DNA from: Candidatus Methylomirabilota bacterium | GTDB lineage: Bacteria; Methylomirabilota; Methylomirabilia; Rokubacteriales; CSP1-6 | Direction: 5' to 3' | Length of the DNA: 64,000 bases | NCBI GenBank assembly: GCA_035709005.1 | Contig: DASTFB010000008.1 | Location: 1 to 64,000, forward strand | In this document: positions 1 through 64,000 of the stretch, in pieces | Layout: each line of letters starts with the position of its first letter | Numbering within the stretch: the stretch's first letter is position 1 | The notes under the pieces: generated by a model | Told to the model about the DNA's origin: nothing | What the model saw: only the letters and a program-made list of their open reading frames with translations | Database searches by the model: none | Program-made: the position numbers and the translations under genes

Positions 1-1110
1 TCAGGGCTTCTTCCACACCGCCTCGATCTCGGCCCGGAACCGCTGCTTGAGCGTCTCCGATCGCTTGGCCGCCACCGCCTCGTCATAGACGTTGGCGACC
101 TCGCCGTCGAAGTACGACCGCACACCGCCGGTGAATTCCACGGCCTTCTCCGCCGTGGACCCGGGCGGTCCCTGGACGCGGAAGCGGGGCGTGATGGGGA
201 ACAGACCGCGCTCCATGAAGACCTTCTGGCCGCGCTCGGTGAGCAGGAACTCGACGAAAGCGCGGGCCGCCTGGGGATGACGGGCGCCGGCCAGGATCGC
301 CATGGGTTCGGGCGTGACGAAGGCGTTCTTGGGAGCCACGAACTTGATGTCGAAGCCGGCCAGTCGTTCCTCGAACGCCATGTACGAAGGCACGGCGAAG
401 CCCGCCGCGTACTCGCCTTTGGCCACCACGCTCGGCACGTCACGACTGCGCGCGGTGAAGTGCCCGGTGTTGGCGGCCAGGCGCTTGAGCCAGGCCCAGC
501 CTTTCTCCTCACCCAGCATGGAGAGCATCACCTCGTAGGTCGCATTCGACGACGAGGAGCGGGTGGGGGCGCACTGGGCCACTTCACCGCGGAGCTTGGG
601 ATGCAGGAGATCCTCCCAGTCCTTGGGCTCGGGGACACCCAGCCGCTGCAGCCGCCGAGGATGGTAGACCAGCCCGTACGGCTCGAGGGCGGTGCCCACC
701 CAGTAGCCGTCCTTGTCCTTGAGGGGGACGGGCTTGGGCTTGCCGATCGAGGCCGGGATGGAGTCCCAGGCCTCGCGCCCGATCCCGACCTTCTGGAGCA
801 GCTTCTGCTCGACCAGCTTCTCGAAGAGCGCCGATTCGCCGCCCCAGAAGATGTCGGCCTCCGGCCGGCCCTTCCACTCGACGATGCGTCCGTAGGCGAT
901 CGGCGTGCCGGCCGGAATCGCGTTGACCTTCACGTTGACGTTCCAGGTCTGCCGGGCGTAGTCGGCGAAGGCCTTGAGGGCGGCGTCGTGGATGAACTTC
1001 GACACCGGGGTGATGAGCACGAGCTCGTCCTCGATGGGAGCAGACACCGCCGCCGAGACGGCCCCGAGCACCAGCAACACCGCGAGCACGAGCATCCCGA
1101 ATCGTCGCAT
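1..1110 (-). CDS. ABC transporter extracellular solute-binding protein
   Basis: A 369-residue periplasmic binding protein of the iron/phosphonate/putrescine-type family (bacterial extracellular solute-binding fold). Residues 1-24 form a clear signal peptide (MRRFGMLVLAVLLVLG, Ala-rich cleavage region), followed by the family-typical N-terminal strand (ELVLITPVSKF) and a mid-protein YGLVYHP strand. The ATG is supported by a strong Shine-Dalgarno AGGAGGAG at 1118-1125 that overlaps the stop codon of glpK, so the gene is translated as the last visible member of the glycerol operon. Its permease and ATPase partners would lie to the left of the window. The ligand cannot be read from sequence; context suggests a glycerol-derived or phosphorylated compound, but members of this family often bind Fe(III). 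Confidence 0.85.
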   Translation of the reverse strand: MRRFGMLVLAVLLVLGAVSAAVSAPIEDELVLITPVSKFIHDAALKAFADYARQTWNVNVKVNAIPAGTPIAYGRIVEWKGRPEADIFWGGESALFEKLVEQKLLQKVGIGREAWDSIPASIGKPKPVPLKDKDGYWVGTALEPYGLVYHPRRLQRLGVPEPKDWEDLLHPKLRGEVAQCAPTRSSSSNATYEVMLSMLGEEKGWAWLKRLAANTGHFTARSRDVPSVVAKGEYAAGFAVPSYMAFEERLAGFDIKFVAPKNAFVTPEPMAILAGARHPQAARAFVEFLLTERGQKVFMERGLFPITPRFRVQGPPGSTAEKAVEFTGGVRSYFDGEVANVYDEAVAAKRSETLKQRFRAEIEAVWKKP

Positions 1111-1123
1111 CGCTTGTCTCCTC

Positions 1124-2629
1124 CTAGTCTTGGGCACGCGCCCAGGCCCGCGCCCGCTCCACGGCTCGCCGCCAGCCTTCGTAGCGCTCGGCCCGCGCGG
1201 CCGCATCCATCGCGGGGGCGAACGTGCGCGCGATCGTCGTCCGCCCGGCCAGCGCGTCGAGCGAGCTCCAGAGGCCGGCGCCCAGGCCGGCCAGGTAGGC
1301 GGCGCCGAGTCCCGTGGTCTCGACGACCGCCGGCCGCAGCACGGGAATGCCCAGAATGTCCGCCTGAAATTGACAGAGGAAATCGTTGGCCGCCGCCCCG
1401 CCGTCCACCCGCAGCTGGCGAGCCGGGAACCCGGCGTCGGCCGCCATCACCTCCAGCACGTCGCGGCTCTGGTAGGCGATCGCCTCCAGCGCCGCCCGCA
1501 CCAGGTGGGCGGCCGTCGTGCCACGCGTCAAGCCCACCACGGTGCCCCGCGCGTACATGTCCCAGTAGGGCGCGCCCAGGCCGACGAAGGCCGGGACGAA
1601 GTACACGCCACCGGTGTCAGCCACCGATCCGGCCAGCGCCTCGCTCTCGGCTGCCGTGCGGATCACCCCGAGCCCGTCGCGGAGCCACTGCACGGCGGCC
1701 CCGGCGATGAAGATGCTGCCCTCGAGAGCATACGTCGTCGTCGACCCGATGCGCCACGCGATCGTCGTGACCAGCCCGTGCCCGGATGCCACCGGCGCGT
1801 CACCGGTGTTGAGCAGCACGAAGCCCCCCGTGCCGTAGGTGTTCTTGGCCATGCCCGGCTGGTAGCAGGCCTGGCCGAAGAGCGCGGCCTGCTGGTCGCC
1901 GGCGATGCCGGTGATGGGCACCCCTCGGGGAAGCCACCCGAGCTCGACGCTCTCGCCGAAGCTCCCCACCGACGACTGCACCCGGGGCAGGACCGACGCC
2001 GGCACGCCGAGCACGCCGAGCATCTCCGGACTCCAGTCGACCTTGCCCAGATCGAACAGGAGCGTTCGAGACGCATTGCTCACGTCGGTGGCGTGGACCC
2101 CGCCTCCGGTGAGCTTCCAGAGCAGCCAGCTGTCCACGGTGCCGAAGGCCAGGTCGCCGCGCTCGGCCCGCGGCCGCGCTCCCGGCACGTGGTCCAGCAG
2201 CCAGCGCAGCTTGGTGCCGGAGAAATAGGCATCCAGGACGAGGCCGGTGGTCCGGCGGACGCGTGCCTCGTGACCGTCTCGGCGGAGACGATCGCACATC
2301 TCGGCCGTGCGCCGGCACTGCCACACGATCGCCCGGTGCACCGGCGTGCCGCTCGCCCGCTCCCACAGCAGCGTCGTCTCCCGCTGGTTGGTGATCCCGA
2401 CCGCCCCCACCTCACGGCCGGCGACGCCGGCGGTCTTGAGAGCGGCCTGGGCCGCCAGCTGGGTCGTCTCCCAGATCTCGGCGGGATCGTGCTCGACCCA
2501 CCCGGGTTGGGGAAAGTGCTGAGGGAGCTCCGCGTAGCCGCGGGCCCGCACCCGACCCTCGGGATCGACGATCAGCGCCGTCGAGCCGGATGTGCCCTGG
2601 TCGAGGGCCAGCACGTAGGGCCGCGTCAT
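1124..2629 (-). CDS. glpK: Glycerol kinase
   Basis: A 501-residue FGGY-family kinase that makes sn-glycerol 3-phosphate from glycerol and ATP in the cytoplasm. The N-terminal phosphate-binding segment [14 protein letters not shown], the [10 protein letters not shown] motif, the [13 protein letters not shown] segment and the C-terminal [19 protein letters not shown] motif are all characteristic of GlpK, and the length matches the family. The start is ATG at 2627-2629; an in-frame extension upstream has no family similarity. It lies 34 nt downstream of the GDPD gene and two genes after glpD, so phosphodiester-derived and free glycerol both feed the same G3P pool. Identification as glycerol rather than xylulose kinase rests on motif similarity plus the glpD neighbour. 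Confidence 0.96.
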
Positions 2630-2663
2630 CCGAGCCTCGGCGCCGGCGGCAGGCCGCCTGCTG

Positions 2664-3479
2664 TCATCGGCCGACCACGCGCAGAGCCAGGTCGGGTCGA
2701 TCGCTGATGACGATGTCCACCCCCAGTCCGATGGCCCGGCGGAGATCGGCCTCCGCATTCACCGTCCACGCGGCCAGCAGCAAGCGAGCCCGCCGAGCCG
2801 CCGTCGCCATCGCGACATCGATGAGCCGGTGGTCGACGCCGACGGCGGCCGCGCCCAGGTCGACGGCCCGGGCGACCGTCGCCCCCGGAGCGACCCGCTC
2901 ACACCCGACCCCGCCCCGCTCGACGAGGAGCACCGTGCGCACCGTCGCGTCCAGGTCGCGCACGCGGCGCAGGGTCGCCGGCTCGAAGGCCATGATCAGG
3001 GTTCGCCGGGCGAGCCCGTGCTCGCCGAGGAGGGCCAGCACGCGCTCCTCGATACCCGGATACCGCCGGCCGCGCTCGTCGACTTTGATTTCCAGCAAGA
3101 GGCCGGCCCGGCTCGGGGCCACGATCTCGAGGAGATCGCCAAGGGCGGGGATGGGCTCCTCGGTCAGGCTTCCGTCCGGGGCCCGGAGCCGCCACTGCAG
3201 GAGATCCGCGCGGCGGGTCCGGCCGACTGCTCCCGTACCGCTGGTCGTGCGGTCCAGGGTGGCGTCGTGCAGCACCACGACTTCGCCGTCAGCGGTCAGG
3301 TGCACGTCGGTCTCGACGTCGTCGACCCCCAGGGCGAGCGCGTTGCGATAGGCGGCCAGGCTGTTCTCCAACCACAGGAGGGCGCCGCCCCGGTGAGCCG
3401 CCACCCGGGGGCCGGCCCCGCCCGCGGGCAGGAGCGCGGACCCCAGCGTCAGACCGAACAGGGCGAGCCCGCTCATCAT
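2664..3479 (-). CDS. Glycerophosphodiester phosphodiesterase (GDPD family)
   Basis: A 271-residue GDPD-family TIM-barrel enzyme that hydrolyses deacylated phospholipid head groups to sn-glycerol 3-phosphate plus an alcohol. The catalytic and metal-binding signature is intact: AHRGG near residue 29, [24 protein letters not shown], then LLLEIKVDE and the terminal DRPDLAL. Residues 1-25 ([20 protein letters not shown]) look like a signal peptide or membrane anchor, so the enzyme may act in the periplasm. It sits between glpD and glpK and supplies their common intermediate. Its double ATG overlaps the stop codon of a short remnant (3476-3539) that resembles the C-terminus of another GDPD protein. 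Confidence 0.93.
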
Positions 3480-3539
3480 CGTCCCGGTATTCGCCTGGCG
3501 AGGTCGGGCCGATCGGTCGTCAGCACGCGCGGTGCTGGC
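3476..3539 (-). pseudogene. Remnant of a second GDPD gene (C-terminal tail only)
   Basis: Between the glpD stop and the GDPD start, one minus-strand frame reads [17 protein letters not shown] and then stops. This closely matches the end of the intact neighbour ([17 protein letters not shown], then stop), including the DRPDLA block and the same distance to the stop codon. No start codon or catalytic part remains. The simplest explanation is a former tandem pair of GDPD genes in which the first copy was deleted apart from its last ~17 codons. It is only about 55 bp long, so chance similarity cannot be fully excluded. Confidence 0.5.
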
Positions 3540-5162
3540 CTAGTCGCGGAAGCGCCGGGCGCGTGCGACGTGGGCGTGATAGGCGTCGAGCTCGGCCTGC
3601 AGGCGCCGCGGCGTCCATCCCGCCAGCTGGGCCATGCGCCGCGCGATCGCCTCGGCGCAGTCGAGACCCTGACAGCGGCTGGTACCGATCCCGGTCCGGC
3701 GGAGCAGCACGTCTTGCAGCGAAGCGGCCAGCTCGTCGTGCACCGCGGTGTGGAGCTGGGCCACGATCTCGGGATTCTGCGGACAGAGCAGCTCCGCCCC
3801 GCCCGGCACCTTACCGGCCAGCTCCATGACCCGCCGGTAGCCGCGACCGTAGGTCGCCACCAGCACTTCCAGTGTCTCGCGACCCAGACCGGAGGCGGCC
3901 ATCTCCGGCGTGACGTCGAGCCAGGTCCGGGTCTCCACACGGCCCACCTCGCCATCCACGCCATCGAGCATGAGGCGGTCCGTCCGACCGGCGACCGAAC
4001 GCTCCAGCGTTCTGAGGACTCGATCGCCGAGCTCCGCGGCCAGGCTCCGGTAGCAGGTGAGCTTGGTTCCGGTGATCGACAGCAGCGTGCCGGCCGCCTC
4101 CGGCACGATCCGGTGGACCCGAGACACGTCGGAGGCGCGTCCGCCCTCCTCCCAGGACAGCGGCCGGACTCCGGCATACGTGTAGGCCACTTGCTCGGGA
4201 CTGACGCGATGGTCGGGCACGGTCTTGCGCACCTCGCCGAGCAGGTACTCGACTTCCTGCCGCGTCGCGGCCAGCCTGTCGAGGTCGCCGTCGAAGTCGG
4301 TGTCGGTGGTGCCGACCAGCGAGAAGTCGCGCCACGGAATCACGAAGATCATGCGGTCGTCACTCGTGCTCTGATAGATCGCCCGCTCGCTGAGCCGCGG
4401 CAGCAAGCAGTGGATTCCCTTCGTCCGCCTCACGATCCGGGCCCCGCGCTCGGTGATGCCGGCCCGCTGGCGGATCAGGTCCACCCACGGCCCCGTCGCG
4501 TTGACGATCACCTTACCCCGCAAGGTGACCATCCGGTCGGTGAGGAGGTCACGCGCCTTGACGGCCACCAGGCCTCCGTGGCGGTCGCGCAGGAACTCTT
4601 CGGCCTCGGCGTAGTTGAAGGCCCGGGCCCCGTGACGGCAGGCCGACAGGATGTTCTCCAGGCAGAGCCGCTCGGGAAACAGCAGGAGATCGTCGAAGTA
4701 GTAGCCGGCGCCTTTGAGATCGCGGGCGCGCAGCGCCGGCTCCAGACTGAGGGCGTCGACCGGGGCCAGCACGCGGGAGCGCTCGCGCCCGCGCCGCGGC
4801 GCCAGCCAGTCGTACAGCCGCAGCCCGATCCGCACCTTGATGACGCTGCGCGAGGACTCTCGGTACACCGGCACCAGGAAGGGCAGCGGACGCACCAGGT
4901 GGGGAGCCAGCCGCCTGAGCGTTTCGCGCTCGCGGAGCGACTCCCGCACCAGCCCGAAGTCGAACAGCTCGAGGTAGCGGAGACCGCCGTGGATCAGCTT
5001 CGAGGATCGCGAGGTCGTGCCGGAGGCGAAATCCCCCTTGTCCAGCAGGGCCACCGACACGCCGCGCAGGGCGAGGTCACGGGCGGCGCCGGCCCCGGCC
5101 ACGCCGCCGCCGAGAATGATGACATCGTAGTCGCCATCGGTCAGCTCGATTGCCCGCGCCAT
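3540..5162 (-). CDS. glpD: Glycerol-3-phosphate dehydrogenase (FAD-dependent, aerobic type)
   Basis: A 540-residue FAD-linked dehydrogenase that oxidises sn-glycerol 3-phosphate to dihydroxyacetone phosphate and passes electrons to quinone at the inner membrane. The Rossmann FAD-binding motif is visible near residue 15 (IILGGGVAGAGAARDLALRG), followed by the FASGTTSRSSKLIHGGLRYLE signature of the GlpD/GlpA family, NATGPWVD, and VGTTDTDFDGD. Length fits single-subunit GlpD. The ATG at 5160-5162 lies inside the end of the HAD phosphatase gene (22-nt overlap), indicating translational coupling. Genes upstream and downstream on the same strand (HAD phosphatase, GDPD, glpK) all handle glycerol phosphates. 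Confidence 0.95.
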   Translation of the reverse strand: MARAIELTDGDYDVIILGGGVAGAGAARDLALRGVSVALLDKGDFASGTTSRSSKLIHGGLRYLELFDFGLVRESLRERETLRRLAPHLVRPLPFLVPVYRESSRSVIKVRIGLRLYDWLAPRRGRERSRVLAPVDALSLEPALRARDLKGAGYYFDDLLLFPERLCLENILSACRHGARAFNYAEAEEFLRDRHGGLVAVKARDLLTDRMVTLRGKVIVNATGPWVDLIRQRAGITERGARIVRRTKGIHCLLPRLSERAIYQSTSDDRMIFVIPWRDFSLVGTTDTDFDGDLDRLAATRQEVEYLLGEVRKTVPDHRVSPEQVAYTYAGVRPLSWEEGGRASDVSRVHRIVPEAAGTLLSITGTKLTCYRSLAAELGDRVLRTLERSVAGRTDRLMLDGVDGEVGRVETRTWLDVTPEMAASGLGRETLEVLVATYGRGYRRVMELAGKVPGGAELLCPQNPEIVAQLHTAVHDELAASLQDVLLRRTGIGTSRCQGLDCAEAIARRMAQLAGWTPRRLQAELDAYHAHVARARRFRD

Positions 5163-5953
5163 GGCTCGAGAAGGTCCCGAATGGATCGTATCACGGCGTC
5201 CGGCGCCACCTCGGCGATGCGGGGATCGTCGCCGCCCGTGACACCGCTCAGCACCAGCACGGTCGCGAGCCCCCGGTGCTTGCCCATCACGATGTCCGTC
5301 TCGATGCGATCGCCCACGATCACGCAATCGGTCGCCGGCACGTCCAGGGCGGCCAGCGCGACGTCCAGGATGATGGGGGAGGGCTTGCCGACGACGATGT
5401 CGACGACTCGCGTGGTGACGGCCTCCACCGCGGCGATCATGCCAGCGCAGTCCGGGATCTCGCCGTCCTCGGTGGGACAGGTGCGGTCGGGATTGGTGGC
5501 GATCAACCGGGCACCGCTGCGGCGAACGGCCTGCAGGGCCGTGTTCAGCTTGGCGTAGTCGAAGGTGCGGTCGAAGGCGATCACCACCCAGCGCACGTGA
5601 TGGTCCCGGCGCACCTCGAAGCCGTGCGCCGCCAGCTCGGCGATGAGCGGCGGCTCCCCGATGACGAAGACCGGCGCCCCCGGATCGAGGGCGTGGAGGT
5701 GGCGAGCCAACACCAGCGTGGCCGTGATCACGTCCTCGGCCCGGGTGGGGATGCCCAGCGCGGTCAGCTTGCCGGCGTAATCCGCGCGCGTCTGGAGCGG
5801 CTTGTTGGAGAGGAAGGCGACGCGGCGGCCGGCCTCGCGCAGGCTCAGGATCGCGTCAGCGGCGCCGGGGATGAGGGCGTCGCCCCGGTACACGGTACCG
5901 TCCAGGTCGAAGAGCCAGCCGCGGTGGGGGAGCTGCCGGAACAGCGCGGTCAC
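5141..5953 (-). CDS. HAD-IIA family phosphatase (NagD / glycerol-phosphate phosphatase-like)
   Basis: A 270-residue haloacid-dehalogenase superfamily hydrolase with a C2-type cap. Motif I DLDGTVYRG is at residues 16-24, motif II serine in FLSNKPLQ, and motif IV in VGDRIETDIVMGK; all catalytic aspartates are present. Members of subclass IIA dephosphorylate small phosphates such as 2-phosphoglycolate, p-nitrophenyl phosphate, UMP or glycerol phosphate. It starts with GTG at 5953 and its last 22 nt overlap glpD, so here a role in turning over excess glycerol phosphate is the most natural inference. That is from context only; residues cannot distinguish the substrate. Confidence 0.85.
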   Translation of the reverse strand: MTALFRQLPHRGWLFDLDGTVYRGDALIPGAADAILSLREAGRRVAFLSNKPLQTRADYAGKLTALGIPTRAEDVITATLVLARHLHALDPGAPVFVIGEPPLIAELAAHGFEVRRDHHVRWVVIAFDRTFDYAKLNTALQAVRRSGARLIATNPDRTCPTEDGEIPDCAGMIAAVEAVTTRVVDIVVGKPSPIILDVALAALDVPATDCVIVGDRIETDIVMGKHRGLATVLVLSGVTGGDDPRIAEVAPDAVIRSIRDLLEPWRGQSS

Positions 5954-5983
5954 GGCGAGCGCCCACCGGCCATCCCGACGCCG

Positions 5984-7426
5984 TTAGCGCAGCAGCGGAG
6001 CGACCGCGGCCGCCGCGAGGTCGGCGAAGGGCGCCGGGACGACGCCGAGCAGCACGATGCCGACCAGCGCGATGGTCAATCCGAGCACGCCGGCGAACGA
6101 CGGCGTCGGCGCGGCGGTGGCGCCTTCGGGCTCGCGCATGTACATCTGAACGATCACCCGCAGGTAATAGTAGGCGGCCAGCGCGGAGTTCAGCACCGCA
6201 ATGACGGCGAGCCAGACGAATCCTGCCCGGACGGCGGCCCCGAAGAGATAGACCTTCCCCACGAAGCCGGCCAGCGGGGGGATGCCGATCAGCGAGAGGA
6301 GGAACAGGCTCAGGGCCAGGGCCAGCACGGGGTGTCGCCGGCCGAGCCCGGCATAGTCTCGCACGTTGACCGCCTCCTCGCCGGCCCGCTCGCACAGGGC
6401 GATCACGCCGAACGTGCCGGCCGTGGTGAAGGTGTAGGCGAGCAGGTAGAAGAGCACGGCGCCGGCGCCCGACGGCCCGCCGGCCACGACCCCCACCAGC
6501 ATGTAGCCCACGTGGGCCACCGAGGAGTAGGCCAGCATGCGCTTGAGGTTGGACTGGGCGATGGCCACGACGTTGCCGACCGTCATGGTGAGCGCGGCCA
6601 GCGCCCAGAACACCGGGGTGGCGTCGGCCTGGACCGTGCGCAGCCCGGCTACCACCAGCCGGATGAGGGCCGCGAACACCGCGGCCTTGGAGCCGGTGGC
6701 GATGAAGGCGGTGACGCTGGTCGGCGCCCCCTGGTAGACATCGGGCGCCCACATGTGGAACGGCACCGAGGAGATCTTGAAGCCGAAGCCGACCAGCAGC
6801 AGGCCCAGGCCGATCAGGACGAGCGGCGTGCGCGGCGTGGCGGCGACGCGATCGAAGTTCGTGGAGCCCGCCGCCCCGTACAGGAGCGCGATGCCGTAGA
6901 GCAGGAACGCCGAGGCGAAGACGCCCAGCAGAAAGTACTTCATCGACGCCTCGCCGGCGTCCCGCCGCCGCTTGAAGACGCCGGCCAGCACGTAGAGGGA
7001 CAGCGACATGAGCTCCACGGCCAGGAACACCACGATGAGGTCGTTGGCCGAGGCGAGGAGCAGCATGCCCGAGGTCGCAAAGAGCACCAACGCGTAGTAC
7101 TCGGCCGAGTCCGCGCCGGCGCGGCGCAGGTAGTCCAGCGACATCAGCACGGCCAGCGCCGCCGCATACGTCACCACCAGGTGGAAGAACAGGGCGTAGT
7201 TGTCGAGGACGATCATGCCCCGGAAGCCCGGGCCCCGGCCGCCCCACACCGCCAGCGTCGCCAGCTGCGCGCCGATCAAGCCCGCCAGCGCCAGCAACCC
7301 CAGGTGCGCTTTGCGGTCTCGGGGGGGCAGGAGATCCGCCAGCAGCACCAGCACGGCGGTCCCCAGCACGATGAGCGTGGGCAGGACCGTGCCGAGCGCG
7401 ATGGGAGGCGCGGCGATCGGGGTCAT
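5984..7426 (-). CDS. nuoN: NADH-quinone oxidoreductase subunit N
   Basis: A 480-residue polytopic protein with about 14 predicted membrane helices, one of the three antiporter-like proton-pumping subunits of respiratory complex I. The conserved block SSVPFHMWAPDVYQGAPTSV and the helix with SKAAVFAALIRL carry the expected charged residues; the repeated YSSVAHVGYMLVG segment is also typical. The ATG at 7424-7426 overlaps the stop of nuoM by 4 nt (ATGA). Only nuoL, nuoM and nuoN are present here, in the usual L-M-N order, so the peripheral arm and subunits A-K must be encoded elsewhere. Confidence 0.95.
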   Translation of the reverse strand: MTPIAAPPIALGTVLPTLIVLGTAVLVLLADLLPPRDRKAHLGLLALAGLIGAQLATLAVWGGRGPGFRGMIVLDNYALFFHLVVTYAAALAVLMSLDYLRRAGADSAEYYALVLFATSGMLLLASANDLIVVFLAVELMSLSLYVLAGVFKRRRDAGEASMKYFLLGVFASAFLLYGIALLYGAAGSTNFDRVAATPRTPLVLIGLGLLLVGFGFKISSVPFHMWAPDVYQGAPTSVTAFIATGSKAAVFAALIRLVVAGLRTVQADATPVFWALAALTMTVGNVVAIAQSNLKRMLAYSSVAHVGYMLVGVVAGGPSGAGAVLFYLLAYTFTTAGTFGVIALCERAGEEAVNVRDYAGLGRRHPVLALALSLFLLSLIGIPPLAGFVGKVYLFGAAVRAGFVWLAVIAVLNSALAAYYYLRVIVQMYMREPEGATAAPTPSFAGVLGLTIALVGIVLLGVVPAPFADLAAAAVAPLLR

Positions 7427-8940
7427 CGACTCGCGGCGGCGCGGGTCCCGCCGGTCTTGGACTCCACCTGGGCGATGAGCGCCTTCAGCGAGGCCTCGGT
7501 GGGCCCGGTGAACGTCAATGGATAGACGCCGATCCAAACGATCAGCACCACCACGGGCGCCAGGAGGGCCCACTCGCGCCGGTCGAGGTCGGGGAGCCGG
7601 CGGTTGTCCTCGTGCTGGACTTCGCCGAAGAAGACCCGCTGGTACATCCACAGCAGATAGACGGCGGCGAAGATGATGCCCGTGGTAGCCACCGCCGCGA
7701 GCAGCCGGTTGACCTGAAAGGCGCCGACCAGGACGAGGAACTCGCCCACGAACCCGTTGAGGCCGGGCAGCCCCAGGGAGGACAGCGCGGCGACCAGGAA
7801 CACCGCGGACAGCGCCGGCATCACCTGCCACAGGCCGCCGAAGTCGGCGATGCGGCGCGTGTGGCGGCGCTCGTAGATCATGCCGACCAGCAGGAACAGC
7901 GCCCCCGTGGACAGTCCGTGGTTGACCATCTGGATCAGGCCGCCCGTCATGCCCTGCACGTTGAGCGTGAAGATGCCCAGCACGACGAAGCCCAGGTGGC
8001 TGACGCTCGAGTACGCGACGAGCTTCTTGAGGTCGGGCTGGACGGTGGACACCCAGGCGCCGTAGACGATGCCAACGACGGCCAGCGCGAACATCAGCGG
8101 ACCGAAGGTCAGGCTGGCGTCCGGGAAGAAGGGCAGGCAGAAGCGCAAGAAGCCGTACGTCCCCATCTTGAGCAGGACCGCGGCCAGGATGACGGATCCG
8201 GCCGTGGGGGCCTCCACATGGGCGTCGGGCAGCCAGGTGTGGAACGGGAACAGAGGGACCTTGATCGCGAAGGCCAGGGCGAAGGCCGCGAACATGAGGT
8301 TCTGGGTCGGCCCGGGCGGGACGACCCACCGGGCCAGGGTGGGAACGTCGAAGGTGTACGTGCCGGTGGCGGCGCCGTGCTGGAAGTAGAGGACCAGGAT
8401 CGCCACCAGCATCAGGAGCGACCCGGCCATCGTGTACAGCACGAACTTGACGGCCGCGTAGATGCGCTCGGCGCCGCCCCAGACGCCGATGATCACGTAC
8501 ATGGGGATGAGCATGGCTTCCCAGAACACGTAGAAGAGGAACAGGTCGAGGCTCACGAAGACGCCCACCATCCCCGTCTCCAGCACCAGCATGGTGACCA
8601 CGAACTCCTTGACCCGGTCGTCGATGGCGCGCCAGGCGGAGCCCAGGGCCAGCGGGGTGATGAACGTCGTCAAGAGCACGAGGAGGAGGCTGATGCCATC
8701 GAGGCCCAGGTGGTAGCCGACGCCCAGCGTGGGAATCCACGGCAGGTGCTCCACGAACTGGTGGTCGGCGGACGCCCCGTCGAAGGCGAGGTACAGCGGC
8801 ACCGACAGCACGAAGGTGGCCAGGGCTACGGTCAGGGCCCCGCCGCGCAGCAGGGTTTGCCGTCGACGCGGGACGAAGGCCAGGACGAGCCCGCCCGCGG
8901 CCGGAAGGAACGTCACCGCCGTCAGGAGCCCCGGCGTCAT
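7423..8940 (-). CDS. nuoM: NADH-quinone oxidoreductase subunit M
   Basis: A 505-residue antiporter-like complex I subunit. Its key motifs are visible: YVFWEAMLIPMYVIIGVWGG with the membrane-embedded glutamate, KVPLFPFHTWLPDAHVEAPTAGSVILAAVLLKMG with the two lysines, and YSSVSHLGFVVLG. Start ATG at 8940 and stop at 7423 each overlap their neighbours by 4 nt (nuoL upstream, nuoN downstream), so the trio is one translationally coupled unit. Length and helix pattern match canonical NuoM rather than Mrp antiporter or hydrogenase-4 subunits, although those paralogues share the same fold. Confidence 0.95.
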   Translation of the reverse strand: MTPGLLTAVTFLPAAGGLVLAFVPRRRQTLLRGGALTVALATFVLSVPLYLAFDGASADHQFVEHLPWIPTLGVGYHLGLDGISLLLVLLTTFITPLALGSAWRAIDDRVKEFVVTMLVLETGMVGVFVSLDLFLFYVFWEAMLIPMYVIIGVWGGAERIYAAVKFVLYTMAGSLLMLVAILVLYFQHGAATGTYTFDVPTLARWVVPPGPTQNLMFAAFALAFAIKVPLFPFHTWLPDAHVEAPTAGSVILAAVLLKMGTYGFLRFCLPFFPDASLTFGPLMFALAVVGIVYGAWVSTVQPDLKKLVAYSSVSHLGFVVLGIFTLNVQGMTGGLIQMVNHGLSTGALFLLVGMIYERRHTRRIADFGGLWQVMPALSAVFLVAALSSLGLPGLNGFVGEFLVLVGAFQVNRLLAAVATTGIIFAAVYLLWMYQRVFFGEVQHEDNRRLPDLDRREWALLAPVVVLIVWIGVYPLTFTGPTEASLKALIAQVESKTGGTRAAASR

Positions 8941-10808
8941 CGCATCAGGAGGAAGCCGACCAGGGCCACCGCGCCGACGAGCATCGTCACGGCGTAGTTC
9001 ACCACGTACCCCGTCTGCAGGCGCCGGCCCGCCGCCGCTCCGGCCACCACGGCCCGGCCCACGCCGTTCACGATGCCGTCGATGATGCCGAGGTCCACCC
9101 GGTGCGCCAGGAACACCGAGAGCGCCTGCAGGGGACGGACGATGGCCCGGTCGTAGAGCTGATCGACGTAATAGGCGTTGAGCAGCAGCGCGTGCACCGC
9201 CGAGCGCGGGCGTCCGATGCTGTCCGCCCGCACGGGCGTCGCCAGGTAACGGAACCAGGCGACGACGATCCCGGAGGCTACCGCCGCGACGCTCAGGATG
9301 CCCAGCCCGAGCGTCAGCATGCCGCTACTCGCGGCCTCGTGCGCCGGGAAGACGGAAGCCAGGAACCGCTCGAAGCGGGTGCCGTGCGCCGAGGGCACGC
9401 CGACGGCCCAGCCCGCCACGAAGGTGAGGATGGCCAGCACCCCGAGGGGCAGCGTCATCACGCCTGGCGACTCGTGGACGTAGTGCACCACCTCCCGGGC
9501 CATCCGCGGGGGCCCGAAGAAGGCGAGGAAGATCAATCGAAAGGTGTAGAAGGCGGTCAGGAACGCGCCCAGGAGCAGCAGCACCCAGACCGCCGGGTCG
9601 TGCAGGAATGCGGCGTGCAGGATCTCGTCCTTGGAGAAGAACCCCGCCAGCGGGGGGACCCCGGCCAGGGCCGCCGCCCCCACCGTCATGGTGATGGTGG
9701 TCGTGACCATCTTGGGGGCCAGACCGCCCATCCGGCGCAGGTCCTGCTCGCCGCCGAGGCCGTGGATCACGCTGCCGGCGCCGAGAAAGAGCAGGGCCTT
9801 GAAGAACGCGTGCGTCACCAGATGGAAGATGCCGGCCGCGTAGGCGCCCAGTCCGACCGCCGCGAACATGTAGCCGAGCTGGCTGATCGTGGAGTAGGCC
9901 AGCACCCGCTTGATGTCCGTCTGCGCGAGCGCAACGGTCGCCGCGAAGAGCGCCGTCGCCACCCCGACCCACAAGACCACCTCCAGGGCAACCCCGGAGC
10001 GCTGGAAGATGGTGTGACTGCGGGCGACCATGTACACGCCGGCGGTCACCATGGTGGCCGCGTGGATCAGCGCCGACACGGGGGTGGGCCCCTCCATGGC
10101 GTCGGGCAGCCAGGTGTGCAACGGGAGCTGGGCCGACTTGCCGCAGGCGCCCATGAACAGCAGGAGCGCGATCCCCGTCGCCGTAGCCGGTGGAAGGTCA
10201 CCGGCCCGGGCGAACACCTCACCGTAGTCCAGGGTCCCGAGCGACACCCACAGCCACATCACGGCGAGGCCGAAGCCGAAATCGCCGACCCGGTTGACGA
10301 CGAACGCTTTCTTGCCGGCCTGGGCCGCGGCCGGGCGCGTGTACCAGAACCCGATCAACAGATACGAGCACAGGCCGACAGCTTCCCAGAACACGTAGAG
10401 GATCAGGAAGTTGCCGGCCAGCACCAGCATCGTCATGGAGAACACGAAGAGGTTCAGATACGCGAAGTACCGGGCGTAGCCCGGATCGTCGTGGATATAG
10501 CCGACCGAATACACGTGGATGAGGAAGCCGACGCCGGTCACGACGAGCAGCATGACCGCGGTGAGCGGGTCGACCAGCGCATTCACCGAGGTCTCGAACT
10601 CGCCGGCGGCGATCCAGGGAAAGAGCGCGGTGGTCGTTGCCGGAGCCCGCCACACGCGGGCGAACACGACACAGGCAGCGATGAAGGAGGCGGCGAGCGC
10701 GGGAACCGCGATCCAGTGGGCGCGCCGGCCGATGAAGCGTCCCCCGAGGATGTTGAGCAGCGCGCCGAGCAGCGGACATGCGGGAACTAACCAGACCGCC
10801 GTGGACAC
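8937..10808 (-). CDS. nuoL: NADH-quinone oxidoreductase subunit L
   Basis: A 623-residue distal proton-pumping subunit of complex I, with about 16 membrane helices and a C-terminal amphipathic/transmembrane extension. Diagnostic segments include YVFWEAVGLCSYLLIGFWY, the KSAQLPLHTWLPDAMEGPTPVSALIHAATMV region spread over residues ~225-255, and FFKALLFLGAGSVIHG. It starts with GTG at 10806-10808. A very good promoter with perfect TTGACA, 17-nt spacer and TAGAGT ends only 6 nt before that GTG, so the operon mRNA is probably leaderless. It is divergent from the M23 peptidase gene; no nuoK or nuoJ lies upstream. Confidence 0.95.
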   Translation of the reverse strand: MSTAVWLVPACPLLGALLNILGGRFIGRRAHWIAVPALAASFIAACVVFARVWRAPATTTALFPWIAAGEFETSVNALVDPLTAVMLLVVTGVGFLIHVYSVGYIHDDPGYARYFAYLNLFVFSMTMLVLAGNFLILYVFWEAVGLCSYLLIGFWYTRPAAAQAGKKAFVVNRVGDFGFGLAVMWLWVSLGTLDYGEVFARAGDLPPATATGIALLLFMGACGKSAQLPLHTWLPDAMEGPTPVSALIHAATMVTAGVYMVARSHTIFQRSGVALEVVLWVGVATALFAATVALAQTDIKRVLAYSTISQLGYMFAAVGLGAYAAGIFHLVTHAFFKALLFLGAGSVIHGLGGEQDLRRMGGLAPKMVTTTITMTVGAAALAGVPPLAGFFSKDEILHAAFLHDPAVWVLLLLGAFLTAFYTFRLIFLAFFGPPRMAREVVHYVHESPGVMTLPLGVLAILTFVAGWAVGVPSAHGTRFERFLASVFPAHEAASSGMLTLGLGILSVAAVASGIVVAWFRYLATPVRADSIGRPRSAVHALLLNAYYVDQLYDRAIVRPLQALSVFLAHRVDLGIIDGIVNGVGRAVVAGAAAGRRLQTGYVVNYAVTMLVGAVALVGFLLMR

Positions 10809-10814
10809 CGCGTC

Positions 10815-10843
10815 ACTCTAGCCACCGGGGGTGGCGGTGTCAA
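10815..10843 (-). promoter_or_regulatory. Sigma70-like promoter of nuoLMN, probably leaderless
   Basis: On the minus strand a perfect -35 hexamer TTGACA (10838-10843) is followed by a 17-nt spacer and the -10 hexamer TAGAGT (10815-10820). Only six bases (GACGCG) separate the -10 box from the nuoL GTG start, so the expected transcription start falls at the start codon. The spacer contains a perfect 6-bp inverted repeat, GCCACC-GGG-GGTGGC (10821-10835), which could be a repressor site. Transcription start is inferred, not observed. Confidence 0.65.
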
Positions 10844-10869
10844 GCAACGGAGCCGGAGACGCGGCGTGC

Positions 10870-10875
10870 TATGAT
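10870..10875 (+). promoter_or_regulatory. -10 box before the M23 peptidase gene
   Basis: TATGAT lies five bases before the GTG start codon at 10881. No ribosome-binding site fits between, so the transcript may be leaderless. I see no convincing -35 element at the matching distance. Confidence 0.45.
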
Positions 10876-10880
10876 GCATC

Positions 10881-12230
10881 GTGCCCCGGCGGTCTCGCGT
10901 AAAGCTCGGGTTGCTCCTGCTCGTGGTCCTGGTCCTGGCCGTCATGGGGGGCGTTTCCTACCTGATCTGGCGGCAATTCGTGCCCGGCGTCCGCGTCACC
11001 GGTGCGCCCCCCCGCGCGGTCGGCACGCGCACGTCGGTGAAGCTCCTGCTGGAGGCGGCGCGCGGCAACGTCGCCGGCGCCGAGCTCCGCCTCGTGCAGG
11101 GCGATGCCGTCACCGTCGTGAATCGCTACGAGGGCCAGCCGGCGCCACGGCTGGAGCTGGCGGCGACGCTGGCGCCGGGGGCCGACATCAAAGAGGGGGC
11201 GGGCCGGCTGGAGGTCTGGGCGGGCGACGACTTCTGGCGGCCGCTGCCGCGCACTCCACGCGCGGCCGCGAGCTATCCGGTGGTCGTCGATTTCACGCCG
11301 CCCAAGCTCGAGATCATCGCCAACACCCGTTACGTGGCGCCGGGTGGCGCCGGGCTGGTCGTGCTACGCGCCGGCGACGCGACCCGGGCCGACATCCGGG
11401 TGGGCACGTTCAGCTTCCCCACGTTCGCGTACGGGCCTCCCGGCACCCGGGTCGGACTCTTCGCCTTGCCTCACAACTTCGCCGGGGGCAGCCCGCTGAC
11501 CGTCAACGCCCTGGACGAGGCCGGCAACACCGCGGCCCGCGGGATCGCGACGGAAGTGCTGCCCCGGCGGTTCCGCCGTGACACGATCGACGTCAGCGAG
11601 GCCTTGCTGCAGGTCAAGGTGCCGGAGCTGTTGCCTCAGCACCCGGCCGGGCAGCCGCTCGTGGATGGTTTCCTGGTGATCAATCGCGATCAGCGTCGGC
11701 AGGCCGAGGAGGAAAAGCGGCGCCTGGCCAGGGGCACCGCCGACCGACCCCTGTGGAACGGGGCCTTCGTGCAGCCGAAGAACACGAAGGTCTTCTCGAA
11801 CTTCGCCGAGACGCGGACCTACCGGTACCAGGGGCGGACCATCGACACCCAGATCCACTTCGGCTACGACCTGGCCTCCACCAAGCAGGCGGCCGTCCCC
11901 GCTGCCAACACCGGCGTGGTCCTCTTCGCCGGCCCGCTCACCATCTACGGCAACGCGGTCATCATCGACCACGGGCTGGGCCTCATGACCCTTTACGGCC
12001 ATCTGTCGTCGATCGCGGTGAAAGTCGGCGACCAGGTGGCCAGGGGACAGCAGATCGGCCGCACAGGCACCACCGGTCTCGCCACCGGCGACCACCTGCA
12101 CTACGAGGTCCTCGTCCACGGCATCTCGGTGACGCCGCTCGAGTGGTGGGACGCCAAGTGGATCCGCGATCGGATCGGGGCGCCGCTGGCCAGCGCGGGC
12201 GTCACCGCCGCCGCGGCAGGTTCTCGCTAG
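10881..12230 (+). CDS. M23 family metallopeptidase (LytM/peptidoglycan endopeptidase-like)
   Basis: A 449-residue envelope protein with a C-terminal peptidase M23 domain that would cleave peptide cross-links in peptidoglycan or activate amidases. Residues 8-30 form a single hydrophobic membrane anchor (LGLLLLVVLVLAVMGGVSYL). The catalytic domain (about residues 320-430) shows HFGYDLA, the glycine-rich YGNAVIIDHGLGLMTLYGHL and HLHYEVLVHG, so the zinc ligands His/Asp/His are retained. The ~280-residue N-terminal part before it is unfamiliar and probably a beta-rich periplasmic domain. It starts with GTG five bases after a TATGAT box. It is convergent with the FAD reductase gene, from which it is separated by a short hairpin. 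Confidence 0.88.
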   Translation: MPRRSRVKLGLLLLVVLVLAVMGGVSYLIWRQFVPGVRVTGAPPRAVGTRTSVKLLLEAARGNVAGAELRLVQGDAVTVVNRYEGQPAPRLELAATLAPGADIKEGAGRLEVWAGDDFWRPLPRTPRAAASYPVVVDFTPPKLEIIANTRYVAPGGAGLVVLRAGDATRADIRVGTFSFPTFAYGPPGTRVGLFALPHNFAGGSPLTVNALDEAGNTAARGIATEVLPRRFRRDTIDVSEALLQVKVPELLPQHPAGQPLVDGFLVINRDQRRQAEEEKRRLARGTADRPLWNGAFVQPKNTKVFSNFAETRTYRYQGRTIDTQIHFGYDLASTKQAAVPAANTGVVLFAGPLTIYGNAVIIDHGLGLMTLYGHLSSIAVKVGDQVARGQQIGRTGTTGLATGDHLHYEVLVHGISVTPLEWWDAKWIRDRIGAPLASAGVTAAAAGSR

Positions 12231-12240
12231 GCCCCTAGCG
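12225..12240. terminator. Short hairpin between convergent genes
   Basis: CGCTAG-GCCC-CTAGCG is a perfect 6-bp inverted repeat that contains the stop codon of the M23 gene and ends two bases before the FAD reductase stop on the other strand. It could act as a bidirectional terminator, but lacks a U-tract. Confidence 0.35.
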
Positions 12241-12242
12241 CG

Positions 12243-13451
12243 TCAGGCCCTGGGAAACACCCGATTGCCGAGCAGCGCCCGCGGCGGCACGTAGTCGCCA
12301 GCGACGCCCAGCAAGAGATCGACCAGCGCGGGTCGCCTGGCCAGGAGATGCGCGACGAGGTCGGCGAGCCCGCGACGCCGGACGACGAATTGCAGCGCCC
12401 GGGTAAAGCGCTCCTTGCCTCCGAACGCCGCGCGGCGGGCCCGCTCGTAGCCGGCGAGCGCGGCCCACGACCAGTCGCCCAGGCGGAAGGCTCGCGTCGC
12501 GGTTTCGGCGACAAGCTCGGCCGCCCGCAAGGCGCTGAACACCCCTTCCCCGGTGAACGGGTCATAGAAGCCGGCGGCATCGCCCACCAGGAGCACACCA
12601 CCGTGTTGCGGCGGGGTGACCGTATAGGCCAGCGGCCCCATCGCCTGCACCGGCGCGCTCCAGGACGCGCCCGTCAGGCGCCGGGCCAGATGGCGGAGTT
12701 GCCTGATCCGCGCCGCGAAGAACGTGTCGAGCCGGTTGCTCCAGGGCGCGACGTGCTGCAGCGGCACGACCAGGCTCAGGTTGACCCGGTCCGGCCCCAG
12801 AGGGTTCAGGATGGCGTAGTCCGGCGGATCGACGAAGATCTCGCCGACGTCGCGGCAGTCGGCCAGTCCCCGGACATAGGCCACGAGCGCCATGCGTTGC
12901 AGCCGGTGGGGCCGGCGGCAGCCCAGCTGATGCGCGACCACCGAGCCGCGGCCATCGGCGCCGACGACGAGAGGGGCCCGCAGGGGCTGAGCGCGTCCGG
13001 CCGTGTCCACGGCGGTGACGCCAACCACTTGCCCGCCCTCCCAGAGCAGGTCGCTGACCCGCGCTTGTTCGCGGACGTCGACCGGAAGCGCGCGCAGGCG
13101 ATCCACCAGCACCGCATCCAGGATCGTGCGACTGAGGCCCAGAGCGTGATCACGATAGGGTCTGAAGGGGCCGACGGCATGGTAGCGACCGGTCACAACG
13201 GTGCCGTCGGGCGCGGTGATGCGCATGCCCACGAGCGGCGCCGCGCCGGCCAGGTCCACCGTCTTGAGCACCCCCAGCCGGTCGAGGATGCGCGCGGCCT
13301 CGGGGCTGAGGTACTCCCCGCAGAGCTTGGGCCGGGGAAACCGAGCCCGATCGAGCACCACGACTTCCAGTCCGCGCTCGGCGAGCAGGATGGCGGTGGC
13401 GGCGCCGGCCGGCCCCGCGCCCACGACGATGACGTCGAAGCTCGGGCTCAT
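12243..13451 (-). CDS. FAD-dependent oxidoreductase, geranylgeranyl reductase family
   Basis: A 402-residue flavoprotein of the geranylgeranyl reductase / PHBH-like superfamily. FAD-binding GxGxxG is at residues ~9-14 (VVGAGPAGAATAILLAERG), the PKLCGEYLSPEA segment near residue 40 is the family signature, and the second FAD contact is LLVGDAAGFYDPFTGEG near residue 280. It is the last gene of a three-gene set with a type III polyketide synthase and a methyltransferase, overlapping the latter by 4 nt (ATGA). The likely job is to reduce or hydroxylate the polyketide product, for example a quinone ring or an alkyl chain; the exact reaction is inferred from context. Confidence 0.85.
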   Translation of the reverse strand: MSPSFDVIVVGAGPAGAATAILLAERGLEVVVLDRARFPRPKLCGEYLSPEAARILDRLGVLKTVDLAGAAPLVGMRITAPDGTVVTGRYHAVGPFRPYRDHALGLSRTILDAVLVDRLRALPVDVREQARVSDLLWEGGQVVGVTAVDTAGRAQPLRAPLVVGADGRGSVVAHQLGCRRPHRLQRMALVAYVRGLADCRDVGEIFVDPPDYAILNPLGPDRVNLSLVVPLQHVAPWSNRLDTFFAARIRQLRHLARRLTGASWSAPVQAMGPLAYTVTPPQHGGVLLVGDAAGFYDPFTGEGVFSALRAAELVAETATRAFRLGDWSWAALAGYERARRAAFGGKERFTRALQFVVRRRGLADLVAHLLARRPALVDLLLGVAGDYVPPRALLGNRVFPRA

Positions 13452-14122
13452 GACGCCACCGCCACGACGCGCCCCAGCCAGGGGTAACGTCGCACGTCGA
13501 GATCTCTCACGCCGGCCCGGGAGGCGATCGACCGGAGCTCCTGCGGGGAATAGGCACGGCGGACCGAAAGCGGTCCGTCGTGGCGGGCGAACGGGTGGCG
13601 CGTGAACAGCCGCGTGACGAGCCACACCAGGGCCAGGGTGACGCGACTCCGCAGCAGATCGTTGATGACGACGCCCCGGCGGGCGGCCGCGCGCATCTCG
13701 GCGAGGCTTCGGGCGGCCGCGTCGGGCTCGAGGTGATGGAGCAGCAGCGACGAGGTCACGACGTCGGCGGCGCCCGGCCGAAACGGCAGCGCGCTGGCGT
13801 CCGCCCGCACTGCCGCCAGCCCCGGCCGCGGGCGAACCAGGCCGTCGCGGTCCACGACGATCGCGGCCAGCGCTCGGCCGCGGCGTCGGGCGTGGGCGAT
13901 CAGGCGCGTGGCCAGATCGCCCCGGCCGCCGCCCACGTCGATGATCCGCAGCGGCGCGCCGCGCGGGGCCGTGGCGATCAATCGGTCGATTGCCCGCTCG
14001 CTCAGGCGATAGCCACCGAACCAGCTGTTCAGACGATGGATGTCGGCGAGCGAGGCCTCGCGATCGGCTCGGAGCACCGGGCCATCCAGATGTTCGCGGG
14101 CGCCGTGTCGGCGAGACAGCAT
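13448..14122 (-). CDS. SAM-dependent methyltransferase (class I) in a type III PKS cluster
   Basis: A 224-residue class I methyltransferase. SAM-binding motif I is IDVGGGRGDLATRL near residue 60, followed by VVDRDG, DASALPF and the acidic DVVTSSLLLHHL motif IV. The N-terminal part (DIHRLNSWFGGYR) is an adapter seen in methyltransferases placed next to type III PKS genes. It starts 7 nt after the PKS stop and overlaps the FAD reductase by 4 nt, so the three proteins are surely co-expressed. Expected role: O- or C-methylation of the polyketide ring. The substrate cannot be read from the sequence. Confidence 0.82.
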   Translation of the reverse strand: MLSRRHGAREHLDGPVLRADREASLADIHRLNSWFGGYRLSERAIDRLIATAPRGAPLRIIDVGGGRGDLATRLIAHARRRGRALAAIVVDRDGLVRPRPGLAAVRADASALPFRPGAADVVTSSLLLHHLEPDAAARSLAEMRAAARRGVVINDLLRSRVTLALVWLVTRLFTRHPFARHDGPLSVRRAYSPQELRSIASRAGVRDLDVRRYPWLGRVVAVAS

Positions 14123-14129
14123 GGCTTCG

Positions 14130-15173
14130 TCACCAGCGCAGCAGGGCGCCCTCGGCCGTGAAGCCGGGGCCGAGCCCGATCATGAGGCCCCAATCGCCGG
14201 GCATCGGCGACGCGGCCCGCAGCGTCTCTTCGAGGACGAAGAGAATCGTCGCGGAGGACATGTTGCCGTACTTCCGCAGCACCGTCCGGGCATGCGTCAT
14301 TTCGTCCTCGCCGAGGCCGAGGAGGCCGGCCGCTCGCTCCAGCACCCGGCGGCCGGCCGAGTGCAGCACCCAGTAGCGGATGTCCTCCTGCTTGAGGCCC
14401 TGAGCCTCCATGAGCACCCGGGCCATGTCCTTGAGCATGGCTGGCCCGATCCGGCGCACCTCCTTGGACAGCACGATCCGGGGACGGCCGCCCGGGTATT
14501 CGAACCCCATCGCGTCGAGGTGCTCCGGGCGGAAGAGCGTCCGGTGGACCACGATGGCTGGTCCCGGGGCCTCGACGGTCAGGGCCAGGGCGCCGGCGCC
14601 ATCGGCGAAGATGGCGTGGGCCACCGCCGACTCCAGGCGGTGGTCCAGATAGTACGCCGCCGAGCAGATCTCGACGGCTACGACGAGCGCCCGGTGACTG
14701 GGAAAGGCCCGCAGGTGATTCCAGGCCTGCTGCAGGGCGACCATCGCCGACGCACACCCGGTGTCGCCGATGTGGGCGCGCTGGACATCGGGACGACAGC
14801 CCAGCCGTGCGACCAGGTGCGCATCCAAACTGGGAGTCAGCCGCCCGGTGCACGTCGTGGTCACCAGAAGATCGAGGTCGCCGACGCCCCAGCCCGCGCG
14901 CATCAGGGCCCGGCGCGCCGCCGCCTCTCCCAGCCCCAGCGCCCCCTCGGCGAACCGGGCTTGCATCTCGTCCACGGTCTCGTCGGGCTTGAACCGCGCG
15001 GGATCGATGCACAGGTACCGGCTCTCGATGTCGCTGCGCTCGAAGAAGCCGCGGCGCTGCGCATCGGCGTAGCCGGCCAGGGCGAGGAGGTCGGCCTGCG
15101 TGAAGCGATGCGGCGGCGAGGCCGTCGCCACCGCCGCAACCCGCGGATACGTCATGGGCGTCTCGCTCGACAT
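14130..15173 (-). CDS. Type III polyketide synthase (chalcone/stilbene synthase superfamily)
   Basis: A 347-residue homodimeric ketosynthase that condenses an acyl-CoA starter with malonyl-CoA without an acyl carrier protein. All three catalytic residues are visible: Cys in GDTGCASAM (near residue 138), His in YWVLHSAGRR and Asn in KYGNMSSATILF. The C-terminal GLGPGFTAEGALL loop is also canonical. The ATG at 15171-15173 (start MSSETPMTYP) fits the family length; further upstream the frame is unrelated. It heads a three-gene operon with a methyltransferase and an FAD reductase. Bacterial relatives make alkylpyrones, alkylresorcinols or naphthoquinone precursors; which applies here is open. Confidence 0.93.
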   Translation of the reverse strand: MSSETPMTYPRVAAVATASPPHRFTQADLLALAGYADAQRRGFFERSDIESRYLCIDPARFKPDETVDEMQARFAEGALGLGEAAARRALMRAGWGVGDLDLLVTTTCTGRLTPSLDAHLVARLGCRPDVQRAHIGDTGCASAMVALQQAWNHLRAFPSHRALVVAVEICSAAYYLDHRLESAVAHAIFADGAGALALTVEAPGPAIVVHRTLFRPEHLDAMGFEYPGGRPRIVLSKEVRRIGPAMLKDMARVLMEAQGLKQEDIRYWVLHSAGRRVLERAAGLLGLGEDEMTHARTVLRKYGNMSSATILFVLEETLRAASPMPGDWGLMIGLGPGFTAEGALLRW

Positions 15174-15230
15174 GGGAGGTTCGCGTAAGATTGGGTCGAC
15201 AGACCCGAGGATACTGCGAGGGCCCGTTCC

Positions 15231-15761
15231 ATGCCACTGTTCAGCTTCGAAGGAAAGCGCCCACGGGTGCATCCCTCTGCCTTCATCGCACCGACGGCCG
15301 TGTTGATCGGCGACGTCACCGTCGAAGCGAACGCATCGGTGTGGTACAACGCCGTCGTGCGCGCGGATTTCGGGCCGGTGGTCATCCGGCGCGGCGCCAA
15401 CGTCCAGGATTGCGCGGTCGTTCACGTCACCCCCGTGAATCCCGTGGAGATCGGCGCCGGCGCTACCGTGGGCCATACCTGCGTCATCCACGGCGCCGTG
15501 CTGGAGGACGAGGCGCTGGTCGGCAACGGCGCGACCGTGCTCGACGGCGCGCGCATCGGGGCGCGGGCCATGGTGGCGGCCGGGGCGCTGGTGACGCCCG
15601 GTACCGCCATCCCGGCCGACGTCCTGGCCGTGGGAGCGCCGGCACGAGTGAAGGGGCCGCTGGCCGGCACGGCCGCCGAGTTCTGGGTACGCGCCAATCC
15701 CAGCGGCTACCAGGCGCTGGCCCAGCGACACAAGGCCGGCGTCGGCCCCGTCGACGCATGA
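15231..15761 (+). CDS. Gamma-class carbonic anhydrase family protein
   Basis: A 176-residue left-handed beta-helix protein with hexapeptide repeats (ASVWYNAVVRADFGPVVIRRGANVQ and following), the fold of gamma-carbonic anhydrases and PaaY/YrdA-type proteins. Metal-ligand histidines are present in VVHVTP, VGHTCVIHG. It would hydrate CO2 or act as a thioesterase-like trimer in the cytoplasm. It starts with ATG 57 nt from the divergent PKS gene; its stop TGA overlaps the ATG of the VIT1-like gene by 4 nt, so the two are coupled. A weak GGATACT -10-like box is seen 15-20 nt upstream, but no clear SD. Confidence 0.9.
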   Translation: MPLFSFEGKRPRVHPSAFIAPTAVLIGDVTVEANASVWYNAVVRADFGPVVIRRGANVQDCAVVHVTPVNPVEIGAGATVGHTCVIHGAVLEDEALVGNGATVLDGARIGARAMVAAGALVTPGTAIPADVLAVGAPARVKGPLAGTAAEFWVRANPSGYQALAQRHKAGVGPVDA

Positions 15762-16450
15762 CGCTCATCCATCCCGAGCGACACTTCACCGGCAATCGCG
15801 CCGTCCGCGACCTGGTGCTGGGCATGGCCGACGGCCTCACCGTGCCCTTCGCGCTGGCCGCCGGGCTCAGCGGGGCCATCGACACCACGTGGATCATCGT
15901 GGTGGCCGGGCTCGCCGAGATCGCAGCCGGGGCCATCGCCATGGGGCTGGGCGGGTACCTGGCGGCGCGCAGCGATGCCGAGCACTACGAGAGCGAGCGG
16001 CGCCGGGAGCAGCGCGAGGTGCGCGACAAGCCCCAGGCCGAGGCCGCCGAGGTGTTCGCAGTGCTGGAGGCCTACGGCGTGAAGGCCGAAGCGGCGACAC
16101 CGCTCGTGCAGGCCCTGCAGCGCGACCCCGATCGGTGGGTGGACTTCATGATGCGCTTCGAGCTCGGGCTGGAGCGCCCGGACCCCCGGCGGGCGCTGCG
16201 CAGCGCCATCACCATCGGCGGCGCCTACGTCCTGGGGGGCCTCATCCCGCTGTGGCCGTACATGGTGATCGGGCACGTCATCACCGCGCTGACCGTCTCC
16301 TCGGCGGTGACCATCGTCGCCCTGCTCGTGTTCGGGTACGTCAAAGGACGGTTCACCGGCGCCCCACCCATCCCCAGCGCTCTGGGAACCGCCCTCATCG
16401 GCGGCGTCGCCGCCGGGGTGGCCTTCGCCATCGCCCAGGCCATCACCTGA
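15758..16450 (+). CDS. VIT1/CCC1-family transporter-like membrane protein
   Basis: A 230-residue protein of the VIT1/CCC1 (vacuolar iron transporter) family. It opens with RAVRDLVLGMADGLTVPFALAAGLSGA, the first helix signature, then a second helix rich in small residues (GLAEIAAGAIAMGLGGYLAA), a charged cytosolic metal-binding region with many Glu (residues ~70-130), and three more C-terminal helices. Family members move Fe(II) or Mn(II) out of the cytosol. It is translationally coupled to the gamma-carbonic anhydrase by an ATGA overlap and ends 15 nt from a convergent orphan gene. Confidence 0.85.
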   Translation: MTLIHPERHFTGNRAVRDLVLGMADGLTVPFALAAGLSGAIDTTWIIVVAGLAEIAAGAIAMGLGGYLAARSDAEHYESERRREQREVRDKPQAEAAEVFAVLEAYGVKAEAATPLVQALQRDPDRWVDFMMRFELGLERPDPRRALRSAITIGGAYVLGGLIPLWPYMVIGHVITALTVSSAVTIVALLVFGYVKGRFTGAPPIPSALGTALIGGVAAGVAFAIAQAIT

Positions 16451-16465
16451 TTCGGCCCGCGGCGG

Positions 16466-16984
16466 CTAGCTGACCCGCGTAACGACCTGCTCGTCCGAGA
16501 GCAGGGCGAAGATCCGGCGCAGCAACGTCTCGTGGTCGGCGATGTTGTGAGGGAACAGTCGCAGCTGGGTGAGGGTGATCAGGTCGACGGTGTGCAGAGC
16601 GTCCCCGCCGGCCGTCGCCATCGCCTGGAAGCACGAGCGCCCCGGCGCCGGATGGTCGGTGACCACGATGAGCTGGAGCATCGGACACCGACGGCGCGCG
16701 ATCGCGAACAGAGACGACCCTCGCCGTTGGCTCTCCAGCGCGATGAATGCTTCGACGAACGGCTTGTAGGTGACGCCCAGCGGCACCTCGCGCTCCACAC
16801 CATCGGCGTCGGGCACGTTGATGCTCAAGCGCGGGACGATGTCGTCGCGGACGAAGCGAAACCGTGCACGCTCGGGGAGGAGCGCCTTCACCTGGTAGCG
16901 AGCGCGGCGGAACATCGACTCCACCAGGGCCATCGCGATCCGGTCTTTGGCTTCGGTGACGTCCACGGTCACGACAGAGAGCAA
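16466..16984 (-). CDS. Conserved-looking hypothetical protein
   Basis: A 172-residue reading frame that I do not recognise. It has no signal peptide or membrane helix; composition is mixed alpha/beta (YQVKALLPERARFRF, CPMLQLIVVTDHP). Codon third positions are GC-rich as in neighbouring genes, and no other frame explains the region. The longest frame starts at TTG (16982-16984); GTG codons a few residues in, or the Met at residue 18, are alternatives. It faces the VIT1-like gene tail to tail and lies 114 nt downstream of the enoyl-CoA hydratase on the same strand, so it may be the tail of that transcription unit. Confidence 0.6.
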   Translation of the reverse strand: MLSVVTVDVTEAKDRIAMALVESMFRRARYQVKALLPERARFRFVRDDIVPRLSINVPDADGVEREVPLGVTYKPFVEAFIALESQRRGSSLFAIARRRCPMLQLIVVTDHPAPGRSCFQAMATAGGDALHTVDLITLTQLRLFPHNIADHETLLRRIFALLSDEQVVTRVS

Positions 16985-17098
16985 GAGGAGGGCCAGGGTC
17001 AGGCCGCCTGCGGCCTCGTCCTTTCAGCTAGTTGGGCGTCGGATCGGTGTCGTCGGGGTGTCAGCCTGGCAGGCGCCGATCGCGGGTCGACAGGGTTG

Positions 17099-17881
17099 TC
17101 AGCGCCCCTGGAAGCGTGGGGCCCGCTTCTCCTTGAACGCCGCCACCCCTTCGGCGTGGTCAATTGTTTGCCGCACCACCGCCATGTGCGAGGAGACCAG
17201 ATCCAGATGCGTGCGGAGGTCGAGGCGGAGGCTCTGGTAGACCAGGCGCTTGATCATTCGGATCGGGATCTGCGGGCCCTCGGCGATCTGCCGGGCGAGC
17301 GCATAGGTCGCCTCGGCCAGCTCGGAGGTGGGGACCACGCGGTTGACGATGCCCAGCCGCAGCGCCTCGGCCGCCTCGATGAAGTCCGCCGTCCACAGCA
17401 GCTCCAGGGCCTTGGCGGGCCCGACCAGCCGCGGCAGGAAGTAGGTGTCGCCATCGCCGGGCACGAGCCCGACCTTCACGTAGCCCGTCGAGAAGCGCGC
17501 ATCCTGAACGGCCACGCGCACATCGCACATGAGGCACATGCCCATCCCGGCGCCGACGGCCAGGCCGTTGACCATGGCGATGACCGGCTTGTCCATCGCC
17601 TCGAGGGTCCGGGGCACGCGGTGGATGTTCTCCCAGAGCTGGTTCTTGTGCTCGAGCGGGGTCGGCGCCCCTTGTCCCATGCGTCCGACGTCGCCGCCGG
17701 CGCAGAAGGCGCGGCCGGCGCCAGTGACGACGACCACGTGCACGGCGTCGTCGGCCTGGGCCTCGGCGAGAGAGCGGGCCCAGGCGTCGATCATGGGGCC
17801 GGTGAACGCGTTGAGCTTGTCCGGCCGGTTCAGCGTGATGGTGGCGATACGGTCCTTCACCTCGTAGAGCAGATCGCTCAT
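17099..17881 (-). CDS. Enoyl-CoA hydratase/isomerase (PaaG-like)
   Basis: A 260-residue crotonase-fold protein. The oxyanion-hole segments AFCAGGDV (residues ~61-68) and NGLAVGAGMGM (~109-119) are present. At the usual hydratase Glu position the sequence reads YVKVGLVPGDGDTYFLPRLVG, the pattern seen in isomerase-type members such as PaaG, with Asp instead of paired Glu residues. So isomerisation of an unsaturated or epoxy acyl-CoA is more likely than simple hydration. It starts with ATG 17 nt after the acyl-CoA dehydrogenase and belongs to the same minus-strand catabolic set (dehydrogenase, SDR). Confidence 0.88.
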   Translation of the reverse strand: MSDLLYEVKDRIATITLNRPDKLNAFTGPMIDAWARSLAEAQADDAVHVVVVTGAGRAFCAGGDVGRMGQGAPTPLEHKNQLWENIHRVPRTLEAMDKPVIAMVNGLAVGAGMGMCLMCDVRVAVQDARFSTGYVKVGLVPGDGDTYFLPRLVGPAKALELLWTADFIEAAEALRLGIVNRVVPTSELAEATYALARQIAEGPQIPIRMIKRLVYQSLRLDLRTHLDLVSSHMAVVRQTIDHAEGVAAFKEKRAPRFQGR

Positions 17882-17898
17882 CCGCGCCTCCGCGCCGC

Positions 17899-19077
17899 TC
17901 AGTCTTTGGGCAGGCCGAGCACGCGCTCGCTCAGGATGTTTCTCAGAATCTCCGACGTGCCGGCCCGGATCCCGCTGGCCTGGGCCAGCAGCGCATAGAA
18001 TTCCCACTGCCCCTCGTCGAGCGCCCACCGGGAGCCGGCGGTGAGCTGCGAGACGGGCCCCAGCACCTCGGTGGCCGTCTGGGCCAGCTCCTGATCCACC
18101 TGGCTCCAGAAGAGCTTGGACGTCGAGCCTTCCGGCCCCGGCTGGCCGCCGCGCAGGATCTTGGTCAAGCTGCGATAGGCGTTGAGCTGCAGCGCTTGCT
18201 CGCCGATCCACAGGCCCGCGACCTTCTGGCGAACGACGCGATCCGGGGCCCGGCCGTGCTCCTGCACGAGGCGCACGAGGCGCTGGACGGCCGTGCGAAG
18301 CGAGACGTGCCGGATGAAGGTGAGGAGGTCGCGCTCGTAGGCCAGCGTGGTGATGGCTACGGCCCACCCCTCGTTGAGCCGGCCGACCAGGTTCTCGGCG
18401 GGCACGCGCACGCCGTCGAAGAACACCTCGTTGAATTCGGCCTCCCCGGTCATCTGGCGCAACGGCCGCACCGTGATCCCGGGCGAGCGCATGTCGACCA
18501 GCAGGAAGCTGATGCCTTTGTGCCGCGGCGCTTGCGGGTCGGTGCGGACCAGGAGGAAGCACCAGTCGGCGACGTGCGCCATGCTCGTCCAGACCTTCTG
18601 CCCGGTGACGACGAACGTGTCACCGTCTCGCCCGGCCCGTGTCTGGAGGTTGGCCAGGTCGGATCCCGCATTCGGCTCGGAAAAACCCTGACACCACAGA
18701 TCCTCCGCCGTCAGGATCCGGGACAGGAACCGTTGCTGTTGGGCGGGAGTGCCGTACTTCATCAGAGTCGGGCCGAGCATGGAGAGCCCGCCTCGATTGA
18801 CCGGCTGGGGCGACTCGGCGCGCGCCATCTCCTGGTAGAGGATGATCTGCTCCACCAGCGTGGCCCCGCGGCCACCGAACTCGCGTGGCCAGTCGATGCC
18901 GACGTAGCCGGCCTCGTACATGGTCTTCTGCCAGGCCCGCAGCTTGCGGATCTCGGCCTGATCGGCGCGGGAGGCGGCGAAGCCCCGCCCGCGCAGATCG
19001 TCGGGCAGCGTGCGCTCGAGCCACTGCCGGACCTCCTTGCGGAAGGCCTCTTGCTCCGGCGTGAAATCGAAGTCCAT
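17899..19077 (-). CDS. Acyl-CoA dehydrogenase
   Basis: A 392-residue FAD-dependent acyl-CoA dehydrogenase. N-terminal helical domain starts MDFDFTPEQEAFRKEVRQWL; the flavin/substrate motif CQGFSEPNAGSDLANLQT is near residue 125 and KVWTSMAHVADWCFLLVRT follows; the C-terminal helix has ASGIRAGTSEILRNILSERVLGLPKD. It catalyses alpha,beta-desaturation of an acyl-CoA and reduces ETF. The ATG at 19075-19077 is supported by TCTTCCTCCC in front of it on the plus strand (GGGAGGAAG SD on the coding strand). Upstream lies a 64-bp tandem repeat array that separates it from the SDR gene. Confidence 0.93.
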   Translation of the reverse strand: MDFDFTPEQEAFRKEVRQWLERTLPDDLRGRGFAASRADQAEIRKLRAWQKTMYEAGYVGIDWPREFGGRGATLVEQIILYQEMARAESPQPVNRGGLSMLGPTLMKYGTPAQQQRFLSRILTAEDLWCQGFSEPNAGSDLANLQTRAGRDGDTFVVTGQKVWTSMAHVADWCFLLVRTDPQAPRHKGISFLLVDMRSPGITVRPLRQMTGEAEFNEVFFDGVRVPAENLVGRLNEGWAVAITTLAYERDLLTFIRHVSLRTAVQRLVRLVQEHGRAPDRVVRQKVAGLWIGEQALQLNAYRSLTKILRGGQPGPEGSTSKLFWSQVDQELAQTATEVLGPVSQLTAGSRWALDEGQWEFYALLAQASGIRAGTSEILRNILSERVLGLPKD

Positions 19078-19110
19078 CAGTCTTCCTCCCGCCGCGATTG
19101 TCCCGGCGGA

Positions 19111-19287
19111 TCGCCTCGGACGACGGGGCCCCAGCCCCGCGACGTCCTGCGGCTCGCACGACCTGTCCATTTGCTCGCCTCGGACGGCGGGGCCCCAGCC
19201 CCGCGACGTCCTGCGGCTCGCACGACCTGTCCATCGGCTCGCCTCGGACGACGGGGCCCCCGCCCCGCGACGTCCTGCGGCTCGCAC
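19111..19287. repeat. 64-bp tandem direct repeat, about 2.8 copies
   Basis: Two full 64-bp units (19111-19174 and 19175-19238) and a partial third (19239-19287) differ by only a few bases. Each begins TCGCCTCGGACG and contains GGGGCCCC, CCCCGCGACGTCCTGCGG and, in the full units, CACGACCTGTCCAT. The third copy runs right up to the stop codon of the SDR gene. Because every unit is 64 bp (not a multiple of 3) no frame stays coding through it. It lies in the SDR/acyl-CoA dehydrogenase gap. Confidence 0.9.
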
Positions 19288-20084
19288 TACCACATCACGC
19301 ACCCGCCGTCGACCATGAGGGCCTGGCCCGTGATGTAGCGGGCCTCGTCGGAGGCCAGGAAGACGGCGGCCGCGCCGATGTCCTCCGGCTCCTGCTCGCA
19401 CTTCATCGGCACGATGTCGCTGACCCGCTTGTCGAACACCTGTCGCGGCGTGAGGCCGGCGAAGGCCGGGTTGGTCTGGGCGATGTGGGCGGCCAGCTTC
19501 TGCCAGAAGTCGGTCCACAGGACGCCGGGACAGATGGCGTTCACGGTGATCCGGTGGGCGGCCAGCTCCTTGGCCACCACCCGCGTGAACGTGATCACCC
19601 CCTGCTTGGCCACGCTGTAGGCGGGCATGGTCACCGCCGCCAGGGGGCCCGCGATGGAGGCGATGTTGATGATCCGCCCGGCCTTGCGCTCGATGAAGTA
19701 CGGCGCGACGGCCTTGCAGGCGAGGAACACCGACTTGGTATTGACGGCGAAGGTCCGATCCCAGTCCTCCTCGGTGTTGTTGGTGAAGGGCATGCCGGGC
19801 GGAGCGGCCATGCCGGCGTTGTTCACGAGGATGTCGATCTTGCCGAACGATTCGCGCGTGCGGTCGACCATCGTCTTGACGTCGGCGGCGCTCGTCACGT
19901 CGGCCTTCATGGCCATCGCCTTCCGGCCCAGCCCCTTGATCTCGTCGGCGACCTTCTCGGCGTTCAGGACCTGGATGTCGGGGATGGCGATGTCCGCGCC
20001 CTCGCGGGCCATAGCCATCGCGATCCCCCGCCCGATGCCACTGCCTCCGCCCGTGATGATCGCCACCTTGCCGCTGAGCCGCAT
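19287..20084 (-). CDS. SDR-family NAD(P)-dependent oxidoreductase
   Basis: A 265-residue short-chain dehydrogenase/reductase. Cofactor motif TGGGSGIGRG is at residues ~11-20, NNAG near 90, catalytic Ser in INIASIAG, Tyr/Lys pair in YSVAKQG near 155-159, and the C-terminal ITGQALMVDGG is typical of beta-ketoacyl reductase-like SDRs. The Asp ending beta-strand 2 (AIPDIQ) suggests preference for NAD(H). It starts at ATG 20082-20084 and is divergent from the sugar-acid dehydratase gene, with which it shares a 53-nt intergenic region. Substrate is unknown; either neighbour (acyl-CoA or sugar-acid pathway) could provide it. Confidence 0.92.
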   Translation of the reverse strand: MRLSGKVAIITGGGSGIGRGIAMAMAREGADIAIPDIQVLNAEKVADEIKGLGRKAMAMKADVTSAADVKTMVDRTRESFGKIDILVNNAGMAAPPGMPFTNNTEEDWDRTFAVNTKSVFLACKAVAPYFIERKAGRIINIASIAGPLAAVTMPAYSVAKQGVITFTRVVAKELAAHRITVNAICPGVLWTDFWQKLAAHIAQTNPAFAGLTPRQVFDKRVSDIVPMKCEQEPEDIGAAAVFLASDEARYITGQALMVDGGCVMW

Positions 20085-20102
20085 GCGCGTCCTCCGATCT
20101 CC

Positions 20103-20108
20103 TATAAT
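20103..20108 (+). promoter_or_regulatory. Perfect -10 box upstream of the IlvD/Edd-family gene
   Basis: TATAAT lies 29 nt before the ATG at 20138, with a Shine-Dalgarno GGGAGG at 20128-20133 in between and a short direct repeat (AAGCCTTC twice). No good -35 at 17 nt is visible; the upstream bases are already inside the divergent SDR gene. Confidence 0.5.
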
Positions 20109-20137
20109 CCAAGCCTTCCAAGCCTTCGGGAGGCCCA

Positions 20138-21871
20138 ATGACAGCACAGCCGCTCAGAAGCCGCAACTGGTTCGGGCGCCGGGACCTCGATGGATTCGTC
20201 CATCGCTCCTGGCTGAAGACCGAGGGGTTCAGCGACCTCGTGTTCGACGGCCGCCCCGTGATCGGCATTGCCAACTCCTGGTCCGAGCTCACCACCTGCA
20301 ACGCCCACCTGCGCCAGGTCGCCGACGCGGTCAAGCGCGGAGTGTGGAGCGCGGGAGGCTTCCCGCTGGAGTTCCCCACCATCTCGCTGGGCGAAGTCCT
20401 CATGAAGCCCACCACCATGCTGTTCCGCAACCTCATGGCCATGGACGTCGAGGAGTGCCTGCGGGCCTATCCGCTGGACGCGGTGGTGCTCCTGTCCGGC
20501 TGCGACAAGACCACCCCCGCCATGCTGATGGGCGCGGCCTCCGCCGACATCCCGGCGATCATGGTCACCGGCGGGCCGATGCTGCGGGGCAAGTGGCGCA
20601 CCGAAGAGCTGGGGTCGGGCACCGATGCCTGGCGGCTGTGGGCCGAACGACGGGCCGGGCGGCTCACCGACGAGGAACTGTGCGAGGCGGAAGCATGCAT
20701 GTCCCGGTCGGCCGGCCACTGCATGGTGATGGGCACCGCATCCACGATGGCGTCCATGGCCGAGGCCCTCGGCATGACGCTGCCCGGCAACGCCGCCGTT
20801 CCGGCCTCGGACTCCCGCCGGCTCGTCCTGGCCGAGCTGTCCGGACGCCGCGCCGTGGAGATGGCCCTGGTCGGGGGGCCCACGCCGTCCCGGATCATGA
20901 CCGCCGAGGCCTTCGACAACGCCATCCGCGCCGACATGGCCATCGGCGGATCGACGAACGCGATCATCCACCTGGTGGCGATCGCCGGCCGCCTCGGGCT
21001 GGCGTTGCCGCTGGCCCGGTTCGACACGCTGTCGCGGGGCACGCCCCTGCTGGTGAACGTCCGGCCGTCGGGCAAATACCTCATGGAGGACTTCTTCTAC
21101 GCCGGCGGGCTGCCGGCGGTGCTCAACCAGCTCTTGCCGTTGCTCCATGGCGGCGCCTTGACCGTGAACGGGGCCACGCTGGCCGACAACGTGAGCACCG
21201 CCCGGTGTTACAACGACGACGTCATACGCCCGCTGGCGTTGCCGCTCGCCCCGGAGGGGGGCACCGTCGTGCTTTCGGGGAACCTCTGTCCGGACGGGGC
21301 GGTCCTCAAGCAGTCGGCCGCGTCGGCCGAACTGCTTCGGCATCGCGGCCGCGCCGTCGTCTTCGACGACCATGCCGACCTGCACCGTCGGATCGACGAT
21401 CCCGGGCTGCCGATCGACGAGCAGTCCGTGCTCGTGCTCAAGCACGCCGGCCCGCGAGGGGCGCCGGGCATGCCGGAGTGGGGGGCGGCGCCGATCCCCG
21501 CCCGGCTCTTGCGGCAGGGCGTGCGGGACATGGTGCGGATCTCGGACGCCCGCATGAGCGGCACCTCGTACGGCACCGTCGTGCTCCACGTGGCGCCCGA
21601 GTCGGCCATCGGCGGCCCGCTCGGGTTGGTCCGCGACGGCGATGAGATCGAGCTCGACGTCCCCGCCCGGCGGCTGACGCTGCTGGTGACGGAAGACGAG
21701 CTTGCCCGGCGGCGCGCGGTCTGGCGCCCGCGCCCGCCACATTTCACCCGAGGCTACGGCAAGCTCTTCCTCGACCACGTCCTGCAGGCGAACGAAGGAT
21801 GCGACTTCGACTTCCTGCGCGGCCAGACACCCGTACGCGTCGAGGACACGGCGGGCCCCTCGCACACCTGA
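20138..21871 (+). CDS. IlvD/Edd-family dehydratase (sugar-acid, e.g. L-arabinonate, dehydratase-like)
   Basis: A 577-residue iron-sulfur dehydratase. The [2Fe-2S] cysteines appear in ELTTCNAHL, LLSGCDKTTPA and AGHCMVMGTAST, and the DARMSGTSYGT motif near the C-terminus is conserved. The N-terminus SRNWFGRRDLDGFVHRSWLK is the form found in pentonate/hexonate dehydratases rather than in the dihydroxy-acid dehydratase of branched amino-acid synthesis. It would convert a sugar acid to its 2-keto-3-deoxy derivative. ATG start with GGGAGG five bases upstream. It is divergent from an SDR that could oxidise the sugar; no aldolase is next to it. Confidence 0.87.
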   Translation: MTAQPLRSRNWFGRRDLDGFVHRSWLKTEGFSDLVFDGRPVIGIANSWSELTTCNAHLRQVADAVKRGVWSAGGFPLEFPTISLGEVLMKPTTMLFRNLMAMDVEECLRAYPLDAVVLLSGCDKTTPAMLMGAASADIPAIMVTGGPMLRGKWRTEELGSGTDAWRLWAERRAGRLTDEELCEAEACMSRSAGHCMVMGTASTMASMAEALGMTLPGNAAVPASDSRRLVLAELSGRRAVEMALVGGPTPSRIMTAEAFDNAIRADMAIGGSTNAIIHLVAIAGRLGLALPLARFDTLSRGTPLLVNVRPSGKYLMEDFFYAGGLPAVLNQLLPLLHGGALTVNGATLADNVSTARCYNDDVIRPLALPLAPEGGTVVLSGNLCPDGAVLKQSAASAELLRHRGRAVVFDDHADLHRRIDDPGLPIDEQSVLVLKHAGPRGAPGMPEWGAAPIPARLLRQGVRDMVRISDARMSGTSYGTVVLHVAPESAIGGPLGLVRDGDEIELDVPARRLTLLVTEDELARRRAVWRPRPPHFTRGYGKLFLDHVLQANEGCDFDFLRGQTPVRVEDTAGPSHT

Positions 21872-21881
21872 AGAGCGTCCG

Positions 21882-22415
21882 TCAGGGCGCTTGCACGGCC
21901 GAGAGCGCCCACGACCAGCCCGTATCGTCCAGTCTCGCCGCTTCGCGGCGGCCGCCGACTGCCGATCTGACCGTCGCTCTCGAGGGTGCCGCCCCCGCCG
22001 TTGTCGTGGCCGCTCGCCAGCCCCGAACGTACACGACCCGCTCCGGGAGTGGCACCGGGGCCTGGACACGACGCACCCGCTGAACCGGGCGGGCGTCCTG
22101 CTCGTCCACCGCCGGGAGCTCGGATCGTGCGGTGAGCGACTCCCTTACCGGCGGGGTCCAGTCCAGCGGGCGAGCGGCCACCACGATCACCATCGTCGCG
22201 ATCACCATCACGATCGTGGGGGGCAGCGCCATCGGGGCCTCCCAGCGGGAGAGCCCGGTCGCCCGCCAGCTGGTCAGGTCTCGACGGATCCGGCCGGTGC
22301 AACGGGGACAGACGCCGTCGGCGAGGACGACGCCGCGGCCCTTCCAGGAGGCGACACCGTACACCCGGGGATACCGGAAATAGCGGCGGTGCCAGACGCA
22401 ACGCTTCAGGACCAC
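21882..22415 (-). CDS. Hypothetical protein with N-terminal Cys motif and one membrane helix
   Basis: A 177-residue protein I do not recognise. The N-terminal ~58 residues are basic and aromatic (CVWHRRYFRYPRVYG) with a CPRC pair near residue 36, reminiscent of half a zinc ribbon. A single hydrophobic stretch follows (PTIVMVIATMVIVVAA, residues ~64-80), and the C-terminal ~90 residues are Arg/Ala/Pro-rich and probably disordered. It starts with GTG at 22413-22415 without a clear ribosome site. It ends 10 nt from the end of the dehydratase, tail to tail. A membrane-anchored small protein is the best description; the frame could also be partly non-coding at the C-terminus. Confidence 0.5.
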   Translation of the reverse strand: MVLKRCVWHRRYFRYPRVYGVASWKGRGVVLADGVCPRCTGRIRRDLTSWRATGLSRWEAPMALPPTIVMVIATMVIVVAARPLDWTPPVRESLTARSELPAVDEQDARPVQRVRRVQAPVPLPERVVYVRGWRAATTTAGAAPSRATVRSAVGGRREAARLDDTGWSWALSAVQAP

Positions 22416-22472
22416 GACACACCATGGAGCAAGTCACGTGCCTTGACACGCGGTCGCGAATTGCGCGGCCTT

Positions 22473-23465
22473 TCAGGGCCGACGGCCGCCCCGGGGGCGC
22501 GGATGTGCAAGCCGATGCCGTCTTGTGTGACGCTCGAGCGCATCTCTCAGGGATCCCCCCGATTCACGGAGCAACCGTCGGGCCGGCGCGAGCTCGAGCC
22601 CGGTGCGAGCGATGAGGACGGCCAGCCGGACACGGCCGCCGGCAGCCCGTAGCGCGCGACGAGCGGCCGGCGGCGAGACGGCGGCCAACTGCTGGACGAG
22701 ACGCGACGCTCTGGCTCGGAGCTTGGCCGACCGCGGCTGGACGTCGATCATCAGATTCCCGTGCACCCGGCCCAGCCGGGCCATGCTGGCCATCGTCAGC
22801 GTGTTGAGGACGAGCTTCGTGACGGTGCCCGCCTTGAGGCGGGTGGAGCCGGCGAGCACCTCCGGCCCAGGCGCCACGGCGATCACGACCTCGGCGGCCG
22901 TGCGCGCGGGGCGCGGATTGCACACGACGAGCACCGTGCGAGCGGCGAGCCGGCGCGCCTCGGCGAGCCCTGCCCGCACGAAGGGGGTGACGCCGCTGGC
23001 GGAGACTCCGACCAGGACATCGCCCGCCCGCAGTCGTTGCCGCACGGTCCGTGCCGCCGCCCTGGCATCGTCTTCGGCCCCCTCGCGCGAACGGAAGACG
23101 GAGGCCCGACCGCCCGCCATGATGGCCTGTACGAGGCCCGGCGGCGTCCCGAACGTCGGCGGGCACTCGGCGGCCTCCAGGACCCCGAGGCGCCCGGAAG
23201 TGCCGGCCCCCATGAAGAAGAGCCGTCCCCCTCGGGACAGCGCCTCGACGATCAGATCCACGGCTCGGCCGACGGCGGGTACAGCGTGTCGCACGCGCCG
23301 TACGGCCGCCTGATCCTCGCGGTTCATCAAGCGAGCGATGCCGAGCGCCGTCATGCGGTCGAGCGCGCGACTCGCAGGATTTGCGCGTTCCGTGGACAGC
23401 CCGGCCCAGGGCCCCCGGCGCATGCTGGGCCGCATCGTACCGCGGATTTCTGGCCGGGCGGTCAC
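22473..23465 (-). CDS. murQ: N-acetylmuramic acid 6-phosphate etherase
   Basis: A sugar-isomerase (SIS) fold lyase that cleaves the D-lactyl ether of MurNAc 6-phosphate to give GlcNAc 6-phosphate. The N-terminal LSTERANPAS matches the family TE-RNP start; the SIS motif FFMGAGTSGRLGVLEAAECPPTFG, the catalytic-region EGAEDDA, GSTRLKAGTVTKLVLN and HGNLMIDVQPRSAKLRARA are diagnostic. The C-terminus is Arg-rich and longer than needed. Start choice: GTG at 23465 (330 aa) stands 7 nt behind a TAGTAT -10 box; ATG at 23435 (320 aa) or 23423 are alternatives. Divergent from namZ and near nagZ, a kinase and a symporter. Confidence 0.93.
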   Translation of the reverse strand: MTARPEIRGTMRPSMRRGPWAGLSTERANPASRALDRMTALGIARLMNREDQAAVRRVRHAVPAVGRAVDLIVEALSRGGRLFFMGAGTSGRLGVLEAAECPPTFGTPPGLVQAIMAGGRASVFRSREGAEDDARAAARTVRQRLRAGDVLVGVSASGVTPFVRAGLAEARRLAARTVLVVCNPRPARTAAEVVIAVAPGPEVLAGSTRLKAGTVTKLVLNTLTMASMARLGRVHGNLMIDVQPRSAKLRARASRLVQQLAAVSPPAARRALRAAGGRVRLAVLIARTGLELAPARRLLRESGGSLRDALERHTRRHRLAHPRPRGGRRP

Positions 23466-23485
23466 GAGCCGGATACTATCGACGC
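23466..23485. promoter_or_regulatory. Bidirectional AT island between murQ and namZ
   Basis: The near-palindromic GGATACTATC gives a -10-like hexamer in both directions: TACTAT (23474-23479) is six bases before the namZ GTG, and on the other strand TAGTAT (rc of 23473-23478) is seven bases before the murQ GTG. The two genes would then be expressed from one shared site, both leaderless. No strong -35 boxes are seen. Confidence 0.45.
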
Positions 23486-24658
23486 GTGCTCCGGGTGCGT
23501 TCCGGCCTCGAGGTGCTGTTGAGAGATCGCCGAGCGCTCCTCCGGGGTCGGCACATCGCGCTCCTGGCCCACCAGGCCTCGGTCAGCTCGGGTCTCGAGC
23601 ACGCCGCCCACCTGCTGCGCGGGGCGCCGGGCGGGCGGCTCGTCCGGCTCTTCGCCCCCGAGCACGGCCTCTGGGGAGCGGCTCAGGACCACGCTACGGT
23701 CGCCAGCACGCGAGAGCCGATGACCGGGCTGCCGGTGCTGAGCCTCTACGGCCGACGGCGATCGCCGGCGGCAGGAACGCTGCGGCGGCTCGACGCCGTC
23801 GTCGTGGACCTTCAGGATGTCGGGGCCCGCTACTACACCTTCGTGTGGACGATGGCGCTGACCATGTCGGCCTGCGCCCGCGCCGAGGTGCCGGTCATCG
23901 TCCTGGACCGTCCCAACCCGCTGGGCGGTGAAGTTGTGGAGGGCAACATCCCCGATCCGGCATTTGCGTCATTCGTCGGCCTCTTTCCCTTGCCGGCCCG
24001 ACACGGCATGACGATCGGAGAGCTGGCGGGTTATCTCAACAGCCGTCACCGCCTCGGCTGCGACCTCACCGTGGTGGCCATGCAGGGCTGGCGCCGCCAG
24101 ATGCTCTGGGAGGATACCGGGCTGCCCTGGGTCGCTCCGTCGCCGAACATGCCCACGCCCGACACCGCCCGTGTCTACCCGGGCGGGTGCCTCATCGAGG
24201 GGACGAACCTCTCCGAGGGCCGGGGCACGACGCGTCCGTTCGAATGGATCGGCGCTCCCTACCTCGATCCTCGCCGTTACGCGACGGCTCTCGAGCGTCT
24301 CGGGCTGCCCGGCGTGCGGTTCCGGCCCCTGCGCTTCCGGCCCACCTTCCACAAGTGGGCAGGGCGACTCTGCGGTGGCGTCCAGCTCCACGTGACGGAT
24401 CGCGGCCGCTTCAAGCCGTTCCTCTCCGGTCTCGCTCTGCTCGCGGTGGCGCAGCGGCAGGCGCCGCGAAGCTTCGCGTGGCGGCAGCCACCGTACGAGT
24501 TCGAGCCCAGGCGCCTGCCCATCGACATCCTGCTCGGCACGGACCTGATCCGGCAGGGCCTGCAGCGGAATACCGCCCTCGCCACGCTCGAGCGCCGGTG
24601 GCGGCCGGCGCTCTCCGCGTGGATGCGATCGCGCCGGCCGTTTCTCATGTACCGGTGA
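23486..24658 (+). CDS. namZ: DUF1343 / NamZ-type exo-beta-N-acetylmuramidase
   Basis: A 390-residue member of the DUF1343 family, whose founding characterised member (B. subtilis NamZ/YbbC) releases MurNAc from the non-reducing end of peptidoglycan fragments. Signatures seen: LLAHQASVS, LFAPEHGLWG, LSLYGRRRSPA, DLQDVGARYYTFVWTM, VLDRPNPLGG, GMTIGELAGYLN, WVAPSPNMPTPDTARVYPGGCLIEGTNLSEGRGTT (in pieces around residues 215-250). Unlike secreted relatives, no signal peptide precedes the catalytic part. GTG start at 23486 (GTG 23495 also possible). Divergent from murQ and two small genes away from nagZ, the classical partners. Confidence 0.9.
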   Translation: MLRVRSGLEVLLRDRRALLRGRHIALLAHQASVSSGLEHAAHLLRGAPGGRLVRLFAPEHGLWGAAQDHATVASTREPMTGLPVLSLYGRRRSPAAGTLRRLDAVVVDLQDVGARYYTFVWTMALTMSACARAEVPVIVLDRPNPLGGEVVEGNIPDPAFASFVGLFPLPARHGMTIGELAGYLNSRHRLGCDLTVVAMQGWRRQMLWEDTGLPWVAPSPNMPTPDTARVYPGGCLIEGTNLSEGRGTTRPFEWIGAPYLDPRRYATALERLGLPGVRFRPLRFRPTFHKWAGRLCGGVQLHVTDRGRFKPFLSGLALLAVAQRQAPRSFAWRQPPYEFEPRRLPIDILLGTDLIRQGLQRNTALATLERRWRPALSAWMRSRRPFLMYR

Positions 24659-24667
24659 AGGGCTGAC

Positions 24668-24682
24668 GCCGCGGAGCGCGGC
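24668..24682. terminator. Hairpin between convergent namZ and the 110-residue gene
   Basis: GCCGCG-GAG-CGCGGC forms a perfect 6-bp stem, placed just after the namZ stop and before the end of the opposing gene. Likely bidirectional terminator; no U-tract on either side. Confidence 0.4.
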
Positions 24683-24689
24683 GCGCCTC

Positions 24690-25022
24690 TCAGAAGAGGT
24701 TCGAAAAGAAGTTCTTGACGCTTTGACCGAAGGACGAGGCGCCGTCCTTGACGTGCTGCCAGGTCGTCTTGGCCTTGGGCTCGGCGGCCTTGCCGGCCTC
24801 CTTCAGCTTCTCGCCGCTGTACTTGGCTCCCTCGACCACCGTGTTGCCGATTCCCTTCGCTGTCTCCTCGACGCCCTCGCCGATCTTCCCCTTGCCGATC
24901 TTCCGGGCCCCGGACTCCACTTGCCCCGTCGCCGCCTTCACCTTGCGGTCATCGGCGGCCCAGCCGGGCAACGCCCATGCGATGGTCATCGCCAGGGCCA
25001 GCGCGCTGACGAATGCGTTCAT
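24690..25022 (-). CDS. Small secreted amphipathic-helix protein
   Basis: A 110-residue protein with a signal peptide (MNAFVSALALAMTIAWALPGWA, cleavage after residue ~22). The mature part is one long, Lys/Glu/Gly-rich amphipathic helix with an imperfect 11-residue-like rhythm (GKIGEGVEETAKGIG, GAKYSGEKLKEAGKAAE), reminiscent of LEA-like or membrane-surface stress proteins, and ends in an aromatic tail NFFSNLF. A GGAGG Shine-Dalgarno precedes the ATG. It faces namZ tail to tail. Function unknown; a periplasmic or outer-membrane-associated role is an inference from the signal peptide and helix pattern. Confidence 0.75.
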   Translation of the reverse strand: MNAFVSALALAMTIAWALPGWAADDRKVKAATGQVESGARKIGKGKIGEGVEETAKGIGNTVVEGAKYSGEKLKEAGKAAEPKAKTTWQHVKDGASSFGQSVKNFFSNLF

Positions 25023-25066
25023 GGCAACCTCCGCTGTGCTTCTCGCTGCATGAAGCCTACTACCGG

Positions 25067-25411
25067 CTATCGAGGGTAGCCGCGGGCGCGGAGACAGATC
25101 GCGTACACCGCGGCGGAGCCGACCGGCTGGACCTCATCCAGTCTGGTCGCGTACTCCTCGCACGCTTTATCGATCGCCTCCGACAGACCTGCCGGCTCCA
25201 GCGTCGTCGGGGGCGCTGTACTGGTGGGCAGCAGCCTCCCCGCCGCGGGTGGCCCCAGCGGCGACGTCTCCGGCGCAGCCGCCGGCAATATCGGCATCGG
25301 CCCCGAGCCACTCCAGTTCGCAACCACCAGCCCCGATACGAGCGCCGCTGCCATGACGATGGCCATGCCGATCGCCCCAAGCGTCCAGAGACTCCATCGA
25401 TCGTCGAGCAT
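25067..25411 (-). CDS. Small membrane-anchored hypothetical protein
   Basis: A 114-residue protein: an N-terminal membrane helix (residues ~8-32, LGAIGMAIVMAAALVSGLVVA), a Pro/Ala/Thr-rich linker, and a short C-terminal domain (residues ~80-114) with two cysteines, DKACEEYATRLDEVQ and AVYAICLRARGY, that could form a disulfide outside the membrane. The ATG at 25409-25411 follows GAGGGAG. It is 45 nt upstream of the amphipathic secreted protein on the same strand. No known family recognised. Confidence 0.7.
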   Translation of the reverse strand: MLDDRWSLWTLGAIGMAIVMAAALVSGLVVANWSGSGPMPILPAAAPETSPLGPPAAGRLLPTSTAPPTTLEPAGLSEAIDKACEEYATRLDEVQPVGSAAVYAICLRARGYPR

Positions 25412-25432
25412 GCCGCTCCCTCGGAATACGGC

Positions 25433-25534
25433 CTAGGCGAGTGAGATCACTGCGCCGAGAAGCACCTCGGCCAGCATGAGAATCGTGATCAGTCCAAGGA
25501 TCAGCCATCGTCCCATTCCGGTCGCGTTGCCCAT
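25433..25534 (-). CDS. Possible 33-residue small membrane protein
   Basis: A short frame encodes a peptide whose residues 10-33 are almost entirely hydrophobic (WLILGLITILMLAEVLL then GAVISLA), a single transmembrane helix with one Glu, closed by TAG. It lies 22 nt upstream of the gene for another small membrane protein, same strand. The start ATG (25532-25534) has no obvious Shine-Dalgarno; ATG at 25516 is an alternative. The long hydrophobic run in an otherwise Arg/Ala/Pro-rich non-coding background is the main argument for reality. Confidence 0.4.
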   Translation of the reverse strand: MGNATGMGRWLILGLITILMLAEVLLGAVISLA

Positions 25535-25548
25535 GGCGATCGAGTCTT

Positions 25549-25583
25549 GCAGCACGCATGCCAGAGTCGAGGAGTCGTGCTGC
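25549..25583. promoter_or_regulatory. Inverted repeat upstream of nagZ
   Basis: GCAGCACG (25549-25556) and CGTGCTGC (25576-25583) are perfect 8-bp complementary arms 19 nt apart. They lie about 115 nt before the nagZ start and just behind the small-protein genes, so they could be an operator or an RNA stem. Confidence 0.35.
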
Positions 25584-25698
25584 GACGGGCAGTTGCGCGG
25601 CGTGTCCGGGTCGGGCCAGCCAGCTTCTGTGTCACCTCGTCGACGAATGTCGCCAGCAGTGCGCCGAACTTGGCCCCGGCGGAGGATAGAATCGCGTC

Positions 25699-27216
25699 GT
25701 GGCCGACATCGAAGCGCTGGCGGGCGAACAGCTCATGTTCGGGCTGCCGGGCCCCACGCTGTCCCCCGCCGACATCGCCCTCTTCCGGGAGACCAGAGCG
25801 GCCGGGCTCATCCTCTATCGCCGGAACTTCGAGAGCCCGGCCCAGGTGGTTCGCCTGATCCACGACCTGGAGGACGCGCTCGAGCGGAGGCTGCTCGTGG
25901 CGACCGACCACGAAGGCGGTCGCGTGATCATGCTCGGCCGAGACGTCACCGTCTTCCCGGATAACCTCGCCGTAGGCACCGCCGGGGACGAGGCCTTCGC
26001 CTATCGTCAAGGACTGTACGAAGCCAGGGAGTTGCGCCGATTCGGCGTCGACCTCAACCTCGGCCCCGTGCTCGACGTGCTGACGGAGCGGTACAGCCCG
26101 AACATCGGCATCCGCTCGTACGGTAAGGATCCCTCGTGTGTCGCCCGCTACGGCATCGCTCGCATTCGAGGCATGGCCGAGGGTGGGCTCGCGGCGTGCG
26201 CCAAGCACTTCCCCGGCAAGGGGCACTCTCCCCTGGACGCCCACCTGCGTTTGCCTCGCATCGACTCCACCTGGGACGAGATGCGCGCGATCCACCTGGT
26301 GCCGTTCGCGGAAGCGATCGCCGCCGGCGTGGCGTGCGTGATGACCTCTCACCCCGTGTACCGGAACCTCGATCCATCCGGCGTGCCGGCGACCTTCTCA
26401 CGACGCATCGTGACCGATTGCCTGCGTGGAGAGCTCGGATTCTCGGGCGTCGTGGTCTCCGATGATCTGGAGATGGGGGCCATCACCGAGACCTGTCCCA
26501 TCGCCGAGGCCACCGTGCGGGCGGCGGCGGCCGGGCACGATCTGCTCCTCGTGTGCCACACCGAGGGCGCTCAGCGCGCCGCCGCCCGGGCGCTTGTCGA
26601 TGCGTACCGCTCCGGGACCCTGTCCAAAGACGAGCTGGACGCGGCGGCGGAGCGAATCCGCCGGCTGTGCCGCCCCGACTCCCCGCGCTTTACGCCAGGG
26701 CCACCGCACGCCGAGCCGGATGGCCCGGCGCTAGCCGGCGCGATGGCCACCCGTGCCGTCACGCTCGTGGCTTCCGTACCAGGCGGCTTTGCCAGGCGGC
26801 TGAACGGGCAGGCCACCGTCGTATTTCCACGCCTGTCCGACCTGGCCGCCCGCATCACGATCGAGCCCGAGCTGATGGACGAAAAGAAGTACCTTTCACG
26901 GACCTTCGCCACGATCGGGATCGAGCCGGATGCCGTGCTGGTCGGCATCGAGCCCGCTCCGGCCGAGATCGAGGCGGCGGCGGGGGCGGCCGCGGTGGCC
27001 GACGGCACGATCCTCTTTCTCTACGACGCCCACCTGTACGCTTCGAATCGGGCGCTGCTCGATGCCCTGCAAGCGCGAGCCCGACACCTGGCTGTCGTCT
27101 TGCTGCGGGATCCCTACGATGCGGCGCTGCTCCAGGCGGGCGTGCTCGGAATCACGGCGTTCGGGTTCCGACGCTGTCAGCTGGACGCCGTGATCGCCCG
27201 GCTGGGGAGTCTCTGA
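25699..27216 (+). CDS. nagZ: Beta-N-acetylhexosaminidase (glycoside hydrolase family 3)
   Basis: A 505-residue GH3 enzyme that removes terminal GlcNAc from muropeptide or MurNAc-containing fragments. Motifs: ATDHEGGRVIML, FGVDLNLGPVLDV, CAKHFPGKGHSPLDAH (catalytic acid/base His of the NagZ type), and VVVSDDLEMGAI with the nucleophile Asp near residue 258. A C-terminal ~150-residue GH3-C domain is present, as in two-domain NagZ of Gram-positives. There is no signal peptide, so it should be cytosolic. GTG start at 25699 lies six bases after TAGAAT (25687-25692), pointing to a leaderless mRNA. Neighbours namZ and murQ complete the pathway. Confidence 0.93.
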   Translation: MADIEALAGEQLMFGLPGPTLSPADIALFRETRAAGLILYRRNFESPAQVVRLIHDLEDALERRLLVATDHEGGRVIMLGRDVTVFPDNLAVGTAGDEAFAYRQGLYEARELRRFGVDLNLGPVLDVLTERYSPNIGIRSYGKDPSCVARYGIARIRGMAEGGLAACAKHFPGKGHSPLDAHLRLPRIDSTWDEMRAIHLVPFAEAIAAGVACVMTSHPVYRNLDPSGVPATFSRRIVTDCLRGELGFSGVVVSDDLEMGAITETCPIAEATVRAAAAGHDLLLVCHTEGAQRAAARALVDAYRSGTLSKDELDAAAERIRRLCRPDSPRFTPGPPHAEPDGPALAGAMATRAVTLVASVPGGFARRLNGQATVVFPRLSDLAARITIEPELMDEKKYLSRTFATIGIEPDAVLVGIEPAPAEIEAAAGAAAVADGTILFLYDAHLYASNRALLDALQARARHLAVVLLRDPYDAALLQAGVLGITAFGFRRCQLDAVIARLGSL

Positions 27217-27219
27217 GCC

Positions 27220-27252
27220 GGCATGGGCCCCGGGCTTCGCCACGCCCATGCC
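27220..27252. terminator. Hairpin between convergent nagZ and symporter genes
   Basis: GGCATGGGC (27220-27228) and GCCCATGCC (27244-27252) are perfect 9-bp arms with a 15-nt loop, filling the 44-nt gap between the two stop codons. A bidirectional terminator is likely. Confidence 0.5.
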
Positions 27253-27260
27253 CGACGGAA

Positions 27261-28751
27261 TCACCCGCGGCGGTTCATCAGCTGGTAGGCGTGAGTCGCG
27301 GTTAGGGAGAGGAGGATGGTGCCGGCGGTGCCGATGATCACGAGCCAGGACCAGGCGAAGGCGACGACACCGGTTTCCGATAGCACGAGCAGCACGAGAT
27401 TCAGCGAGGCCATGACGAGCATCGCCGCGACGTTCGCCCAGTCGCGCACCGGACGGGTCGTGACCAGCCCCAGGAGGAACACGCCCAGCAAGGAGCCGAA
27501 CGTCACCCCGGCGATCTTGAAGGCCAGCCACAAAATCTGATCGAACGCCGAGAACGCGTGGGCGATGCCGCCGAGGACGAGCCCGAACACCACCACGGCT
27601 CCCCGGGAGACGAGCAGGTAGTGGCGCTCCGACCGTCGCGGGGCCAGCAGCGGGCGGTAGATGTCGGTCACGAAGGAGGCGGACAGCGAGCCGAGCGGCG
27701 AGTCGATCGAGGCCAGCACGATAGCGCTCAACATGAGGCCCCGCAACACAGCCGGCGTCTGCTGCACGAAGTGCGGCAGTATCTCGTCGGGCCGGGACAC
27801 CGGCAGCTCCGGGTGCTGGGCATAGAAGGTGTAGAGCGCGGCCCCCAGCCCGAGGTAGATGACGAGGGTGAGGAGCGTGCCCAGCGGCGTGAGGGATAGG
27901 GTGATCTGGCTTCGGCGGCGCGTCTCGACCGTCAGCAAGCGCTGCATGAGGTCGTGGTCGGTGCCGAAGGCGGCCATGGAGCCCACCAGGCCGTTGAGCA
28001 CGGCCACCCAGATGATGTTCGGGTCCGAGAACACCTGACGCCAGAAGTGGGAGTCGCCGGGAGGCGGCCCCCAGTTGACGATGTCCAGGCGCCCGGCCCC
28101 ACCGGCCAGGGCCACGATGGCAGGCATACCCCCCTCCACCTGAGCGATGGCCCAGCCCAGCGTGGCGGCGCCCGCCAGCAGGAACACCAGCGCCTGGAAG
28201 ACGTTCGTCCACACGATGGCCTTCACGCCGCCGGCGGCGATGTAGAGGATCGATACCGCGACGAAGATGGCGATCGTGGGCAGGAGTGGCCAGCCGAGCA
28301 GGATCGACACGGCCAGGGCGGCGGCCATCAGGCGTACCCCGGAGCCGAGCAGTCGGGTGACGAAAAAGAAGAGCGCGGCGGTCACCTGGCTGGCCTGCCC
28401 GAAGCGATCCCGCAGGAATTCATAGATGGTGACGACCTGGTGTCGATAGAAGGCGGGAATGAACAACCACGCCACCGCGAACTTGGCCAGCGAGGACCCC
28501 ACGAAGAACTGCAGATACTGCCAGTTCTCGCTGTAGGCCGTGGCCGGGACCGAGATGATCGTGACCGCGCTGATCTCGGTGGCCAGAAAGCTCAGGCAGG
28601 CCGCCCACCAGGGCACCCGGCGCCGGGCCAGGAAGAAGTCGACGGTGTCGCGCTGGCGGCTGAAGCCGGCGCCGATGAGGAGCAGCAGGGCCAGGCAGAA
28701 GGCGAGGACCGCGTAGTCAGACCAGGCCAGGCCGGGCACGACCGCGGGCAC
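27261..28751 (-). CDS. Sodium:solute symporter (SSS family), candidate amino-sugar importer
   Basis: A 496-residue inner-membrane protein with about 13 hydrophobic helices. SSS features: N-terminal YAVLAFCLALLLLIGAGFSR, FFLARRRVPWWAACLSFLATEISAVTIISVPA (first transport helices, spanning residues ~40-72), YEFLRDRFG, VWTNVFQALVFLLAG, and GSLSASFVTDIYRPLL near residue 325 with the Na+-site Ser residues. It would couple substrate import to sodium entry. GTG start at 28751. It is 26 nt downstream of the MlaC-like gene. Relatives of this family import sugars, sialic acid or N-acetylmuramic acid; the mur/nag neighbours favour an amino sugar, which is inference. Confidence 0.88.
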   Translation of the reverse strand: MPAVVPGLAWSDYAVLAFCLALLLLIGAGFSRQRDTVDFFLARRRVPWWAACLSFLATEISAVTIISVPATAYSENWQYLQFFVGSSLAKFAVAWLFIPAFYRHQVVTIYEFLRDRFGQASQVTAALFFFVTRLLGSGVRLMAAALAVSILLGWPLLPTIAIFVAVSILYIAAGGVKAIVWTNVFQALVFLLAGAATLGWAIAQVEGGMPAIVALAGGAGRLDIVNWGPPPGDSHFWRQVFSDPNIIWVAVLNGLVGSMAAFGTDHDLMQRLLTVETRRRSQITLSLTPLGTLLTLVIYLGLGAALYTFYAQHPELPVSRPDEILPHFVQQTPAVLRGLMLSAIVLASIDSPLGSLSASFVTDIYRPLLAPRRSERHYLLVSRGAVVVFGLVLGGIAHAFSAFDQILWLAFKIAGVTFGSLLGVFLLGLVTTRPVRDWANVAAMLVMASLNLVLLVLSETGVVAFAWSWLVIIGTAGTILLSLTATHAYQLMNRRG

Positions 28752-28777
28752 GCCCCATCATACTGCGGAGACGCCCG

Positions 28778-29431
28778 TCAGCTGCGATCGACGATGGTGC
28801 GGGCGGGGACCTGCTTCTTGCGCAACCGGTCCATCAGCTCATCCCAGGAGTCGAGCTTGATGATCCGGTTGAACTCGCTGCGGTACGTGGAGACGAAGCT
28901 CACGCCGTCGATGAGGACGTCGTAGACTTTCCAGCCGCCGTCGGTCAGGTGCAGCCGGTAGTCGAGCCCGACTTCCCTCCGCTGCGTCGTCTGGACCCGC
29001 GAGCGCACGGTGGCGTACTCGCCGTCGATGACCTCGCTCGTGTACAGGATCCGCTCGCCCGAATACGCCTCGATCTTTCCCACGTACGCGCGCTCCAGGA
29101 GCTCGGTGAACAGGGCGACGAACTCGGCTTGCTCCTCCGGGCTCCGTCCGGTCCAGTGACGGCCCAGCGCCCGGCGGGAAACCTCGTCGAAGTCGAAGAG
29201 CTCGCTGGCGATCCGTCGGATCTCCGTTCGCGCGCCATCGGTCTGAGGGCGGCCGGCCCGGGCGAGCCGGGGGCGCTGCTGCGCAGCATCGAGCGTCTGG
29301 ATCACCCGGGTCACGGCGGACTGCACCACGTCGCGTGGCGCGATGCCCTGCGCCCCTGCGCTAGCGATCAACAGCCATGCGGCCAATGCCCTGCCTATTT
29401 TCTTTCCCCTTGTCCGATGCCGGTCGAGCAC
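28778..29431 (-). CDS. MlaC/Ttg2D-family phospholipid-binding protein
   Basis: A 217-residue periplasmic protein of the MlaC family, which shuttles phospholipids between outer-membrane MlaA and the inner-membrane MlaFEDB complex. The GTG start at 29431 gives a textbook signal peptide: charged DRHRTRGKKIGR, hydrophobic ALAAWLLIASAG, cleavage at AQG. The mature domain shows FDFDEVSRRALGRHW, EFVALFTELLERAYVGKIEAYSG and GWKVYDVLIDGVSFVSTYRSEFNRII, the conserved MlaC C-terminal block (in pieces). No mlaF/E/D genes are adjacent. Being 26 nt before the symporter gene on the same strand, the two are probably cotranscribed. Confidence 0.87.
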   Translation of the reverse strand: MLDRHRTRGKKIGRALAAWLLIASAGAQGIAPRDVVQSAVTRVIQTLDAAQQRPRLARAGRPQTDGARTEIRRIASELFDFDEVSRRALGRHWTGRSPEEQAEFVALFTELLERAYVGKIEAYSGERILYTSEVIDGEYATVRSRVQTTQRREVGLDYRLHLTDGGWKVYDVLIDGVSFVSTYRSEFNRIIKLDSWDELMDRLRKKQVPARTIVDRS

Positions 29432-29442
29432 CCTAGTGGAGC

Positions 29443-29481
29443 ATCGGGCGTGCCACGCGAGCGCCGGTTTAAACGCCCGAT
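29443..29481. promoter_or_regulatory. Inverted repeat in the mlaC-kinase divergent gap
   Basis: ATCGGGCG (29443-29450) and CGCCCGAT (29474-29481) are perfect 8-bp arms separated by 23 nt that include an AT-rich GGTTTAAAC. Located 12-50 nt upstream of the mlaC start and 57-95 nt upstream of the kinase start, a plausible operator for both. Confidence 0.4.
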
Positions 29482-29537
29482 TTCCCGGTGATCGTCCGGC
29501 CCCCGGTGACCGAGAATACGGACAAGAAGGCACGCGC

Positions 29538-30437
29538 ATGATCAGGATTAGACAGGGCCAGTGTGGTGGCCCCGACCTCGTGGTCGGGGCCGATCTGGGC
29601 GCGACGTGGGTGCGCGTCCAGGCGCGGCGCCGGGGAAAGCCGCTGGCGCCATTCACTTCCCGGGCCGCGCCGGTGTCGGAAATCGGCAAACTGTTTCATG
29701 CGCTCTGGCGCCGACGCGGCTGGACGTCGGGCAGAGTCGGGGCGCTGGTCGTGGCATCGCGCGGCGTGTGGACGGCCGGCGAGCGTCGCGCGCTCGCTTA
29801 CCGGCTCGGCGGCCTGGCCCGCCGCGTGGTCGTCCTCTCTGATGCCCAGGCCGCCCATCTCGGCGCGCTCGGAGGCCGGCCCGGCGTGCTCGTCCTGAGC
29901 GGCACCGGATCGATCGTCATCGGACGAAGCCCCCGCGGCCGCTGGGCACGGGCCGGCGGCCTGGGACCGTTGCTGGGTGACGAGGGCTCCGGCTTCTGGC
30001 TGGGCCAGCAGTGGCTGCGCCTCACGACGAGGGGCGAGGATTTTCATCCCGCGCGACGTCTGGTGACCGGTCCGAATCCCGTGATGCGTATCGCGTCCCT
30101 GGCACCCGTCGTCATCCGGCGCGCCCGAGCGGGCGACGCCCGCGCCCGGGCCATCGTGCGAGCCGGGCAAGCCCATCTGGCCAGTCAAGCGGCCGACGTG
30201 GCGAAACGGCTGCGCCTGGATCGGCCCGTGACACTGAGCTGGGCGGGCAGCGTCCTGGACGATCGGTGGTTCCGCGCCGGCCTCAAGCGGGCGGTTCGGC
30301 GCGCCGGCTTGCCGGCGCGCTGGCAGCCGCCGCGCGAGGCGCCCGTGGCGGCTGCGGCCAGACTGGCCAGTCTGGCAGCGCCCGCGCGGCCTCGCCGGAC
30401 GGCGAGCCGAGGGGCTGGCCGGGCCCGACGAACGTGA
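29538..30437 (+). CDS. BadF/BadG/BcrA/BcrD ATPase-family sugar kinase (GlcNAc/MurNAc kinase-like)
   Basis: A 299-residue ASKHA-fold kinase. Phosphate-1 motif VVGADLGATWVRVQ at residues ~16-29; VLVLSGTGSIVIGRS (phosphate-2) and the family hallmark GPLLGDEGSGFWLGQQ near residue 145; adenosine-site LSWAGSVLDD near 235. Family members with this GDEGS motif phosphorylate N-acetylglucosamine or N-acetylmuramic acid in the cytoplasm. In this neighbourhood it would supply MurNAc 6-phosphate for MurQ. ATG at 29538; the stop overlaps the following GTG gene (GTGA). C-terminus is Arg/Ala-rich and may be disordered. Substrate is inferred from family and context. Confidence 0.82.
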   Translation: MIRIRQGQCGGPDLVVGADLGATWVRVQARRRGKPLAPFTSRAAPVSEIGKLFHALWRRRGWTSGRVGALVVASRGVWTAGERRALAYRLGGLARRVVVLSDAQAAHLGALGGRPGVLVLSGTGSIVIGRSPRGRWARAGGLGPLLGDEGSGFWLGQQWLRLTTRGEDFHPARRLVTGPNPVMRIASLAPVVIRRARAGDARARAIVRAGQAHLASQAADVAKRLRLDRPVTLSWAGSVLDDRWFRAGLKRAVRRAGLPARWQPPREAPVAAAARLASLAAPARPRRTASRGAGRARRT

Positions 30438-30796
30438 CGCGACGTCGGAAGGCCGGCGCCCGGTCGCGCCGGCTCGTCATCAACGTATGCCCCCTGGAAG
30501 CCGGGTCTGTCAGCTTGCCGGTGACGACAGGGCTCCGGGCGGTACGGATGGATGCCCGGGCGATCCGACGACACCTCGAGGAGCTGATCCGAGCGCGTGG
30601 CCTGGATGATCGCATCCGGGTCCGCGAGGCCTGCGCCGGCGGCTGCAGCGGGAGCGGACCGAACGTGAGCGTCACCATCTACCCGGCGCAGCGGCCAGGC
30701 GAGCCGCCGGACGGAATCGCGATCGGCTGGCGGACCTACGTCTACTCGCTCGCCAGCCTCCATTCCCTCGCCGCCATCATCGACGACAATCTTTAA
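30434..30796 (+). CDS. Small Cys-rich protein, thioredoxin-like [2Fe-2S] ferredoxin-type
   Basis: A 120-residue protein coupled to the kinase by a 4-nt GTGA overlap. After a basic N-terminus it has INVCPLEAG near residue 19 and REACAGGCSGSGPNVSVTIYP near residue 75 (CxxxC followed by GPNV), the cysteine pattern of thioredoxin-fold [2Fe-2S] ferredoxins, except that the first cluster position seems to have only one Cys where two are usual. So either a degenerate ferredoxin or a cluster with a non-Cys ligand. The C-terminal WRTYVYSLASLHSLAAIIDDNL matches a normal domain end. Redox partner unknown; the link to sugar kinase is only positional. Confidence 0.6.
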   Translation: MTRRRKAGARSRRLVINVCPLEAGSVSLPVTTGLRAVRMDARAIRRHLEELIRARGLDDRIRVREACAGGCSGSGPNVSVTIYPAQRPGEPPDGIAIGWRTYVYSLASLHSLAAIIDDNL

Positions 30797-30813
30797 TGCT
30801 GGAGAGGGCACGA

Positions 30814-30916
30814 GACGCGCCCCCTCCAGACCTCCCCATTCGCGTCAGGTGTCACTACGGTCGCTGTCTCACCTGCCTGTGCCCCCGGCGGGGACGCGCC
30901 CCCTCCAGACCTCCCC
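30814..30916. repeat. Pair of 24-bp direct repeats in an intergenic gap
   Basis: GACGCGCCCCCTCCAGACCT plus CCCC occurs at 30814-30837 and again, identically, at 30893-30916, in the 146-nt gap between two convergent genes. The segment between them contains a CACTACGG/CTGTCTCACCTG stretch with no gene signal. Possibly members of a dispersed genomic repeat family. Confidence 0.75.
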
Positions 30917-30942
30917 GCCCGCGTGACGATGGCCCGCTCCGA

Positions 30943-31923
30943 CTAAAGCCACCCTGCCCGCTTGAAACGGAAGTAGAGGAAGGAGCAGGCGCCCAGCATG
31001 AGGGCCAGCGCGACGGGATAGCCGAACCACCAGGTCACTTCTGGCATGAAGCGGAAGTTCATGCCGTAGATGCTGGCGATCAGCGTGGGGACGGCGATGA
31101 TGGCGGCCCAGCTCGTGAGCCGCTTGACCACGTCGGCCTGTGACACCGAGATCAGCGAGAGGTTGGCCTCCAGCGCGGCGCTGAGGAGCTCGCGCAGGGT
31201 GTCGAGCATCTCGTTGATGCGCACGACGTGATCGTAGACGTCGCGGAAGTACGGGCGGGCGGCTTCGGGAATCAGGGCCAGCTCGAAGCGCATCAGCCGG
31301 TTGGTGATGTCCACGAGGGGCGAGACGGCGTGCCTGAGCGCCAGCAGCTCGCGCTTGAGCCGGTAGATGCGGGTCGTCGTGGACCGGTCGAAGTGCTCGG
31401 TGAAGATCTCCTCCTCGAGACTCTCGAGCTGATCCTCCAGGGCCTCCACGACCGGAAAGTAGTGGTCCACGATGAAATCCATCAGCGCATAGAGGACGAA
31501 CCCCGGGCCCAGCTTCAGCAGCTCGGGGTTGGCCTCGCCGCGGACCCGGACGGCCTCGTAGGACAGGGACGAGCCGTGGCGAACGGAGACGACGTAGCGA
31601 GGGCCCACGAAGATGTGCGTCTCGCCGGTCTCCAGCCGCCTGTCCGGCCCCACGCGGACGGTGCGCAGCACCACGAAGAGGGAGCCGTCGTAGAGCTCGA
31701 GCTTGGGCCGCTGGTGCGCTTGCAGCGCGTCCTCGACGGCGAGGTCGTGCAGCCCGAATTCGTCCTGCATCTTGCGGAGCAGGGGCTCGTCGGGCTCGTG
31801 CAGATCGATCCAGATGAACTTCCCGTCGTCCTGCTTGAGGACCTCGCTGATATCGTCCAGCGCCACATCGGCGCTGCGGCGGCCGCCGGCATAGACGGCG
31901 CAGCTGACGGCCCCGCTCATCAC
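30943..31923 (-). CDS. corA: CorA-family magnesium/cobalt transporter
   Basis: A 326-residue inner-membrane channel protein. A large cytosolic N-terminal domain (FIWIDLHEPDEPLLRKMQDEFGLHDLAVEDALQAHQRPKLE) is followed by long coiled helices, and two C-terminal membrane helices with the CorA signature YGMNFRFMPEVTWWFGYP; the Gly-Met-Asn selectivity motif is intact and the family periplasmic loop is close to the usual form. Works as a pentamer for Mg2+ (or Co2+) uptake. It begins 10 nt after a 72-residue gene, in the same minus-strand group as ybaK. Confidence 0.93.
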   Translation of the reverse strand: MMSGAVSCAVYAGGRRSADVALDDISEVLKQDDGKFIWIDLHEPDEPLLRKMQDEFGLHDLAVEDALQAHQRPKLELYDGSLFVVLRTVRVGPDRRLETGETHIFVGPRYVVSVRHGSSLSYEAVRVRGEANPELLKLGPGFVLYALMDFIVDHYFPVVEALEDQLESLEEEIFTEHFDRSTTTRIYRLKRELLALRHAVSPLVDITNRLMRFELALIPEAARPYFRDVYDHVVRINEMLDTLRELLSAALEANLSLISVSQADVVKRLTSWAAIIAVPTLIASIYGMNFRFMPEVTWWFGYPVALALMLGACSFLYFRFKRAGWL

Positions 31924-31933
31924 CGGCCTCGGC

Positions 31934-32152
31934 TCACCGTGCGGCGGCGATGAGCGCGGGCAATTCCTCGAGCCACTCCTCGATGGGCCGGGTCCCCTCC
32001 ACCGTGATCTCCAGCTTGCCTGCGGGCAACCGGCGCACCCGCCCGGGGGACGCCGGTCCCAGGGGGATCACCAGCATCTCGCGATGGATGCCCAGGGCGT
32101 CGGTGACGGCGAAGATCGCGTCGATCTCCTTCATGGTGACGACCTGGAGCAT
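31934..32152 (-). CDS. Small hypothetical protein, 72 residues
   Basis: An unrecognised small protein sitting 5 nt after ybaK and 10 nt before corA on the same strand. Its sequence is alpha/beta (MLQVVTMKEIDAIFAV, EMLVIPLG, KLEITVEG, EEWLEELPALIAAAR) with good codon bias and no membrane segment. The ATG at 32150-32152 is chosen; M7 is possible. Tight spacing on both sides supports a real operon member. Confidence 0.65.
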   Translation of the reverse strand: MLQVVTMKEIDAIFAVTDALGIHREMLVIPLGPASPGRVRRLPAGKLEITVEGTRPIEEWLEELPALIAAAR

Positions 32153-32157
32153 GGCGG

Positions 32158-32637
32158 CTAGGTGACCTTCACCACGCGGCCGCCAGTCATCTTGGCCAGA
32201 TCCTGAGGCGTGAGCCGGAAGAGCGCGTTCGGCGTGCCGCCCGCCGCCCAGACCTCCGCGTGCGTCATCAGATCCTGGTCGATGAACGTCTCGAGCGGCT
32301 TGAGATGGCCGATCGGCGGCACGCCGCCGATGGCATACCCGGTGTGCTCGCGGACGAAGGCCGGCTTGGCCTTGTCCAGCGCTTCCTTCAGCAGCACGCC
32401 GATGCGCCATTCGTTGACCTGATTGGCCCCGCTGACGATGACGAGCACTGGCCGCTCCGACTGCCGCCCCTTGAAGACCAGCGACTTCGCGATCTGATCC
32501 ACCTGGCAGCCGACCAGCCGGGCGGCTTCGGCCGCCGTCCGCGTAGGCTGCAGAGACTCCACCACCTGATAGGGGAAGCCCAGGGCGGTGAGCGCGTCCT
32601 GGACCTTCTGCGCGCTGGGGCTCAGTGGCTCGGCCAC
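32158..32637 (-). CDS. YbaK/EbsC-family aminoacyl-tRNA deacylase
   Basis: A 159-residue editing protein that hydrolyses mischarged tRNAs (Cys-tRNA-Pro in YbaK). Family features: EAARLVGCQVDQIAKSLVFKG with the catalytic-site lysine, VLVIVSGANQVN, TGYAIGGVPPIGH and DQDLMTHAEVWAAGGTPNALFRL (in pieces). GTG start at 32637 follows a TAGGCT hexamer (32645-32650) by seven bases, so it may be leaderless. It heads the small ybaK-72 aa-corA operon, downstream of the heme genes. Confidence 0.92.
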   Translation of the reverse strand: MAEPLSPSAQKVQDALTALGFPYQVVESLQPTRTAAEAARLVGCQVDQIAKSLVFKGRQSERPVLVIVSGANQVNEWRIGVLLKEALDKAKPAFVREHTGYAIGGVPPIGHLKPLETFIDQDLMTHAEVWAAGGTPNALFRLTPQDLAKMTGGRVVKVT

Positions 32638-32703
32638 GGTGGCTAGCCTATGCGAGCCGCCGGCGAAAATCGAGCCCTGGCACGTCCGCGCCCGGCACCG
32701 GCG

Positions 32704-34122
32704 TCACGGCACGGCACGCGTGGCGTCGTTCAGAAGCGCTTGTTCGGCGGCGGTCTCGCCGGAGTGGATGCAGTCCGCGATGCCGACCCCCCGGTAGGCG
32801 GAACCGGCCAGCAGCAGGCCGGGCGACGACTCCAGGCGCCGGGCGATCGCCTCCAGCGTCCGCAGGTGACCGACCACGTACTGGGGCATCGCGGCCGGGT
32901 GCCGGACCACCCGCACGAGCATGGGATCGCCGGCGACGCCGAGCGCCGCGGCCAGCTCCTCGCGCGCCAGCCGGACCAGCTCGTCGTCACTCGCCTCGAG
33001 CACGCCGGCGTTCAAGGCGCCGCCGAGGAAGCAGCGGAGCAGGACGTGTCCGGCGGGGGCCCGCCCCGGGTACTTCACGCTGGAGAACGTGCACGCCAGC
33101 AGCGCGCGACCTTCTACCCGCGGCACCACGAACCCGAAGCCGTCGAGCGGATGGCGGATGGCGGCGCGCGGGTACCCGAGCGAGATGGTCGCCGACGAAG
33201 CGTACGGGATGCCCTGCAGGAGGCTGGCCAGCTGGGGATCGACGTAGCGGAGCAGACGGCTCGCCGCGTGGCCCTCGACGGCGGCGATCACGCGATCCGC
33301 CTCGATGACCGACCCGCCACCGTCGACAGCCCAGCTCGCGCCGCGCCGGACGACGCTGTTGACGCGCCGCTCGAGCTGGACGGCGCCCGCCGGCAGCCGG
33401 GCGGCCAGGCCCTGCACCAGCTCATTCATCCCGCCACTCAGGGTGACGAAGAGGCTCCAGCGCGCCCCGCTGCTGCCGGAGGCAGCCGGCCCGCCCCGGC
33501 TCGCCCGCCAGAGCCCGATGATGAGGCTGCGTCGAACTCGCTCCAGCTCGAGGAAGCGCGGCATCGTCGCTCTCAAGCTGAGCTCGTCGGGGTCGGCGGT
33601 ATAGATGCCGGCCACCAGCGGCTGGGCCACGCGCTCCAGCGCCTCGCGCCCCAGGCGGCGACGCACAAATGCCCCCAGGCTCTCGTCGGCCCCGGCCGCG
33701 CCGCGGGGCAAGAGCAGATCGAGAGCCATCCGGGCTTTGCCCGGCCAGGACAGGAGCTGCGAGGCGAGGAACGGACGTACCCGGGTGGGCGCCAGGAGCT
33801 GGAATCCCTCGGGCAGCGGATGCAGTCGGCCGTGGAACCACACGAAGGTGCGCCGGAAGCGGTCGTCGGTCCCGACCAGGCGGTGCTCCAGGCCCAGGCG
33901 CCGGCACAGGGCCAGCCCCCATGGCTTCTCGGAAAGGAACGAGTCGGGCCCAGCCTCGACGAGGAAACCGTCCACCCGCTCGGTCTCGATCGTGCCCCCC
34001 AGGCGCTCCCGAGCCTCGAGGACGGTAAGCTCGAGCGAAATACCGCGCTCGCGAGCCAGCTCGACGGCCCGATGCGCCGCCGCCAGCCCCGCGATGCCTG
34101 CGCCGATCACAACCAGCCTCAT
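32704..34122 (-). CDS. hemY: Protoporphyrinogen oxidase (oxygen-dependent, HemY/HemG-PPOX type)
   Basis: A 472-residue FAD enzyme that oxidises protoporphyrinogen IX (or coproporphyrinogen III) in late heme synthesis. FAD motif VVIGAGIAGLAAAHRAVE at residues ~4-21, followed by EARERLGGTIETERVDGFLVEAGPDSFL (family hallmark, in pieces), LSGGMNELVQGLA near 240 and the C-terminal FAD contact LLLAGSAYRGVGIADCIHSG. The ATG at 34120-34122 overlaps the ferrochelatase stop by 4 nt, completing a hemE-hemH-hemY operon. Coproporphyrinogen-oxidising activity (as in the Gram-positive route) cannot be excluded. Confidence 0.95.
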   Translation of the reverse strand: MRLVVIGAGIAGLAAAHRAVELARERGISLELTVLEARERLGGTIETERVDGFLVEAGPDSFLSEKPWGLALCRRLGLEHRLVGTDDRFRRTFVWFHGRLHPLPEGFQLLAPTRVRPFLASQLLSWPGKARMALDLLLPRGAAGADESLGAFVRRRLGREALERVAQPLVAGIYTADPDELSLRATMPRFLELERVRRSLIIGLWRASRGGPAASGSSGARWSLFVTLSGGMNELVQGLAARLPAGAVQLERRVNSVVRRGASWAVDGGGSVIEADRVIAAVEGHAASRLLRYVDPQLASLLQGIPYASSATISLGYPRAAIRHPLDGFGFVVPRVEGRALLACTFSSVKYPGRAPAGHVLLRCFLGGALNAGVLEASDDELVRLAREELAAALGVAGDPMLVRVVRHPAAMPQYVVGHLRTLEAIARRLESSPGLLLAGSAYRGVGIADCIHSGETAAEQALLNDATRAVP

Positions 34123-35123
34123 CCCCGCCCAGCCCCACCGGACGGCCGCGCCGACGACCCGCCGGCCACGTGACGGCGGACGACATCGGCGAGCGCAGCG
34201 ATGAACGCGGGGTGGTCGTTCACGGCCTGTGCGCGGTGCAGCGTCAGGGCCGCCGCACGGGCGGTGGCGCGCGCCTGCACGTCGAGGTCGTAGAGCACCT
34301 CCACGTGATCGCACACGAAGCCGATCGGCGCCACGACGACGTGCCGGACACCCTCGCCGGCCAGCGCGCGGAGGACGTCGTTCACGTCGGGCTCGAGCCA
34401 GGCCTTGCCGGGGCTACCGCTCCGGCTCTGGTAGGCCAGTGACCATCGGGCGTGGCCGAGCCGGGTGGCCACCTCGCGCGAAGCCGCCGTGAAGTCGGCG
34501 ACGTAGGGCGAGACCGCCGCCATGGCGACCGGGACGCTGTGGGCGGTGAAAACCAGCGGCGTCGCCGCGCGCGCGGGCGCGGGCACCTGCTCGAAAGCCT
34601 GACGACAGCGGTCGGCCACCGCGTCGGCGAAGCCGGGATGGTCGAACCAGGCGGGGGCGAAGACGACGTCGGGGGCGTCAGGAGTTTCCGCTCGCGCCCG
34701 GGCGACGTCGGCCATGTAGCGCTCCCACGAAGCCTCCGTCCGAAGGGCGGAGAGGATCACGCCGAGCACGCGCCGACACCCCTGCCTGGCCATCGCCGCC
34801 AGGGTGTCGCGCAGCCAGGGGCGCCAGTTGCGCATCCCCACGAACACGGGGAGCGCCAGCCCCTCGGCGGCCAGCCGCGCGCCCAGGGCGCGCCCCTGTG
34901 CCTCGGTCAGCTCGTTCAGCGGCGAGCGACCGCCTGGCATCTGCTCGTAGTGGCGGGCCACTTCTTCGAGTCGCGCCGGCGGAATCCCTCGGCCACGGGT
35001 GACCGTCTCGAGGAAGGGGCGGATCTCGTCGGGCGTCGTGGGGCCGCCAAACGCGATCAACAGCACGGCGTCGATTGCAGCGGGGCCCGCCCGCTCGGTC
35101 AGCTCCGAGGATGGCCTGTTCAA
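34119..35123 (-). CDS. hemH: Ferrochelatase
   Basis: A 334-residue enzyme inserting ferrous iron into the porphyrin. Conserved features are AVLLIAFGGPTTPDEIRPFLE at the N-terminus, GMRNWRPWLRDTLAAM, the metal-site histidine in FTAHSVPVAM, SLAYQSRSGSPGKAWLEP, and the second site Glu in GFVCDHVEVLYDLD. The longest frame starts with TTG at 35121-35123 and no in-frame ATG or GTG occurs before the conserved strand, so TTG is the probable start. It lies between hemE (25 nt upstream) and hemY (4-nt overlap). Confidence 0.95.
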   Translation of the reverse strand: MNRPSSELTERAGPAAIDAVLLIAFGGPTTPDEIRPFLETVTRGRGIPPARLEEVARHYEQMPGGRSPLNELTEAQGRALGARLAAEGLALPVFVGMRNWRPWLRDTLAAMARQGCRRVLGVILSALRTEASWERYMADVARARAETPDAPDVVFAPAWFDHPGFADAVADRCRQAFEQVPAPARAATPLVFTAHSVPVAMAAVSPYVADFTAASREVATRLGHARWSLAYQSRSGSPGKAWLEPDVNDVLRALAGEGVRHVVVAPIGFVCDHVEVLYDLDVQARATARAAALTLHRAQAVNDHPAFIAALADVVRRHVAGGSSARPSGGAGRG

Positions 35124-35148
35124 GGTGCGGCGTGGTTCCGTTGTATCT

Positions 35149-36186
35149 TCACTTGGAGCTGAGGTCGTGGACCATGTCGACCAGGGCCCGAACGTGGTCC
35201 ACCGGCGTCTGGGGAAGCACGCCGTGACCGAGGTTGAAGATGTGTCCGGGTCGGCCGCCGGCGCGGGTCAGGACGTCCCGGGCGCGCTGCTTGAAGAGGA
35301 CCGGCGGGGCCAGCAGCGCGGCCGGATCGAGATTGCCCTGCACGGCGACGTCCGGACCCAGGACACTCCAGGCGGCATCGAGATCCACGCGCCAGTCGAG
35401 CCCGATCACGTCGCCGCCCGCATCACGCATGCACGGCAACAAGCCGGCCGTCCCCGTGCCGAAGTGGATGATCGGTACACCGGGCGTGACCTTCTCCAAC
35501 AGGGCGCGCACGTGGGGCTGGACGAACGCCCGGTAATCGGCCGGGCTGAGGACGCCCGCCCAGGAGTCGAAGAGTTGGACGGCCTGGGCGCCCGCGGCGA
35601 TCTGGCCGTTGAGGTAATGGGCCGTCGCCTCGCCGAGCAAGTCCATCAGCCGGTGCCACCCCTCGGGCTCCTCGTACATGAACCGCTTGACGTGCAGGTA
35701 GTCGCGCGAGGGACCGCCCTCGATGAGGTAGGAGGCCACGGTGAACGGGCCGCCGGCGAAGCCGATGAGGGGGAGCCGGCCAGCAAGCTCGCGCACGACC
35801 GTGCGGACGGTTTCGAAGACGAACGGCACGGCCGTAGCCGGGTCGATGGGCGCCAATCTCTCGACCTGGGCGCCGGTACGGATGGGCCGCTGGATCACGG
35901 GCCCTTCGCCTTGGGCGAACTCGAGGCCGACGCCCAGCGGCTCGATCAGCAACAAGATGTCGGCGAACAGGATGGCGGCGTCCACACCCAGCCGGTCGAT
36001 GGGCAGCAGCGTGACCTCGGCGGCGGCGGCCGGATCGCGGCAGAGCTCGAGAAACCCGTGGCGAGCGCGGAGGGCACGGTACTCGGGGAGGAAACGACCG
36101 GCCTGGCGCATGAGCCACACCGGTGTCACCGGCGTGGGCTCGCGGCGTGCGGCCCGCAAGAGGAGCGGGGTTTCCGGGGCAGGCAC
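35149..36186 (-). CDS. hemE: Uroporphyrinogen decarboxylase
   Basis: A 345-residue TIM-barrel enzyme that decarboxylates uroporphyrinogen III to coproporphyrinogen III. The substrate-binding motif VWLMRQAGRFLPEYRALR is at residues ~22-39; further matches are LLPIDRLGVDAAILFADI, GFAGGPFTVASYLIEGG, VQLFDSWAGVLSP and HFGTGTAGLL. GTG start at 36184-36186. It is the first gene of hemE-hemH-hemY and is divergent from the ThDP enzyme gene; the 67-nt gap must carry both promoters. Confidence 0.97.
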   Translation of the reverse strand: MPAPETPLLLRAARREPTPVTPVWLMRQAGRFLPEYRALRARHGFLELCRDPAAAAEVTLLPIDRLGVDAAILFADILLLIEPLGVGLEFAQGEGPVIQRPIRTGAQVERLAPIDPATAVPFVFETVRTVVRELAGRLPLIGFAGGPFTVASYLIEGGPSRDYLHVKRFMYEEPEGWHRLMDLLGEATAHYLNGQIAAGAQAVQLFDSWAGVLSPADYRAFVQPHVRALLEKVTPGVPIIHFGTGTAGLLPCMRDAGGDVIGLDWRVDLDAAWSVLGPDVAVQGNLDPAALLAPPVLFKQRARDVLTRAGGRPGHIFNLGHGVLPQTPVDHVRALVDMVHDLSSK

Positions 36187-36253
36187 GTCGGACAGGGTCG
36201 CATCCGGGCACCCCTGGAATCAAGGGTCGGCGGGGTTTATGATCGCCGCCACT

Positions 36254-37924
36254 ATGCCATTCATCTCCGGCAAGCAGGCGTTCTTGAGAATCCTCCGTGA
36301 CGAGGGTGTCTCGGTGATGTTCGGCAATCCCGGCACGACCGAGCTGCCCCTGATGGACGGCCTCGCCCGCCAGGCCGACATCCGTTACGTGCTCGCGCTC
36401 CAGGAGGCGCCCGCGATCGCGATGGCCGATGGCTACGCCCAGGCCAGCGGTGGCCTGGCCGCCGTCAACGTGCACGTCTCCCCTGGCCTGGGCAACGCGA
36501 TGGGCATGCTCTACGACGCGTACAAGGCCGGCTCGCCGCTGCTGCTCACCGCGGGCCAGCACGACCAGTGCTTCACGGTGACCGAGCCGATCCTCTGGTC
36601 GGATCTGCCCCCGGTGGCCCGGCCCTACGTCAAGTGGTCGACCGAGGCGCATCGGCTGGAGGACCTGCCGCGCATCGTGCGGCGCGCGGTGAAGACCGCG
36701 CTGGCCCATCCGACCGGGCCCGTGTTCCTCTCCTTGCCGGTGGACGTGCTCAACGCGGAGCGCGACGTCGATCTCGGCGCCTCCACGCGAGTGGCCCCGC
36801 GGCTGGTCGGGGACCGCGCGGCGATCGAGGAGGCCGCCCGGCGGCTGGTCCGCGCCGAACAGCCCCTGCTGGTGGCCGGAGACGCCGTCGCCCACTCGAA
36901 CGCGCTCGCCGAGCTGGTCGAGCTGGCCGAGCTGCTGGGGGGGCCGGTCGTGACCGAGGGTGTGGCCTCCACGTGCAGTTTCCCCTTCTCGCACCCGCTC
37001 TACAGCGGATCGTTCCCCCGCCTGGCCCCGCCGATCCGGGCGTTCCTCATGCGTTACGACCTGCTCTGCTCGATCGGCGGCGATCTCTTCACGCTCTCGC
37101 TGCCGTCCGATGTGGAGCCGGTGCCCCATGGCCTCGACATCATCCACATCGACGTCGATCCGTGGGAGATCGGCAAGAACTACCCGGCGGCCGTCGGCAT
37201 CCAGGGCGATCCCAAGGCCACGCTGCCCGAGCTGAGCGAAGCCGTGCGCCGGCTCACGGGCAAGGCCGGACATCCGCATGCGGCCAAGCGCCGGGAGGCG
37301 GTGGCGCTGGCGTTTGCGACGGAGCGGGCGGAGCTGGAGCAGAAGGCGCAGCGGGGAGCCGGTCAGAATCCGATGCCGGCGCTGAGCCTGGTCCACGCCG
37401 TGGCCCAGGCGACGCCGCCCGGCGCGACGATCATCGACGAGACGATCTCGTCGGGGGCTGGGGTCCGTCACTTCTTTCGCTGCGAGGACGCCAAGAGCTT
37501 CTTCGGCCTGCGCGGCGGCGGAATCGGCTGGGGACTGCCGGCGGCGCTCGGCGTGAAGCTGGCGCTCCCCGACCGCCCGGTGATCGCGCTCATCGGCGAC
37601 GGCAGCGCGATGTACACGTGCCAGGCCCTGTGGACCGCCGCCCGCGAGTCGCTAGCGGTCGTCTACGTGATCTTCAACAACGCGTCCTACCGGATCCTCA
37701 AGCAGCGCACCCACGCCCTCAAGGGCTTCTCGGCCGAGGACGATCACTATGTCGGCATGGACCTCGACCGGCCCCTCATCGACCACGTGGGGCTCGCCCG
37801 CTCGCTGGGGGTGCCCGGCGAGCAGGTGGACAAGGCGGCCGACGTCGGTGCCGCGCTCGCCCGGGGGCTCAAGAGCGGCGGGCCCTATCTCATCGACGCC
37901 CGCCTCGATTCCGCGTTCAAGTAG
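36254..37924 (+). CDS. Thiamine-diphosphate enzyme, benzoylformate decarboxylase-like
   Basis: A 556-residue three-domain ThDP enzyme. The activating Glu sits in LALQEAPAIAMADGYAQA (residue ~48), the central domain binds no obvious FAD signature, and the ThDP/Mg motif is IGDGSAMYTCQALWTAA with NNASYRIL downstream (residues ~450-485). SSGAGVRHFFR and GGGIGWGLPAALGVKLA are typical of the MdlC/benzoylformate branch rather than acetolactate synthase. It probably decarboxylates an aryl or branched 2-oxo acid. I prefer ATG 36254; ATG 36239 is in frame but lies in a TATGAT -10-like box (36238-36243). Confidence 0.87.
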   Translation: MPFISGKQAFLRILRDEGVSVMFGNPGTTELPLMDGLARQADIRYVLALQEAPAIAMADGYAQASGGLAAVNVHVSPGLGNAMGMLYDAYKAGSPLLLTAGQHDQCFTVTEPILWSDLPPVARPYVKWSTEAHRLEDLPRIVRRAVKTALAHPTGPVFLSLPVDVLNAERDVDLGASTRVAPRLVGDRAAIEEAARRLVRAEQPLLVAGDAVAHSNALAELVELAELLGGPVVTEGVASTCSFPFSHPLYSGSFPRLAPPIRAFLMRYDLLCSIGGDLFTLSLPSDVEPVPHGLDIIHIDVDPWEIGKNYPAAVGIQGDPKATLPELSEAVRRLTGKAGHPHAAKRREAVALAFATERAELEQKAQRGAGQNPMPALSLVHAVAQATPPGATIIDETISSGAGVRHFFRCEDAKSFFGLRGGGIGWGLPAALGVKLALPDRPVIALIGDGSAMYTCQALWTAARESLAVVYVIFNNASYRILKQRTHALKGFSAEDDHYVGMDLDRPLIDHVGLARSLGVPGEQVDKAADVGAALARGLKSGGPYLIDARLDSAFK

Positions 37925-37952
37925 CGCCCGCTCGTTCCAGAGGAGGAGACCC

Positions 37953-39029
37953 ATGAAGCCGTTCCAGCTCCCGCGATGGCGGTTCATCAGCTGCTGCGGT
38001 CACCACTGGGGCCATCGGCCACCCGTCGCCGAGCCGGCCGAGAGCGCCGGCCGGCGCGCGTTTCTCAAGACGGCCTCGGCCGGCGCCGCCGGGCTGGCCG
38101 CGCTGGGCACCCTGCCGCGCGCGGCGGCCGCGCAGGTGCGAGTCTTCCCCCCACCCCCGCCCGCGGTGAGCCCCATCGAAGGATTGATCGACTTCCACGT
38201 GCACTCGGCGCCCGACGTGTTCGGGCGGGCGATCGACGACGACGAGTCGGCCGCCCTCTACATGGCGCGCAAGGCCGAGGCCGTCGTCCTCAAGAACCAC
38301 GTGGTGTCCACCGCCGGCCGGGCGTTCCTGCTGCGCAAGCACACCCCCGGCCTCAAGGCGTTCGGCGGGGTCGTGCTCAACGGCGCCCTGGGCGGCATCA
38401 ACCCCGATGCCGTGCAGTGGATGTGGCGCATGCAGGGCGGCTACGGCCGTCTGGTCTGGTTCCCCACCTTCGACGCCGACAACCACGTCAAGCACTTCAA
38501 GGACGCGCCGGAAGGCATCAAGGTGGTCGGCGGCGACGGCAAGGCGTTGCCGGCCGTCCGTGAGGTACTGAAGGTCTGCGGTCAACAGAAGCTGGTCGTC
38601 TGCACCGGCCACGCCTCGCCCGTCGAAGCGCTGGCCATCATCGAGGCCGCCCGCGACGCCGGCTGCGACCGCATCGTGGTCACCCACGCCGAGTTCGAGG
38701 TCGTCAACATGTCGGTCGAGCAGATGAAGAAGGCGGCCGCCATGGGCGCCAAGCTGGAGATCTGCGCCATGGGGCCGTTGATGGGACCCAGTGCCCACCT
38801 GGCCTGGATGCGCCACTGGCGTCAGGTCACGTACAAGGAGTCGGCCGAGCACGTCAAGGCGGTGGGGGCCCAGCACTTCGTCCTGTCCACGGACCTGGGG
38901 CAGACCGGCAACCCGTCGCAGCCGGACGGCTACGCGATGCTCGTGGCCGGTTTGCTGGGGCAGGGCATCACGAAGGATCAGATCAAGGTGATGGGACGGG
39001 AGACGCCCGGCAAGCTGCTCATGGGTTGA
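37953..39029 (+). CDS. Tat-exported DUF6282-type amidohydrolase-like protein
   Basis: A 358-residue metallo-hydrolase-like protein. A twin-arginine signal is present around residues 32-58 (GRRAFLKTASAGAAGLAALG), so the folded protein is exported. The mature domain begins with IDFHVHSAPDVFGRAIDD, the HxH metal site of amidohydrolase-type barrels, and later VVCTGHASPVEAL, IVVTHAEFEVVNMS and FVLSTDLGQTGNPSQPDGY supply further His/Asp ligands. ATG is preceded by AGGAGGAG. It is 28 nt after the ThDP enzyme and 20 nt before an LLM oxidoreductase, suggesting one catabolic operon. Substrate unknown. Confidence 0.82.
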   Translation: MKPFQLPRWRFISCCGHHWGHRPPVAEPAESAGRRAFLKTASAGAAGLAALGTLPRAAAAQVRVFPPPPPAVSPIEGLIDFHVHSAPDVFGRAIDDDESAALYMARKAEAVVLKNHVVSTAGRAFLLRKHTPGLKAFGGVVLNGALGGINPDAVQWMWRMQGGYGRLVWFPTFDADNHVKHFKDAPEGIKVVGGDGKALPAVREVLKVCGQQKLVVCTGHASPVEALAIIEAARDAGCDRIVVTHAEFEVVNMSVEQMKKAAAMGAKLEICAMGPLMGPSAHLAWMRHWRQVTYKESAEHVKAVGAQHFVLSTDLGQTGNPSQPDGYAMLVAGLLGQGITKDQIKVMGRETPGKLLMG

Positions 39030-39049
39030 GACCGAGCGGGCAGATCGCG

Positions 39050-39988
39050 ATGGCCATGAGCTTCGGCATCCACGTCGGCCACATGGGGGGGCCGCTCGAC
39101 GAGATGCGGCGACTCTGGAGGTTTGCCGACGAGCGAGGCTTCGACTGGTTCTCGGTCTCCGACCACTTCCAGGAGTCGCCGCCACAGGGGGGCGAGATCG
39201 ACTGCTTCGAGTCCACCACCATCATGGCGGCGGCGGCCCTGGAGACCCGCCGCGTGCGGATCGGCTCGCTGGTCTACAGCGTCCTCTACCGCAACCCGGG
39301 CGTCTTCGCCTCGGCCTTGACCTCCATCGACCACCTCTCGGGCGGACGGGTCGATTGCGGCCTCGGGGCCGGCTGGCACGAGCTGGAGACCCGGGCCTTC
39401 GGCCTGCCCTTCCCGTCCATCGGCACGCGCGAGGACATGCTGGAGGAGTACGTGCAGTGCCTCCGCCTGCTCTTCGATCCGGCCGTCAAACGCGCCGATT
39501 TCAGCGGCACGCATTTCCGGCTCGAGCACGCGCCCAACAATCCCAAGCCGCTGCAGCCGCGACTGCCCATCTGGATCGGCGGCGGGGGCGAGAAGCGCAC
39601 GCTCCGCGCGGCGGCCCGCCACGCCGACGGCTGGAACGCGCCCTATCTGGGCCCGGAGGCCTGGAAGAAGAAGAGCGACGTGCTGGACGCCTGGTGCGAG
39701 CGGCAGGGGCGCGACCCGCGGAGTATCCAGCGCAGCGTCAATGTCGGCTTCTATCTCGGGGCCGACGCCAGGGGCGCCGCCCGCGGCGAAGCGCTGTTCC
39801 AGACGCACTACGGCAAGGACCCCCGGGCGCGGACGGGGTTCCTGCGCGGGACGCCCCCGGACATCCTGCCGATGATCGCGGCCTATCGGGAGGCCGGCGT
39901 GCAGCGGCTCAACATCGCCTTCCGACAGGGCCCCTACGACTGGGACGCCCTGCACCGCTTCGCCGAGGAGGTCGTGGCCAAGGCCTGA
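39050..39988 (+). CDS. LLM-class (F420/flavin-dependent) oxidoreductase
   Basis: A 312-residue luciferase-like monooxygenase-fold protein. Matching segments: FADERGFDWFSVSDHFQ, TRRVRIGSLVYSVLYRNPGVFASALTSIDHLSGGRVDCGLGAGWHELE (in pieces, residues ~65-115), LPIWIGGGGEKRTLRAAARHADGWN and the terminal DALHRFAEEVV. This pattern is the F420-dependent LLM subgroup; F420 or FMN cannot be told apart here. ATG at 39050 (ATG 39056 also possible). It follows the exported amidohydrolase closely and is itself followed by a decayed transporter gene. Confidence 0.9.
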   Translation: MAMSFGIHVGHMGGPLDEMRRLWRFADERGFDWFSVSDHFQESPPQGGEIDCFESTTIMAAAALETRRVRIGSLVYSVLYRNPGVFASALTSIDHLSGGRVDCGLGAGWHELETRAFGLPFPSIGTREDMLEEYVQCLRLLFDPAVKRADFSGTHFRLEHAPNNPKPLQPRLPIWIGGGGEKRTLRAAARHADGWNAPYLGPEAWKKKSDVLDAWCERQGRDPRSIQRSVNVGFYLGADARGAARGEALFQTHYGKDPRARTGFLRGTPPDILPMIAAYREAGVQRLNIAFRQGPYDWDALHRFAEEVVAKA

Positions 39989-39995
39989 ACCGGTC

Positions 39996-40301
39996 AAGGC
40001 CGGCCTGGTGGCGAGTCCGGCCCGGCCGGGCGGGAACGTCACCGGCCTCACCCTGTTGTTCGTGGACGAGGGCGGCCTGATGGCGTACGGGCCGAGCCGG
40101 CCCGACCTCTACCGGCGTACGGCGGCCTACGTAGACATCTCTACGCACGCTGGCCGTGTCAACAGCGACTCGGGGCCAAGCCGGCCGATTTGCCCGCGAC
40201 CGACGAAGTTCGAGTTCGTCATCGACGTCAAGGCCGCCCGGACGCTCGCTCTCGCCATCCCGGCGACGGTGCTGGTCCGCGCCGATCAGCCGATCGAGTA
40301 A
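39996..40301 (+). pseudogene. Decayed ABC_sub_bind-type substrate-binding protein gene
   Basis: The region keeps recognisable fragments of the TrpX/ABC substrate-binding family: VASPARPGGNVTGLTLL joined directly to GGLMAYGPSRPDLYRRTAAYVD, and then, after a scrambled stretch, PTKFEFVIDVKAARTLALAI and ADQPIE before the stop. About 170 residues between the first two pieces and the whole N-terminus are missing, and the linker (GAKPADLP in another frame) shows that indels have broken the frame. It is a gene remnant, not a functional gene, and fills most of the 367-nt gap before the citrate synthase gene. Confidence 0.85.
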
Positions 40302-40355
40302 GTTGCGCCGCTGGGCCCCTCGGTCTACCGTAGAGCCCTCGATGAGGAGAATCCG

Positions 40356-41486
40356 ATGACCGAGGGAGGCGGCCTGATCCGCGGGCTGGAAGGTGTAGTC
40401 GCCGCCGAGACCCGGCTGTGCGATCTCGACGGCGCCAACGGCCGCCTGGCCTACGGCGGCTACGACATCGACGACCTGGCCCGCCGGGCCACGTTCGAGG
40501 AAGTCGCCCACCTGCTCTGGCACGGCGAGCTGCCGACCCGCGCGCAGCTCGATCGGCTGCAGGCCGAGCTCGTGGCGGCCCGCCCCGTGCCGCGTGAGTT
40601 GCTGCAAACGTTCGTCCTCATGCCCCGGGCCACCGATCCGATGCGCACGCTCCAGGCGGCGGTGGCCATCCTCGGCATGCACGACCCGGACGCCACCGAG
40701 AACACGCACGAGGCCAACCTGCGCAAGGCGGTCCGGCTGACCAGCCAGCTCGCCACCGCGATCTGCGCGCAACATCGAATTCGCGGCGGCCAGGAGCCCG
40801 TGGCGCCGGTCAAGGATCTCGGCCACGCCGCCAACTTCCTGTACATGCTGACGGGCGAGCGGCCGACCCCGGTCACCACGAAGGCCTTCGACGCGAGCCT
40901 CACGCTCTACGCCGAGCACGAGCTGAATGCCTCCACCTTCACCACCCGGGTCATCACCTCCACCCAGTCCGACATGCACTCGGCGGTGGCGGGCGGGGTG
41001 GGCGCGCTCAAGGGCCCGCTGCACGGCGGGGCGGGCGAGGCGGTGATGCGCACGCTGATGGAGATCGGCGACGTCGCCGACGTCGAGCGCTTCACGGAGC
41101 AGGCGCTGGCCACCCGGCGTCGGCTCATGGGCTTCGGCCATCGGGTGTACAAGGCGGGCGACCCGCGGGCGGCGATCCTCAAGGGGATGGCCGAGGAGGC
41201 CTGCCGGCAGTCCGGGCAGTTCAAGTGGTTCGAGATGGCCGTGCGGCTGCACGAGCGGATCAACCGGGCCAAGGGCCTGATCCCCAACGTCGACTTCTAC
41301 TCGGCCCCACTCTTCTATTCGCTGGGGATCGCCGTCGACCTGTTCACGCCGGTCATCGCGGCCGGCCGCGTCGCCGGCTGGACGGCCAACATCATCGAGC
41401 AGCACCGCGACAACCGGCTGATCCGGCCCCGGGGGGACTATCAGGGGCCCGGCCGCCGCGCCTGGCTGCCCCTCGAGAAGCGATGA
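40356..41486 (+). CDS. Citrate synthase / 2-methylcitrate synthase family
   Basis: A 376-residue citrate synthase-fold enzyme condensing an acyl-CoA with an oxo-acid such as oxaloacetate. Short-type (no N-terminal beta extension). Catalytic residues are present: His in LYAEHELNASTF, His in GFGHRVYKAGDPR, and Asp in PNVDFYSA; the GPLHGGAGEAV loop is typical. ATG at 40356 follows GAGGAG. It opens a closely packed operon whose next genes are aconitase and a PrpF-like isomerase. This company makes a methylcitrate-type reaction plausible, but the sequence alone does not separate acetyl- from propionyl-CoA use. Confidence 0.9.
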   Translation: MTEGGGLIRGLEGVVAAETRLCDLDGANGRLAYGGYDIDDLARRATFEEVAHLLWHGELPTRAQLDRLQAELVAARPVPRELLQTFVLMPRATDPMRTLQAAVAILGMHDPDATENTHEANLRKAVRLTSQLATAICAQHRIRGGQEPVAPVKDLGHAANFLYMLTGERPTPVTTKAFDASLTLYAEHELNASTFTTRVITSTQSDMHSAVAGGVGALKGPLHGGAGEAVMRTLMEIGDVADVERFTEQALATRRRLMGFGHRVYKAGDPRAAILKGMAEEACRQSGQFKWFEMAVRLHERINRAKGLIPNVDFYSAPLFYSLGIAVDLFTPVIAAGRVAGWTANIIEQHRDNRLIRPRGDYQGPGRRAWLPLEKR

Positions 41487-43414
41487 GCGCGGGGCGCAGC
41501 CTCACCCGCAAGCTGATCGACGAGCACCTCGTCGCCGGCAAGCCGTCGGTGGGCGAGGAGATCGGCATCGCCGTCGACCAGATCCTATTGACCGACACCA
41601 ACGGCATCCAGTCCTGGCTGCAGTTCGAAGCGATGGGCTTCGGGGGGGTCAAGCCGGGCCGGGTGGTGACCTACATCGACCACAACGTCTACCAGTTCGA
41701 CTCCCGCAACTCCGACGACCACCGGTATCTGCAGACGGTGTCCCGTCGCTACGGCGCCGTGTTCTCCAAGCCCGGCAACGGCATCTGTCACCAGGTGCAC
41801 GTCGAGAGCTTCGCGGTCCCCGGCGAGGTGTTGCTGGGGTCGGACAGCCACACCCCGCTCTGCGGCGCCGCCGGGATGCTGGCCATCGGGGCCGGCGGGC
41901 TCGACGTGGCGGTGGCGCTGGGCGGCGGACCTTACTTCTTTCCCATGCCCGCCGTGGTCCGCGTCTGGCTCACCGGCCGCCTCGGCCCCTGGGTCACCGC
42001 CAAGGACGTCATCCTGGAGCTGCTGCACCGGTTGAGCGTGCGGGGCGGCACCGGAAAGATCTTCGAGTACGGCGGCCCCGGTCTCGAGAGCCTGCTTTTG
42101 GCCCAGCGGATGACGATCGCCAACATGGGCGCCGAGCTCGGCCTGACGACGAGCGTGTTTCCGAGCGACGACGTCACGCGCTCGTACCTGACCCGTCTCG
42201 GCCGTGGCGAGGACTGGCGGCCGGCCCTGCCCGACGACGACGCTTCGTACGACGACCAGATCGAGCTGGATCTGAGCGCCATCGGGCCGCTGGTGGCCCT
42301 GCCCGGATCGCCGGACCGCGTGGTTCCGGTGGTCGAGGTGGCCGGCACCCCGGTCGAGCAGGTCATGGTCGGCTCGTGCACGAACGGCTCCTGGCACGAC
42401 ATGGCCTCGGTGACGGGGGTGATGCGCGGCCGCCGCGTGCACCCCTCGGTCTCCTTCATCCTCTTCCCGGGCAGCCACCGCATCCTCGAGACGATGGCCC
42501 GGGAGGGGCTGCTCACCGACCTGCTGGCCGCCGGGGCGACCGTGTCCGAGTCGACCTGTGGCGCATGCCCGGGGATCGGTCACGTGCCGGCCAGCGGGGC
42601 CAAGAGCCTGCGGGCCTTCAATCGCAACTTCCCGGGGCGCAGCGGGGTCAAGGACGACCAGGTCTATCTCTGCTCGTCGGTGACCGCCGCGGCCTCCGCC
42701 CTGACGGGCGCGATCACCGATCCGCGAACGCTCGGCCCCGAGCCTCCCGTCACGCTCCCCGCCCAATTCGCCTCCTCGACCGTCGGGTTCGTGGCGCCGG
42801 ACGGGCGAGGTGAGGTCGTGCGCGGGCCGAGCATCAAGGCCGTGCCGCTCGGGGAGGCGGTCACGGAGACCCTGGAGGCGCCGGTGCTGCTCAAGCTCGG
42901 CGACAAGGTCTCCACCGACGACATCTCGCCTTCGGGGGCCGGGGTCCTGGTGTTTCGCTCCAACATCCCCGCGATTGCGGAATTCACCTTTCGCCACGTG
43001 GATCCCGAGTTCGTGGCCCGCGCCCGCCGGTCGGGTGTCGGGATCATCGTGGCCGGCGAGCTGTACGGCCAGGGCTCCTCGCGCGAGGTCGCGGCCATCG
43101 GACCGATGTTCCTCGGCGTCCGCGCCGTCATCGTCAAGTCGTTTGCCCGCATCCACCGGGCGAACCTGATCAACTGGGGTGTCGTTCCCCTGGTCTTCGA
43201 CGACCCCAGCGTCTGGGACGAGCTGGAGCGCGACGACCGGCTGCGCCTGGAGGACCTGAGAGCGGCGTTGGCCCAGGGCCACCGCGTCCGCGTCACCAAC
43301 CTCCGCTCGGGGCGTTCGTTCACCGCGTCGTGCGTGCTGACGCCGCGCGAGCGGGACATCCTCCTGGCCGGCGGGCTCCTCGCCCACACACGGGCGGCGT
43401 CAGGGTCATCGTGA
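41483..43414 (+). CDS. Aconitate hydratase, short (~640-residue) type
   Basis: A 643-residue [4Fe-4S] dehydratase. The iron-sulfur cysteines are visible in VGSCTNGSWHDM (near residue 298) and ESTCGACPGIGHVP (two Cys, near 355-358); substrate residues SDSHTP and QGSSREVAA (residues ~545) are intact. It lacks the long linker of ~890-residue AcnA and the domain order of AcnB, matching mitochondrial-like short aconitases and homoaconitases. ATG overlaps the citrate synthase stop (ATGA) and its own stop overlaps the GTG of the PrpF-like gene (GTGA). Substrate could be citrate, methylcitrate or homocitrate. Confidence 0.9.
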   Translation: MSAGRSLTRKLIDEHLVAGKPSVGEEIGIAVDQILLTDTNGIQSWLQFEAMGFGGVKPGRVVTYIDHNVYQFDSRNSDDHRYLQTVSRRYGAVFSKPGNGICHQVHVESFAVPGEVLLGSDSHTPLCGAAGMLAIGAGGLDVAVALGGGPYFFPMPAVVRVWLTGRLGPWVTAKDVILELLHRLSVRGGTGKIFEYGGPGLESLLLAQRMTIANMGAELGLTTSVFPSDDVTRSYLTRLGRGEDWRPALPDDDASYDDQIELDLSAIGPLVALPGSPDRVVPVVEVAGTPVEQVMVGSCTNGSWHDMASVTGVMRGRRVHPSVSFILFPGSHRILETMAREGLLTDLLAAGATVSESTCGACPGIGHVPASGAKSLRAFNRNFPGRSGVKDDQVYLCSSVTAAASALTGAITDPRTLGPEPPVTLPAQFASSTVGFVAPDGRGEVVRGPSIKAVPLGEAVTETLEAPVLLKLGDKVSTDDISPSGAGVLVFRSNIPAIAEFTFRHVDPEFVARARRSGVGIIVAGELYGQGSSREVAAIGPMFLGVRAVIVKSFARIHRANLINWGVVPLVFDDPSVWDELERDDRLRLEDLRAALAQGHRVRVTNLRSGRSFTASCVLTPRERDILLAGGLLAHTRAASGSS

Positions 43415-44520
43415 CCCAGCGGCGGATCCGGGCGGTCTACATGCGAGGCGGGACCAGCCGCTGTCTGGTCTTTCACACGGAGGACCTGCCTCCGGCCGGC
43501 GTGGCCCGCGACCAGATCCTGTCGGCGGCGCTGGGCAGCCCCGATCCTTACGGCCGGCAGCTCGACGGGCTGGGCGGCGGGATCTCGTCGCTGTCGAAGG
43601 CGTGCATCATCGGCCCGCCGAGCCACCCCGAGGCCGACGTCGATTACACCTTCGCCCAGATCGACGTGAAGAGCCCGCTGGTGGACTACACGGGCAACTG
43701 CGGCAACTGCTCGTCGGCGGTGGGGCCGTTCGCCATCGACGAGAAGCTCGTCCTGCCCACCGCCAGCCCGGCGGCTGTCCGCATCCACAACACGAACACG
43801 CGCAAGCGCATCGTCGCCCGCGTGCCCCTGGAGGACGGGCTGGCGGCGGTGACGGGGGACTTCGAGCTGCCCGGCGTACCCGGTCGCGGAGCCCGGATCA
43901 CGCTGGACTTCCTGGAGCCCGGCGGCGCCGTCACGGGACGGCTCCTGCCCACTGGGCGGCCGCGCGACGTCGTCGGCGGGCACGAGGCCTCGCTGGTCGA
44001 CGCCACGAATCCCGTCGTGTTCGTCCGGGCGCGAGATCTCAAGCTCGGCGGCACCGAGATGCCGGCGGCGATCGACGCCGACCGGGCGCTGGTCGCGCGC
44101 CTGCTGGCCATCCGGACCGAGGCCGCAGCGCTCATGGGCGTCGTCGGCAGCCCGGCCGTCCCCATGATCGCCCTCGTGGCGCCGGCCGTCCCCTTCACCA
44201 CGCTCGACGGGCGCGCCGGGGACGCCGACAGCGTCGACCTGCTCGCCCGCGTCATGTCCATGGGGAACTGTCACCGGGCCTTCGCCCTCACCGCATCCAT
44301 GTGCCTGGCCGTGGCCGCCCGCATCGAGGGGACGGTGGTCCACGAGTGCGTGACACCGCCGGACGCCTCCCGGTCCACCGATATCCGCCTCGGTCACCCC
44401 TCCGGGATCCTGCCCATCGCCGCCTCCGTCGTCACCCGGGACGGCCAACCGTATGCCGAGCGCGTGACCGTGTATCGAACGGCGCGCCGCCTGATGGAAG
44501 GGTTCGTGAGAGTGCCGTGA
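43411..44520 (+). CDS. PrpF-like aconitate/methylaconitate cis-trans isomerase
   Basis: A 369-residue member of the PrpF (DUF453) family, which has the diaminopimelate epimerase fold. Hallmarks: AVYMRGGTSRCLVFH at the N-terminus, DPYGRQLDGLGGGISSLSKACII, VDYTGNCGNCSSAVGPFAI (conserved Cys), and MSMGNCHRAFALT. In the 2-methylcitrate cycle PrpF converts the trans-methylaconitate made by AcnD into the cis isomer. Here the adjacent aconitase is not an AcnD by length. GTG start at 43411 overlapping the aconitase stop. Alternatives include oxalomesaconate or 3-methylitaconate isomerase. Confidence 0.87.
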   Translation: MTQRRIRAVYMRGGTSRCLVFHTEDLPPAGVARDQILSAALGSPDPYGRQLDGLGGGISSLSKACIIGPPSHPEADVDYTFAQIDVKSPLVDYTGNCGNCSSAVGPFAIDEKLVLPTASPAAVRIHNTNTRKRIVARVPLEDGLAAVTGDFELPGVPGRGARITLDFLEPGGAVTGRLLPTGRPRDVVGGHEASLVDATNPVVFVRARDLKLGGTEMPAAIDADRALVARLLAIRTEAAALMGVVGSPAVPMIALVAPAVPFTTLDGRAGDADSVDLLARVMSMGNCHRAFALTASMCLAVAARIEGTVVHECVTPPDASRSTDIRLGHPSGILPIAASVVTRDGQPYAERVTVYRTARRLMEGFVRVP

Positions 44521-45056
44521 GCCAGCTCTACCGCGTCGCCGCCGGCGAAGAGATCGCCCGCCGGCGCGCGCGCCTGCCGGCGGGTAGCGTCATCGAAACC
44601 TGGAGCGATCTGTACGTCCCGGGGCGCTTCTGGCTGGGCGCCGAGTCCAAGACCCTCCTCGATTCGCTGGGGGAGCCGGTGCCCGTCGAGCTCGGCCTGC
44701 CCGCGTCCAGCGTGGCCATCTACTACGGGCCGCGTCTGCGCGACCTCGATTCCCTCCCGCCCGAGGAATCGCTCAAGGCTCGCGTGTTGTCGGGGCACGG
44801 TATCGCGGTGGCCTGGGTGACGCTCGATCGCTTCGGCGAGCGGGTGGCCTATCAGCCGACGTCGCCGCGCGACCCCGTGTTCCACCTGCGTCGCCGCGGT
44901 GGCGGTGTCGCACATCTGTGGCGGTTGTTCCCCTCCCGCGCTGCCGCGGTAGCCTACATGGCCGAGGCGTACGGCGACGCCGAGGCGATGCAGTGGGCCG
45001 AGGCGGTGGCCGACGAGGACTTCGACGCCCTGCTCCAGCGCCATGGCGCGCGATGA
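44517..45056 (+). CDS. Hypothetical protein, 179 residues
   Basis: I do not recognise this protein. It is soluble-looking, with no signal or membrane segment and several acidic/aromatic stretches (VIETWSDLYVPGRFWLG, AVAWVTLDRFGERVAYQP). It starts at GTG 44517 overlapping the PrpF stop (GTGA) and its stop overlaps the ATG of the acyltransferase (ATGA), so it is embedded in the operon and certainly translated. Codon use is like its neighbours. Confidence 0.75.
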   Translation: MSQLYRVAAGEEIARRRARLPAGSVIETWSDLYVPGRFWLGAESKTLLDSLGEPVPVELGLPASSVAIYYGPRLRDLDSLPPEESLKARVLSGHGIAVAWVTLDRFGERVAYQPTSPRDPVFHLRRRGGGVAHLWRLFPSRAAAVAYMAEAYGDAEAMQWAEAVADEDFDALLQRHGAR

Positions 45057-46453
45057 CGACTGCCGTCGCCGGCCTCGCCAGCGAGCGGGAGTTCTTCTAC
45101 CCGTTCCTCCGTCTGGTGGCCCGGTTCTGGCTGTGGTTCCTGTTCAAACGCGTCCACGTCCGGCACCTCGAGCGCGTCCCCCAGACCGGGCCGGTCATGC
45201 TCTGCATCAACCACCCCAACAACCTCATCGACTCGCTGCTGGTGGGCGCCGTGATGCCGCGCAAGGTGCACTTCCTGGCCACGGCCACTCTGTTCCGGCG
45301 GCCGTTGCTACGACGGCTCTTGCCGGGGGCCGGGGTGATCCCCATCTATCGCAAGCAGGATGAGCCCTCGGCCTCCGCATCGAATGCCGAGGCTTTCGCC
45401 GCCTGTCACGCCGCCTTCGACCAGGGCGGTGTCGTCGCCATCTATCCCGAGGGCACCACCCACGCCGAGGCCCGCGTGCAGCGCATCAAGACCGGCGCCG
45501 CCCGGATCGCCCTGAGCTTCGAGGCGCAGCGCCCCGAGACCCTGAGCGTGATCCCGGTCGGACTGTCGTTCGAGGCGCGCAAGTCGTTCACGGCGCGGGT
45601 GCTCGTCTCCTTCGGAGAGCCGGCGGCCTTGACGGCGTACGGCCGGGCCTACCGGGTCGATCCGGTCAAGGCCGTCGAGGAGCTGACCGCGGCCATCCAG
45701 TGGGCCATGGAGGCGCAGGTCGTCCACGTCGACCGGATCGAGACCGCGGCCGTCGTGCGGGCGGTCGAGGAGCTGTACCGCAGCCACCTCGTGCGCGAAC
45801 TGCGCGCGGAGCGCGGCCTGGCCGAAGATGAGGTCGACCTCTTTCGGATCTCCCGCTCGATCGTGGAGGCGGTCGAGCACTTCAAGGAGCGCGACCCTCA
45901 GCGCGTCGAGCGCCTCTGGCGGCGGATCCAGGCCTACCGCGCGCTCCTGGCCCGCTACCAGGTGACGGATGACGCCGTGCAGGCCCGGTTGGGGCGGCGC
46001 ACGATCCGGCGGCGCGTGCTGAGCGCCGGCGAGGCCGTTGCCGTGTTCCCGCTGTTCGCCTACGGCGCCTTCGTCAACGCCCTGCCCTACTTCGTGCCGC
46101 GCTGGCTGGCCCGGCGGCGGGCCCGCAAGGAGACCGACTATGCGACGACGCGCCTGCTGGCGAGCATCGTCGCCCTGCCGCTGTTCTGGGGTCTGGAGAT
46201 CTGGCTGGTGGTCCGGCTGGCCGGTGTCCTGTGGGGCGCGCTCTTCGCGCTCTCGCTGCCCCTGAGCGGGCTCGTCGCCTACCACTATCTCAGGGGAATC
46301 GACACCCTCCGGCACGGCATGCGGCTCGGCCTGCTCGCGCTGACCCGGGGGGCGGTCGCCCGGGACCTGCTCGCCGAGCGCCGGCAGATCATCGCCGAGC
46401 TGGACCGGGCGCGGGAGGGCTACCTGGCGGCCACGCGGGGCTCATCGTTCTGA
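45053..46453 (+). CDS. 1-acyl-sn-glycerol-3-phosphate acyltransferase-like (PlsC) protein with C-terminal membrane domain
   Basis: A 466-residue membrane protein. Residues ~15-200 form a PlsC-type acyltransferase domain with block I CINHPNNLIDSLLVG (catalytic His, with the NHPN-x3-D spacing seen in GPAT-like members), block III IYPEGTTHAEARVQ and VIPVGLSFE. A charged helical region (~200-320) follows, then several hydrophobic helices (~330-430) including LFWGLEIWLVVRLAGVLWG. This extended architecture is known in acyltransferases of uncertain substrate. It is locked into the operon by overlaps at both ends. Confidence 0.85.
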   Translation: MTTAVAGLASEREFFYPFLRLVARFWLWFLFKRVHVRHLERVPQTGPVMLCINHPNNLIDSLLVGAVMPRKVHFLATATLFRRPLLRRLLPGAGVIPIYRKQDEPSASASNAEAFAACHAAFDQGGVVAIYPEGTTHAEARVQRIKTGAARIALSFEAQRPETLSVIPVGLSFEARKSFTARVLVSFGEPAALTAYGRAYRVDPVKAVEELTAAIQWAMEAQVVHVDRIETAAVVRAVEELYRSHLVRELRAERGLAEDEVDLFRISRSIVEAVEHFKERDPQRVERLWRRIQAYRALLARYQVTDDAVQARLGRRTIRRRVLSAGEAVAVFPLFAYGAFVNALPYFVPRWLARRRARKETDYATTRLLASIVALPLFWGLEIWLVVRLAGVLWGALFALSLPLSGLVAYHYLRGIDTLRHGMRLGLLALTRGAVARDLLAERRQIIAELDRAREGYLAATRGSSF

Positions 46454-47388
46454 TGGCAGCCTCGACCGTGAACGTCCATCGGCTCGAGGAGATCACCATG
46501 CCGGCGCTCGACGCGCTCGATCGCGAGCGGGCCGTCGTCGTGCTCACCGTGAGCCCGCTGGAGCAGCACGGGCCTCACCTCCCGCTCGGCGTCGACGCCT
46601 TCACGGCGCGTCACTTCGCCGAGGAGATCGCCCGGCGCCTGACTGCCGAGCGGCCGGGATGGTCGGCCGTGCTGGCGCCCACGCTGCACCTGGGGTCCTT
46701 CACCTTCGAGGCGGTCGGCACTGTTCCCGTACGGCAGCGCGTGGTCCGCGACGCCGTCGTCGACTTCGGCACGGCGTTCGCCCGGGCCGGGTTCCGCTAC
46801 GTCGTGGTGGCCAACGGCCACGCCGGGCCCACCCACCTGGCGGCCCTCGATGAGGCGGCCGCGACCGTCTCGGGCCGCCACGGGATCCGCATGGCCTCGC
46901 TGTCCGGGGGGCTCATCGCGCAATTCCGCTCCGGCCGTTTCCTCGACCAGGTCGAGACCGCGCTGGGGCGGCCGCTCGCCGATGCCGAGCGGCGCGCCTT
47001 CGCGGAGGACGCCCATGCCGGCTGGTGGGAGACCTCGATGATGCTGATGCTGCGCCCGGAACTGGTGGATGGCGCGTGGCGCGACCTGCCCCCGGCCACC
47101 TATTCGCTGCCCCAACGGCTCGTCCCCAACTATCCGCTCCGCGACGGCGCCGCCGGGTACGTGGGCCACCCGGCGCTGGCCGACCCGGCGTTCGCCAGGG
47201 CCACGACGACGGTGCTGCTGGCGGAGGCGATGCGGCTGGTCCACGCGCTGCTCGATGGACGGCTCGGTCCCACCGCCCGGCCCTCGCCGTACTACGCCAT
47301 TCCTTTCTTGAGAACGGACTTCTGGCGGCTGGCCGCAGCGGCCGGCCTCGGGCTGGCCGCGCTCGCCTGGCTCCGGCCCCGGCGGTAG
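46453..47388 (+). CDS. Creatininase-family amidohydrolase with C-terminal membrane anchor
   Basis: A 311-residue creatininase-fold metallo-amidohydrolase. Metal-binding signature SPLEQHGPHLPLGVDAF at residues ~36-52, VVVANGHAGPTHLAAL near 115-130 and DAHAGWWETSMML near 178-190 are all present. Related enzymes hydrolyse creatinine, mycofactocin precursor or formamide pterins. Unusually, the last ~25 residues form a hydrophobic helix (LAAAAGLGLAALAW) followed by RPRR, suggesting the protein is tail-anchored. ATG overlaps the acyltransferase stop by one base. Confidence 0.85.
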   Translation: MAASTVNVHRLEEITMPALDALDRERAVVVLTVSPLEQHGPHLPLGVDAFTARHFAEEIARRLTAERPGWSAVLAPTLHLGSFTFEAVGTVPVRQRVVRDAVVDFGTAFARAGFRYVVVANGHAGPTHLAALDEAAATVSGRHGIRMASLSGGLIAQFRSGRFLDQVETALGRPLADAERRAFAEDAHAGWWETSMMLMLRPELVDGAWRDLPPATYSLPQRLVPNYPLRDGAAGYVGHPALADPAFARATTTVLLAEAMRLVHALLDGRLGPTARPSPYYAIPFLRTDFWRLAAAAGLGLAALAWLRPRR

Positions 47389-47398
47389 CCGAGCCATC

Positions 47399-48148
47399 AT
47401 GCTGCTCGTCGAGGTCACGACGGACAACGGCGTGGCCTGGCTCCGTCTGAACCGGCCCGACGCGCTCAACGCGCTCAGCACCGCGCTCACCGAGGCGCTG
47501 GAGCAGGCGCTGGAGCGAGTGGCCGGCCAGGATGATGTCAGCGTGCTGATCGTGGCCGGGCGAGGCCGCGCCTTCTGCGCCGGCAACGACCTGGCCGAGA
47601 TGGGCTCGCTGTCCCCGGAAGCGGCGGCGGCGTTGGCCACCCGTCAGGCCGCCCTGATGGACCGCTTCTCCCAGCTGCCGCAGGTGACGATGGCCGCCAT
47701 CGACGGTCACGCCCTCGGCGGCGGCCTCATGCTGGCGCTCGCTCAGGACGTGCGGATCGCCTCCGATCGGGCGCGCTTCGGCCTGCCCGAGGTCACGCTG
47801 GGCTTCAATCCGGCCTACGGCATCGCCCGCCTGCTCGACATCGCCGGCGGCGGCCACGCGCGCGACTTGTTGCTCACCGGCCGCACCGTCCACGCCAGCG
47901 AGGCGCTGCGCATGGGTCTGCTGAACCGGGTGGTGGCGCCGCCCACCCTGGAGGCCAGCGCCGGCGCCTGGGCCGCCGAGATCGCCGCCTCGCCGCGCGA
48001 AGGCCTGGCGGCGACGAAGGCGATCGTGCGCAGCCTGCGGGCGGGCCCGCGGGGAGGCGAGCCGGAGGCCTACGGGGCGGCGCTGCGCACCAGCCCGCAA
48101 GCGCGCGAGCGGATTCGGGCCTTCGTGGAGCGCAAGGGCCGGAGATAG
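47399..48148 (+). CDS. Enoyl-CoA hydratase/isomerase family protein
   Basis: A 249-residue crotonase-fold protein. Oxyanion-hole segments AFCAGNDLAEM (residues ~59-69) and DGHALGGGLMLALAQDVRIA (~102-121) are present, and the LPEVTLGFNP stretch retains one of the two usual Glu residues while the second position (PAYGIARLLDI) differs from typical hydratases. So substrate or reaction type is uncertain. It lies 10 nt after the creatininase gene and 42 nt before the LIV-type binding protein. Confidence 0.9.
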   Translation: MLLVEVTTDNGVAWLRLNRPDALNALSTALTEALEQALERVAGQDDVSVLIVAGRGRAFCAGNDLAEMGSLSPEAAAALATRQAALMDRFSQLPQVTMAAIDGHALGGGLMLALAQDVRIASDRARFGLPEVTLGFNPAYGIARLLDIAGGGHARDLLLTGRTVHASEALRMGLLNRVVAPPTLEASAGAWAAEIAASPREGLAATKAIVRSLRAGPRGGEPEAYGAALRTSPQARERIRAFVERKGRR

Positions 48149-48150
48149 CT

Positions 48151-48182
48151 TAGAATGCGCTCCGCCTCAGGGCGCAAGGAGG
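48151..48182 (+). promoter_or_regulatory. -10 box and Shine-Dalgarno of the LIV-type operon
   Basis: TAGAAT (48151-48156) begins two bases after the enoyl-CoA hydratase stop, and AAGGAGGT (ending 48182) lies eight bases before the ATG at 48191. This gives the transporter operon its own likely promoter and a conventional leader, unlike the leaderless genes in this window. No clear -35 at 17 nt. Confidence 0.5.
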
Positions 48183-48190
48183 TCGAGACG

Positions 48191-49459
48191 ATGAGCACGA
48201 CGCGACGCAGCTTCCTCAAACTGGTCGGTGGTGCCTCGGCCGCGCTGGCCACACGACTGGACAGTCCGCCCGCCTTCGCGCAGGCCGGGCCCGTCAAGAT
48301 CGGCGTGCTCGCCGCCAAAGCCGGGGTCACCGCCCCCGTCGGCGAATCGGGCCTCCGTGGCACGCAATTCGCCGTCGACCGCATCAACACCGCGGGCGGG
48401 ATCATGGGCCGGAAGATCGAACTGGTCGTCGAGGAGGAATCCAACCCCAAGGACACCGTGGAGCGCTTCCGCAAGCTCGCGCTCCAGAGCAAGGTCGACG
48501 CGGTGACCGGCGTCGCGTCGACGGGCGTGGGGCTCGCCATCGGCCCGGTGGCCGAGGAGCTGAAGACCATCTGGCTGGCCTGGGACGGCACCACCCAGAA
48601 GGGCGTCGAGGAGTCGATGCCGAAACCGAAGTACTCCTTCCGCAGCGTCGACAACGAGGCCGAGGCGGTGATGGCCTCGATCCTCACGGCCCGGCACTTC
48701 AAGGGCAAGATCAAGACCGTGGCCGGGATCAACAACGATTACTCCTACGGCCGGGACAACTGGGCCGCCTTCCTGGCCATCATGAAGAAGTTCGGGATGG
48801 GGGTGACGCCGGTGGCCGACCTGTGGCCGAAGCTCGGCGAGACCAACTTCACCTCTCACGTCGCCGCCCTGCACCAGGCCAGGCCCGATCTCGTCTTCTG
48901 CTCCTTCTGGTCGGGCGACGCGCCGATTTTATTGAAGCAGGCCCACGCGGCCGGGCTCACCCGCTCGACGAAGTTCGTCATGACCACCGCCGGCGGCGTG
49001 CACGAGTCGCTGAAGAAGGACTTCGCCCCCGAAGGCATGATCCTCGGCTACAACTCCATGTACTTCGAGGCGCCCGGGGCCAGCCCCCTGCTGCGCGAGT
49101 TCACCAAGTGGCACCACGCTAAGTTCAAGGAGTGGCCCAACTACGAGTCCGACCACGCCTACTTCACGGTCATGGCATACAAGGCCGCCGTGGAGGAGGC
49201 GGGCAAGGGCGCGGGGAAGTGGCCCACGTCGGATGCCGTGATCAACGCGCTGGCCGGGATCGAGGTGGAGTCGCTGTCAGGGCGGCGCGGCTATCGGGCC
49301 GATCACATCATGGAATGCAGCTTCTTTCAGGGCATCAGCACCCACAAGAACCGCCACGACTTCGTGACCATCGACCCGGTGGAGGTCATGTCCACCAAGC
49401 AGATTCAGAAGCCGTCGGGCATGGGTCTCTACGACTGGATCAACTCCTGGAAAGCGTGA
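48191..49459 (+). CDS. LIV-type ABC transporter substrate-binding protein (Tat-exported)
   Basis: A 422-residue periplasmic receptor of the LivJ/Leu-Ile-Val-binding family. The N-terminus STTRRSFLKLVGGASAALA is a twin-arginine signal, cleaved near AFAQ-AG. The type I periplasmic-binding fold is seen in KIGVLAAKAGVTAPVGESGLRGTQFAVDRINTAGGIMGRKIELVVEEE (in pieces, residues ~35-85) and DYSYGRDNWAAF. It begins a complete importer operon with two permeases and two ATPases. Ligand unknown; such receptors in soil bacteria bind amino acids, amides, urea or aromatic acids. Confidence 0.92.
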   Translation: MSTTRRSFLKLVGGASAALATRLDSPPAFAQAGPVKIGVLAAKAGVTAPVGESGLRGTQFAVDRINTAGGIMGRKIELVVEEESNPKDTVERFRKLALQSKVDAVTGVASTGVGLAIGPVAEELKTIWLAWDGTTQKGVEESMPKPKYSFRSVDNEAEAVMASILTARHFKGKIKTVAGINNDYSYGRDNWAAFLAIMKKFGMGVTPVADLWPKLGETNFTSHVAALHQARPDLVFCSFWSGDAPILLKQAHAAGLTRSTKFVMTTAGGVHESLKKDFAPEGMILGYNSMYFEAPGASPLLREFTKWHHAKFKEWPNYESDHAYFTVMAYKAAVEEAGKGAGKWPTSDAVINALAGIEVESLSGRRGYRADHIMECSFFQGISTHKNRHDFVTIDPVEVMSTKQIQKPSGMGLYDWINSWKA

Positions 49460-49496
49460 GGGCCGCGACGTCCTGATCGCCCAGAGTCTCAACATC

Positions 49497-50360
49497 GTGC
49501 TCGGCGGCGTGTTCCACGCCGCCGTGCTGTTTCTGGTGGCCGCGGGGCTGCAGCTCGTCTTCGGCGTGCAGAAGATCCTCAATCTAGCCTGCGGCTCGTT
49601 CTACGCGCTGGGGGCGTACTTCGGCGTCTCCCTGGTCTCGTGGGCGCTGGGGGCGGGCCTGCCCGCCCCGCTGTTCGTCCTCGTGCTGGTGGCCGCCGGC
49701 GTCCTGCTGGCCGTCCTCGGCCCGCCGATCGAGCGTCTGTTGCGGACCATCTACGACCGTGACGAGAGCCTGCAGCTCTTGCTCACCTTCGCGCTGGTGC
49801 TCATGTTCGAGGACGTCATCCGGTTCTTCTGGGGCAGCGCGCCCCATCAACTCGCCGGGGCGGTGTATCTGGTGTACGGCCAGCTCACCCTCGGCCGCCT
49901 CACCATTCCCGTCTACAACCTGATCGTCATCGCGGCCGGCGGAGCCATCGCCGCCGGCATGGGCTGGCTGCTCATCCGCACGCGCTTCGGGCGCATTGTG
50001 CGGGCGGCGGCGGAGAACCGCCGGATGGCCGAGGCGCTCGGCGTGGACATGGGGTGGGTGTACTCGCGGGTCTTCACCCTCGGCGTGGCGCTGGGCACGG
50101 TGGGTGGCGCCCTGGTCATCCCGGCCACGGCGGCGGTGAACGAGATGGGTATCGACCTCATCGTGGAGGCGTTCGCCGTGGTGGTGATCGGCGGCCTGGG
50201 TAGCATGCGCGGCGCCTTCGCCGGCGCGCTCGTCGTGGGCATCCTCCGGGCGGTGGCGATCGCCACCTACCCGGAGGTGGAGATGCTGGCCATCTACGTG
50301 ATCGTCATCGGTGTGCTCATCCTGAGGCCGGCCGGCCTGTTCGCCAGGGCCGCGACGTGA
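49497..50360 (+). CDS. Branched-chain amino-acid-type ABC permease (LivH family)
   Basis: A 287-residue inner-membrane permease with about 8 helices. LivH-type features: LQLVFGVQKILNLACGSFYALGAYFG near the N-terminus, TRFGRIVRAAAENRRMAEALGVDMGWVYSRVF (the coupling loop to the ATPase) and VIGGLGSMRGAFAGALVVG. GTG at 49497 is the first normal start; the frame is open further upstream with family-like IAQSLN, so a CTG start at 49473 is possible. Its stop overlaps the GTG of the LivM gene (GTGA). Confidence 0.92.
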   Translation: MLGGVFHAAVLFLVAAGLQLVFGVQKILNLACGSFYALGAYFGVSLVSWALGAGLPAPLFVLVLVAAGVLLAVLGPPIERLLRTIYDRDESLQLLLTFALVLMFEDVIRFFWGSAPHQLAGAVYLVYGQLTLGRLTIPVYNLIVIAAGGAIAAGMGWLLIRTRFGRIVRAAAENRRMAEALGVDMGWVYSRVFTLGVALGTVGGALVIPATAAVNEMGIDLIVEAFAVVVIGGLGSMRGAFAGALVVGILRAVAIATYPEVEMLAIYVIVIGVLILRPAGLFARAAT

Positions 50361-51295
50361 TCCCCCGGTTCGTCCTGGCCCTGGCCGTGGTCGGCGTGGC
50401 GCTGGTGCCGCTGGCCGGGCAGGACTACTACGCCACGCTGATGCTGCCGTTCTTCGGTTACGGCATCGCGCTGCTCGGGCTGAACCTCCTGTTCGGCTAC
50501 ACGGGCCTGCTGTCGTTCGGCCACGCCCTGTTCGTCGCGGTGGGCGCCTACACGGCCGCCTACCTGACCGGCGTCTTCGGGGTCCGGCAGTTCGAGCTCA
50601 TCCTGCTCGCCGCCGCCGGGACGGCCGCCCTGGTGGCCGTGCCTACCGGCCTCGTCGCCGTGCGCTACGTGAAGATCTACTTCGGCATGCTGACGCTGGC
50701 CTTCGGCATGCTGTTCTACTCGTTCCTCTTCAAGTTCTACCATCTCACCGGGGGGGACGAGGGCATGCGGGTGCTGCGGCCCGTCCTGCTCGGCCAGCCG
50801 CTGGCCGGGATGGACACCGTGCCGTTCCTCGTCGGCCCCTATTACTACTACTGCCTGGGCCTGCTCATCCTGGCCGCGCTGGTGATGTGGCGGATCGTCT
50901 CGTCCCCGTTCGGCCTGTGCCTGCGCGTCATCCGAGAGAACCCGGCCAAGGCCGAGGCGCTGGGCTTGAGCGCGCGCCGCTACCGCTTCTATGCGTTCGT
51001 GATCGCCGCCGTCTTCGGCGGCGTGGGCGGCGTGCTGCTCGCCGTGCCCACCGGGCTGGCCGATCCGCTGCTCGCCTACTGGACCCACTCCGGGAATCTC
51101 GTGTTCATGCTGTTACTGGGCGGCTTCGCGAACTTCTTCGGTCCCATCCTGGGCGCCCTGGTCTTCATCTTCCTGCAAGACCAGGTGATGTCGTTCACGC
51201 AATACTGGCGCTTCGTGTTCGGCGCCATCCTGGCCGTCGTCGTGATCTTCTTCCCGCGCGGGCTCATGGGGCTCTGGTCCTCGGAGGGAGCCTGA
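50357..51295 (+). CDS. Branched-chain amino-acid-type ABC permease (LivM family)
   Basis: A 312-residue permease with about 9-10 helices. The family block LNLLFGYTGLLSFGHALFVAVGAYTAAYL is near residue 40, and the coupling loop SPFGLCLRVIRENPAKAEALGLSARRYRFYAFVIAAVFGGVGG near residue 205 (both given in part). The C-terminal FFPRGLMGLWS is typical. It forms the translocation pore with the LivH-type protein. GTG start overlapping the preceding stop. Confidence 0.93.
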   Translation: MIPRFVLALAVVGVALVPLAGQDYYATLMLPFFGYGIALLGLNLLFGYTGLLSFGHALFVAVGAYTAAYLTGVFGVRQFELILLAAAGTAALVAVPTGLVAVRYVKIYFGMLTLAFGMLFYSFLFKFYHLTGGDEGMRVLRPVLLGQPLAGMDTVPFLVGPYYYYCLGLLILAALVMWRIVSSPFGLCLRVIRENPAKAEALGLSARRYRFYAFVIAAVFGGVGGVLLAVPTGLADPLLAYWTHSGNLVFMLLLGGFANFFGPILGALVFIFLQDQVMSFTQYWRFVFGAILAVVVIFFPRGLMGLWSSEGA

Positions 51296-51299
51296 CCCG

Positions 51300-52112
51300 A
51301 TGGCGCTGCTGCAGGCGGTGGAGGTCACCAAGTTCTACGGCGACGTGTGCGCGCTGGCCGGCGTGTCGTTGAGGGTGAGCGCGGGCGAGTTCGTCTCCAT
51401 CATCGGCCCCAACGGGGCCGGCAAGACCACGCTGGTCAACGTCCTGGCGGGGCTGACCGCTCCGTCGGGCGGCGCCGTACGCTTCAAGGACCGGGACGTG
51501 GTCGGCATCGGGCCGGCCCGCCTGGCCCGCCTGGGCATGGCGCGCTCGTTCCAGCTCGTGACGATCTTCCCGGGCCTCACCGTGGAGGAGACCATCGCGG
51601 CCGCCGCGCTGTCGCGCCTGGGACGCGCAGGCCGGCTGTGGGCGCGGCTCGCCGCGGACGCCGACGTACGGGCCGAGGTCCACGAGGTCGCCCGCCTGTT
51701 CGGTCTCGATCGGCACCTGGGCAGGCCGGCCCGAACCCTGCCCCAGGGCGACAAGAAGCTCCTCGACGTCGCCAGCGCGTTCGCGCTGCATCCGGACATC
51801 ATCCTGCTGGACGAGCCGACCTCGGGCGTGAGCACCGGCGACAAGCACCTGATCATGGAGACGCTCGTGAGCGCGGCCCGGCGAATCGGCATCCAGGCCA
51901 TCGTGCAGGTCGAGCACGACATGGATATCGTCTTCGGCTACTCGGACCGGATCGTGGCCCTGCACGAGGGCCGCGTGCTCGCCGACGGCCCGCCCGAGCG
52001 CATTCGGGCCGACGCCCAGGTCGTCGCCACCGTGCTGGGCCGCACGGAGCCGCACGCGCCTGGAGCAGCCCACCCGCGGTCCGACCCGAGCGCGCGTCAC
52101 CCGCTCCAATAA
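51300..52112 (+). CDS. LIV-type ABC transporter ATP-binding protein (LivG family), atypical signature
   Basis: A 270-residue cytosolic ATPase. Walker A GPNGAGKTTL (residues ~38-47), Q-loop region MARSFQLVTIFPGLTVEE, and Walker B IILLDEPTSG are intact. The ABC signature, however, reads LPQGDKKLLDVA instead of the usual LSGGQ/LSYG form, and the D-loop is GVSTGDK. The second ATPase of the operon (LivF) has a normal signature, so the pair may be asymmetric, with one composite site less active. C-terminal ~20 residues are Pro/His-rich. It ends TAATG, sharing one base with the next start. Confidence 0.9.
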   Translation: MALLQAVEVTKFYGDVCALAGVSLRVSAGEFVSIIGPNGAGKTTLVNVLAGLTAPSGGAVRFKDRDVVGIGPARLARLGMARSFQLVTIFPGLTVEETIAAAALSRLGRAGRLWARLAADADVRAEVHEVARLFGLDRHLGRPARTLPQGDKKLLDVASAFALHPDIILLDEPTSGVSTGDKHLIMETLVSAARRIGIQAIVQVEHDMDIVFGYSDRIVALHEGRVLADGPPERIRADAQVVATVLGRTEPHAPGAAHPRSDPSARHPLQ

Positions 52113-52819
52113 TGCTCGAGGTGCGGGACCTCACCGTGGACATCCAGGCCAGCCGGGTCCTGCGCGGCATCCGTCTGGAAGTGAGCCAGCACGAGCTGGT
52201 CTGCCTGGTGGGGCGCAACGGCGCCGGCAAGACGACCGCGCTGCGGACGATCATGGGGTATCTGCGGCCGGCCGCCGGCGCCATCACGTTCCGGGGCGAG
52301 AGCCTGGTCGGGCTGCCCACGCACGCCATCGCCGCGCGCGGCATCGGCTTCGCTCCCGAGGAGAGCGAAGTGTTCGGAGACCTCACAGTGGCCGAGAACA
52401 TCGAGATCGCCACGTGGACGCGGCCGACGGGGCGCCCGCCCGCGGAGCGCGTCGAGCGGGCCTACCACGTGTTCCCCCGACTGCGGGGGTACGCCACCCG
52501 GGGCGGCACGCAGCTGTCCGGGGGCGAGCGCAAGATGCTGTCGGTGGCGCGCGCCCTGGCGCTGGATCCGCACCTCTTGTTGCTCGACGAGCCGTTCGAA
52601 GGCCTGTCCCCGGCCATCATCCCGCTCATCACCGCCTCGATCTCGGACATCGCCCGGCTCGGCGTGGCCATTCTCATCGCCGAGTCCAACGTCCACCACG
52701 TGCCCGAGCACGCCACCCGCTTGTACGTCATCGAGCGCGGCGAGATCATCTTTGCCGGCAAGCCGCAGGACGCCCGGCGCGACCCGACCGTCCTGCGCAT
52801 CATCGGAGGAGGACCCTGA
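52112..52819 (+). CDS. LIV-type ABC transporter ATP-binding protein (LivF family)
   Basis: A 235-residue ATPase. Walker A GRNGAGKTTALRTI, IGFAPEESEVFGDLTVAENIEIA, signature LSGGERKMLSVARALALDP, and Walker B LLLLDEPFEGLSP are all canonical for LivF. The usual Q-loop position carries PEES, a common variant. It starts one base into the LivG stop (TAATG) and its own stop shares one base with the ATG of the MetE-like gene (TGATG), so the five transporter genes and the methyltransferase form one coupled operon. Confidence 0.93.
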   Translation: MLEVRDLTVDIQASRVLRGIRLEVSQHELVCLVGRNGAGKTTALRTIMGYLRPAAGAITFRGESLVGLPTHAIAARGIGFAPEESEVFGDLTVAENIEIATWTRPTGRPPAERVERAYHVFPRLRGYATRGGTQLSGGERKMLSVARALALDPHLLLLDEPFEGLSPAIIPLITASISDIARLGVAILIAESNVHHVPEHATRLYVIERGEIIFAGKPQDARRDPTVLRIIGGGP

Positions 52820-53847
52820 TGCCATCCCTGCCGCTGATTCCCACCGCCGTCGTCGGCTCCCACGGCAAGCCCGGCTGGTGGTTCACCGTGGTGAAGGCCT
52901 ACGAGGCCGGCGAGGCCGGCCCCGCCGATGTCGAGGAGATGTTCGATGACGCCGCCGACACCGCCATCCGTGACATGGAGCGGGCCGGCATCGATATCAT
53001 CACCGACGGCGAGGTGCGCCGGCTCGACGGCTACGTCGACTCCTACTACGCCATCATCAAGGGCATCCGCCCGCTGCCGGTCCGCCGCAAGCTGGGGCCC
53101 TGGGGCTACGATCAGCAGACGCGCTACGAGGCGGTCGGGCCCATCGAAACGCCGCCCGGCGGCCTGGGCATCGTCAAGGAGTTCGAGTACCTGCGCGCCC
53201 GCACCACGCGGGCGACCAAGGCCACCTGCGCCGGACCCCTCACCTTCGGGTCGCGGATCCTCCCGGGCACGGTGTACGCGGGGGTCGTCGATATCGCCGA
53301 GCGCTTCGCCGACGTCATCAACGCCGAGCTGCAGGCGCTCGCGGCCGCTGGCGCCGACTTCATCCAGATCGACGAGCCGGCCCGCGGCAACGTGACCGGG
53401 GAGGAGATGGCCCGGCTCTTCAACCGGGCCACCGAGGGCGTCCGGGCCCGGCTGGCCTTTCACATCTGCTTCGGCAACCGCTACGGGCGCTCCCGCTTCG
53501 CCCGGACGTACGCGCCGTACTTCCCGGGCCTCCTGAAGGCGCGCGCCGACCAGTTCGTGCTGGAGTTCGCCGGCCGGGAGCTCAGCGAGCTCGAGCTGTG
53601 GAAGCAGTACGGCGACGGACGCCAGCTGGGCGCCGGCGTCATCGACGTCAAGGGCTTCGAGCAAGACACGGCCGAGGATGTGGCGCGGCGGATCCGTCGC
53701 GTCCTGCACGTGTGTCCGGCCGAGCGGCTGACCGTCAATCCGGATTGCGGCTTCGGCTGGTCGCCGCGGTCCATGTGCAATCAGAAGCTACGCGCGCTCG
53801 CCGCCGGCGCCGCCCTCGTGAGGAAGGAGCTGGGCGTCACCGGTTGA
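52819..53847 (+). CDS. Cobalamin-independent methionine synthase-like (MetE C-terminal domain) protein
   Basis: A 342-residue stand-alone MetE/UROD-fold domain. It keeps the substrate/zinc elements IPTAVVGSHGKPGWW, GIDIITDGEVRRLDGYVDSYY, CAGPLTFGSRILPGT, DFIQIDEPARG, FHICFGN (His and Cys ligands) and NPDCGFGWSPRSM (second Cys). It lacks the N-terminal half of true MetE, like archaeal MesD-type or methylcobalamin/other methyl-donor enzymes. As the last gene of a LIV-type importer operon it may transfer a methyl group from the imported compound; that is inference. Confidence 0.88.
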   Translation: MPSLPLIPTAVVGSHGKPGWWFTVVKAYEAGEAGPADVEEMFDDAADTAIRDMERAGIDIITDGEVRRLDGYVDSYYAIIKGIRPLPVRRKLGPWGYDQQTRYEAVGPIETPPGGLGIVKEFEYLRARTTRATKATCAGPLTFGSRILPGTVYAGVVDIAERFADVINAELQALAAAGADFIQIDEPARGNVTGEEMARLFNRATEGVRARLAFHICFGNRYGRSRFARTYAPYFPGLLKARADQFVLEFAGRELSELELWKQYGDGRQLGAGVIDVKGFEQDTAEDVARRIRRVLHVCPAERLTVNPDCGFGWSPRSMCNQKLRALAAGAALVRKELGVTG

Positions 53848-53867
53848 CACCCAGTCACACCAGCGAC

Positions 53868-53921
53868 GTGATTTGTCAGCGCGCCGGGGCGCCAGCTGCG
53901 TCGGAGCGCCCGCGAAATCAC
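53868..53921. other. Imperfect long hairpin downstream of the LIV/MetE operon
   Basis: GTGATTT (53868-53874) pairs perfectly with AAATCAC (53915-53921), and the interior CGCG...GGGCGC / GCGCCCGCG segments can extend the stem with a bulge. It lies in the 168-nt gap between the MetE-like stop and the response regulator. Could be an operon terminator or a small structured RNA; no U-tract. Confidence 0.4.
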
Positions 53922-54015
53922 CCGGCGCCGCGATGGGTTAGCACGACGTCGCGTCGCCCCAGCGCGGGCGCGAGCGCGGCGGCGTCCGGTACGCTTCTTG
54001 CTCCCTCGAGCGCGA

Positions 54016-54408
54016 ATGGCGCGCACGCCCGCCACGGTTCCCGCAATCCTCGTCGTGGACGACGACCGTCGGCTCGCCGACATGCTGGCCAAGATCCTCG
54101 CCGCTGAGGGCCATCGCGTCGACACGGCCGACAACGGGCGCGCCGCCCTGAGCCAGCTGGCCCGGCGCGATTACGACGTGATCATCACCGACGTCCGCAT
54201 GCCCGAGCTCGACGGGTTCGGGCTATACCGCGAGGTGGAGCGACGCTGGCCGGCGCTGCTGCCGCGCGTCATCTTCATCACGGGGGACTCCACCAATCCC
54301 GATACCCAGCGGTTCCTGGCCCGCATCGGCGCTCCGGCCCTGCACAAGCCCTTCGACCTCGACGACATCCACCGCACGGTGCGGGAGGCCCTCGCGCGAC
54401 GTCGCTAA
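54016..54408 (+). CDS. Single-domain response regulator (CheY-like)
   Basis: A 130-residue receiver domain without output domain. Acidic pocket DDD in ILVVDDDRRLADML, phospho-acceptor Asp in VIITDVRMPELDG, the Thr in FITGDST and the Lys in ALHKPFDLDDI are all present, so phosphorylation should be possible. ATG at 54016 gives the normal start just before the first beta strand. No histidine kinase lies nearby; it is an orphan, probably signalling through protein contact. A TACGCT box (53990-53995) may be its -10. Confidence 0.92.
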   Translation: MARTPATVPAILVVDDDRRLADMLAKILAAEGHRVDTADNGRAALSQLARRDYDVIITDVRMPELDGFGLYREVERRWPALLPRVIFITGDSTNPDTQRFLARIGAPALHKPFDLDDIHRTVREALARRR

Positions 54409-54453
54409 TGGCCGCCGGCGGACCTGCCGGCGGCGGCTGCCGGACAAATCAGG

Positions 54454-54459
54454 TAGACT
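54454..54459 (+). promoter_or_regulatory. -10 box before the CaiB gene
   Basis: TAGACT is followed by seven bases and then the GTG start at 54467, again a leaderless arrangement. No SD-like sequence is present. Confidence 0.4.
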
Positions 54460-54466
54460 CGCTGCC

Positions 54467-55657
54467 GTGGCCCTGCCACTGGAAGGCCTGATCGTCGCCG
54501 ATCTCACCCAGAACGTCGCCGGCCCCTTCTGCACCCAGATCCTGGGGGACATGGGCGCGGACGTGATCAAGATCGAGCCCCCGGGGCGCGGTGATGACGC
54601 CCGGGCCTGGGCTCCCCCGTACTGGGGCGACGAGAGCGCGACCTTTCTGAGCCTCAACCGCAACAAGCGCAGCCTGGCCCTCGACGTCAAAGCCTCGGGC
54701 GGTCTGGAGGTGCTGCGGCGGCTGGTCGCGCGCGCCGACGTCTTCGTGCAGAGCCTGCGGGCCGGGGTGGTGGCCCGGCTGGGGCTCGACTTCGCCGGCG
54801 CCGGCGCGCTCAACCCGCGGCTCGTGTACTGCTCGATCACGGCGTTCGGCACCCGGGGCCCGTTGCGCGACCTGCCCGGCTACGACCCGATGATGCAGGC
54901 CTACGGCGGGCTCATGTCGGTCAACGGTCATCCCGGGCAGGAGCCGGCTCGCGTCGGGACCTCCATCGTCGACATGGGCACGGGCATGTGGGCGGCGCTG
55001 GGCATCGTGGCCGGCCTGCGCCAGCGGGAGGCGACGGGACGCGCCGTGGAGGTCACCACCGCGCTGTTCGACACCGCGCTCATGTGGGTCTGCTATCACG
55101 TCATGGGCTATCTCGGCTCCGGCACGGTGCCCACGCCCCAGGGATCGAGCACGGCGATGATCGCGCCGTACCAGGCGTTCCCCGCCGCCGACGGTCACGT
55201 GATGATCGCCGCCGGCTCCGACGCCATCTTCGCCCGCCTGGCCCAGGCCCTGGGGGCGCCGGAGCTGGCCGCCGACGAGCGGTTCCGCGACAATCCCGGC
55301 CGCGTTCGCCACCGCGCGGTCCTCGTCGACGCGCTCTCCGCGCGCACCCGCGAGCGCAAGGTCGCCGACCTGGTGCACGCGCTCCGACGTCATGGCGTCC
55401 CCGCGGCGCCGGTCCTCGCCATCGACGCCGTCCTGGCCGAGCCGCACACCCGCGAGAGCGGGATCCTGGTGACCGCGACGCACCCCCGCCTGGGTGAGCT
55501 CACCGGCGTGGGGCTTCCCATCCAGTGGGACGGTCGCCGCCCCGACGTGCGGCGGGCGCCGCCCGGCCTGGGCCAGGACAGCGAGGACGTCCTGACCTGG
55601 CTCGGCTACACGCGCGACGACGTGCGCGGGCTCCGCAGCCAGCGCGTCATCGTATGA
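54467..55657 (+). CDS. CaiB/BaiF family CoA transferase (class III)
   Basis: A 396-residue formyl-CoA/carnitine-type CoA transferase. Features: LEGLIVADLTQNVAGPFCTQILGDMGADVIKIEPP at the N-terminus (in pieces), RNKRSLALDVK, and the catalytic Asp in SIVDMGTGMWAALGI near residue 169. It moves CoA between carboxylic acids via an enzyme-bound anhydride. GTG start at 54467. It is the first of three CoA-metabolism genes (with an enoyl-CoA hydratase and an acyl-CoA dehydrogenase), which suggests activation and beta-oxidation of a specific acid. Confidence 0.94.
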   Translation: MALPLEGLIVADLTQNVAGPFCTQILGDMGADVIKIEPPGRGDDARAWAPPYWGDESATFLSLNRNKRSLALDVKASGGLEVLRRLVARADVFVQSLRAGVVARLGLDFAGAGALNPRLVYCSITAFGTRGPLRDLPGYDPMMQAYGGLMSVNGHPGQEPARVGTSIVDMGTGMWAALGIVAGLRQREATGRAVEVTTALFDTALMWVCYHVMGYLGSGTVPTPQGSSTAMIAPYQAFPAADGHVMIAAGSDAIFARLAQALGAPELAADERFRDNPGRVRHRAVLVDALSARTRERKVADLVHALRRHGVPAAPVLAIDAVLAEPHTRESGILVTATHPRLGELTGVGLPIQWDGRRPDVRRAPPGLGQDSEDVLTWLGYTRDDVRGLRSQRVIV

Positions 55658-55695
55658 AAGCGCACGGAGCCACGCCGCACCTAGAACAGCCCACC

Positions 55696-55711
55696 CTCGG
55701 CCTTAGCCGAG
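55696..55711. terminator. Small hairpin after the CaiB gene
   Basis: CTCGGC-CTTA-GCCGAG, a perfect 6-bp stem with a 4-nt loop, lies in the 73-nt gap between caiB and the enoyl-CoA hydratase gene. Possible attenuator or terminator. Confidence 0.3.
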
Positions 55712-55730
55712 CTGGCGGACCCCGCTACAA

Positions 55731-56519
55731 ATGACCTATCGTCACCTGCTGGTGGACCGCACGGACGATGGGTATGTGGCGACGGTCACGCTGAATCGGC
55801 CCGAGCAGATGAACGCGCTGAACACGGCCATGGGGGAAGACCTCCTGGCGTGCTTCCAGGCGCTGGCCCGGGATGCCCAGGTCCGGTCGGTCGTCCTCAC
55901 CGGCGCCGGCGATCGCGCCTTCTGCGCCGGCGGCGATCTCAAAGAGCGCAACGCGATGACCGACGAGGCCTGGCGGGCCCAGCACGTCATCTTCGAGCAG
56001 GCCGCCTTCGCGGTGCTGCGCTGTCCCGTGCCCGTCATCGCCGCCGTGGAAGGCTTCGCGCTGGCCGGCGGCTGCGAGCTGGCCGTGCTCGCGGACTTCA
56101 TCGTGGCCAGCGAGACGGCCGTCTTCGGGGTGCCGGAAACCACGCTCGGCATCTTTCCCGGCATTGGCGGCACCCAGCTCCTGCCCCGCCTGCTGGGGGC
56201 GCCGCTGGCCAAAGAGCTGATCTTCACGGGGCGGCGGATGAAGGCCGACGAGGCCAAGGCGACCGGTCTCATCAACCACCTCGTGCCCCGCGGCCAGGCC
56301 CGAGCGCTGGCCCTGGAGCTGGCGACGACCATCGCGGGCAACGGTCCCGTCGCCGTGCGCCAGGCCAAGAAGGCGATCGCCTACGGGCTGGAGACCGATC
56401 TCGACACGGCCATGATCCTGGCCATCGAGGCCTACAACGCCACCGTCCTCACCGAGGACCGCCGGGAAGGCGTGCGGGCGTTCAACGAAAAACGCAAGCC
56501 GCAGTTCAAAGGAAGGTAG
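55731..56519 (+). CDS. Enoyl-CoA hydratase
   Basis: A 262-residue crotonase-family enzyme. Oxyanion-hole segments AFCAGGDLKERN (residues ~64-75) and EGFALAGGCELAVLADFIVAS (~107-127) and the hydratase-type VPETTLGIFPGIGGTQLLPRLLG with a catalytic Glu are present; C-terminal EDRREGVRAFNEKRKPQFKG is canonical. It would hydrate an enoyl-CoA produced by the neighbouring dehydrogenase. It sits 2 nt before the acyl-CoA dehydrogenase gene start; an SD AAGGAAGG for that gene lies inside its last codons. Confidence 0.94.
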   Translation: MTYRHLLVDRTDDGYVATVTLNRPEQMNALNTAMGEDLLACFQALARDAQVRSVVLTGAGDRAFCAGGDLKERNAMTDEAWRAQHVIFEQAAFAVLRCPVPVIAAVEGFALAGGCELAVLADFIVASETAVFGVPETTLGIFPGIGGTQLLPRLLGAPLAKELIFTGRRMKADEAKATGLINHLVPRGQARALALELATTIAGNGPVAVRQAKKAIAYGLETDLDTAMILAIEAYNATVLTEDRREGVRAFNEKRKPQFKGR

Positions 56520-56521
56520 TC

Positions 56522-57688
56522 ATGGCGGTGATCAACCTCACCCTCACGGACGAGCAGCGGGCCCTGCGCGACGGCGTGGCCGAGATCTGCAAGCGCTATC
56601 CGGGCGAATACTGGCGGGCGCTCGACGCCCGCCGCGAGTATCCCGAGACCTTCGTCGACGACCTCACCAAGGCCGGGTATCTGGCCGCCCTCATCCCCGA
56701 GGCGTACGGCGGCGCCGGCCTGGGGATCATCGAGGGCAGCCTCATCCTCGAGACGATCCACGCCAGCGGGGGCAACGCCGCCGCCTGTCATGCCCAGATG
56801 TACATCATGGGCACCCTGCTGCGGCACGGCAGCGAGGCCCAGAAGCGGGCCCACCTGCCGAAGATCGCCAGCGGGGAGCTGCGCCTGCAGGCCTTCGGCG
56901 TTACCGAGCCCAACGCCGGCTCGGACACCACCAAGCTGCAGACCACTGCCGTGCGCCGCGGCGATCGTTACGTGGTCAACGGCCAGAAGATGTTCATCTC
57001 GCGCGTGCAGCAGTCCGATCTCATGCTGCTGCTGGCCCGCACCACGCCCGTCGACCAGGTCAGGCGCAAGACCGAAGGCTTGTCGGTGTTCCTCGTCGAC
57101 ATCCGGGGCATCAAGGGCCTCGAGGTCCGCCCACTGCGCATGATGATGAACCACTCCACCAACGCGCTGTTCTTCGACAACATGGAAGTCCCGGCCACGG
57201 CGCTCATCGGCGAGGAAGGCAAGGGCTTCGCCTACATCCTGGACGGCATGAACGCCGAGCGGATCCTGGTGGCCTCGGAGTCCATCGGGGACGGTCGCTG
57301 GTTCGTGGACAAGGCGGCGGCCTACTCGGGCCAGCGCGTGCTGTTCGGCCAGCCCATCGGGGCCAACCAGGGCGTGCAGTTCCCCATCGCCCGGGCCCAC
57401 ATGGCGGTGGAAGCGGCTGCGCTCATGCGCAACAAGGCGGCCGCGCTCTTCGACGCGGGCGAGCCCTGCGGCCCCGAGGCCAACATGGCCAAGTTCCTGG
57501 CCGCCGAGGCGGCCTGGGAGGCCGGCAACGCGTGCATCGACTGCCACGGCGGCTACGGCTACGCCGAGGAGTACGACGTGGAGCGCAAGTTCCGCGAGTG
57601 CCGTCTCTACAAGACGGCCCCGGTCAACAACAACCTGGTGCTGGCCTACATCGGCGAGCACGTGCTCGGCATGCCGCGCTCGTACTGA
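56522..57688 (+). CDS. Acyl-CoA dehydrogenase
   Basis: A 388-residue flavoprotein. LTLTDEQRALRDGVAEICKRYPGEYW opens the N-terminal domain; QAFGVTEPNAGSDTTKLQTTAV (residues ~122-143) and GQKMFISRVQQSDLMLLLART form the flavin site; FDNMEVPATALIGEEGKGFAYILDGMNAERI and CIDCHGGYGYAEEYDVERKFRECRLYK contain the usual catalytic region (in pieces). Partner of the enoyl-CoA hydratase. ATG at 56522 with AAGGAAGG SD. It is convergent with recQ, 16 nt from its stop. Confidence 0.95.
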   Translation: MAVINLTLTDEQRALRDGVAEICKRYPGEYWRALDARREYPETFVDDLTKAGYLAALIPEAYGGAGLGIIEGSLILETIHASGGNAAACHAQMYIMGTLLRHGSEAQKRAHLPKIASGELRLQAFGVTEPNAGSDTTKLQTTAVRRGDRYVVNGQKMFISRVQQSDLMLLLARTTPVDQVRRKTEGLSVFLVDIRGIKGLEVRPLRMMMNHSTNALFFDNMEVPATALIGEEGKGFAYILDGMNAERILVASESIGDGRWFVDKAAAYSGQRVLFGQPIGANQGVQFPIARAHMAVEAAALMRNKAAALFDAGEPCGPEANMAKFLAAEAAWEAGNACIDCHGGYGYAEEYDVERKFRECRLYKTAPVNNNLVLAYIGEHVLGMPRSY

Positions 57689-57704
57689 GCCCGCGCGCCG
57701 CCGT

Positions 57705-59585
57705 CTAGGACAGCTTCCCTCCGGCGTCCTGCGTCGGCTGCACGGACACGACCCGCGCGCCAGCGTCGCGCAGCGCCGCCAGGAACCGCTCGCCGAACGT
57801 CGCGAGCTTCCAGTCACCCACGCCCTTGACGTCCCGGAACTGCTCGGGGGTCGCTGGCCGACGCCGCGCCATGTCGCGCAACGAGGCGTCGGAGAAGATC
57901 AGGTAGGGCGGCACGCCGCGCTCCTCGGCGACTTGACGCCGCAGCGCACGGAGCGTCTCGAACAGCTCGCCGTCAGACACCTCGGCCGCACGATCGACAC
58001 GGCCCTCGCGTGTCGGGCCCCGTGCCGGCGCGGGACCGACGGGCGCCGGAGCCTTGCCCGCGGTGGTCAGGGGAGCCGGACGGCTCTCGCCGCCCAGCGC
58101 CCGGCGACCGCTCTCGGTGATGAGCAGCGTCGGATACTCGTCGTCCGAGCGCGCCAGGTGACCCTGGGCCATGAGCTGATCGATCCACGCGCGCACCTGG
58201 CTCTTCTTCTCGCCCCGCAGGGTTCCGTAGGCCTCGAGCCGATCGTGGCCGAGCTGGCCGATGCGGCCGGTGGCGGCGCCGGCCAGAACGTCGGCGACGT
58301 GGGTGGCGCCGAAGCGGCCGCGGAGCTCGGCGACGCCGGCGAGGATCTTGAGCGCCACCGAGCCGGCGTCGTCGGCCGCCACCGTCTCGCCGAGACAGAC
58401 GTCGCAGGCGCCGCAGCTCGAGCCCTCGTAGGGCTGGCCGAAGTAGGTGGCGAGCGCCCGGTGCCGGCAGACCGCGTCCTGGCAGAAGGCGTACATCTCG
58501 CCGAGCTTGCGCAGGGCGGCCGGCGGGGGCTCGACGCCCCCGGCGGTGAGGACGGACTTCCAGAGGCCGTAGTCGCTTCCGCTGTGCAGCAGCAGGCACT
58601 CGGCCTCGAGGCCGTCTCGGCCGGCGCGGCCGGCTTCCTGCTGGTAGTGCTCGAGGGACTTCGGCATCCCGGCGTGGATGACGTAGCGCACGTTGGAGCG
58701 GTCGATGCCCATGCCGAAGGCCACGGTGGCCACCACGATGTCCGCCCGTTCGTTGACGAAGGCGTCCTGATTGGCCCGCCGCTCGTCGTCGGCCAGCCCG
58801 GCGTGGTAGCGGAGCGCCCGCAGGCCGCGACGGGCGAGCGCGGCGGTCACCTCGTCCACCTCGGCACGTCGGATGCAGTAGACGATCCCGGCCTGCCCGC
58901 GGTGGCGCCCGATCGCGGCCAGCACCTGGGCCAGCCGGTCGGTCCGCGCCTGCACGCGATACATGAGGTTAGGCCGATCGAAGGAGCCGACGAGCACCGC
59001 GGGATCCCGCAATCGGAGCTCGGCCACGATGTCGGTTCGCACCGGTGGCGTGGCCGTCGCCGTGTACGCGTGCACGGCCACGTCGGGAAACGCCTCGCGC
59101 AGCACGCGCAGCTGCCGGTACTCCGGCCGGAAATCGTGGCCCCACTGGCTGATGCAGTGCGCCTCGTCCACCGCGAAGAAGGCCGGCCGAGCCCGGCCCA
59201 GCCGCTCGAGGAAGCCGTCCATCACCAGCCGCTCCGGCGCCACGTAGAGCAGCTGGTGGCGACCGGCGGCCAGGCCCGCCGCGACCGCGGCGCGCTCGGC
59301 GCCGCTCTGGCTGCTGTTGAGAAAGGCCGCTGGCACGCCCGCCTGGGCGAGGCCGTCGACCTGGTCCTTCATGAGGGCGATGAGCGGCGACACCACGACG
59401 GCCAGGCGACGCAGGTACACGGCGGGCGCCTGGTAGCACAGTGACTTGCCGCCGCCCGTGGGTAGCACGACGACGGAGTCCCGCCCGTCGAGAACGCACG
59501 CGATGGCCTCGCGCTGCAGGGGCAGGAAGCGATCGTAGCCCCAGACGCGGTTGATGGTCTCGTGCAGGAACTCGGTCTGGATGAT
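57705..59585 (-). CDS. recQ: ATP-dependent DNA helicase RecQ (no canonical start codon)
   Basis: A RecQ helicase of about 626 residues acting in recombination repair. Seen in order: N-terminal HETINRVWGYDRFLPLQREA, Walker A LPTGGGKSLCYQ, FAVDEAHCISQWGHDFRPEY (DEAH), motif VI HYQQEAGRAGRDG, the zinc-binding Cys set (FCQDAVC ... SSCGACDVC), RQC region, and a C-terminal HRDC domain. Problem: in this frame there is no ATG, GTG or TTG between the stop at 59664-59666 and Walker A; the first such codon is GTG 59468, which would delete ~40 needed residues. I set the start at ATC 59585 provisionally; CTG 59567 or a frameshift from ATG 59596 are alternatives. Confidence 0.85.
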   Translation of the reverse strand: MIQTEFLHETINRVWGYDRFLPLQREAIACVLDGRDSVVVLPTGGGKSLCYQAPAVYLRRLAVVVSPLIALMKDQVDGLAQAGVPAAFLNSSQSGAERAAVAAGLAAGRHQLLYVAPERLVMDGFLERLGRARPAFFAVDEAHCISQWGHDFRPEYRQLRVLREAFPDVAVHAYTATATPPVRTDIVAELRLRDPAVLVGSFDRPNLMYRVQARTDRLAQVLAAIGRHRGQAGIVYCIRRAEVDEVTAALARRGLRALRYHAGLADDERRANQDAFVNERADIVVATVAFGMGIDRSNVRYVIHAGMPKSLEHYQQEAGRAGRDGLEAECLLLHSGSDYGLWKSVLTAGGVEPPPAALRKLGEMYAFCQDAVCRHRALATYFGQPYEGSSCGACDVCLGETVAADDAGSVALKILAGVAELRGRFGATHVADVLAGAATGRIGQLGHDRLEAYGTLRGEKKSQVRAWIDQLMAQGHLARSDDEYPTLLITESGRRALGGESRPAPLTTAGKAPAPVGPAPARGPTREGRVDRAAEVSDGELFETLRALRRQVAEERGVPPYLIFSDASLRDMARRRPATPEQFRDVKGVGDWKLATFGERFLAALRDAGARVVSVQPTQDAGGKLS

Positions 59586-59690
59586 GGCGCGATCATAGCC
59601 GACCGGGCCCGTCGGGCCTAGTGTGGACGCTTTCTGACGCTGCGCTGGAGGGCGATCGATCGGCTATGGTGGAGGGAAAGGAGGAGCGCG

Positions 59691-59822
59691 ATGGCCACCC
59701 ACTCGAAGACCCGTCACGCCGTCCAACGACTCCGCCGTCTGGCACGTCGGCGCCGGGAGGCCGAGCTGAAGCAAGCCCGGCTCAGAACGAGCGACCAGCG
59801 TCCACCGTCGCGCCCGGCGTAG
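59691..59822 (+). CDS. Small highly basic peptide, 43 residues
   Basis: A short gene with one of the best ribosome-binding sites in the window (AAAGGAGG at 59677-59684, six bases before ATG). The peptide has 12 Arg, 2 Lys and 2 His in 43 residues, arranged as a basic amphipathic helix (VQRLRRLARRRREAELKQAR) followed by a Pro-rich tail. It ends 14 nt before the pssA start, so it is probably cotranslated with it. It may bind nucleic acid or acidic phospholipid. No family recognised. Confidence 0.65.
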   Translation: MATHSKTRHAVQRLRRLARRRREAELKQARLRTSDQRPPSRPA

Positions 59823-59836
59823 CCTCGGCCGGCCGC

Positions 59837-60469
59837 ATGACGAGGACGGGCGACCGGCGTACCCATCTGTCGATGATCCGCGGGTTCCACCTGGCGGACT
59901 TCCTCACGCTCGGCAACGCCGCCTGCGGCGTGCTCGCCGTCTTCGCGGTCATGCGGTACGTCGAAACGGGCGATCTCCAGCGGCTCCTGATCGCCACGGG
60001 GCTCGTGCCGCTCGCCCTCGTCCTGGACATCCTGGACGGGCGGGTCGCTCGCGGCCGCAGGCGGCACTCCGCCATGGGGCGCGAGCTCGACTCGCTGGCC
60101 GACGTCATCTCGTTCGGCATGGCCCCCGCAGCGATCGCCTACGGCGCCGGGATGAAGGGGCTGTGGGACGTCGTCATCCTGGTCTACTTCGTCGCCTGCG
60201 GCGTCAGCCGGCTGGCCCGCTTCAACGTCACGGCCGAAGAGCTCGCCGCCGGGACGGACAAGGTCGAATACTTCGAGGGCACTCCCATCCCGACCAGCGT
60301 CGTCCTGGTCCTGATCGTCGCCGTCTCAGCCTGGTTCGGCCGCCTCGGCGACGCCCTCGTGTTCGGCGCGGTTCGCCTGGGTCCCGGGCAGCTTCACCCC
60401 TTGACCTTGCTCTGGGCACTCTCCGGCTCGCTGATGGTCAGCAAGACACTCCGCATCCCGAAGCTCTAG
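59837..60469 (+). CDS. pssA: CDP-diacylglycerol-serine O-phosphatidyltransferase
   Basis: A 210-residue integral-membrane CDP-alcohol phosphatidyltransferase that makes phosphatidylserine. The family motif D-G-x2-A-R-x8-G-x3-D-x3-D is visible as DGRVARGRRRHSAMGRELDS followed by LAD near residues 65-87. Hydrophobic helices follow (GLWDVVILVYFVACGVS, PIPTSVVLVLIVAVSAW). Type II PssA proteins have this short form. ATG at 59837 fits; another Met lies at residue 13. It is immediately behind the small basic-peptide gene and convergent with hflC. Confidence 0.9.
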   Translation: MTRTGDRRTHLSMIRGFHLADFLTLGNAACGVLAVFAVMRYVETGDLQRLLIATGLVPLALVLDILDGRVARGRRRHSAMGRELDSLADVISFGMAPAAIAYGAGMKGLWDVVILVYFVACGVSRLARFNVTAEELAAGTDKVEYFEGTPIPTSVVLVLIVAVSAWFGRLGDALVFGAVRLGPGQLHPLTLLWALSGSLMVSKTLRIPKL

Positions 60470-60492
60470 CGCTGGGCCGCCACGGCATCGCG

Positions 60493-61353
60493 CTACCGTC
60501 TCTCTCGCGGAGAGTCCAGGTAGCGCAGCAGGTCGGAGTCGGGCCGGAGCACGATCGTCGTCTCCGGCGAGAAGACCCGTTCGTACGACTCCAGCCTCCG
60601 GAGAAAGCCGTAGAAGACGGGATCGCGCCCGAAGGCCTGCCCGGTGACGGCGGTGGCCTCCGCGTCCCCGGCGCCCCGCAGCCCCTGGCTCTCCTGATAC
60701 GCTTTGGCGAGGATGATCTCCCGCTGCTTGTCGGCGTTGGCGCGGATCTCCCGCCCCTTCTCCTCGCCCTCCGCGCGGTAGCGCAGCGCGATCCGCTGGC
60801 GCTCGGCCTGCATGCGGGCGAAGACGCTGGCCTGGACCTCGGGCGGCAGGTCGGCCCGTTTCACGCGGACGTCGAGCACGTGCACGCCGAAGGGCGCCGA
60901 CAGGGTGCGCGCTTCCGTCGTCACCGTCTCCATGATGGTCTCGCGCTTCTCGCGTATGATCTCCTTGAAGATCTCCTTGCCCACTTCCTGCCGGAGCCGG
61001 GCCGTGATGATGTCGTCCAGGCGCGCCATGGCACCCCGCTCGTCGCGAACGGTCCGGTAGAACTCCAGCGGGTCCACGATCTCCCAGCGCGAGATGTGAT
61101 CGATCAGCAGGCGCTTCTTGTCGAGGGTGAGATACTCGGCGCCCCCCGTGTCGGCGGCCAGGACGCGTCGGTCGAAGAAGGTGACCGTGTGCACGACGGG
61201 CAGCTTCCAGTACAGCCCCGGCTCCCGCACGGTGCGGATCGGCTGGCCGAACTGCGTCACGATCGCCTGCTGCCACTCGGGCACCACGTAGGTCGCCCCG
61301 CCGAGGACGGTGGTCACGAGCACGACGATAGCGATCCGCCAGGCCATGATCAT
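60493..61353 (-). CDS. hflC: HflC, FtsH protease modulator (SPFH/band 7 protein)
   Basis: A 286-residue membrane protein that with HflK forms the cage around the FtsH protease. It has one N-terminal helix (IAIVVLVTTVLGGATYVV) followed by the SPFH domain: QQAIVTQFGQPIRTVREPGLYWKLP, RLLIDHISRWEIVDPLEFYRTV, and the coiled ERQRIALRYRAEGEEKGREIRANADKQREIILAKAYQES (in pieces). ATG overlaps the hflK stop by 4 nt (ATGA). Confidence 0.95.
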   Translation of the reverse strand: MIMAWRIAIVVLVTTVLGGATYVVPEWQQAIVTQFGQPIRTVREPGLYWKLPVVHTVTFFDRRVLAADTGGAEYLTLDKKRLLIDHISRWEIVDPLEFYRTVRDERGAMARLDDIITARLRQEVGKEIFKEIIREKRETIMETVTTEARTLSAPFGVHVLDVRVKRADLPPEVQASVFARMQAERQRIALRYRAEGEEKGREIRANADKQREIILAKAYQESQGLRGAGDAEATAVTGQAFGRDPVFYGFLRRLESYERVFSPETTIVLRPDSDLLRYLDSPRERR

Positions 61354-62411
61354 CGCCCTCCCGTGGTCGCCGCCGGCTTCGAGGCCGGGGCGCCGCTGTT
61401 GGTCTTGGCCGCCGGCGCCTCGGGCAGGAAGGTCCCCAAAGGCAGCAGCGGCACCACGCCGGTCCGATCACCGCGCGAGTCGACCACGACCGTCTTCGTG
61501 CGCGGCAGCACGCGATCGACCATCTCGAGGTACAACCGGTCGCGCGTGACGGCCTCGGCCTTCCGGTACTCGGCGAGAATGCGCAGGAACCGGTCGGCGT
61601 CGCCGCGGGCGCGGATCAGGCGCTGCTCGCGATACGCTTCGGCGGCGCGCAGCATCTGGACGGCCTCGCCCCGGGCCTTGGGCACGACGCCCTCGGCGTA
61701 GCCCTCGGCCTCCTTGATGAGACGTTCACGATCCTCCCAGGCCCGCACGACGTCATGGAAGGCCTCTTGGACCTCCTGGGGCGGATCGACGACGAGCAGG
61801 CGGGCCTCGGTGACGAGCAGCCCCGTGCCGTACAGGTCCAGCAGCTCCTGCAGCTGCTTCTTGACGCGGTCCTGCACTTCGACCCGGCCCTCCGTCATCG
61901 TGTAGTCGATGTTGGTCTCGCCCACCGCGGCCCGCAGCGCCACCTCGGCCGAGGAGTGCAGCGTGAGCTCCGGATCGCGGGCCCGGAACAAGAACTTCTG
62001 CGGATCCCGGACGAGGTATTGGACGAAGAGCTGGACGTCGACGATGTTCTCGTCGCCCGTGAGCATCAGCGACTCGCTGGGGATGGGCCGGGCGCCACCG
62101 CGGGTGGAGCGGAAGCCGACCTCGACCCGGCGCACCGTGGCGATGTCCACGATGCGGTGGGACTGGATCGGCGCCGGCAGGCGGTAGCGCAGCCCCGATT
62201 CCGTCTGCCCGACGACGCGACCGAACAGGAGGACGATGCCCCGCTCGCCGGGTCCGACGATGTACAGACCGGAGGCGAGCCACAGGACCACGATGACAGC
62301 GGCGGCGGCGGCGAGAAGCCGGCGGCGGCCCCAGCGCTGCACGACACGCCGCAGGGGCTCGAGCTGCTCGTTGAAATCGGGTATTCCCTGGCGTGGTGGC
62401 CAGCTGCTCAT
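61350..62411 (-). CDS. hflK: HflK, FtsH protease modulator (SPFH/band 7 protein)
   Basis: A 353-residue partner of HflC. The N-terminal cytosolic tail (WPPRQGIPDFNEQLEPLRR) is followed by a membrane helix (LLAAAAAVIVVLWLASGLYI) and IVGPGERGIVLLFGRVVGQ at the start of the SPFH domain; MLTGDENIVDVQLFVQYLVRDPQKFLF and the long helical EAYREQRLIRARGDADRFLRILAEYRKAEAVTRDRLYLEM follow (in pieces). ATG at 62411 is preceded by GGGAGGA. The C-terminus is Pro/Ala-rich. Confidence 0.95.
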   Translation of the reverse strand: MSSWPPRQGIPDFNEQLEPLRRVVQRWGRRRLLAAAAAVIVVLWLASGLYIVGPGERGIVLLFGRVVGQTESGLRYRLPAPIQSHRIVDIATVRRVEVGFRSTRGGARPIPSESLMLTGDENIVDVQLFVQYLVRDPQKFLFRARDPELTLHSSAEVALRAAVGETNIDYTMTEGRVEVQDRVKKQLQELLDLYGTGLLVTEARLLVVDPPQEVQEAFHDVVRAWEDRERLIKEAEGYAEGVVPKARGEAVQMLRAAEAYREQRLIRARGDADRFLRILAEYRKAEAVTRDRLYLEMVDRVLPRTKTVVVDSRGDRTGVVPLLPLGTFLPEAPAAKTNSGAPASKPAATTGGR

Positions 62412-62539
62412 GTTCGAATCCTCCCTGATGACCGATGCTCGTGAACTGGAACCAGCGCGCCCGCCCCGCGGTGACCACGACGTCCCGCAAAGACGCCAGC
62501 GGGCAGCGGCGCTCTAGGCGACGGGGCGGAGGAAACCGC

Positions 62540-62860
62540 TCAGTGGTCTTCGGGAGACGGGGCAGGGGCGTGGAGCGGCAGTTGCGCCCGCGTCGCTCGA
62601 GCCCGGCGGAAACGGGGCATCGGAGGCGTGGGCGCGCGGCCGGGCGCGACCGGGCGCTCCGACAGGGCGGCGCGCTCGGCCCCCCGCGCCGGCGGCAGCG
62701 GGGGTGCGTCGTCGGGGCCGCGCAAGCGGTCCGCCTGGCGCACCTCCACCGAATCCTCCACGCCAAAGCTCAGCGCGCCTGGAAGCATCGGGTTGGAGAC
62801 ATCGAGCGACAGGTACACCGCGACGAGCAGCGCCAGCCGGGACAGGTTCATCCCGGGCAT
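62540..62860 (-). CDS. Small secreted/lipid-envelope hypothetical protein
   Basis: A 106-residue protein with a signal-peptide-like start (SRLALLVAVYLSLDVSNPMLPGAL) and the stretch FGVEDSVEVRQADRLRGPDDAPPLPPA, followed by a Pro/Ala/Arg-rich low-complexity tail. I have no characterised relative in mind. ATG at 62860 has GGGAG nine bases upstream; ATG 62851 is the alternative. It precedes hflK on the same strand by 128 nt, in which I see only the hflK SD. Confidence 0.6.
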   Translation of the reverse strand: MPGMNLSRLALLVAVYLSLDVSNPMLPGALSFGVEDSVEVRQADRLRGPDDAPPLPPARGAERAALSERPVAPGRAPTPPMPRFRRARATRAQLPLHAPAPSPEDH

Positions 62861-62924
62861 TGTACGCTGCTCCCGGGTCGGAGTCAGCCGGGCCGGGTCG
62901 TCCCGGTCGCGCCCCTCCCCGGAG

Positions 62925-63401
62925 CTACTTCGCCACGAACGCGCGCAGCATCCAGGCCATCTTCTCGTGCTTCTCCATCAAGCCGGTGAGGAAGTCATTG
63001 GTGCCCGCGTCCCCGTGCTTGTCCATGACGGCGACCAGGTCGGCCCGGAGCTGCCGGATGACCGTCTCGTGGTCGGCCAGGAGGTCGCCGAGCATCCCCC
63101 GGGCGTCCGGATACTCCCCGGGGCGCTCCCGCAGCCGGGTCGTCTTGACGAATTCGGCCAGCGTGCCCACGGCCTTGCCGCCCAGGGACGTGGCGCGCTC
63201 GGCCACCTCGTCCACGATGTCGTTCAGCTCCTCGTATTGAGCCTCGAAGAACTTGTGCAGATCGTTGAACTGCGGGCCGACGACGTTCCAGTGATAGTTC
63301 CGCGTCTTGGTGTAGAGCACGTACTCGTCGGCGAGCACGGCATTGAGGACGGTGACGACGGCGTCACGCTTGTCGTTGGGAATGCCGATGTTGACGTTCA
63401 T
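62925..63401 (-). CDS. dps: Dps-family DNA-binding / ferritin-like protein
   Basis: A 158-residue member of the Dps family of dodecameric mini-ferritins that oxidise and store iron and protect DNA. Ferroxidase-site pattern across the dimer interface: LYTKTRNYHWNVVGPQFNDLHKFFEAQYEELNDIVDEVAERA (in pieces, residues ~28-70). The body of the four-helix bundle and the terminal HEKMAWMLRAFVAK follow. ATG at 63401 is preceded by GGAGG. The N-terminus is short, without the Lys-rich DNA-binding tail of E. coli Dps. Confidence 0.95.
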   Translation of the reverse strand: MNVNIGIPNDKRDAVVTVLNAVLADEYVLYTKTRNYHWNVVGPQFNDLHKFFEAQYEELNDIVDEVAERATSLGGKAVGTLAEFVKTTRLRERPGEYPDARGMLGDLLADHETVIRQLRADLVAVMDKHGDAGTNDFLTGLMEKHEKMAWMLRAFVAK

Positions 63402-63454
63402 GGCTGCCTCCGATCTCTTGGATGTCCACCAGCGGCCGCGGGATTCCGCCATGT

Positions 63455-63491
63455 TAGACTCACGGGCACCCGGGCGCCCCCGGCGCCCGGG
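63455..63491 (+). promoter_or_regulatory. Promoter -10 and 5'-leader hairpin of the HMG-CoA lyase-like gene
   Basis: TAGACT (63455-63460) is a likely -10 box. The predicted leader then contains CCCGGGCGCC-CCC-GGCGCCCGGG (63469-63491), a perfect 10-bp GC-only stem with a 3-nt loop, ending 14 nt before the ATG at 63506. Such a stem at the very 5' end could stabilise the mRNA or hinder ribosome access. Confidence 0.5.
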
Positions 63492-63505
63492 GGACCAATG
63501 ATGCC

Positions 63506-64000
63506 ATGAAGCTTCCGGCGCGCGTGGTGATCTGCGAGGTGGGGCCTCGGGACGGCTTCCAGATCGAGCCGGACTGGATCCCGACCGAGCACAAGGTCGA
63601 GGCGGTCGATCTCCTCTCGGCCGCCGGGCTGCCCCGTATCGAAGTGACCTCGTTCGTGCATCCCAAGGTCGTCCCCCAGCTCCGCGACGCCGAGGCCGTG
63701 ATGGCCGCCATTCGGCGGCGTCCAGGCACCCGCTACGCGGCCCTGGTCCCCAACGACAAAGGGGCCGTGCGCGCCATCGACGCGGGCGTCGACGAGCTAC
63801 ACACCGTCGTCTCGGCCAGCGAGAGCCACAATCTGGCCAACGTCAACATGACCATCGCCGAGTCCCTGGCGAAGCTGGAGGCGGTCATGCAGGTCGCCCG
63901 GCGGGCGGGCGTCCCCGTGGGCTGCGGGATCTCCACATCGTTCGGGTGTCCCTTCGAGGGCGAGGTGCCGCTGGCCCGGCTGGAGGGCATCGTGCGCCGT
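63506..64000 (+). CDS. Hydroxymethylglutaryl-CoA lyase-like protein (cut by the window edge)
   Basis: The first 165 residues of a DRE-TIM metallolyase; the rest lies beyond the window. VICEVGPRDGFQIEPDWIP at residues ~8-26 is the metal/substrate motif of HMG-CoA lyases, followed by IEVTSFVHPKVVPQLRDAE, ALVPNDKGAVRAIDAGVDE and SESHNLANVNMT. It cleaves HMG-CoA or a related acyl-CoA in leucine or aromatic breakdown. ATG at 63506 has no clear SD and lies behind a strong leader hairpin. Confidence 0.9.
   Translation, partial: MKLPARVVICEVGPRDGFQIEPDWIPTEHKVEAVDLLSAAGLPRIEVTSFVHPKVVPQLRDAEAVMAAIRRRPGTRYAALVPNDKGAVRAIDAGVDELHTVVSASESHNLANVNMTIAESLAKLEAVMQVARRAGVPVGCGISTSFGCPFEGEVPLARLEGIVRR

Follow-up and report, generated by a model that had tools for sequence, protein, structure and literature searches.

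The window, a stretch of 64,000 nucleotides, carries three consecutive genes on the plus strand, encoding a protein of the type II citrate synthase / 2-methylcitrate synthase family (40356–41486, 376 aa, ATG start; TIGR01800), a short Aquifex-type aconitase (41483–43414, 643 aa, ATG start; NF005558, TIGR01342) and a PrpF-family allylic isomerase (43411–44520, 369 aa, GTG start; PF04303). The stop codon of the synthase overlaps the ATG of the aconitase by four bases (ATGA) and the stop codon of the aconitase overlaps the GTG of prpF by four bases (GTGA). The ORFs, the four-base overlaps and the family scores given below all confirm the coupled arrangement that was proposed in a first-pass annotation of this DNA. 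That annotation had also placed neither AcnD nor PrpB nearby, which holds, since genome-wide searches detected neither a further member of the aconitase family nor any PrpB-superfamily gene on the 148-kb contig. An ORF for a 179-aa protein (44517–45056, plus strand) overlaps the prpF stop codon in the same way, again by four bases, and the coupled unit therefore comprises at least four genes. This protein gave no family match in NCBIfam or Pfam, and its AlphaFold model (mean pLDDT 87.8) matched nothing in the PDB at E <= 0.001 with Foldseek and nothing at Z >= 5 with VIA-align. Many Rokubacteria have its gene next to the triad (23 of 80 PrpF loci, these being the best 80 of 505 relatives), and it was not seen in the triad loci of other phyla in that set.

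The synthase scored 475 bits against TIGR01800 (citrate synthase II / 2-methylcitrate synthase; cut-off 421) and keeps the catalytic residues His223, His262 and Asp313. For PrpC of Salmonella, Tyr197 and Leu324 have been proposed to determine substrate choice, the corresponding residues of citrate synthases being His and Val, with the role of these positions termed unclear by the same source (PMC9765439). Tyr185 of the window synthase (codon 40908–40910) aligns with Tyr197 and is of the PrpC type, and Val312 is of the citrate synthase type. All 35 triad synthases (from the best 80 of 505 PrpF relatives) carry the PrpC-type Tyr, and all three synthase paralogues of the host have His at this position. 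Alignment with PDB chains placed Tyr in four proteins that carry the name methylcitrate synthase or a description as PrpC (3o8j, 6s6f, 3tqg and 3hwk) and also in two labelled citrate synthase (1aj8 and 1a59); His was found in 1iom and 6abx, and neither residue in 2p2w.

The aconitase exceeded the cut-offs of NF005558 (811 bits, cut-off 612) and TIGR01342 (801 bits, cut-off 719), the latter being the model of the Aquifex-type aconitases. The cluster cysteines and the catalytic serine motif are kept (GSCTN, TCGACPG, SSRE). It is not an AcnD, with 135 bits against the AcnD model TIGR02333 (cut-off 1420) and a position apart from AcnD in a tree. Pro replaces Ile at residue 363 (42569–42571), the position directly following the last cluster cysteine. 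Among 42 candidate aconitases from the best 80 of 505 PrpF relatives, three of them unreadable at this position, the 39 readable ones had Pro (15) or Ala (24). Six housekeeping-type aconitases (the host TCA enzyme, three short NC10 enzymes and two AcnA) have Ile, both AcnD compared have Asn and YbhJ has Phe. The idea that Ile425 of mitochondrial aconitase acts as a steric block for methylcitrate was dropped as evidence because the source consulted points to an aspartate instead (PMC3556520), and residue 363 is accordingly treated only as a difference beside the cluster cysteine. As the same source describes aconitases as unable to carry out the syn-elimination that (2S,3S)-methylcitrate requires, another stereoisomer or alkyl group may be involved here.

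The PrpF protein matched PF04303 with 360 bits (cut-off 27) and scored under the cut-offs of both TIGR02334 (methylaconitate isomerase PrpF; 306 bits, cut-off 441) and NF033377 (4-oxalomesaconate tautomerase; 303 bits, cut-off 440). Its best match among solved structures was the 3-methylitaconate delta-isomerase Mii (PDB 3g7k, 289 bits). Lys63 (43597–43599) and Cys97 (43699–43701) are the counterparts of K73 and C107 in the Shewanella protein and were invariant in 12 aligned PrpF sequences. The Shewanella enzyme is reported to require Lys73, with Cys107 needed for growth on propionate, and to convert 4-methyl-cis-aconitate, the likely product of AcnD, to 2-methyl-cis-aconitate (PMC5690661).

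To place this protein, a careful PrpF tree was constructed, in which the triad PrpFs fell in at least three places within one clade (99/95) that also includes neighbours of TcuA-like, D-2-hydroxyacid and aspartate dehydrogenase-like genes, among others. The AcnD-linked PrpFs of Caballeronia and Photobacterium formed a separate clade (100/100) with copies from Acinetobacter and Azoarcus. The window PrpF thus groups outside the AcnD-linked proteins and with isomerases encoded beside tricarballylate dehydrogenases. The first-pass annotation takes AcnD to be the usual partner of PrpF, but this premise is too restrictive, as E. coli ybhH lies near ybhJ, which belongs to the aconitase family, and the PrpF superfamily includes aconitate isomerases, as reported in PMC11495376 and PMC4720413. 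A Shinella PrpF encoded near tcuA, tcuB and acnA is 52% identical to the window protein over its whole length. Ten TcuA-like flavoproteins, nine encoded at PrpF loci plus that of Shinella as control, all exceeded the NF006130 cut-off of 369 (450–707 bits), and only the Shinella protein exceeded that of a second TcuA model (TIGR02485). TcuA converts tricarballylate to cis-aconitate, according to the title of Lewis and Escalante-Semerena (2006) as listed in PMC10468695, and the TcuA-linked sister PrpFs therefore point to an aconitate-type substrate, methylated or not, for this PrpF subfamily.

The conservation of the locus was followed in the best 80 of 505 PrpF relatives from a named genome collection and in 95 genomes of the host's phylum; the two sets overlap (for example, locus L080 and genome G079), so that the counts obtained from them are not independent. 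The complete triad, in the order synthase, aconitase and PrpF, was found at 35 of these 80 loci and is therefore beyond chance and not a local oddity. Twenty-six of the triads belong to Rokubacteria/Methylomirabilota, five to Nitrospinota (L126–L130), two to Chloroflexi (L118 and L139) and two to further bacteria (L134 and L137) that group with the Nitrospinota. The triad extends beyond what was visible to the first-pass annotation, from the host lineage to Chloroflexi and Nitrospinota. At six of the same 80 loci aconitase and PrpF are present and the contig end leaves no room for a synthase; one locus has both genes without a synthase. The other 38 lack a called triad aconitase ahead of PrpF; among them are four that begin at the edge of a contig and eight for which the gene caller gave no gene matching the window PrpF. 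In quick trees the triad synthases formed a single starred group, as did the triad aconitases, both trees splitting alike into Rokubacteria versus Chloroflexi plus Nitrospinota, with few outgroups and with long outgroup branches flagged. The congruence of these two trees and the scatter of the triad proteins in the PrpF tree indicate that synthase and aconitase travel together and that this PrpF subfamily extends beyond the triad.

PrpF was found in 56 of the 95 phylum genomes. PrpB over its cut-off was detected in ten of the 95, all within the PrpF-positive set, and was absent from the remaining 46 of the 56; the PrpB contexts of five of the ten were read, and none of these contained a synthase or the triad. 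Five of the nine triad genomes outside the phylum, for which genome completeness is not given, have a PrpB just over the cut-off (355–359 bits versus 354), while the others gave 353.6 and 273 bits and, for the two Chloroflexi, 77 bits and no match. The triad neighbourhoods that were read showed no recognisable PrpB-like gene. A second aconitase, with a frame of about 900 aa, was present in eight of these nine genomes.

The host, a Candidatus Rokubacteria-like genome (4.59 Mb, 134 contigs, 95% complete), encodes four citrate synthases, that of the triad and three others. The fourth citrate synthase-like gene lies just beyond the window (C8:64512-65660, minus strand), scores 399 bits against TIGR01800, below the cut-off of 421, and contains an inserted stretch. 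The TCA aconitase of the host is a 753-aa mitochondrial-type enzyme (TIGR01340, 1033 bits, cut-off 825) in a separate operon, where genes judged by eye to be isocitrate and malate dehydrogenase-like, fumarase-like and succinate dehydrogenase-like are its neighbours. The window PrpF is the sole PF04303 match in the genome. Four PrpB-superfamily proteins are encoded on other contigs, two of them, on contigs C47 and C31, with the KRCGH motif, and the better of these two most resembles oxaloacetate acetylhydrolase and petal death protein. The first-pass annotation had called for a genome search for prpB, and no protein exceeded the cut-off of the PrpB model (highest score 254 bits, 354 required); its statement that no PrpB is nearby stands for the contig, but the genome does encode the two KRCGH proteins, both below the cut-off. 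Four matches to the methylmalonyl-CoA mutase family were also found and could possibly represent an alternative route for propionyl-CoA. It should also be noted that NF006130 was exceeded in 52 of the 95 phylum genomes; the TcuA of the host (C97, 593 bits) was set aside as evidence, its neighbours being unlinked to the triad and the protein, by eye, not of the PrpF-linked kind.

Gene content, coupling, conservation, the kept catalytic residues and the two altered specificity positions were established directly. The reading preferred here, with a probability of roughly 0.4, is that the triad forms a dedicated tricarboxylate branch outside the TCA cycle, similar to a prpC-acnD-prpF segment but with a short aconitase and a PrpF of another subfamily. 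We infer its substrate, direction, product and lyase as follows. The synthase would condense oxaloacetate with propionyl-CoA (most likely) or another short acyl-CoA to an alkylcitrate, which the aconitase would dehydrate to an alkyl-cis-aconitate. PrpF would then move the double bond by a Lys/Cys allylic mechanism, giving an isomer that could be rehydrated by an aconitase. This order of synthase, dehydratase and double-bond shift is suggested by the chemistry reported for Shewanella PrpF (PMC5690661) together with the matching Lys63 and Cys97. A lyase not linked to the triad would be required to cleave the product, and the two KRCGH proteins elsewhere in the host genome are candidates for it.

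A variant methylcitrate route, which the first-pass annotation had suggested, agrees with the gene order of prpC-acnD-prpF, with Tyr185 and with residue 363, and is less well matched in its lyase and in a PrpF that is not of the AcnD type; such a route is possible and, as a single reading, slightly favoured as the best. The homocitrate-like route suggested beside it was rejected, as no supporting gene was found. The homocitrate synthases known so far are members of another family. The weak point of the alkylcitrate reading is the lyase: PrpB is not linked to the triad, and none over the cut-off occurs in the host or in those 46 PrpF-positive genomes of the phylum. The citrate-type Val312, the Tyr shared with 1aj8 and 1a59 and the placement of PrpF with the TcuA-linked group would also speak against it, as would the putative propionyl-CoA route through methylmalonyl-CoA mutases. 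A methylcitrate operon has been reported that can exist and yet go unused for growth on propionate (PMC11861179). Isocitrate lyase of P. aeruginosa is described as having a secondary methylisocitrate lyase activity (PMC11982470), and some other lyase might therefore serve the triad route. A bolder version, in which at least three phyla share a previously undescribed tricarboxylate pathway that does without a classical methylisocitrate lyase and in which a specialised synthase, a short aconitase whose pocket is remodelled and a non-AcnD PrpF would yield and rearrange an alkylaconitate for a new end reaction, is considered rather improbable.

The main rival to the alkylcitrate reading is that the synthase and aconitase pass plain citrate to cis-aconitate and that PrpF is a cis/trans-aconitate isomerase, in the making or use of trans-aconitate or related tricarboxylates. 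The PrpF-superfamily proteins TarA and TbrA are reported to be aconitate isomerases (PMC11495376), as is Adi1 of Ustilago (PMC4720413), and Shewanella PrpF is itself credited with aconitate isomerase activity (PMC5690661). The citrate-type Val312, the clade shared with PrpFs coupled to TcuA-type tricarballylate dehydrogenases and the closeness of the Shinella protein from the tcuA, tcuB and acnA locus are in line with this, although the nine TcuA-like neighbours outside Shinella scored under the second TcuA model. However, Tyr185 and Pro/Ala363 point to a substrate other than citrate, and no MFS transporter or LysR gene was recognised among the adjacent called genes, unlike in tarR-tarAB. Moreover, an isomerase and an aconitase would by themselves suffice for assimilation, which leaves the dedicated synthase unexplained. 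Plain aconitate chemistry is regarded as rather unlikely, while being the strongest of the competing proposals.

It is also conceivable, though distinctly less so, that the substrate is some other alkylated tricarboxylate, either a longer alkylcitrate or an intermediate linked to a 2-hydroxyacid, which would be catabolised and fed by a neighbouring ABC importer. A LivHMGF-type importer follows many Rokubacteria triads, directly in L073 and L111 and after one small gene in L063, and Pro or Ala in the pocket is smaller than Ile. In Nitrospinota and the bacteria grouping with them (L126, L127, L129, L130, L134 and L137), the triad is immediately preceded by a D-2-hydroxyacid dehydrogenase gene (PF00389/PF02826 in three scanned cases); such a gene also precedes a PrpF without synthase or aconitase in Tectomicrobia and other Nitrospinota (L120, L121, L125 and L145). 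These neighbours, however, vary between phyla, so that no common partner names the substrate, and Liv-type importers appear plentiful in these genomes, judging from the several sets seen in the contexts. Least probable of all, and very unlikely, is that synthase and aconitase are redundant TCA enzymes with PrpF as a bystander. Both are near ordinary families, with curated scores over cut-off and intact catalytic residues, but both differ from the housekeeping forms at specificity positions, and in different phyla the three genes have stayed together in genomes that also encode other aconitases. A role in the TCA cycle only was rejected as the main reading because another aconitase is present in the host and in eight of the nine triad genomes outside the phylum.

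Among the known systems closest to the triad, the prpB-prpC-acnD-prpF operon of the AcnD-type 2-methylcitrate cycle, as in Caballeronia (L164) and Shewanella, has the same order of synthase, aconitase-family dehydratase and PrpF (for Shewanella as given in PMC5690661) and shares the PrpC-type Tyr of the synthase and the Lys and Cys of PrpF. It differs in that the triad aconitase has 643 aa and is not AcnD, the PrpF is of another clade and neither prpB nor prpR is adjacent. E. coli ybhH-ybhI-ybhJ likewise combines a PrpF-family protein and an aconitase-family hydratase in one gene run but has no synthase; its function is annotated as putative, and YbhJ is very divergent, with Phe at the pocket position. 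The short NC10 aconitases of the Aquifex type (52–54% identity) agree with the triad enzyme in length, domain order and catalytic residues, whereas the three compared keep Ile at position 363 and come from genomes without a PrpF match. No synthase is known in the system of Mii. That enzyme works in nicotinate fermentation (PMC4720413), unlike the role proposed for the triad PrpF. The trans-aconitate systems tarRAB and tbrAB have a PrpF-superfamily isomerase in common with the triad (PMC11495376), which, in contrast to them, includes a synthase and an aconitase; among its called neighbours in the window, inspected by eye with four scanned against Pfam, neither an MFS transporter nor a LysR regulator was recognised.

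Many PrpF homologues are reported to sit in operons of unknown function (PMC5690661), and among the papers listed in searches of open-licence full texts, which also covered methylcitrate in Rokubacteria and Nitrospinae, none was described as dealing with a citrate synthase-aconitase-PrpF operon. The triad is a conserved case of such an operon; as it has only three core genes, its catalytic residues are intact and two specificity positions can be named, substrate and product are directly testable with recombinant enzymes. Should the alkylcitrate reading be true, AcnD would not be the sole aconitase-type partner of PrpF in such routes, and the annotations 'citrate synthase' and 'aconitate hydratase' would hide a second pathway in soil and marine lineages, for which models counting the triad genes as TCA enzymes would be wrong.

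Several other genes were observed around the triad and around other PrpFs. Upstream of the synthase, a 97-aa ORF (40008–40301) is 39–46% identical to parts only of proteins of about 300 aa encoded elsewhere and may therefore be a decayed gene for an ABC-type substrate-binding protein; an apparently full-length relative lies directly after PrpF in L069. Acyltransferase, creatininase-like and enoyl-CoA hydratase-like genes (45053–48148) follow the triad in most Rokubacteria loci, although no metabolic relation is apparent. Further downstream, 52819–53847 encodes a short cobalamin-independent methionine synthase-like protein (PF01717), which is encoded repeatedly in the vicinity of the triad, in Rokubacteria and in both Chloroflexi (68–83% identity in L118, L139 and L112). 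At three NC10 loci (L115, L116 and L117), PrpF lies directly behind an aspartate dehydrogenase-like gene (PF01958). In three Rokubacteria loci (L181, L182 and L183), where no PrpF was recognised beside it, a TcuA-like dehydrogenase adjoins a PrpB-superfamily lyase that is 46–47% identical to the host protein encoded on C47.
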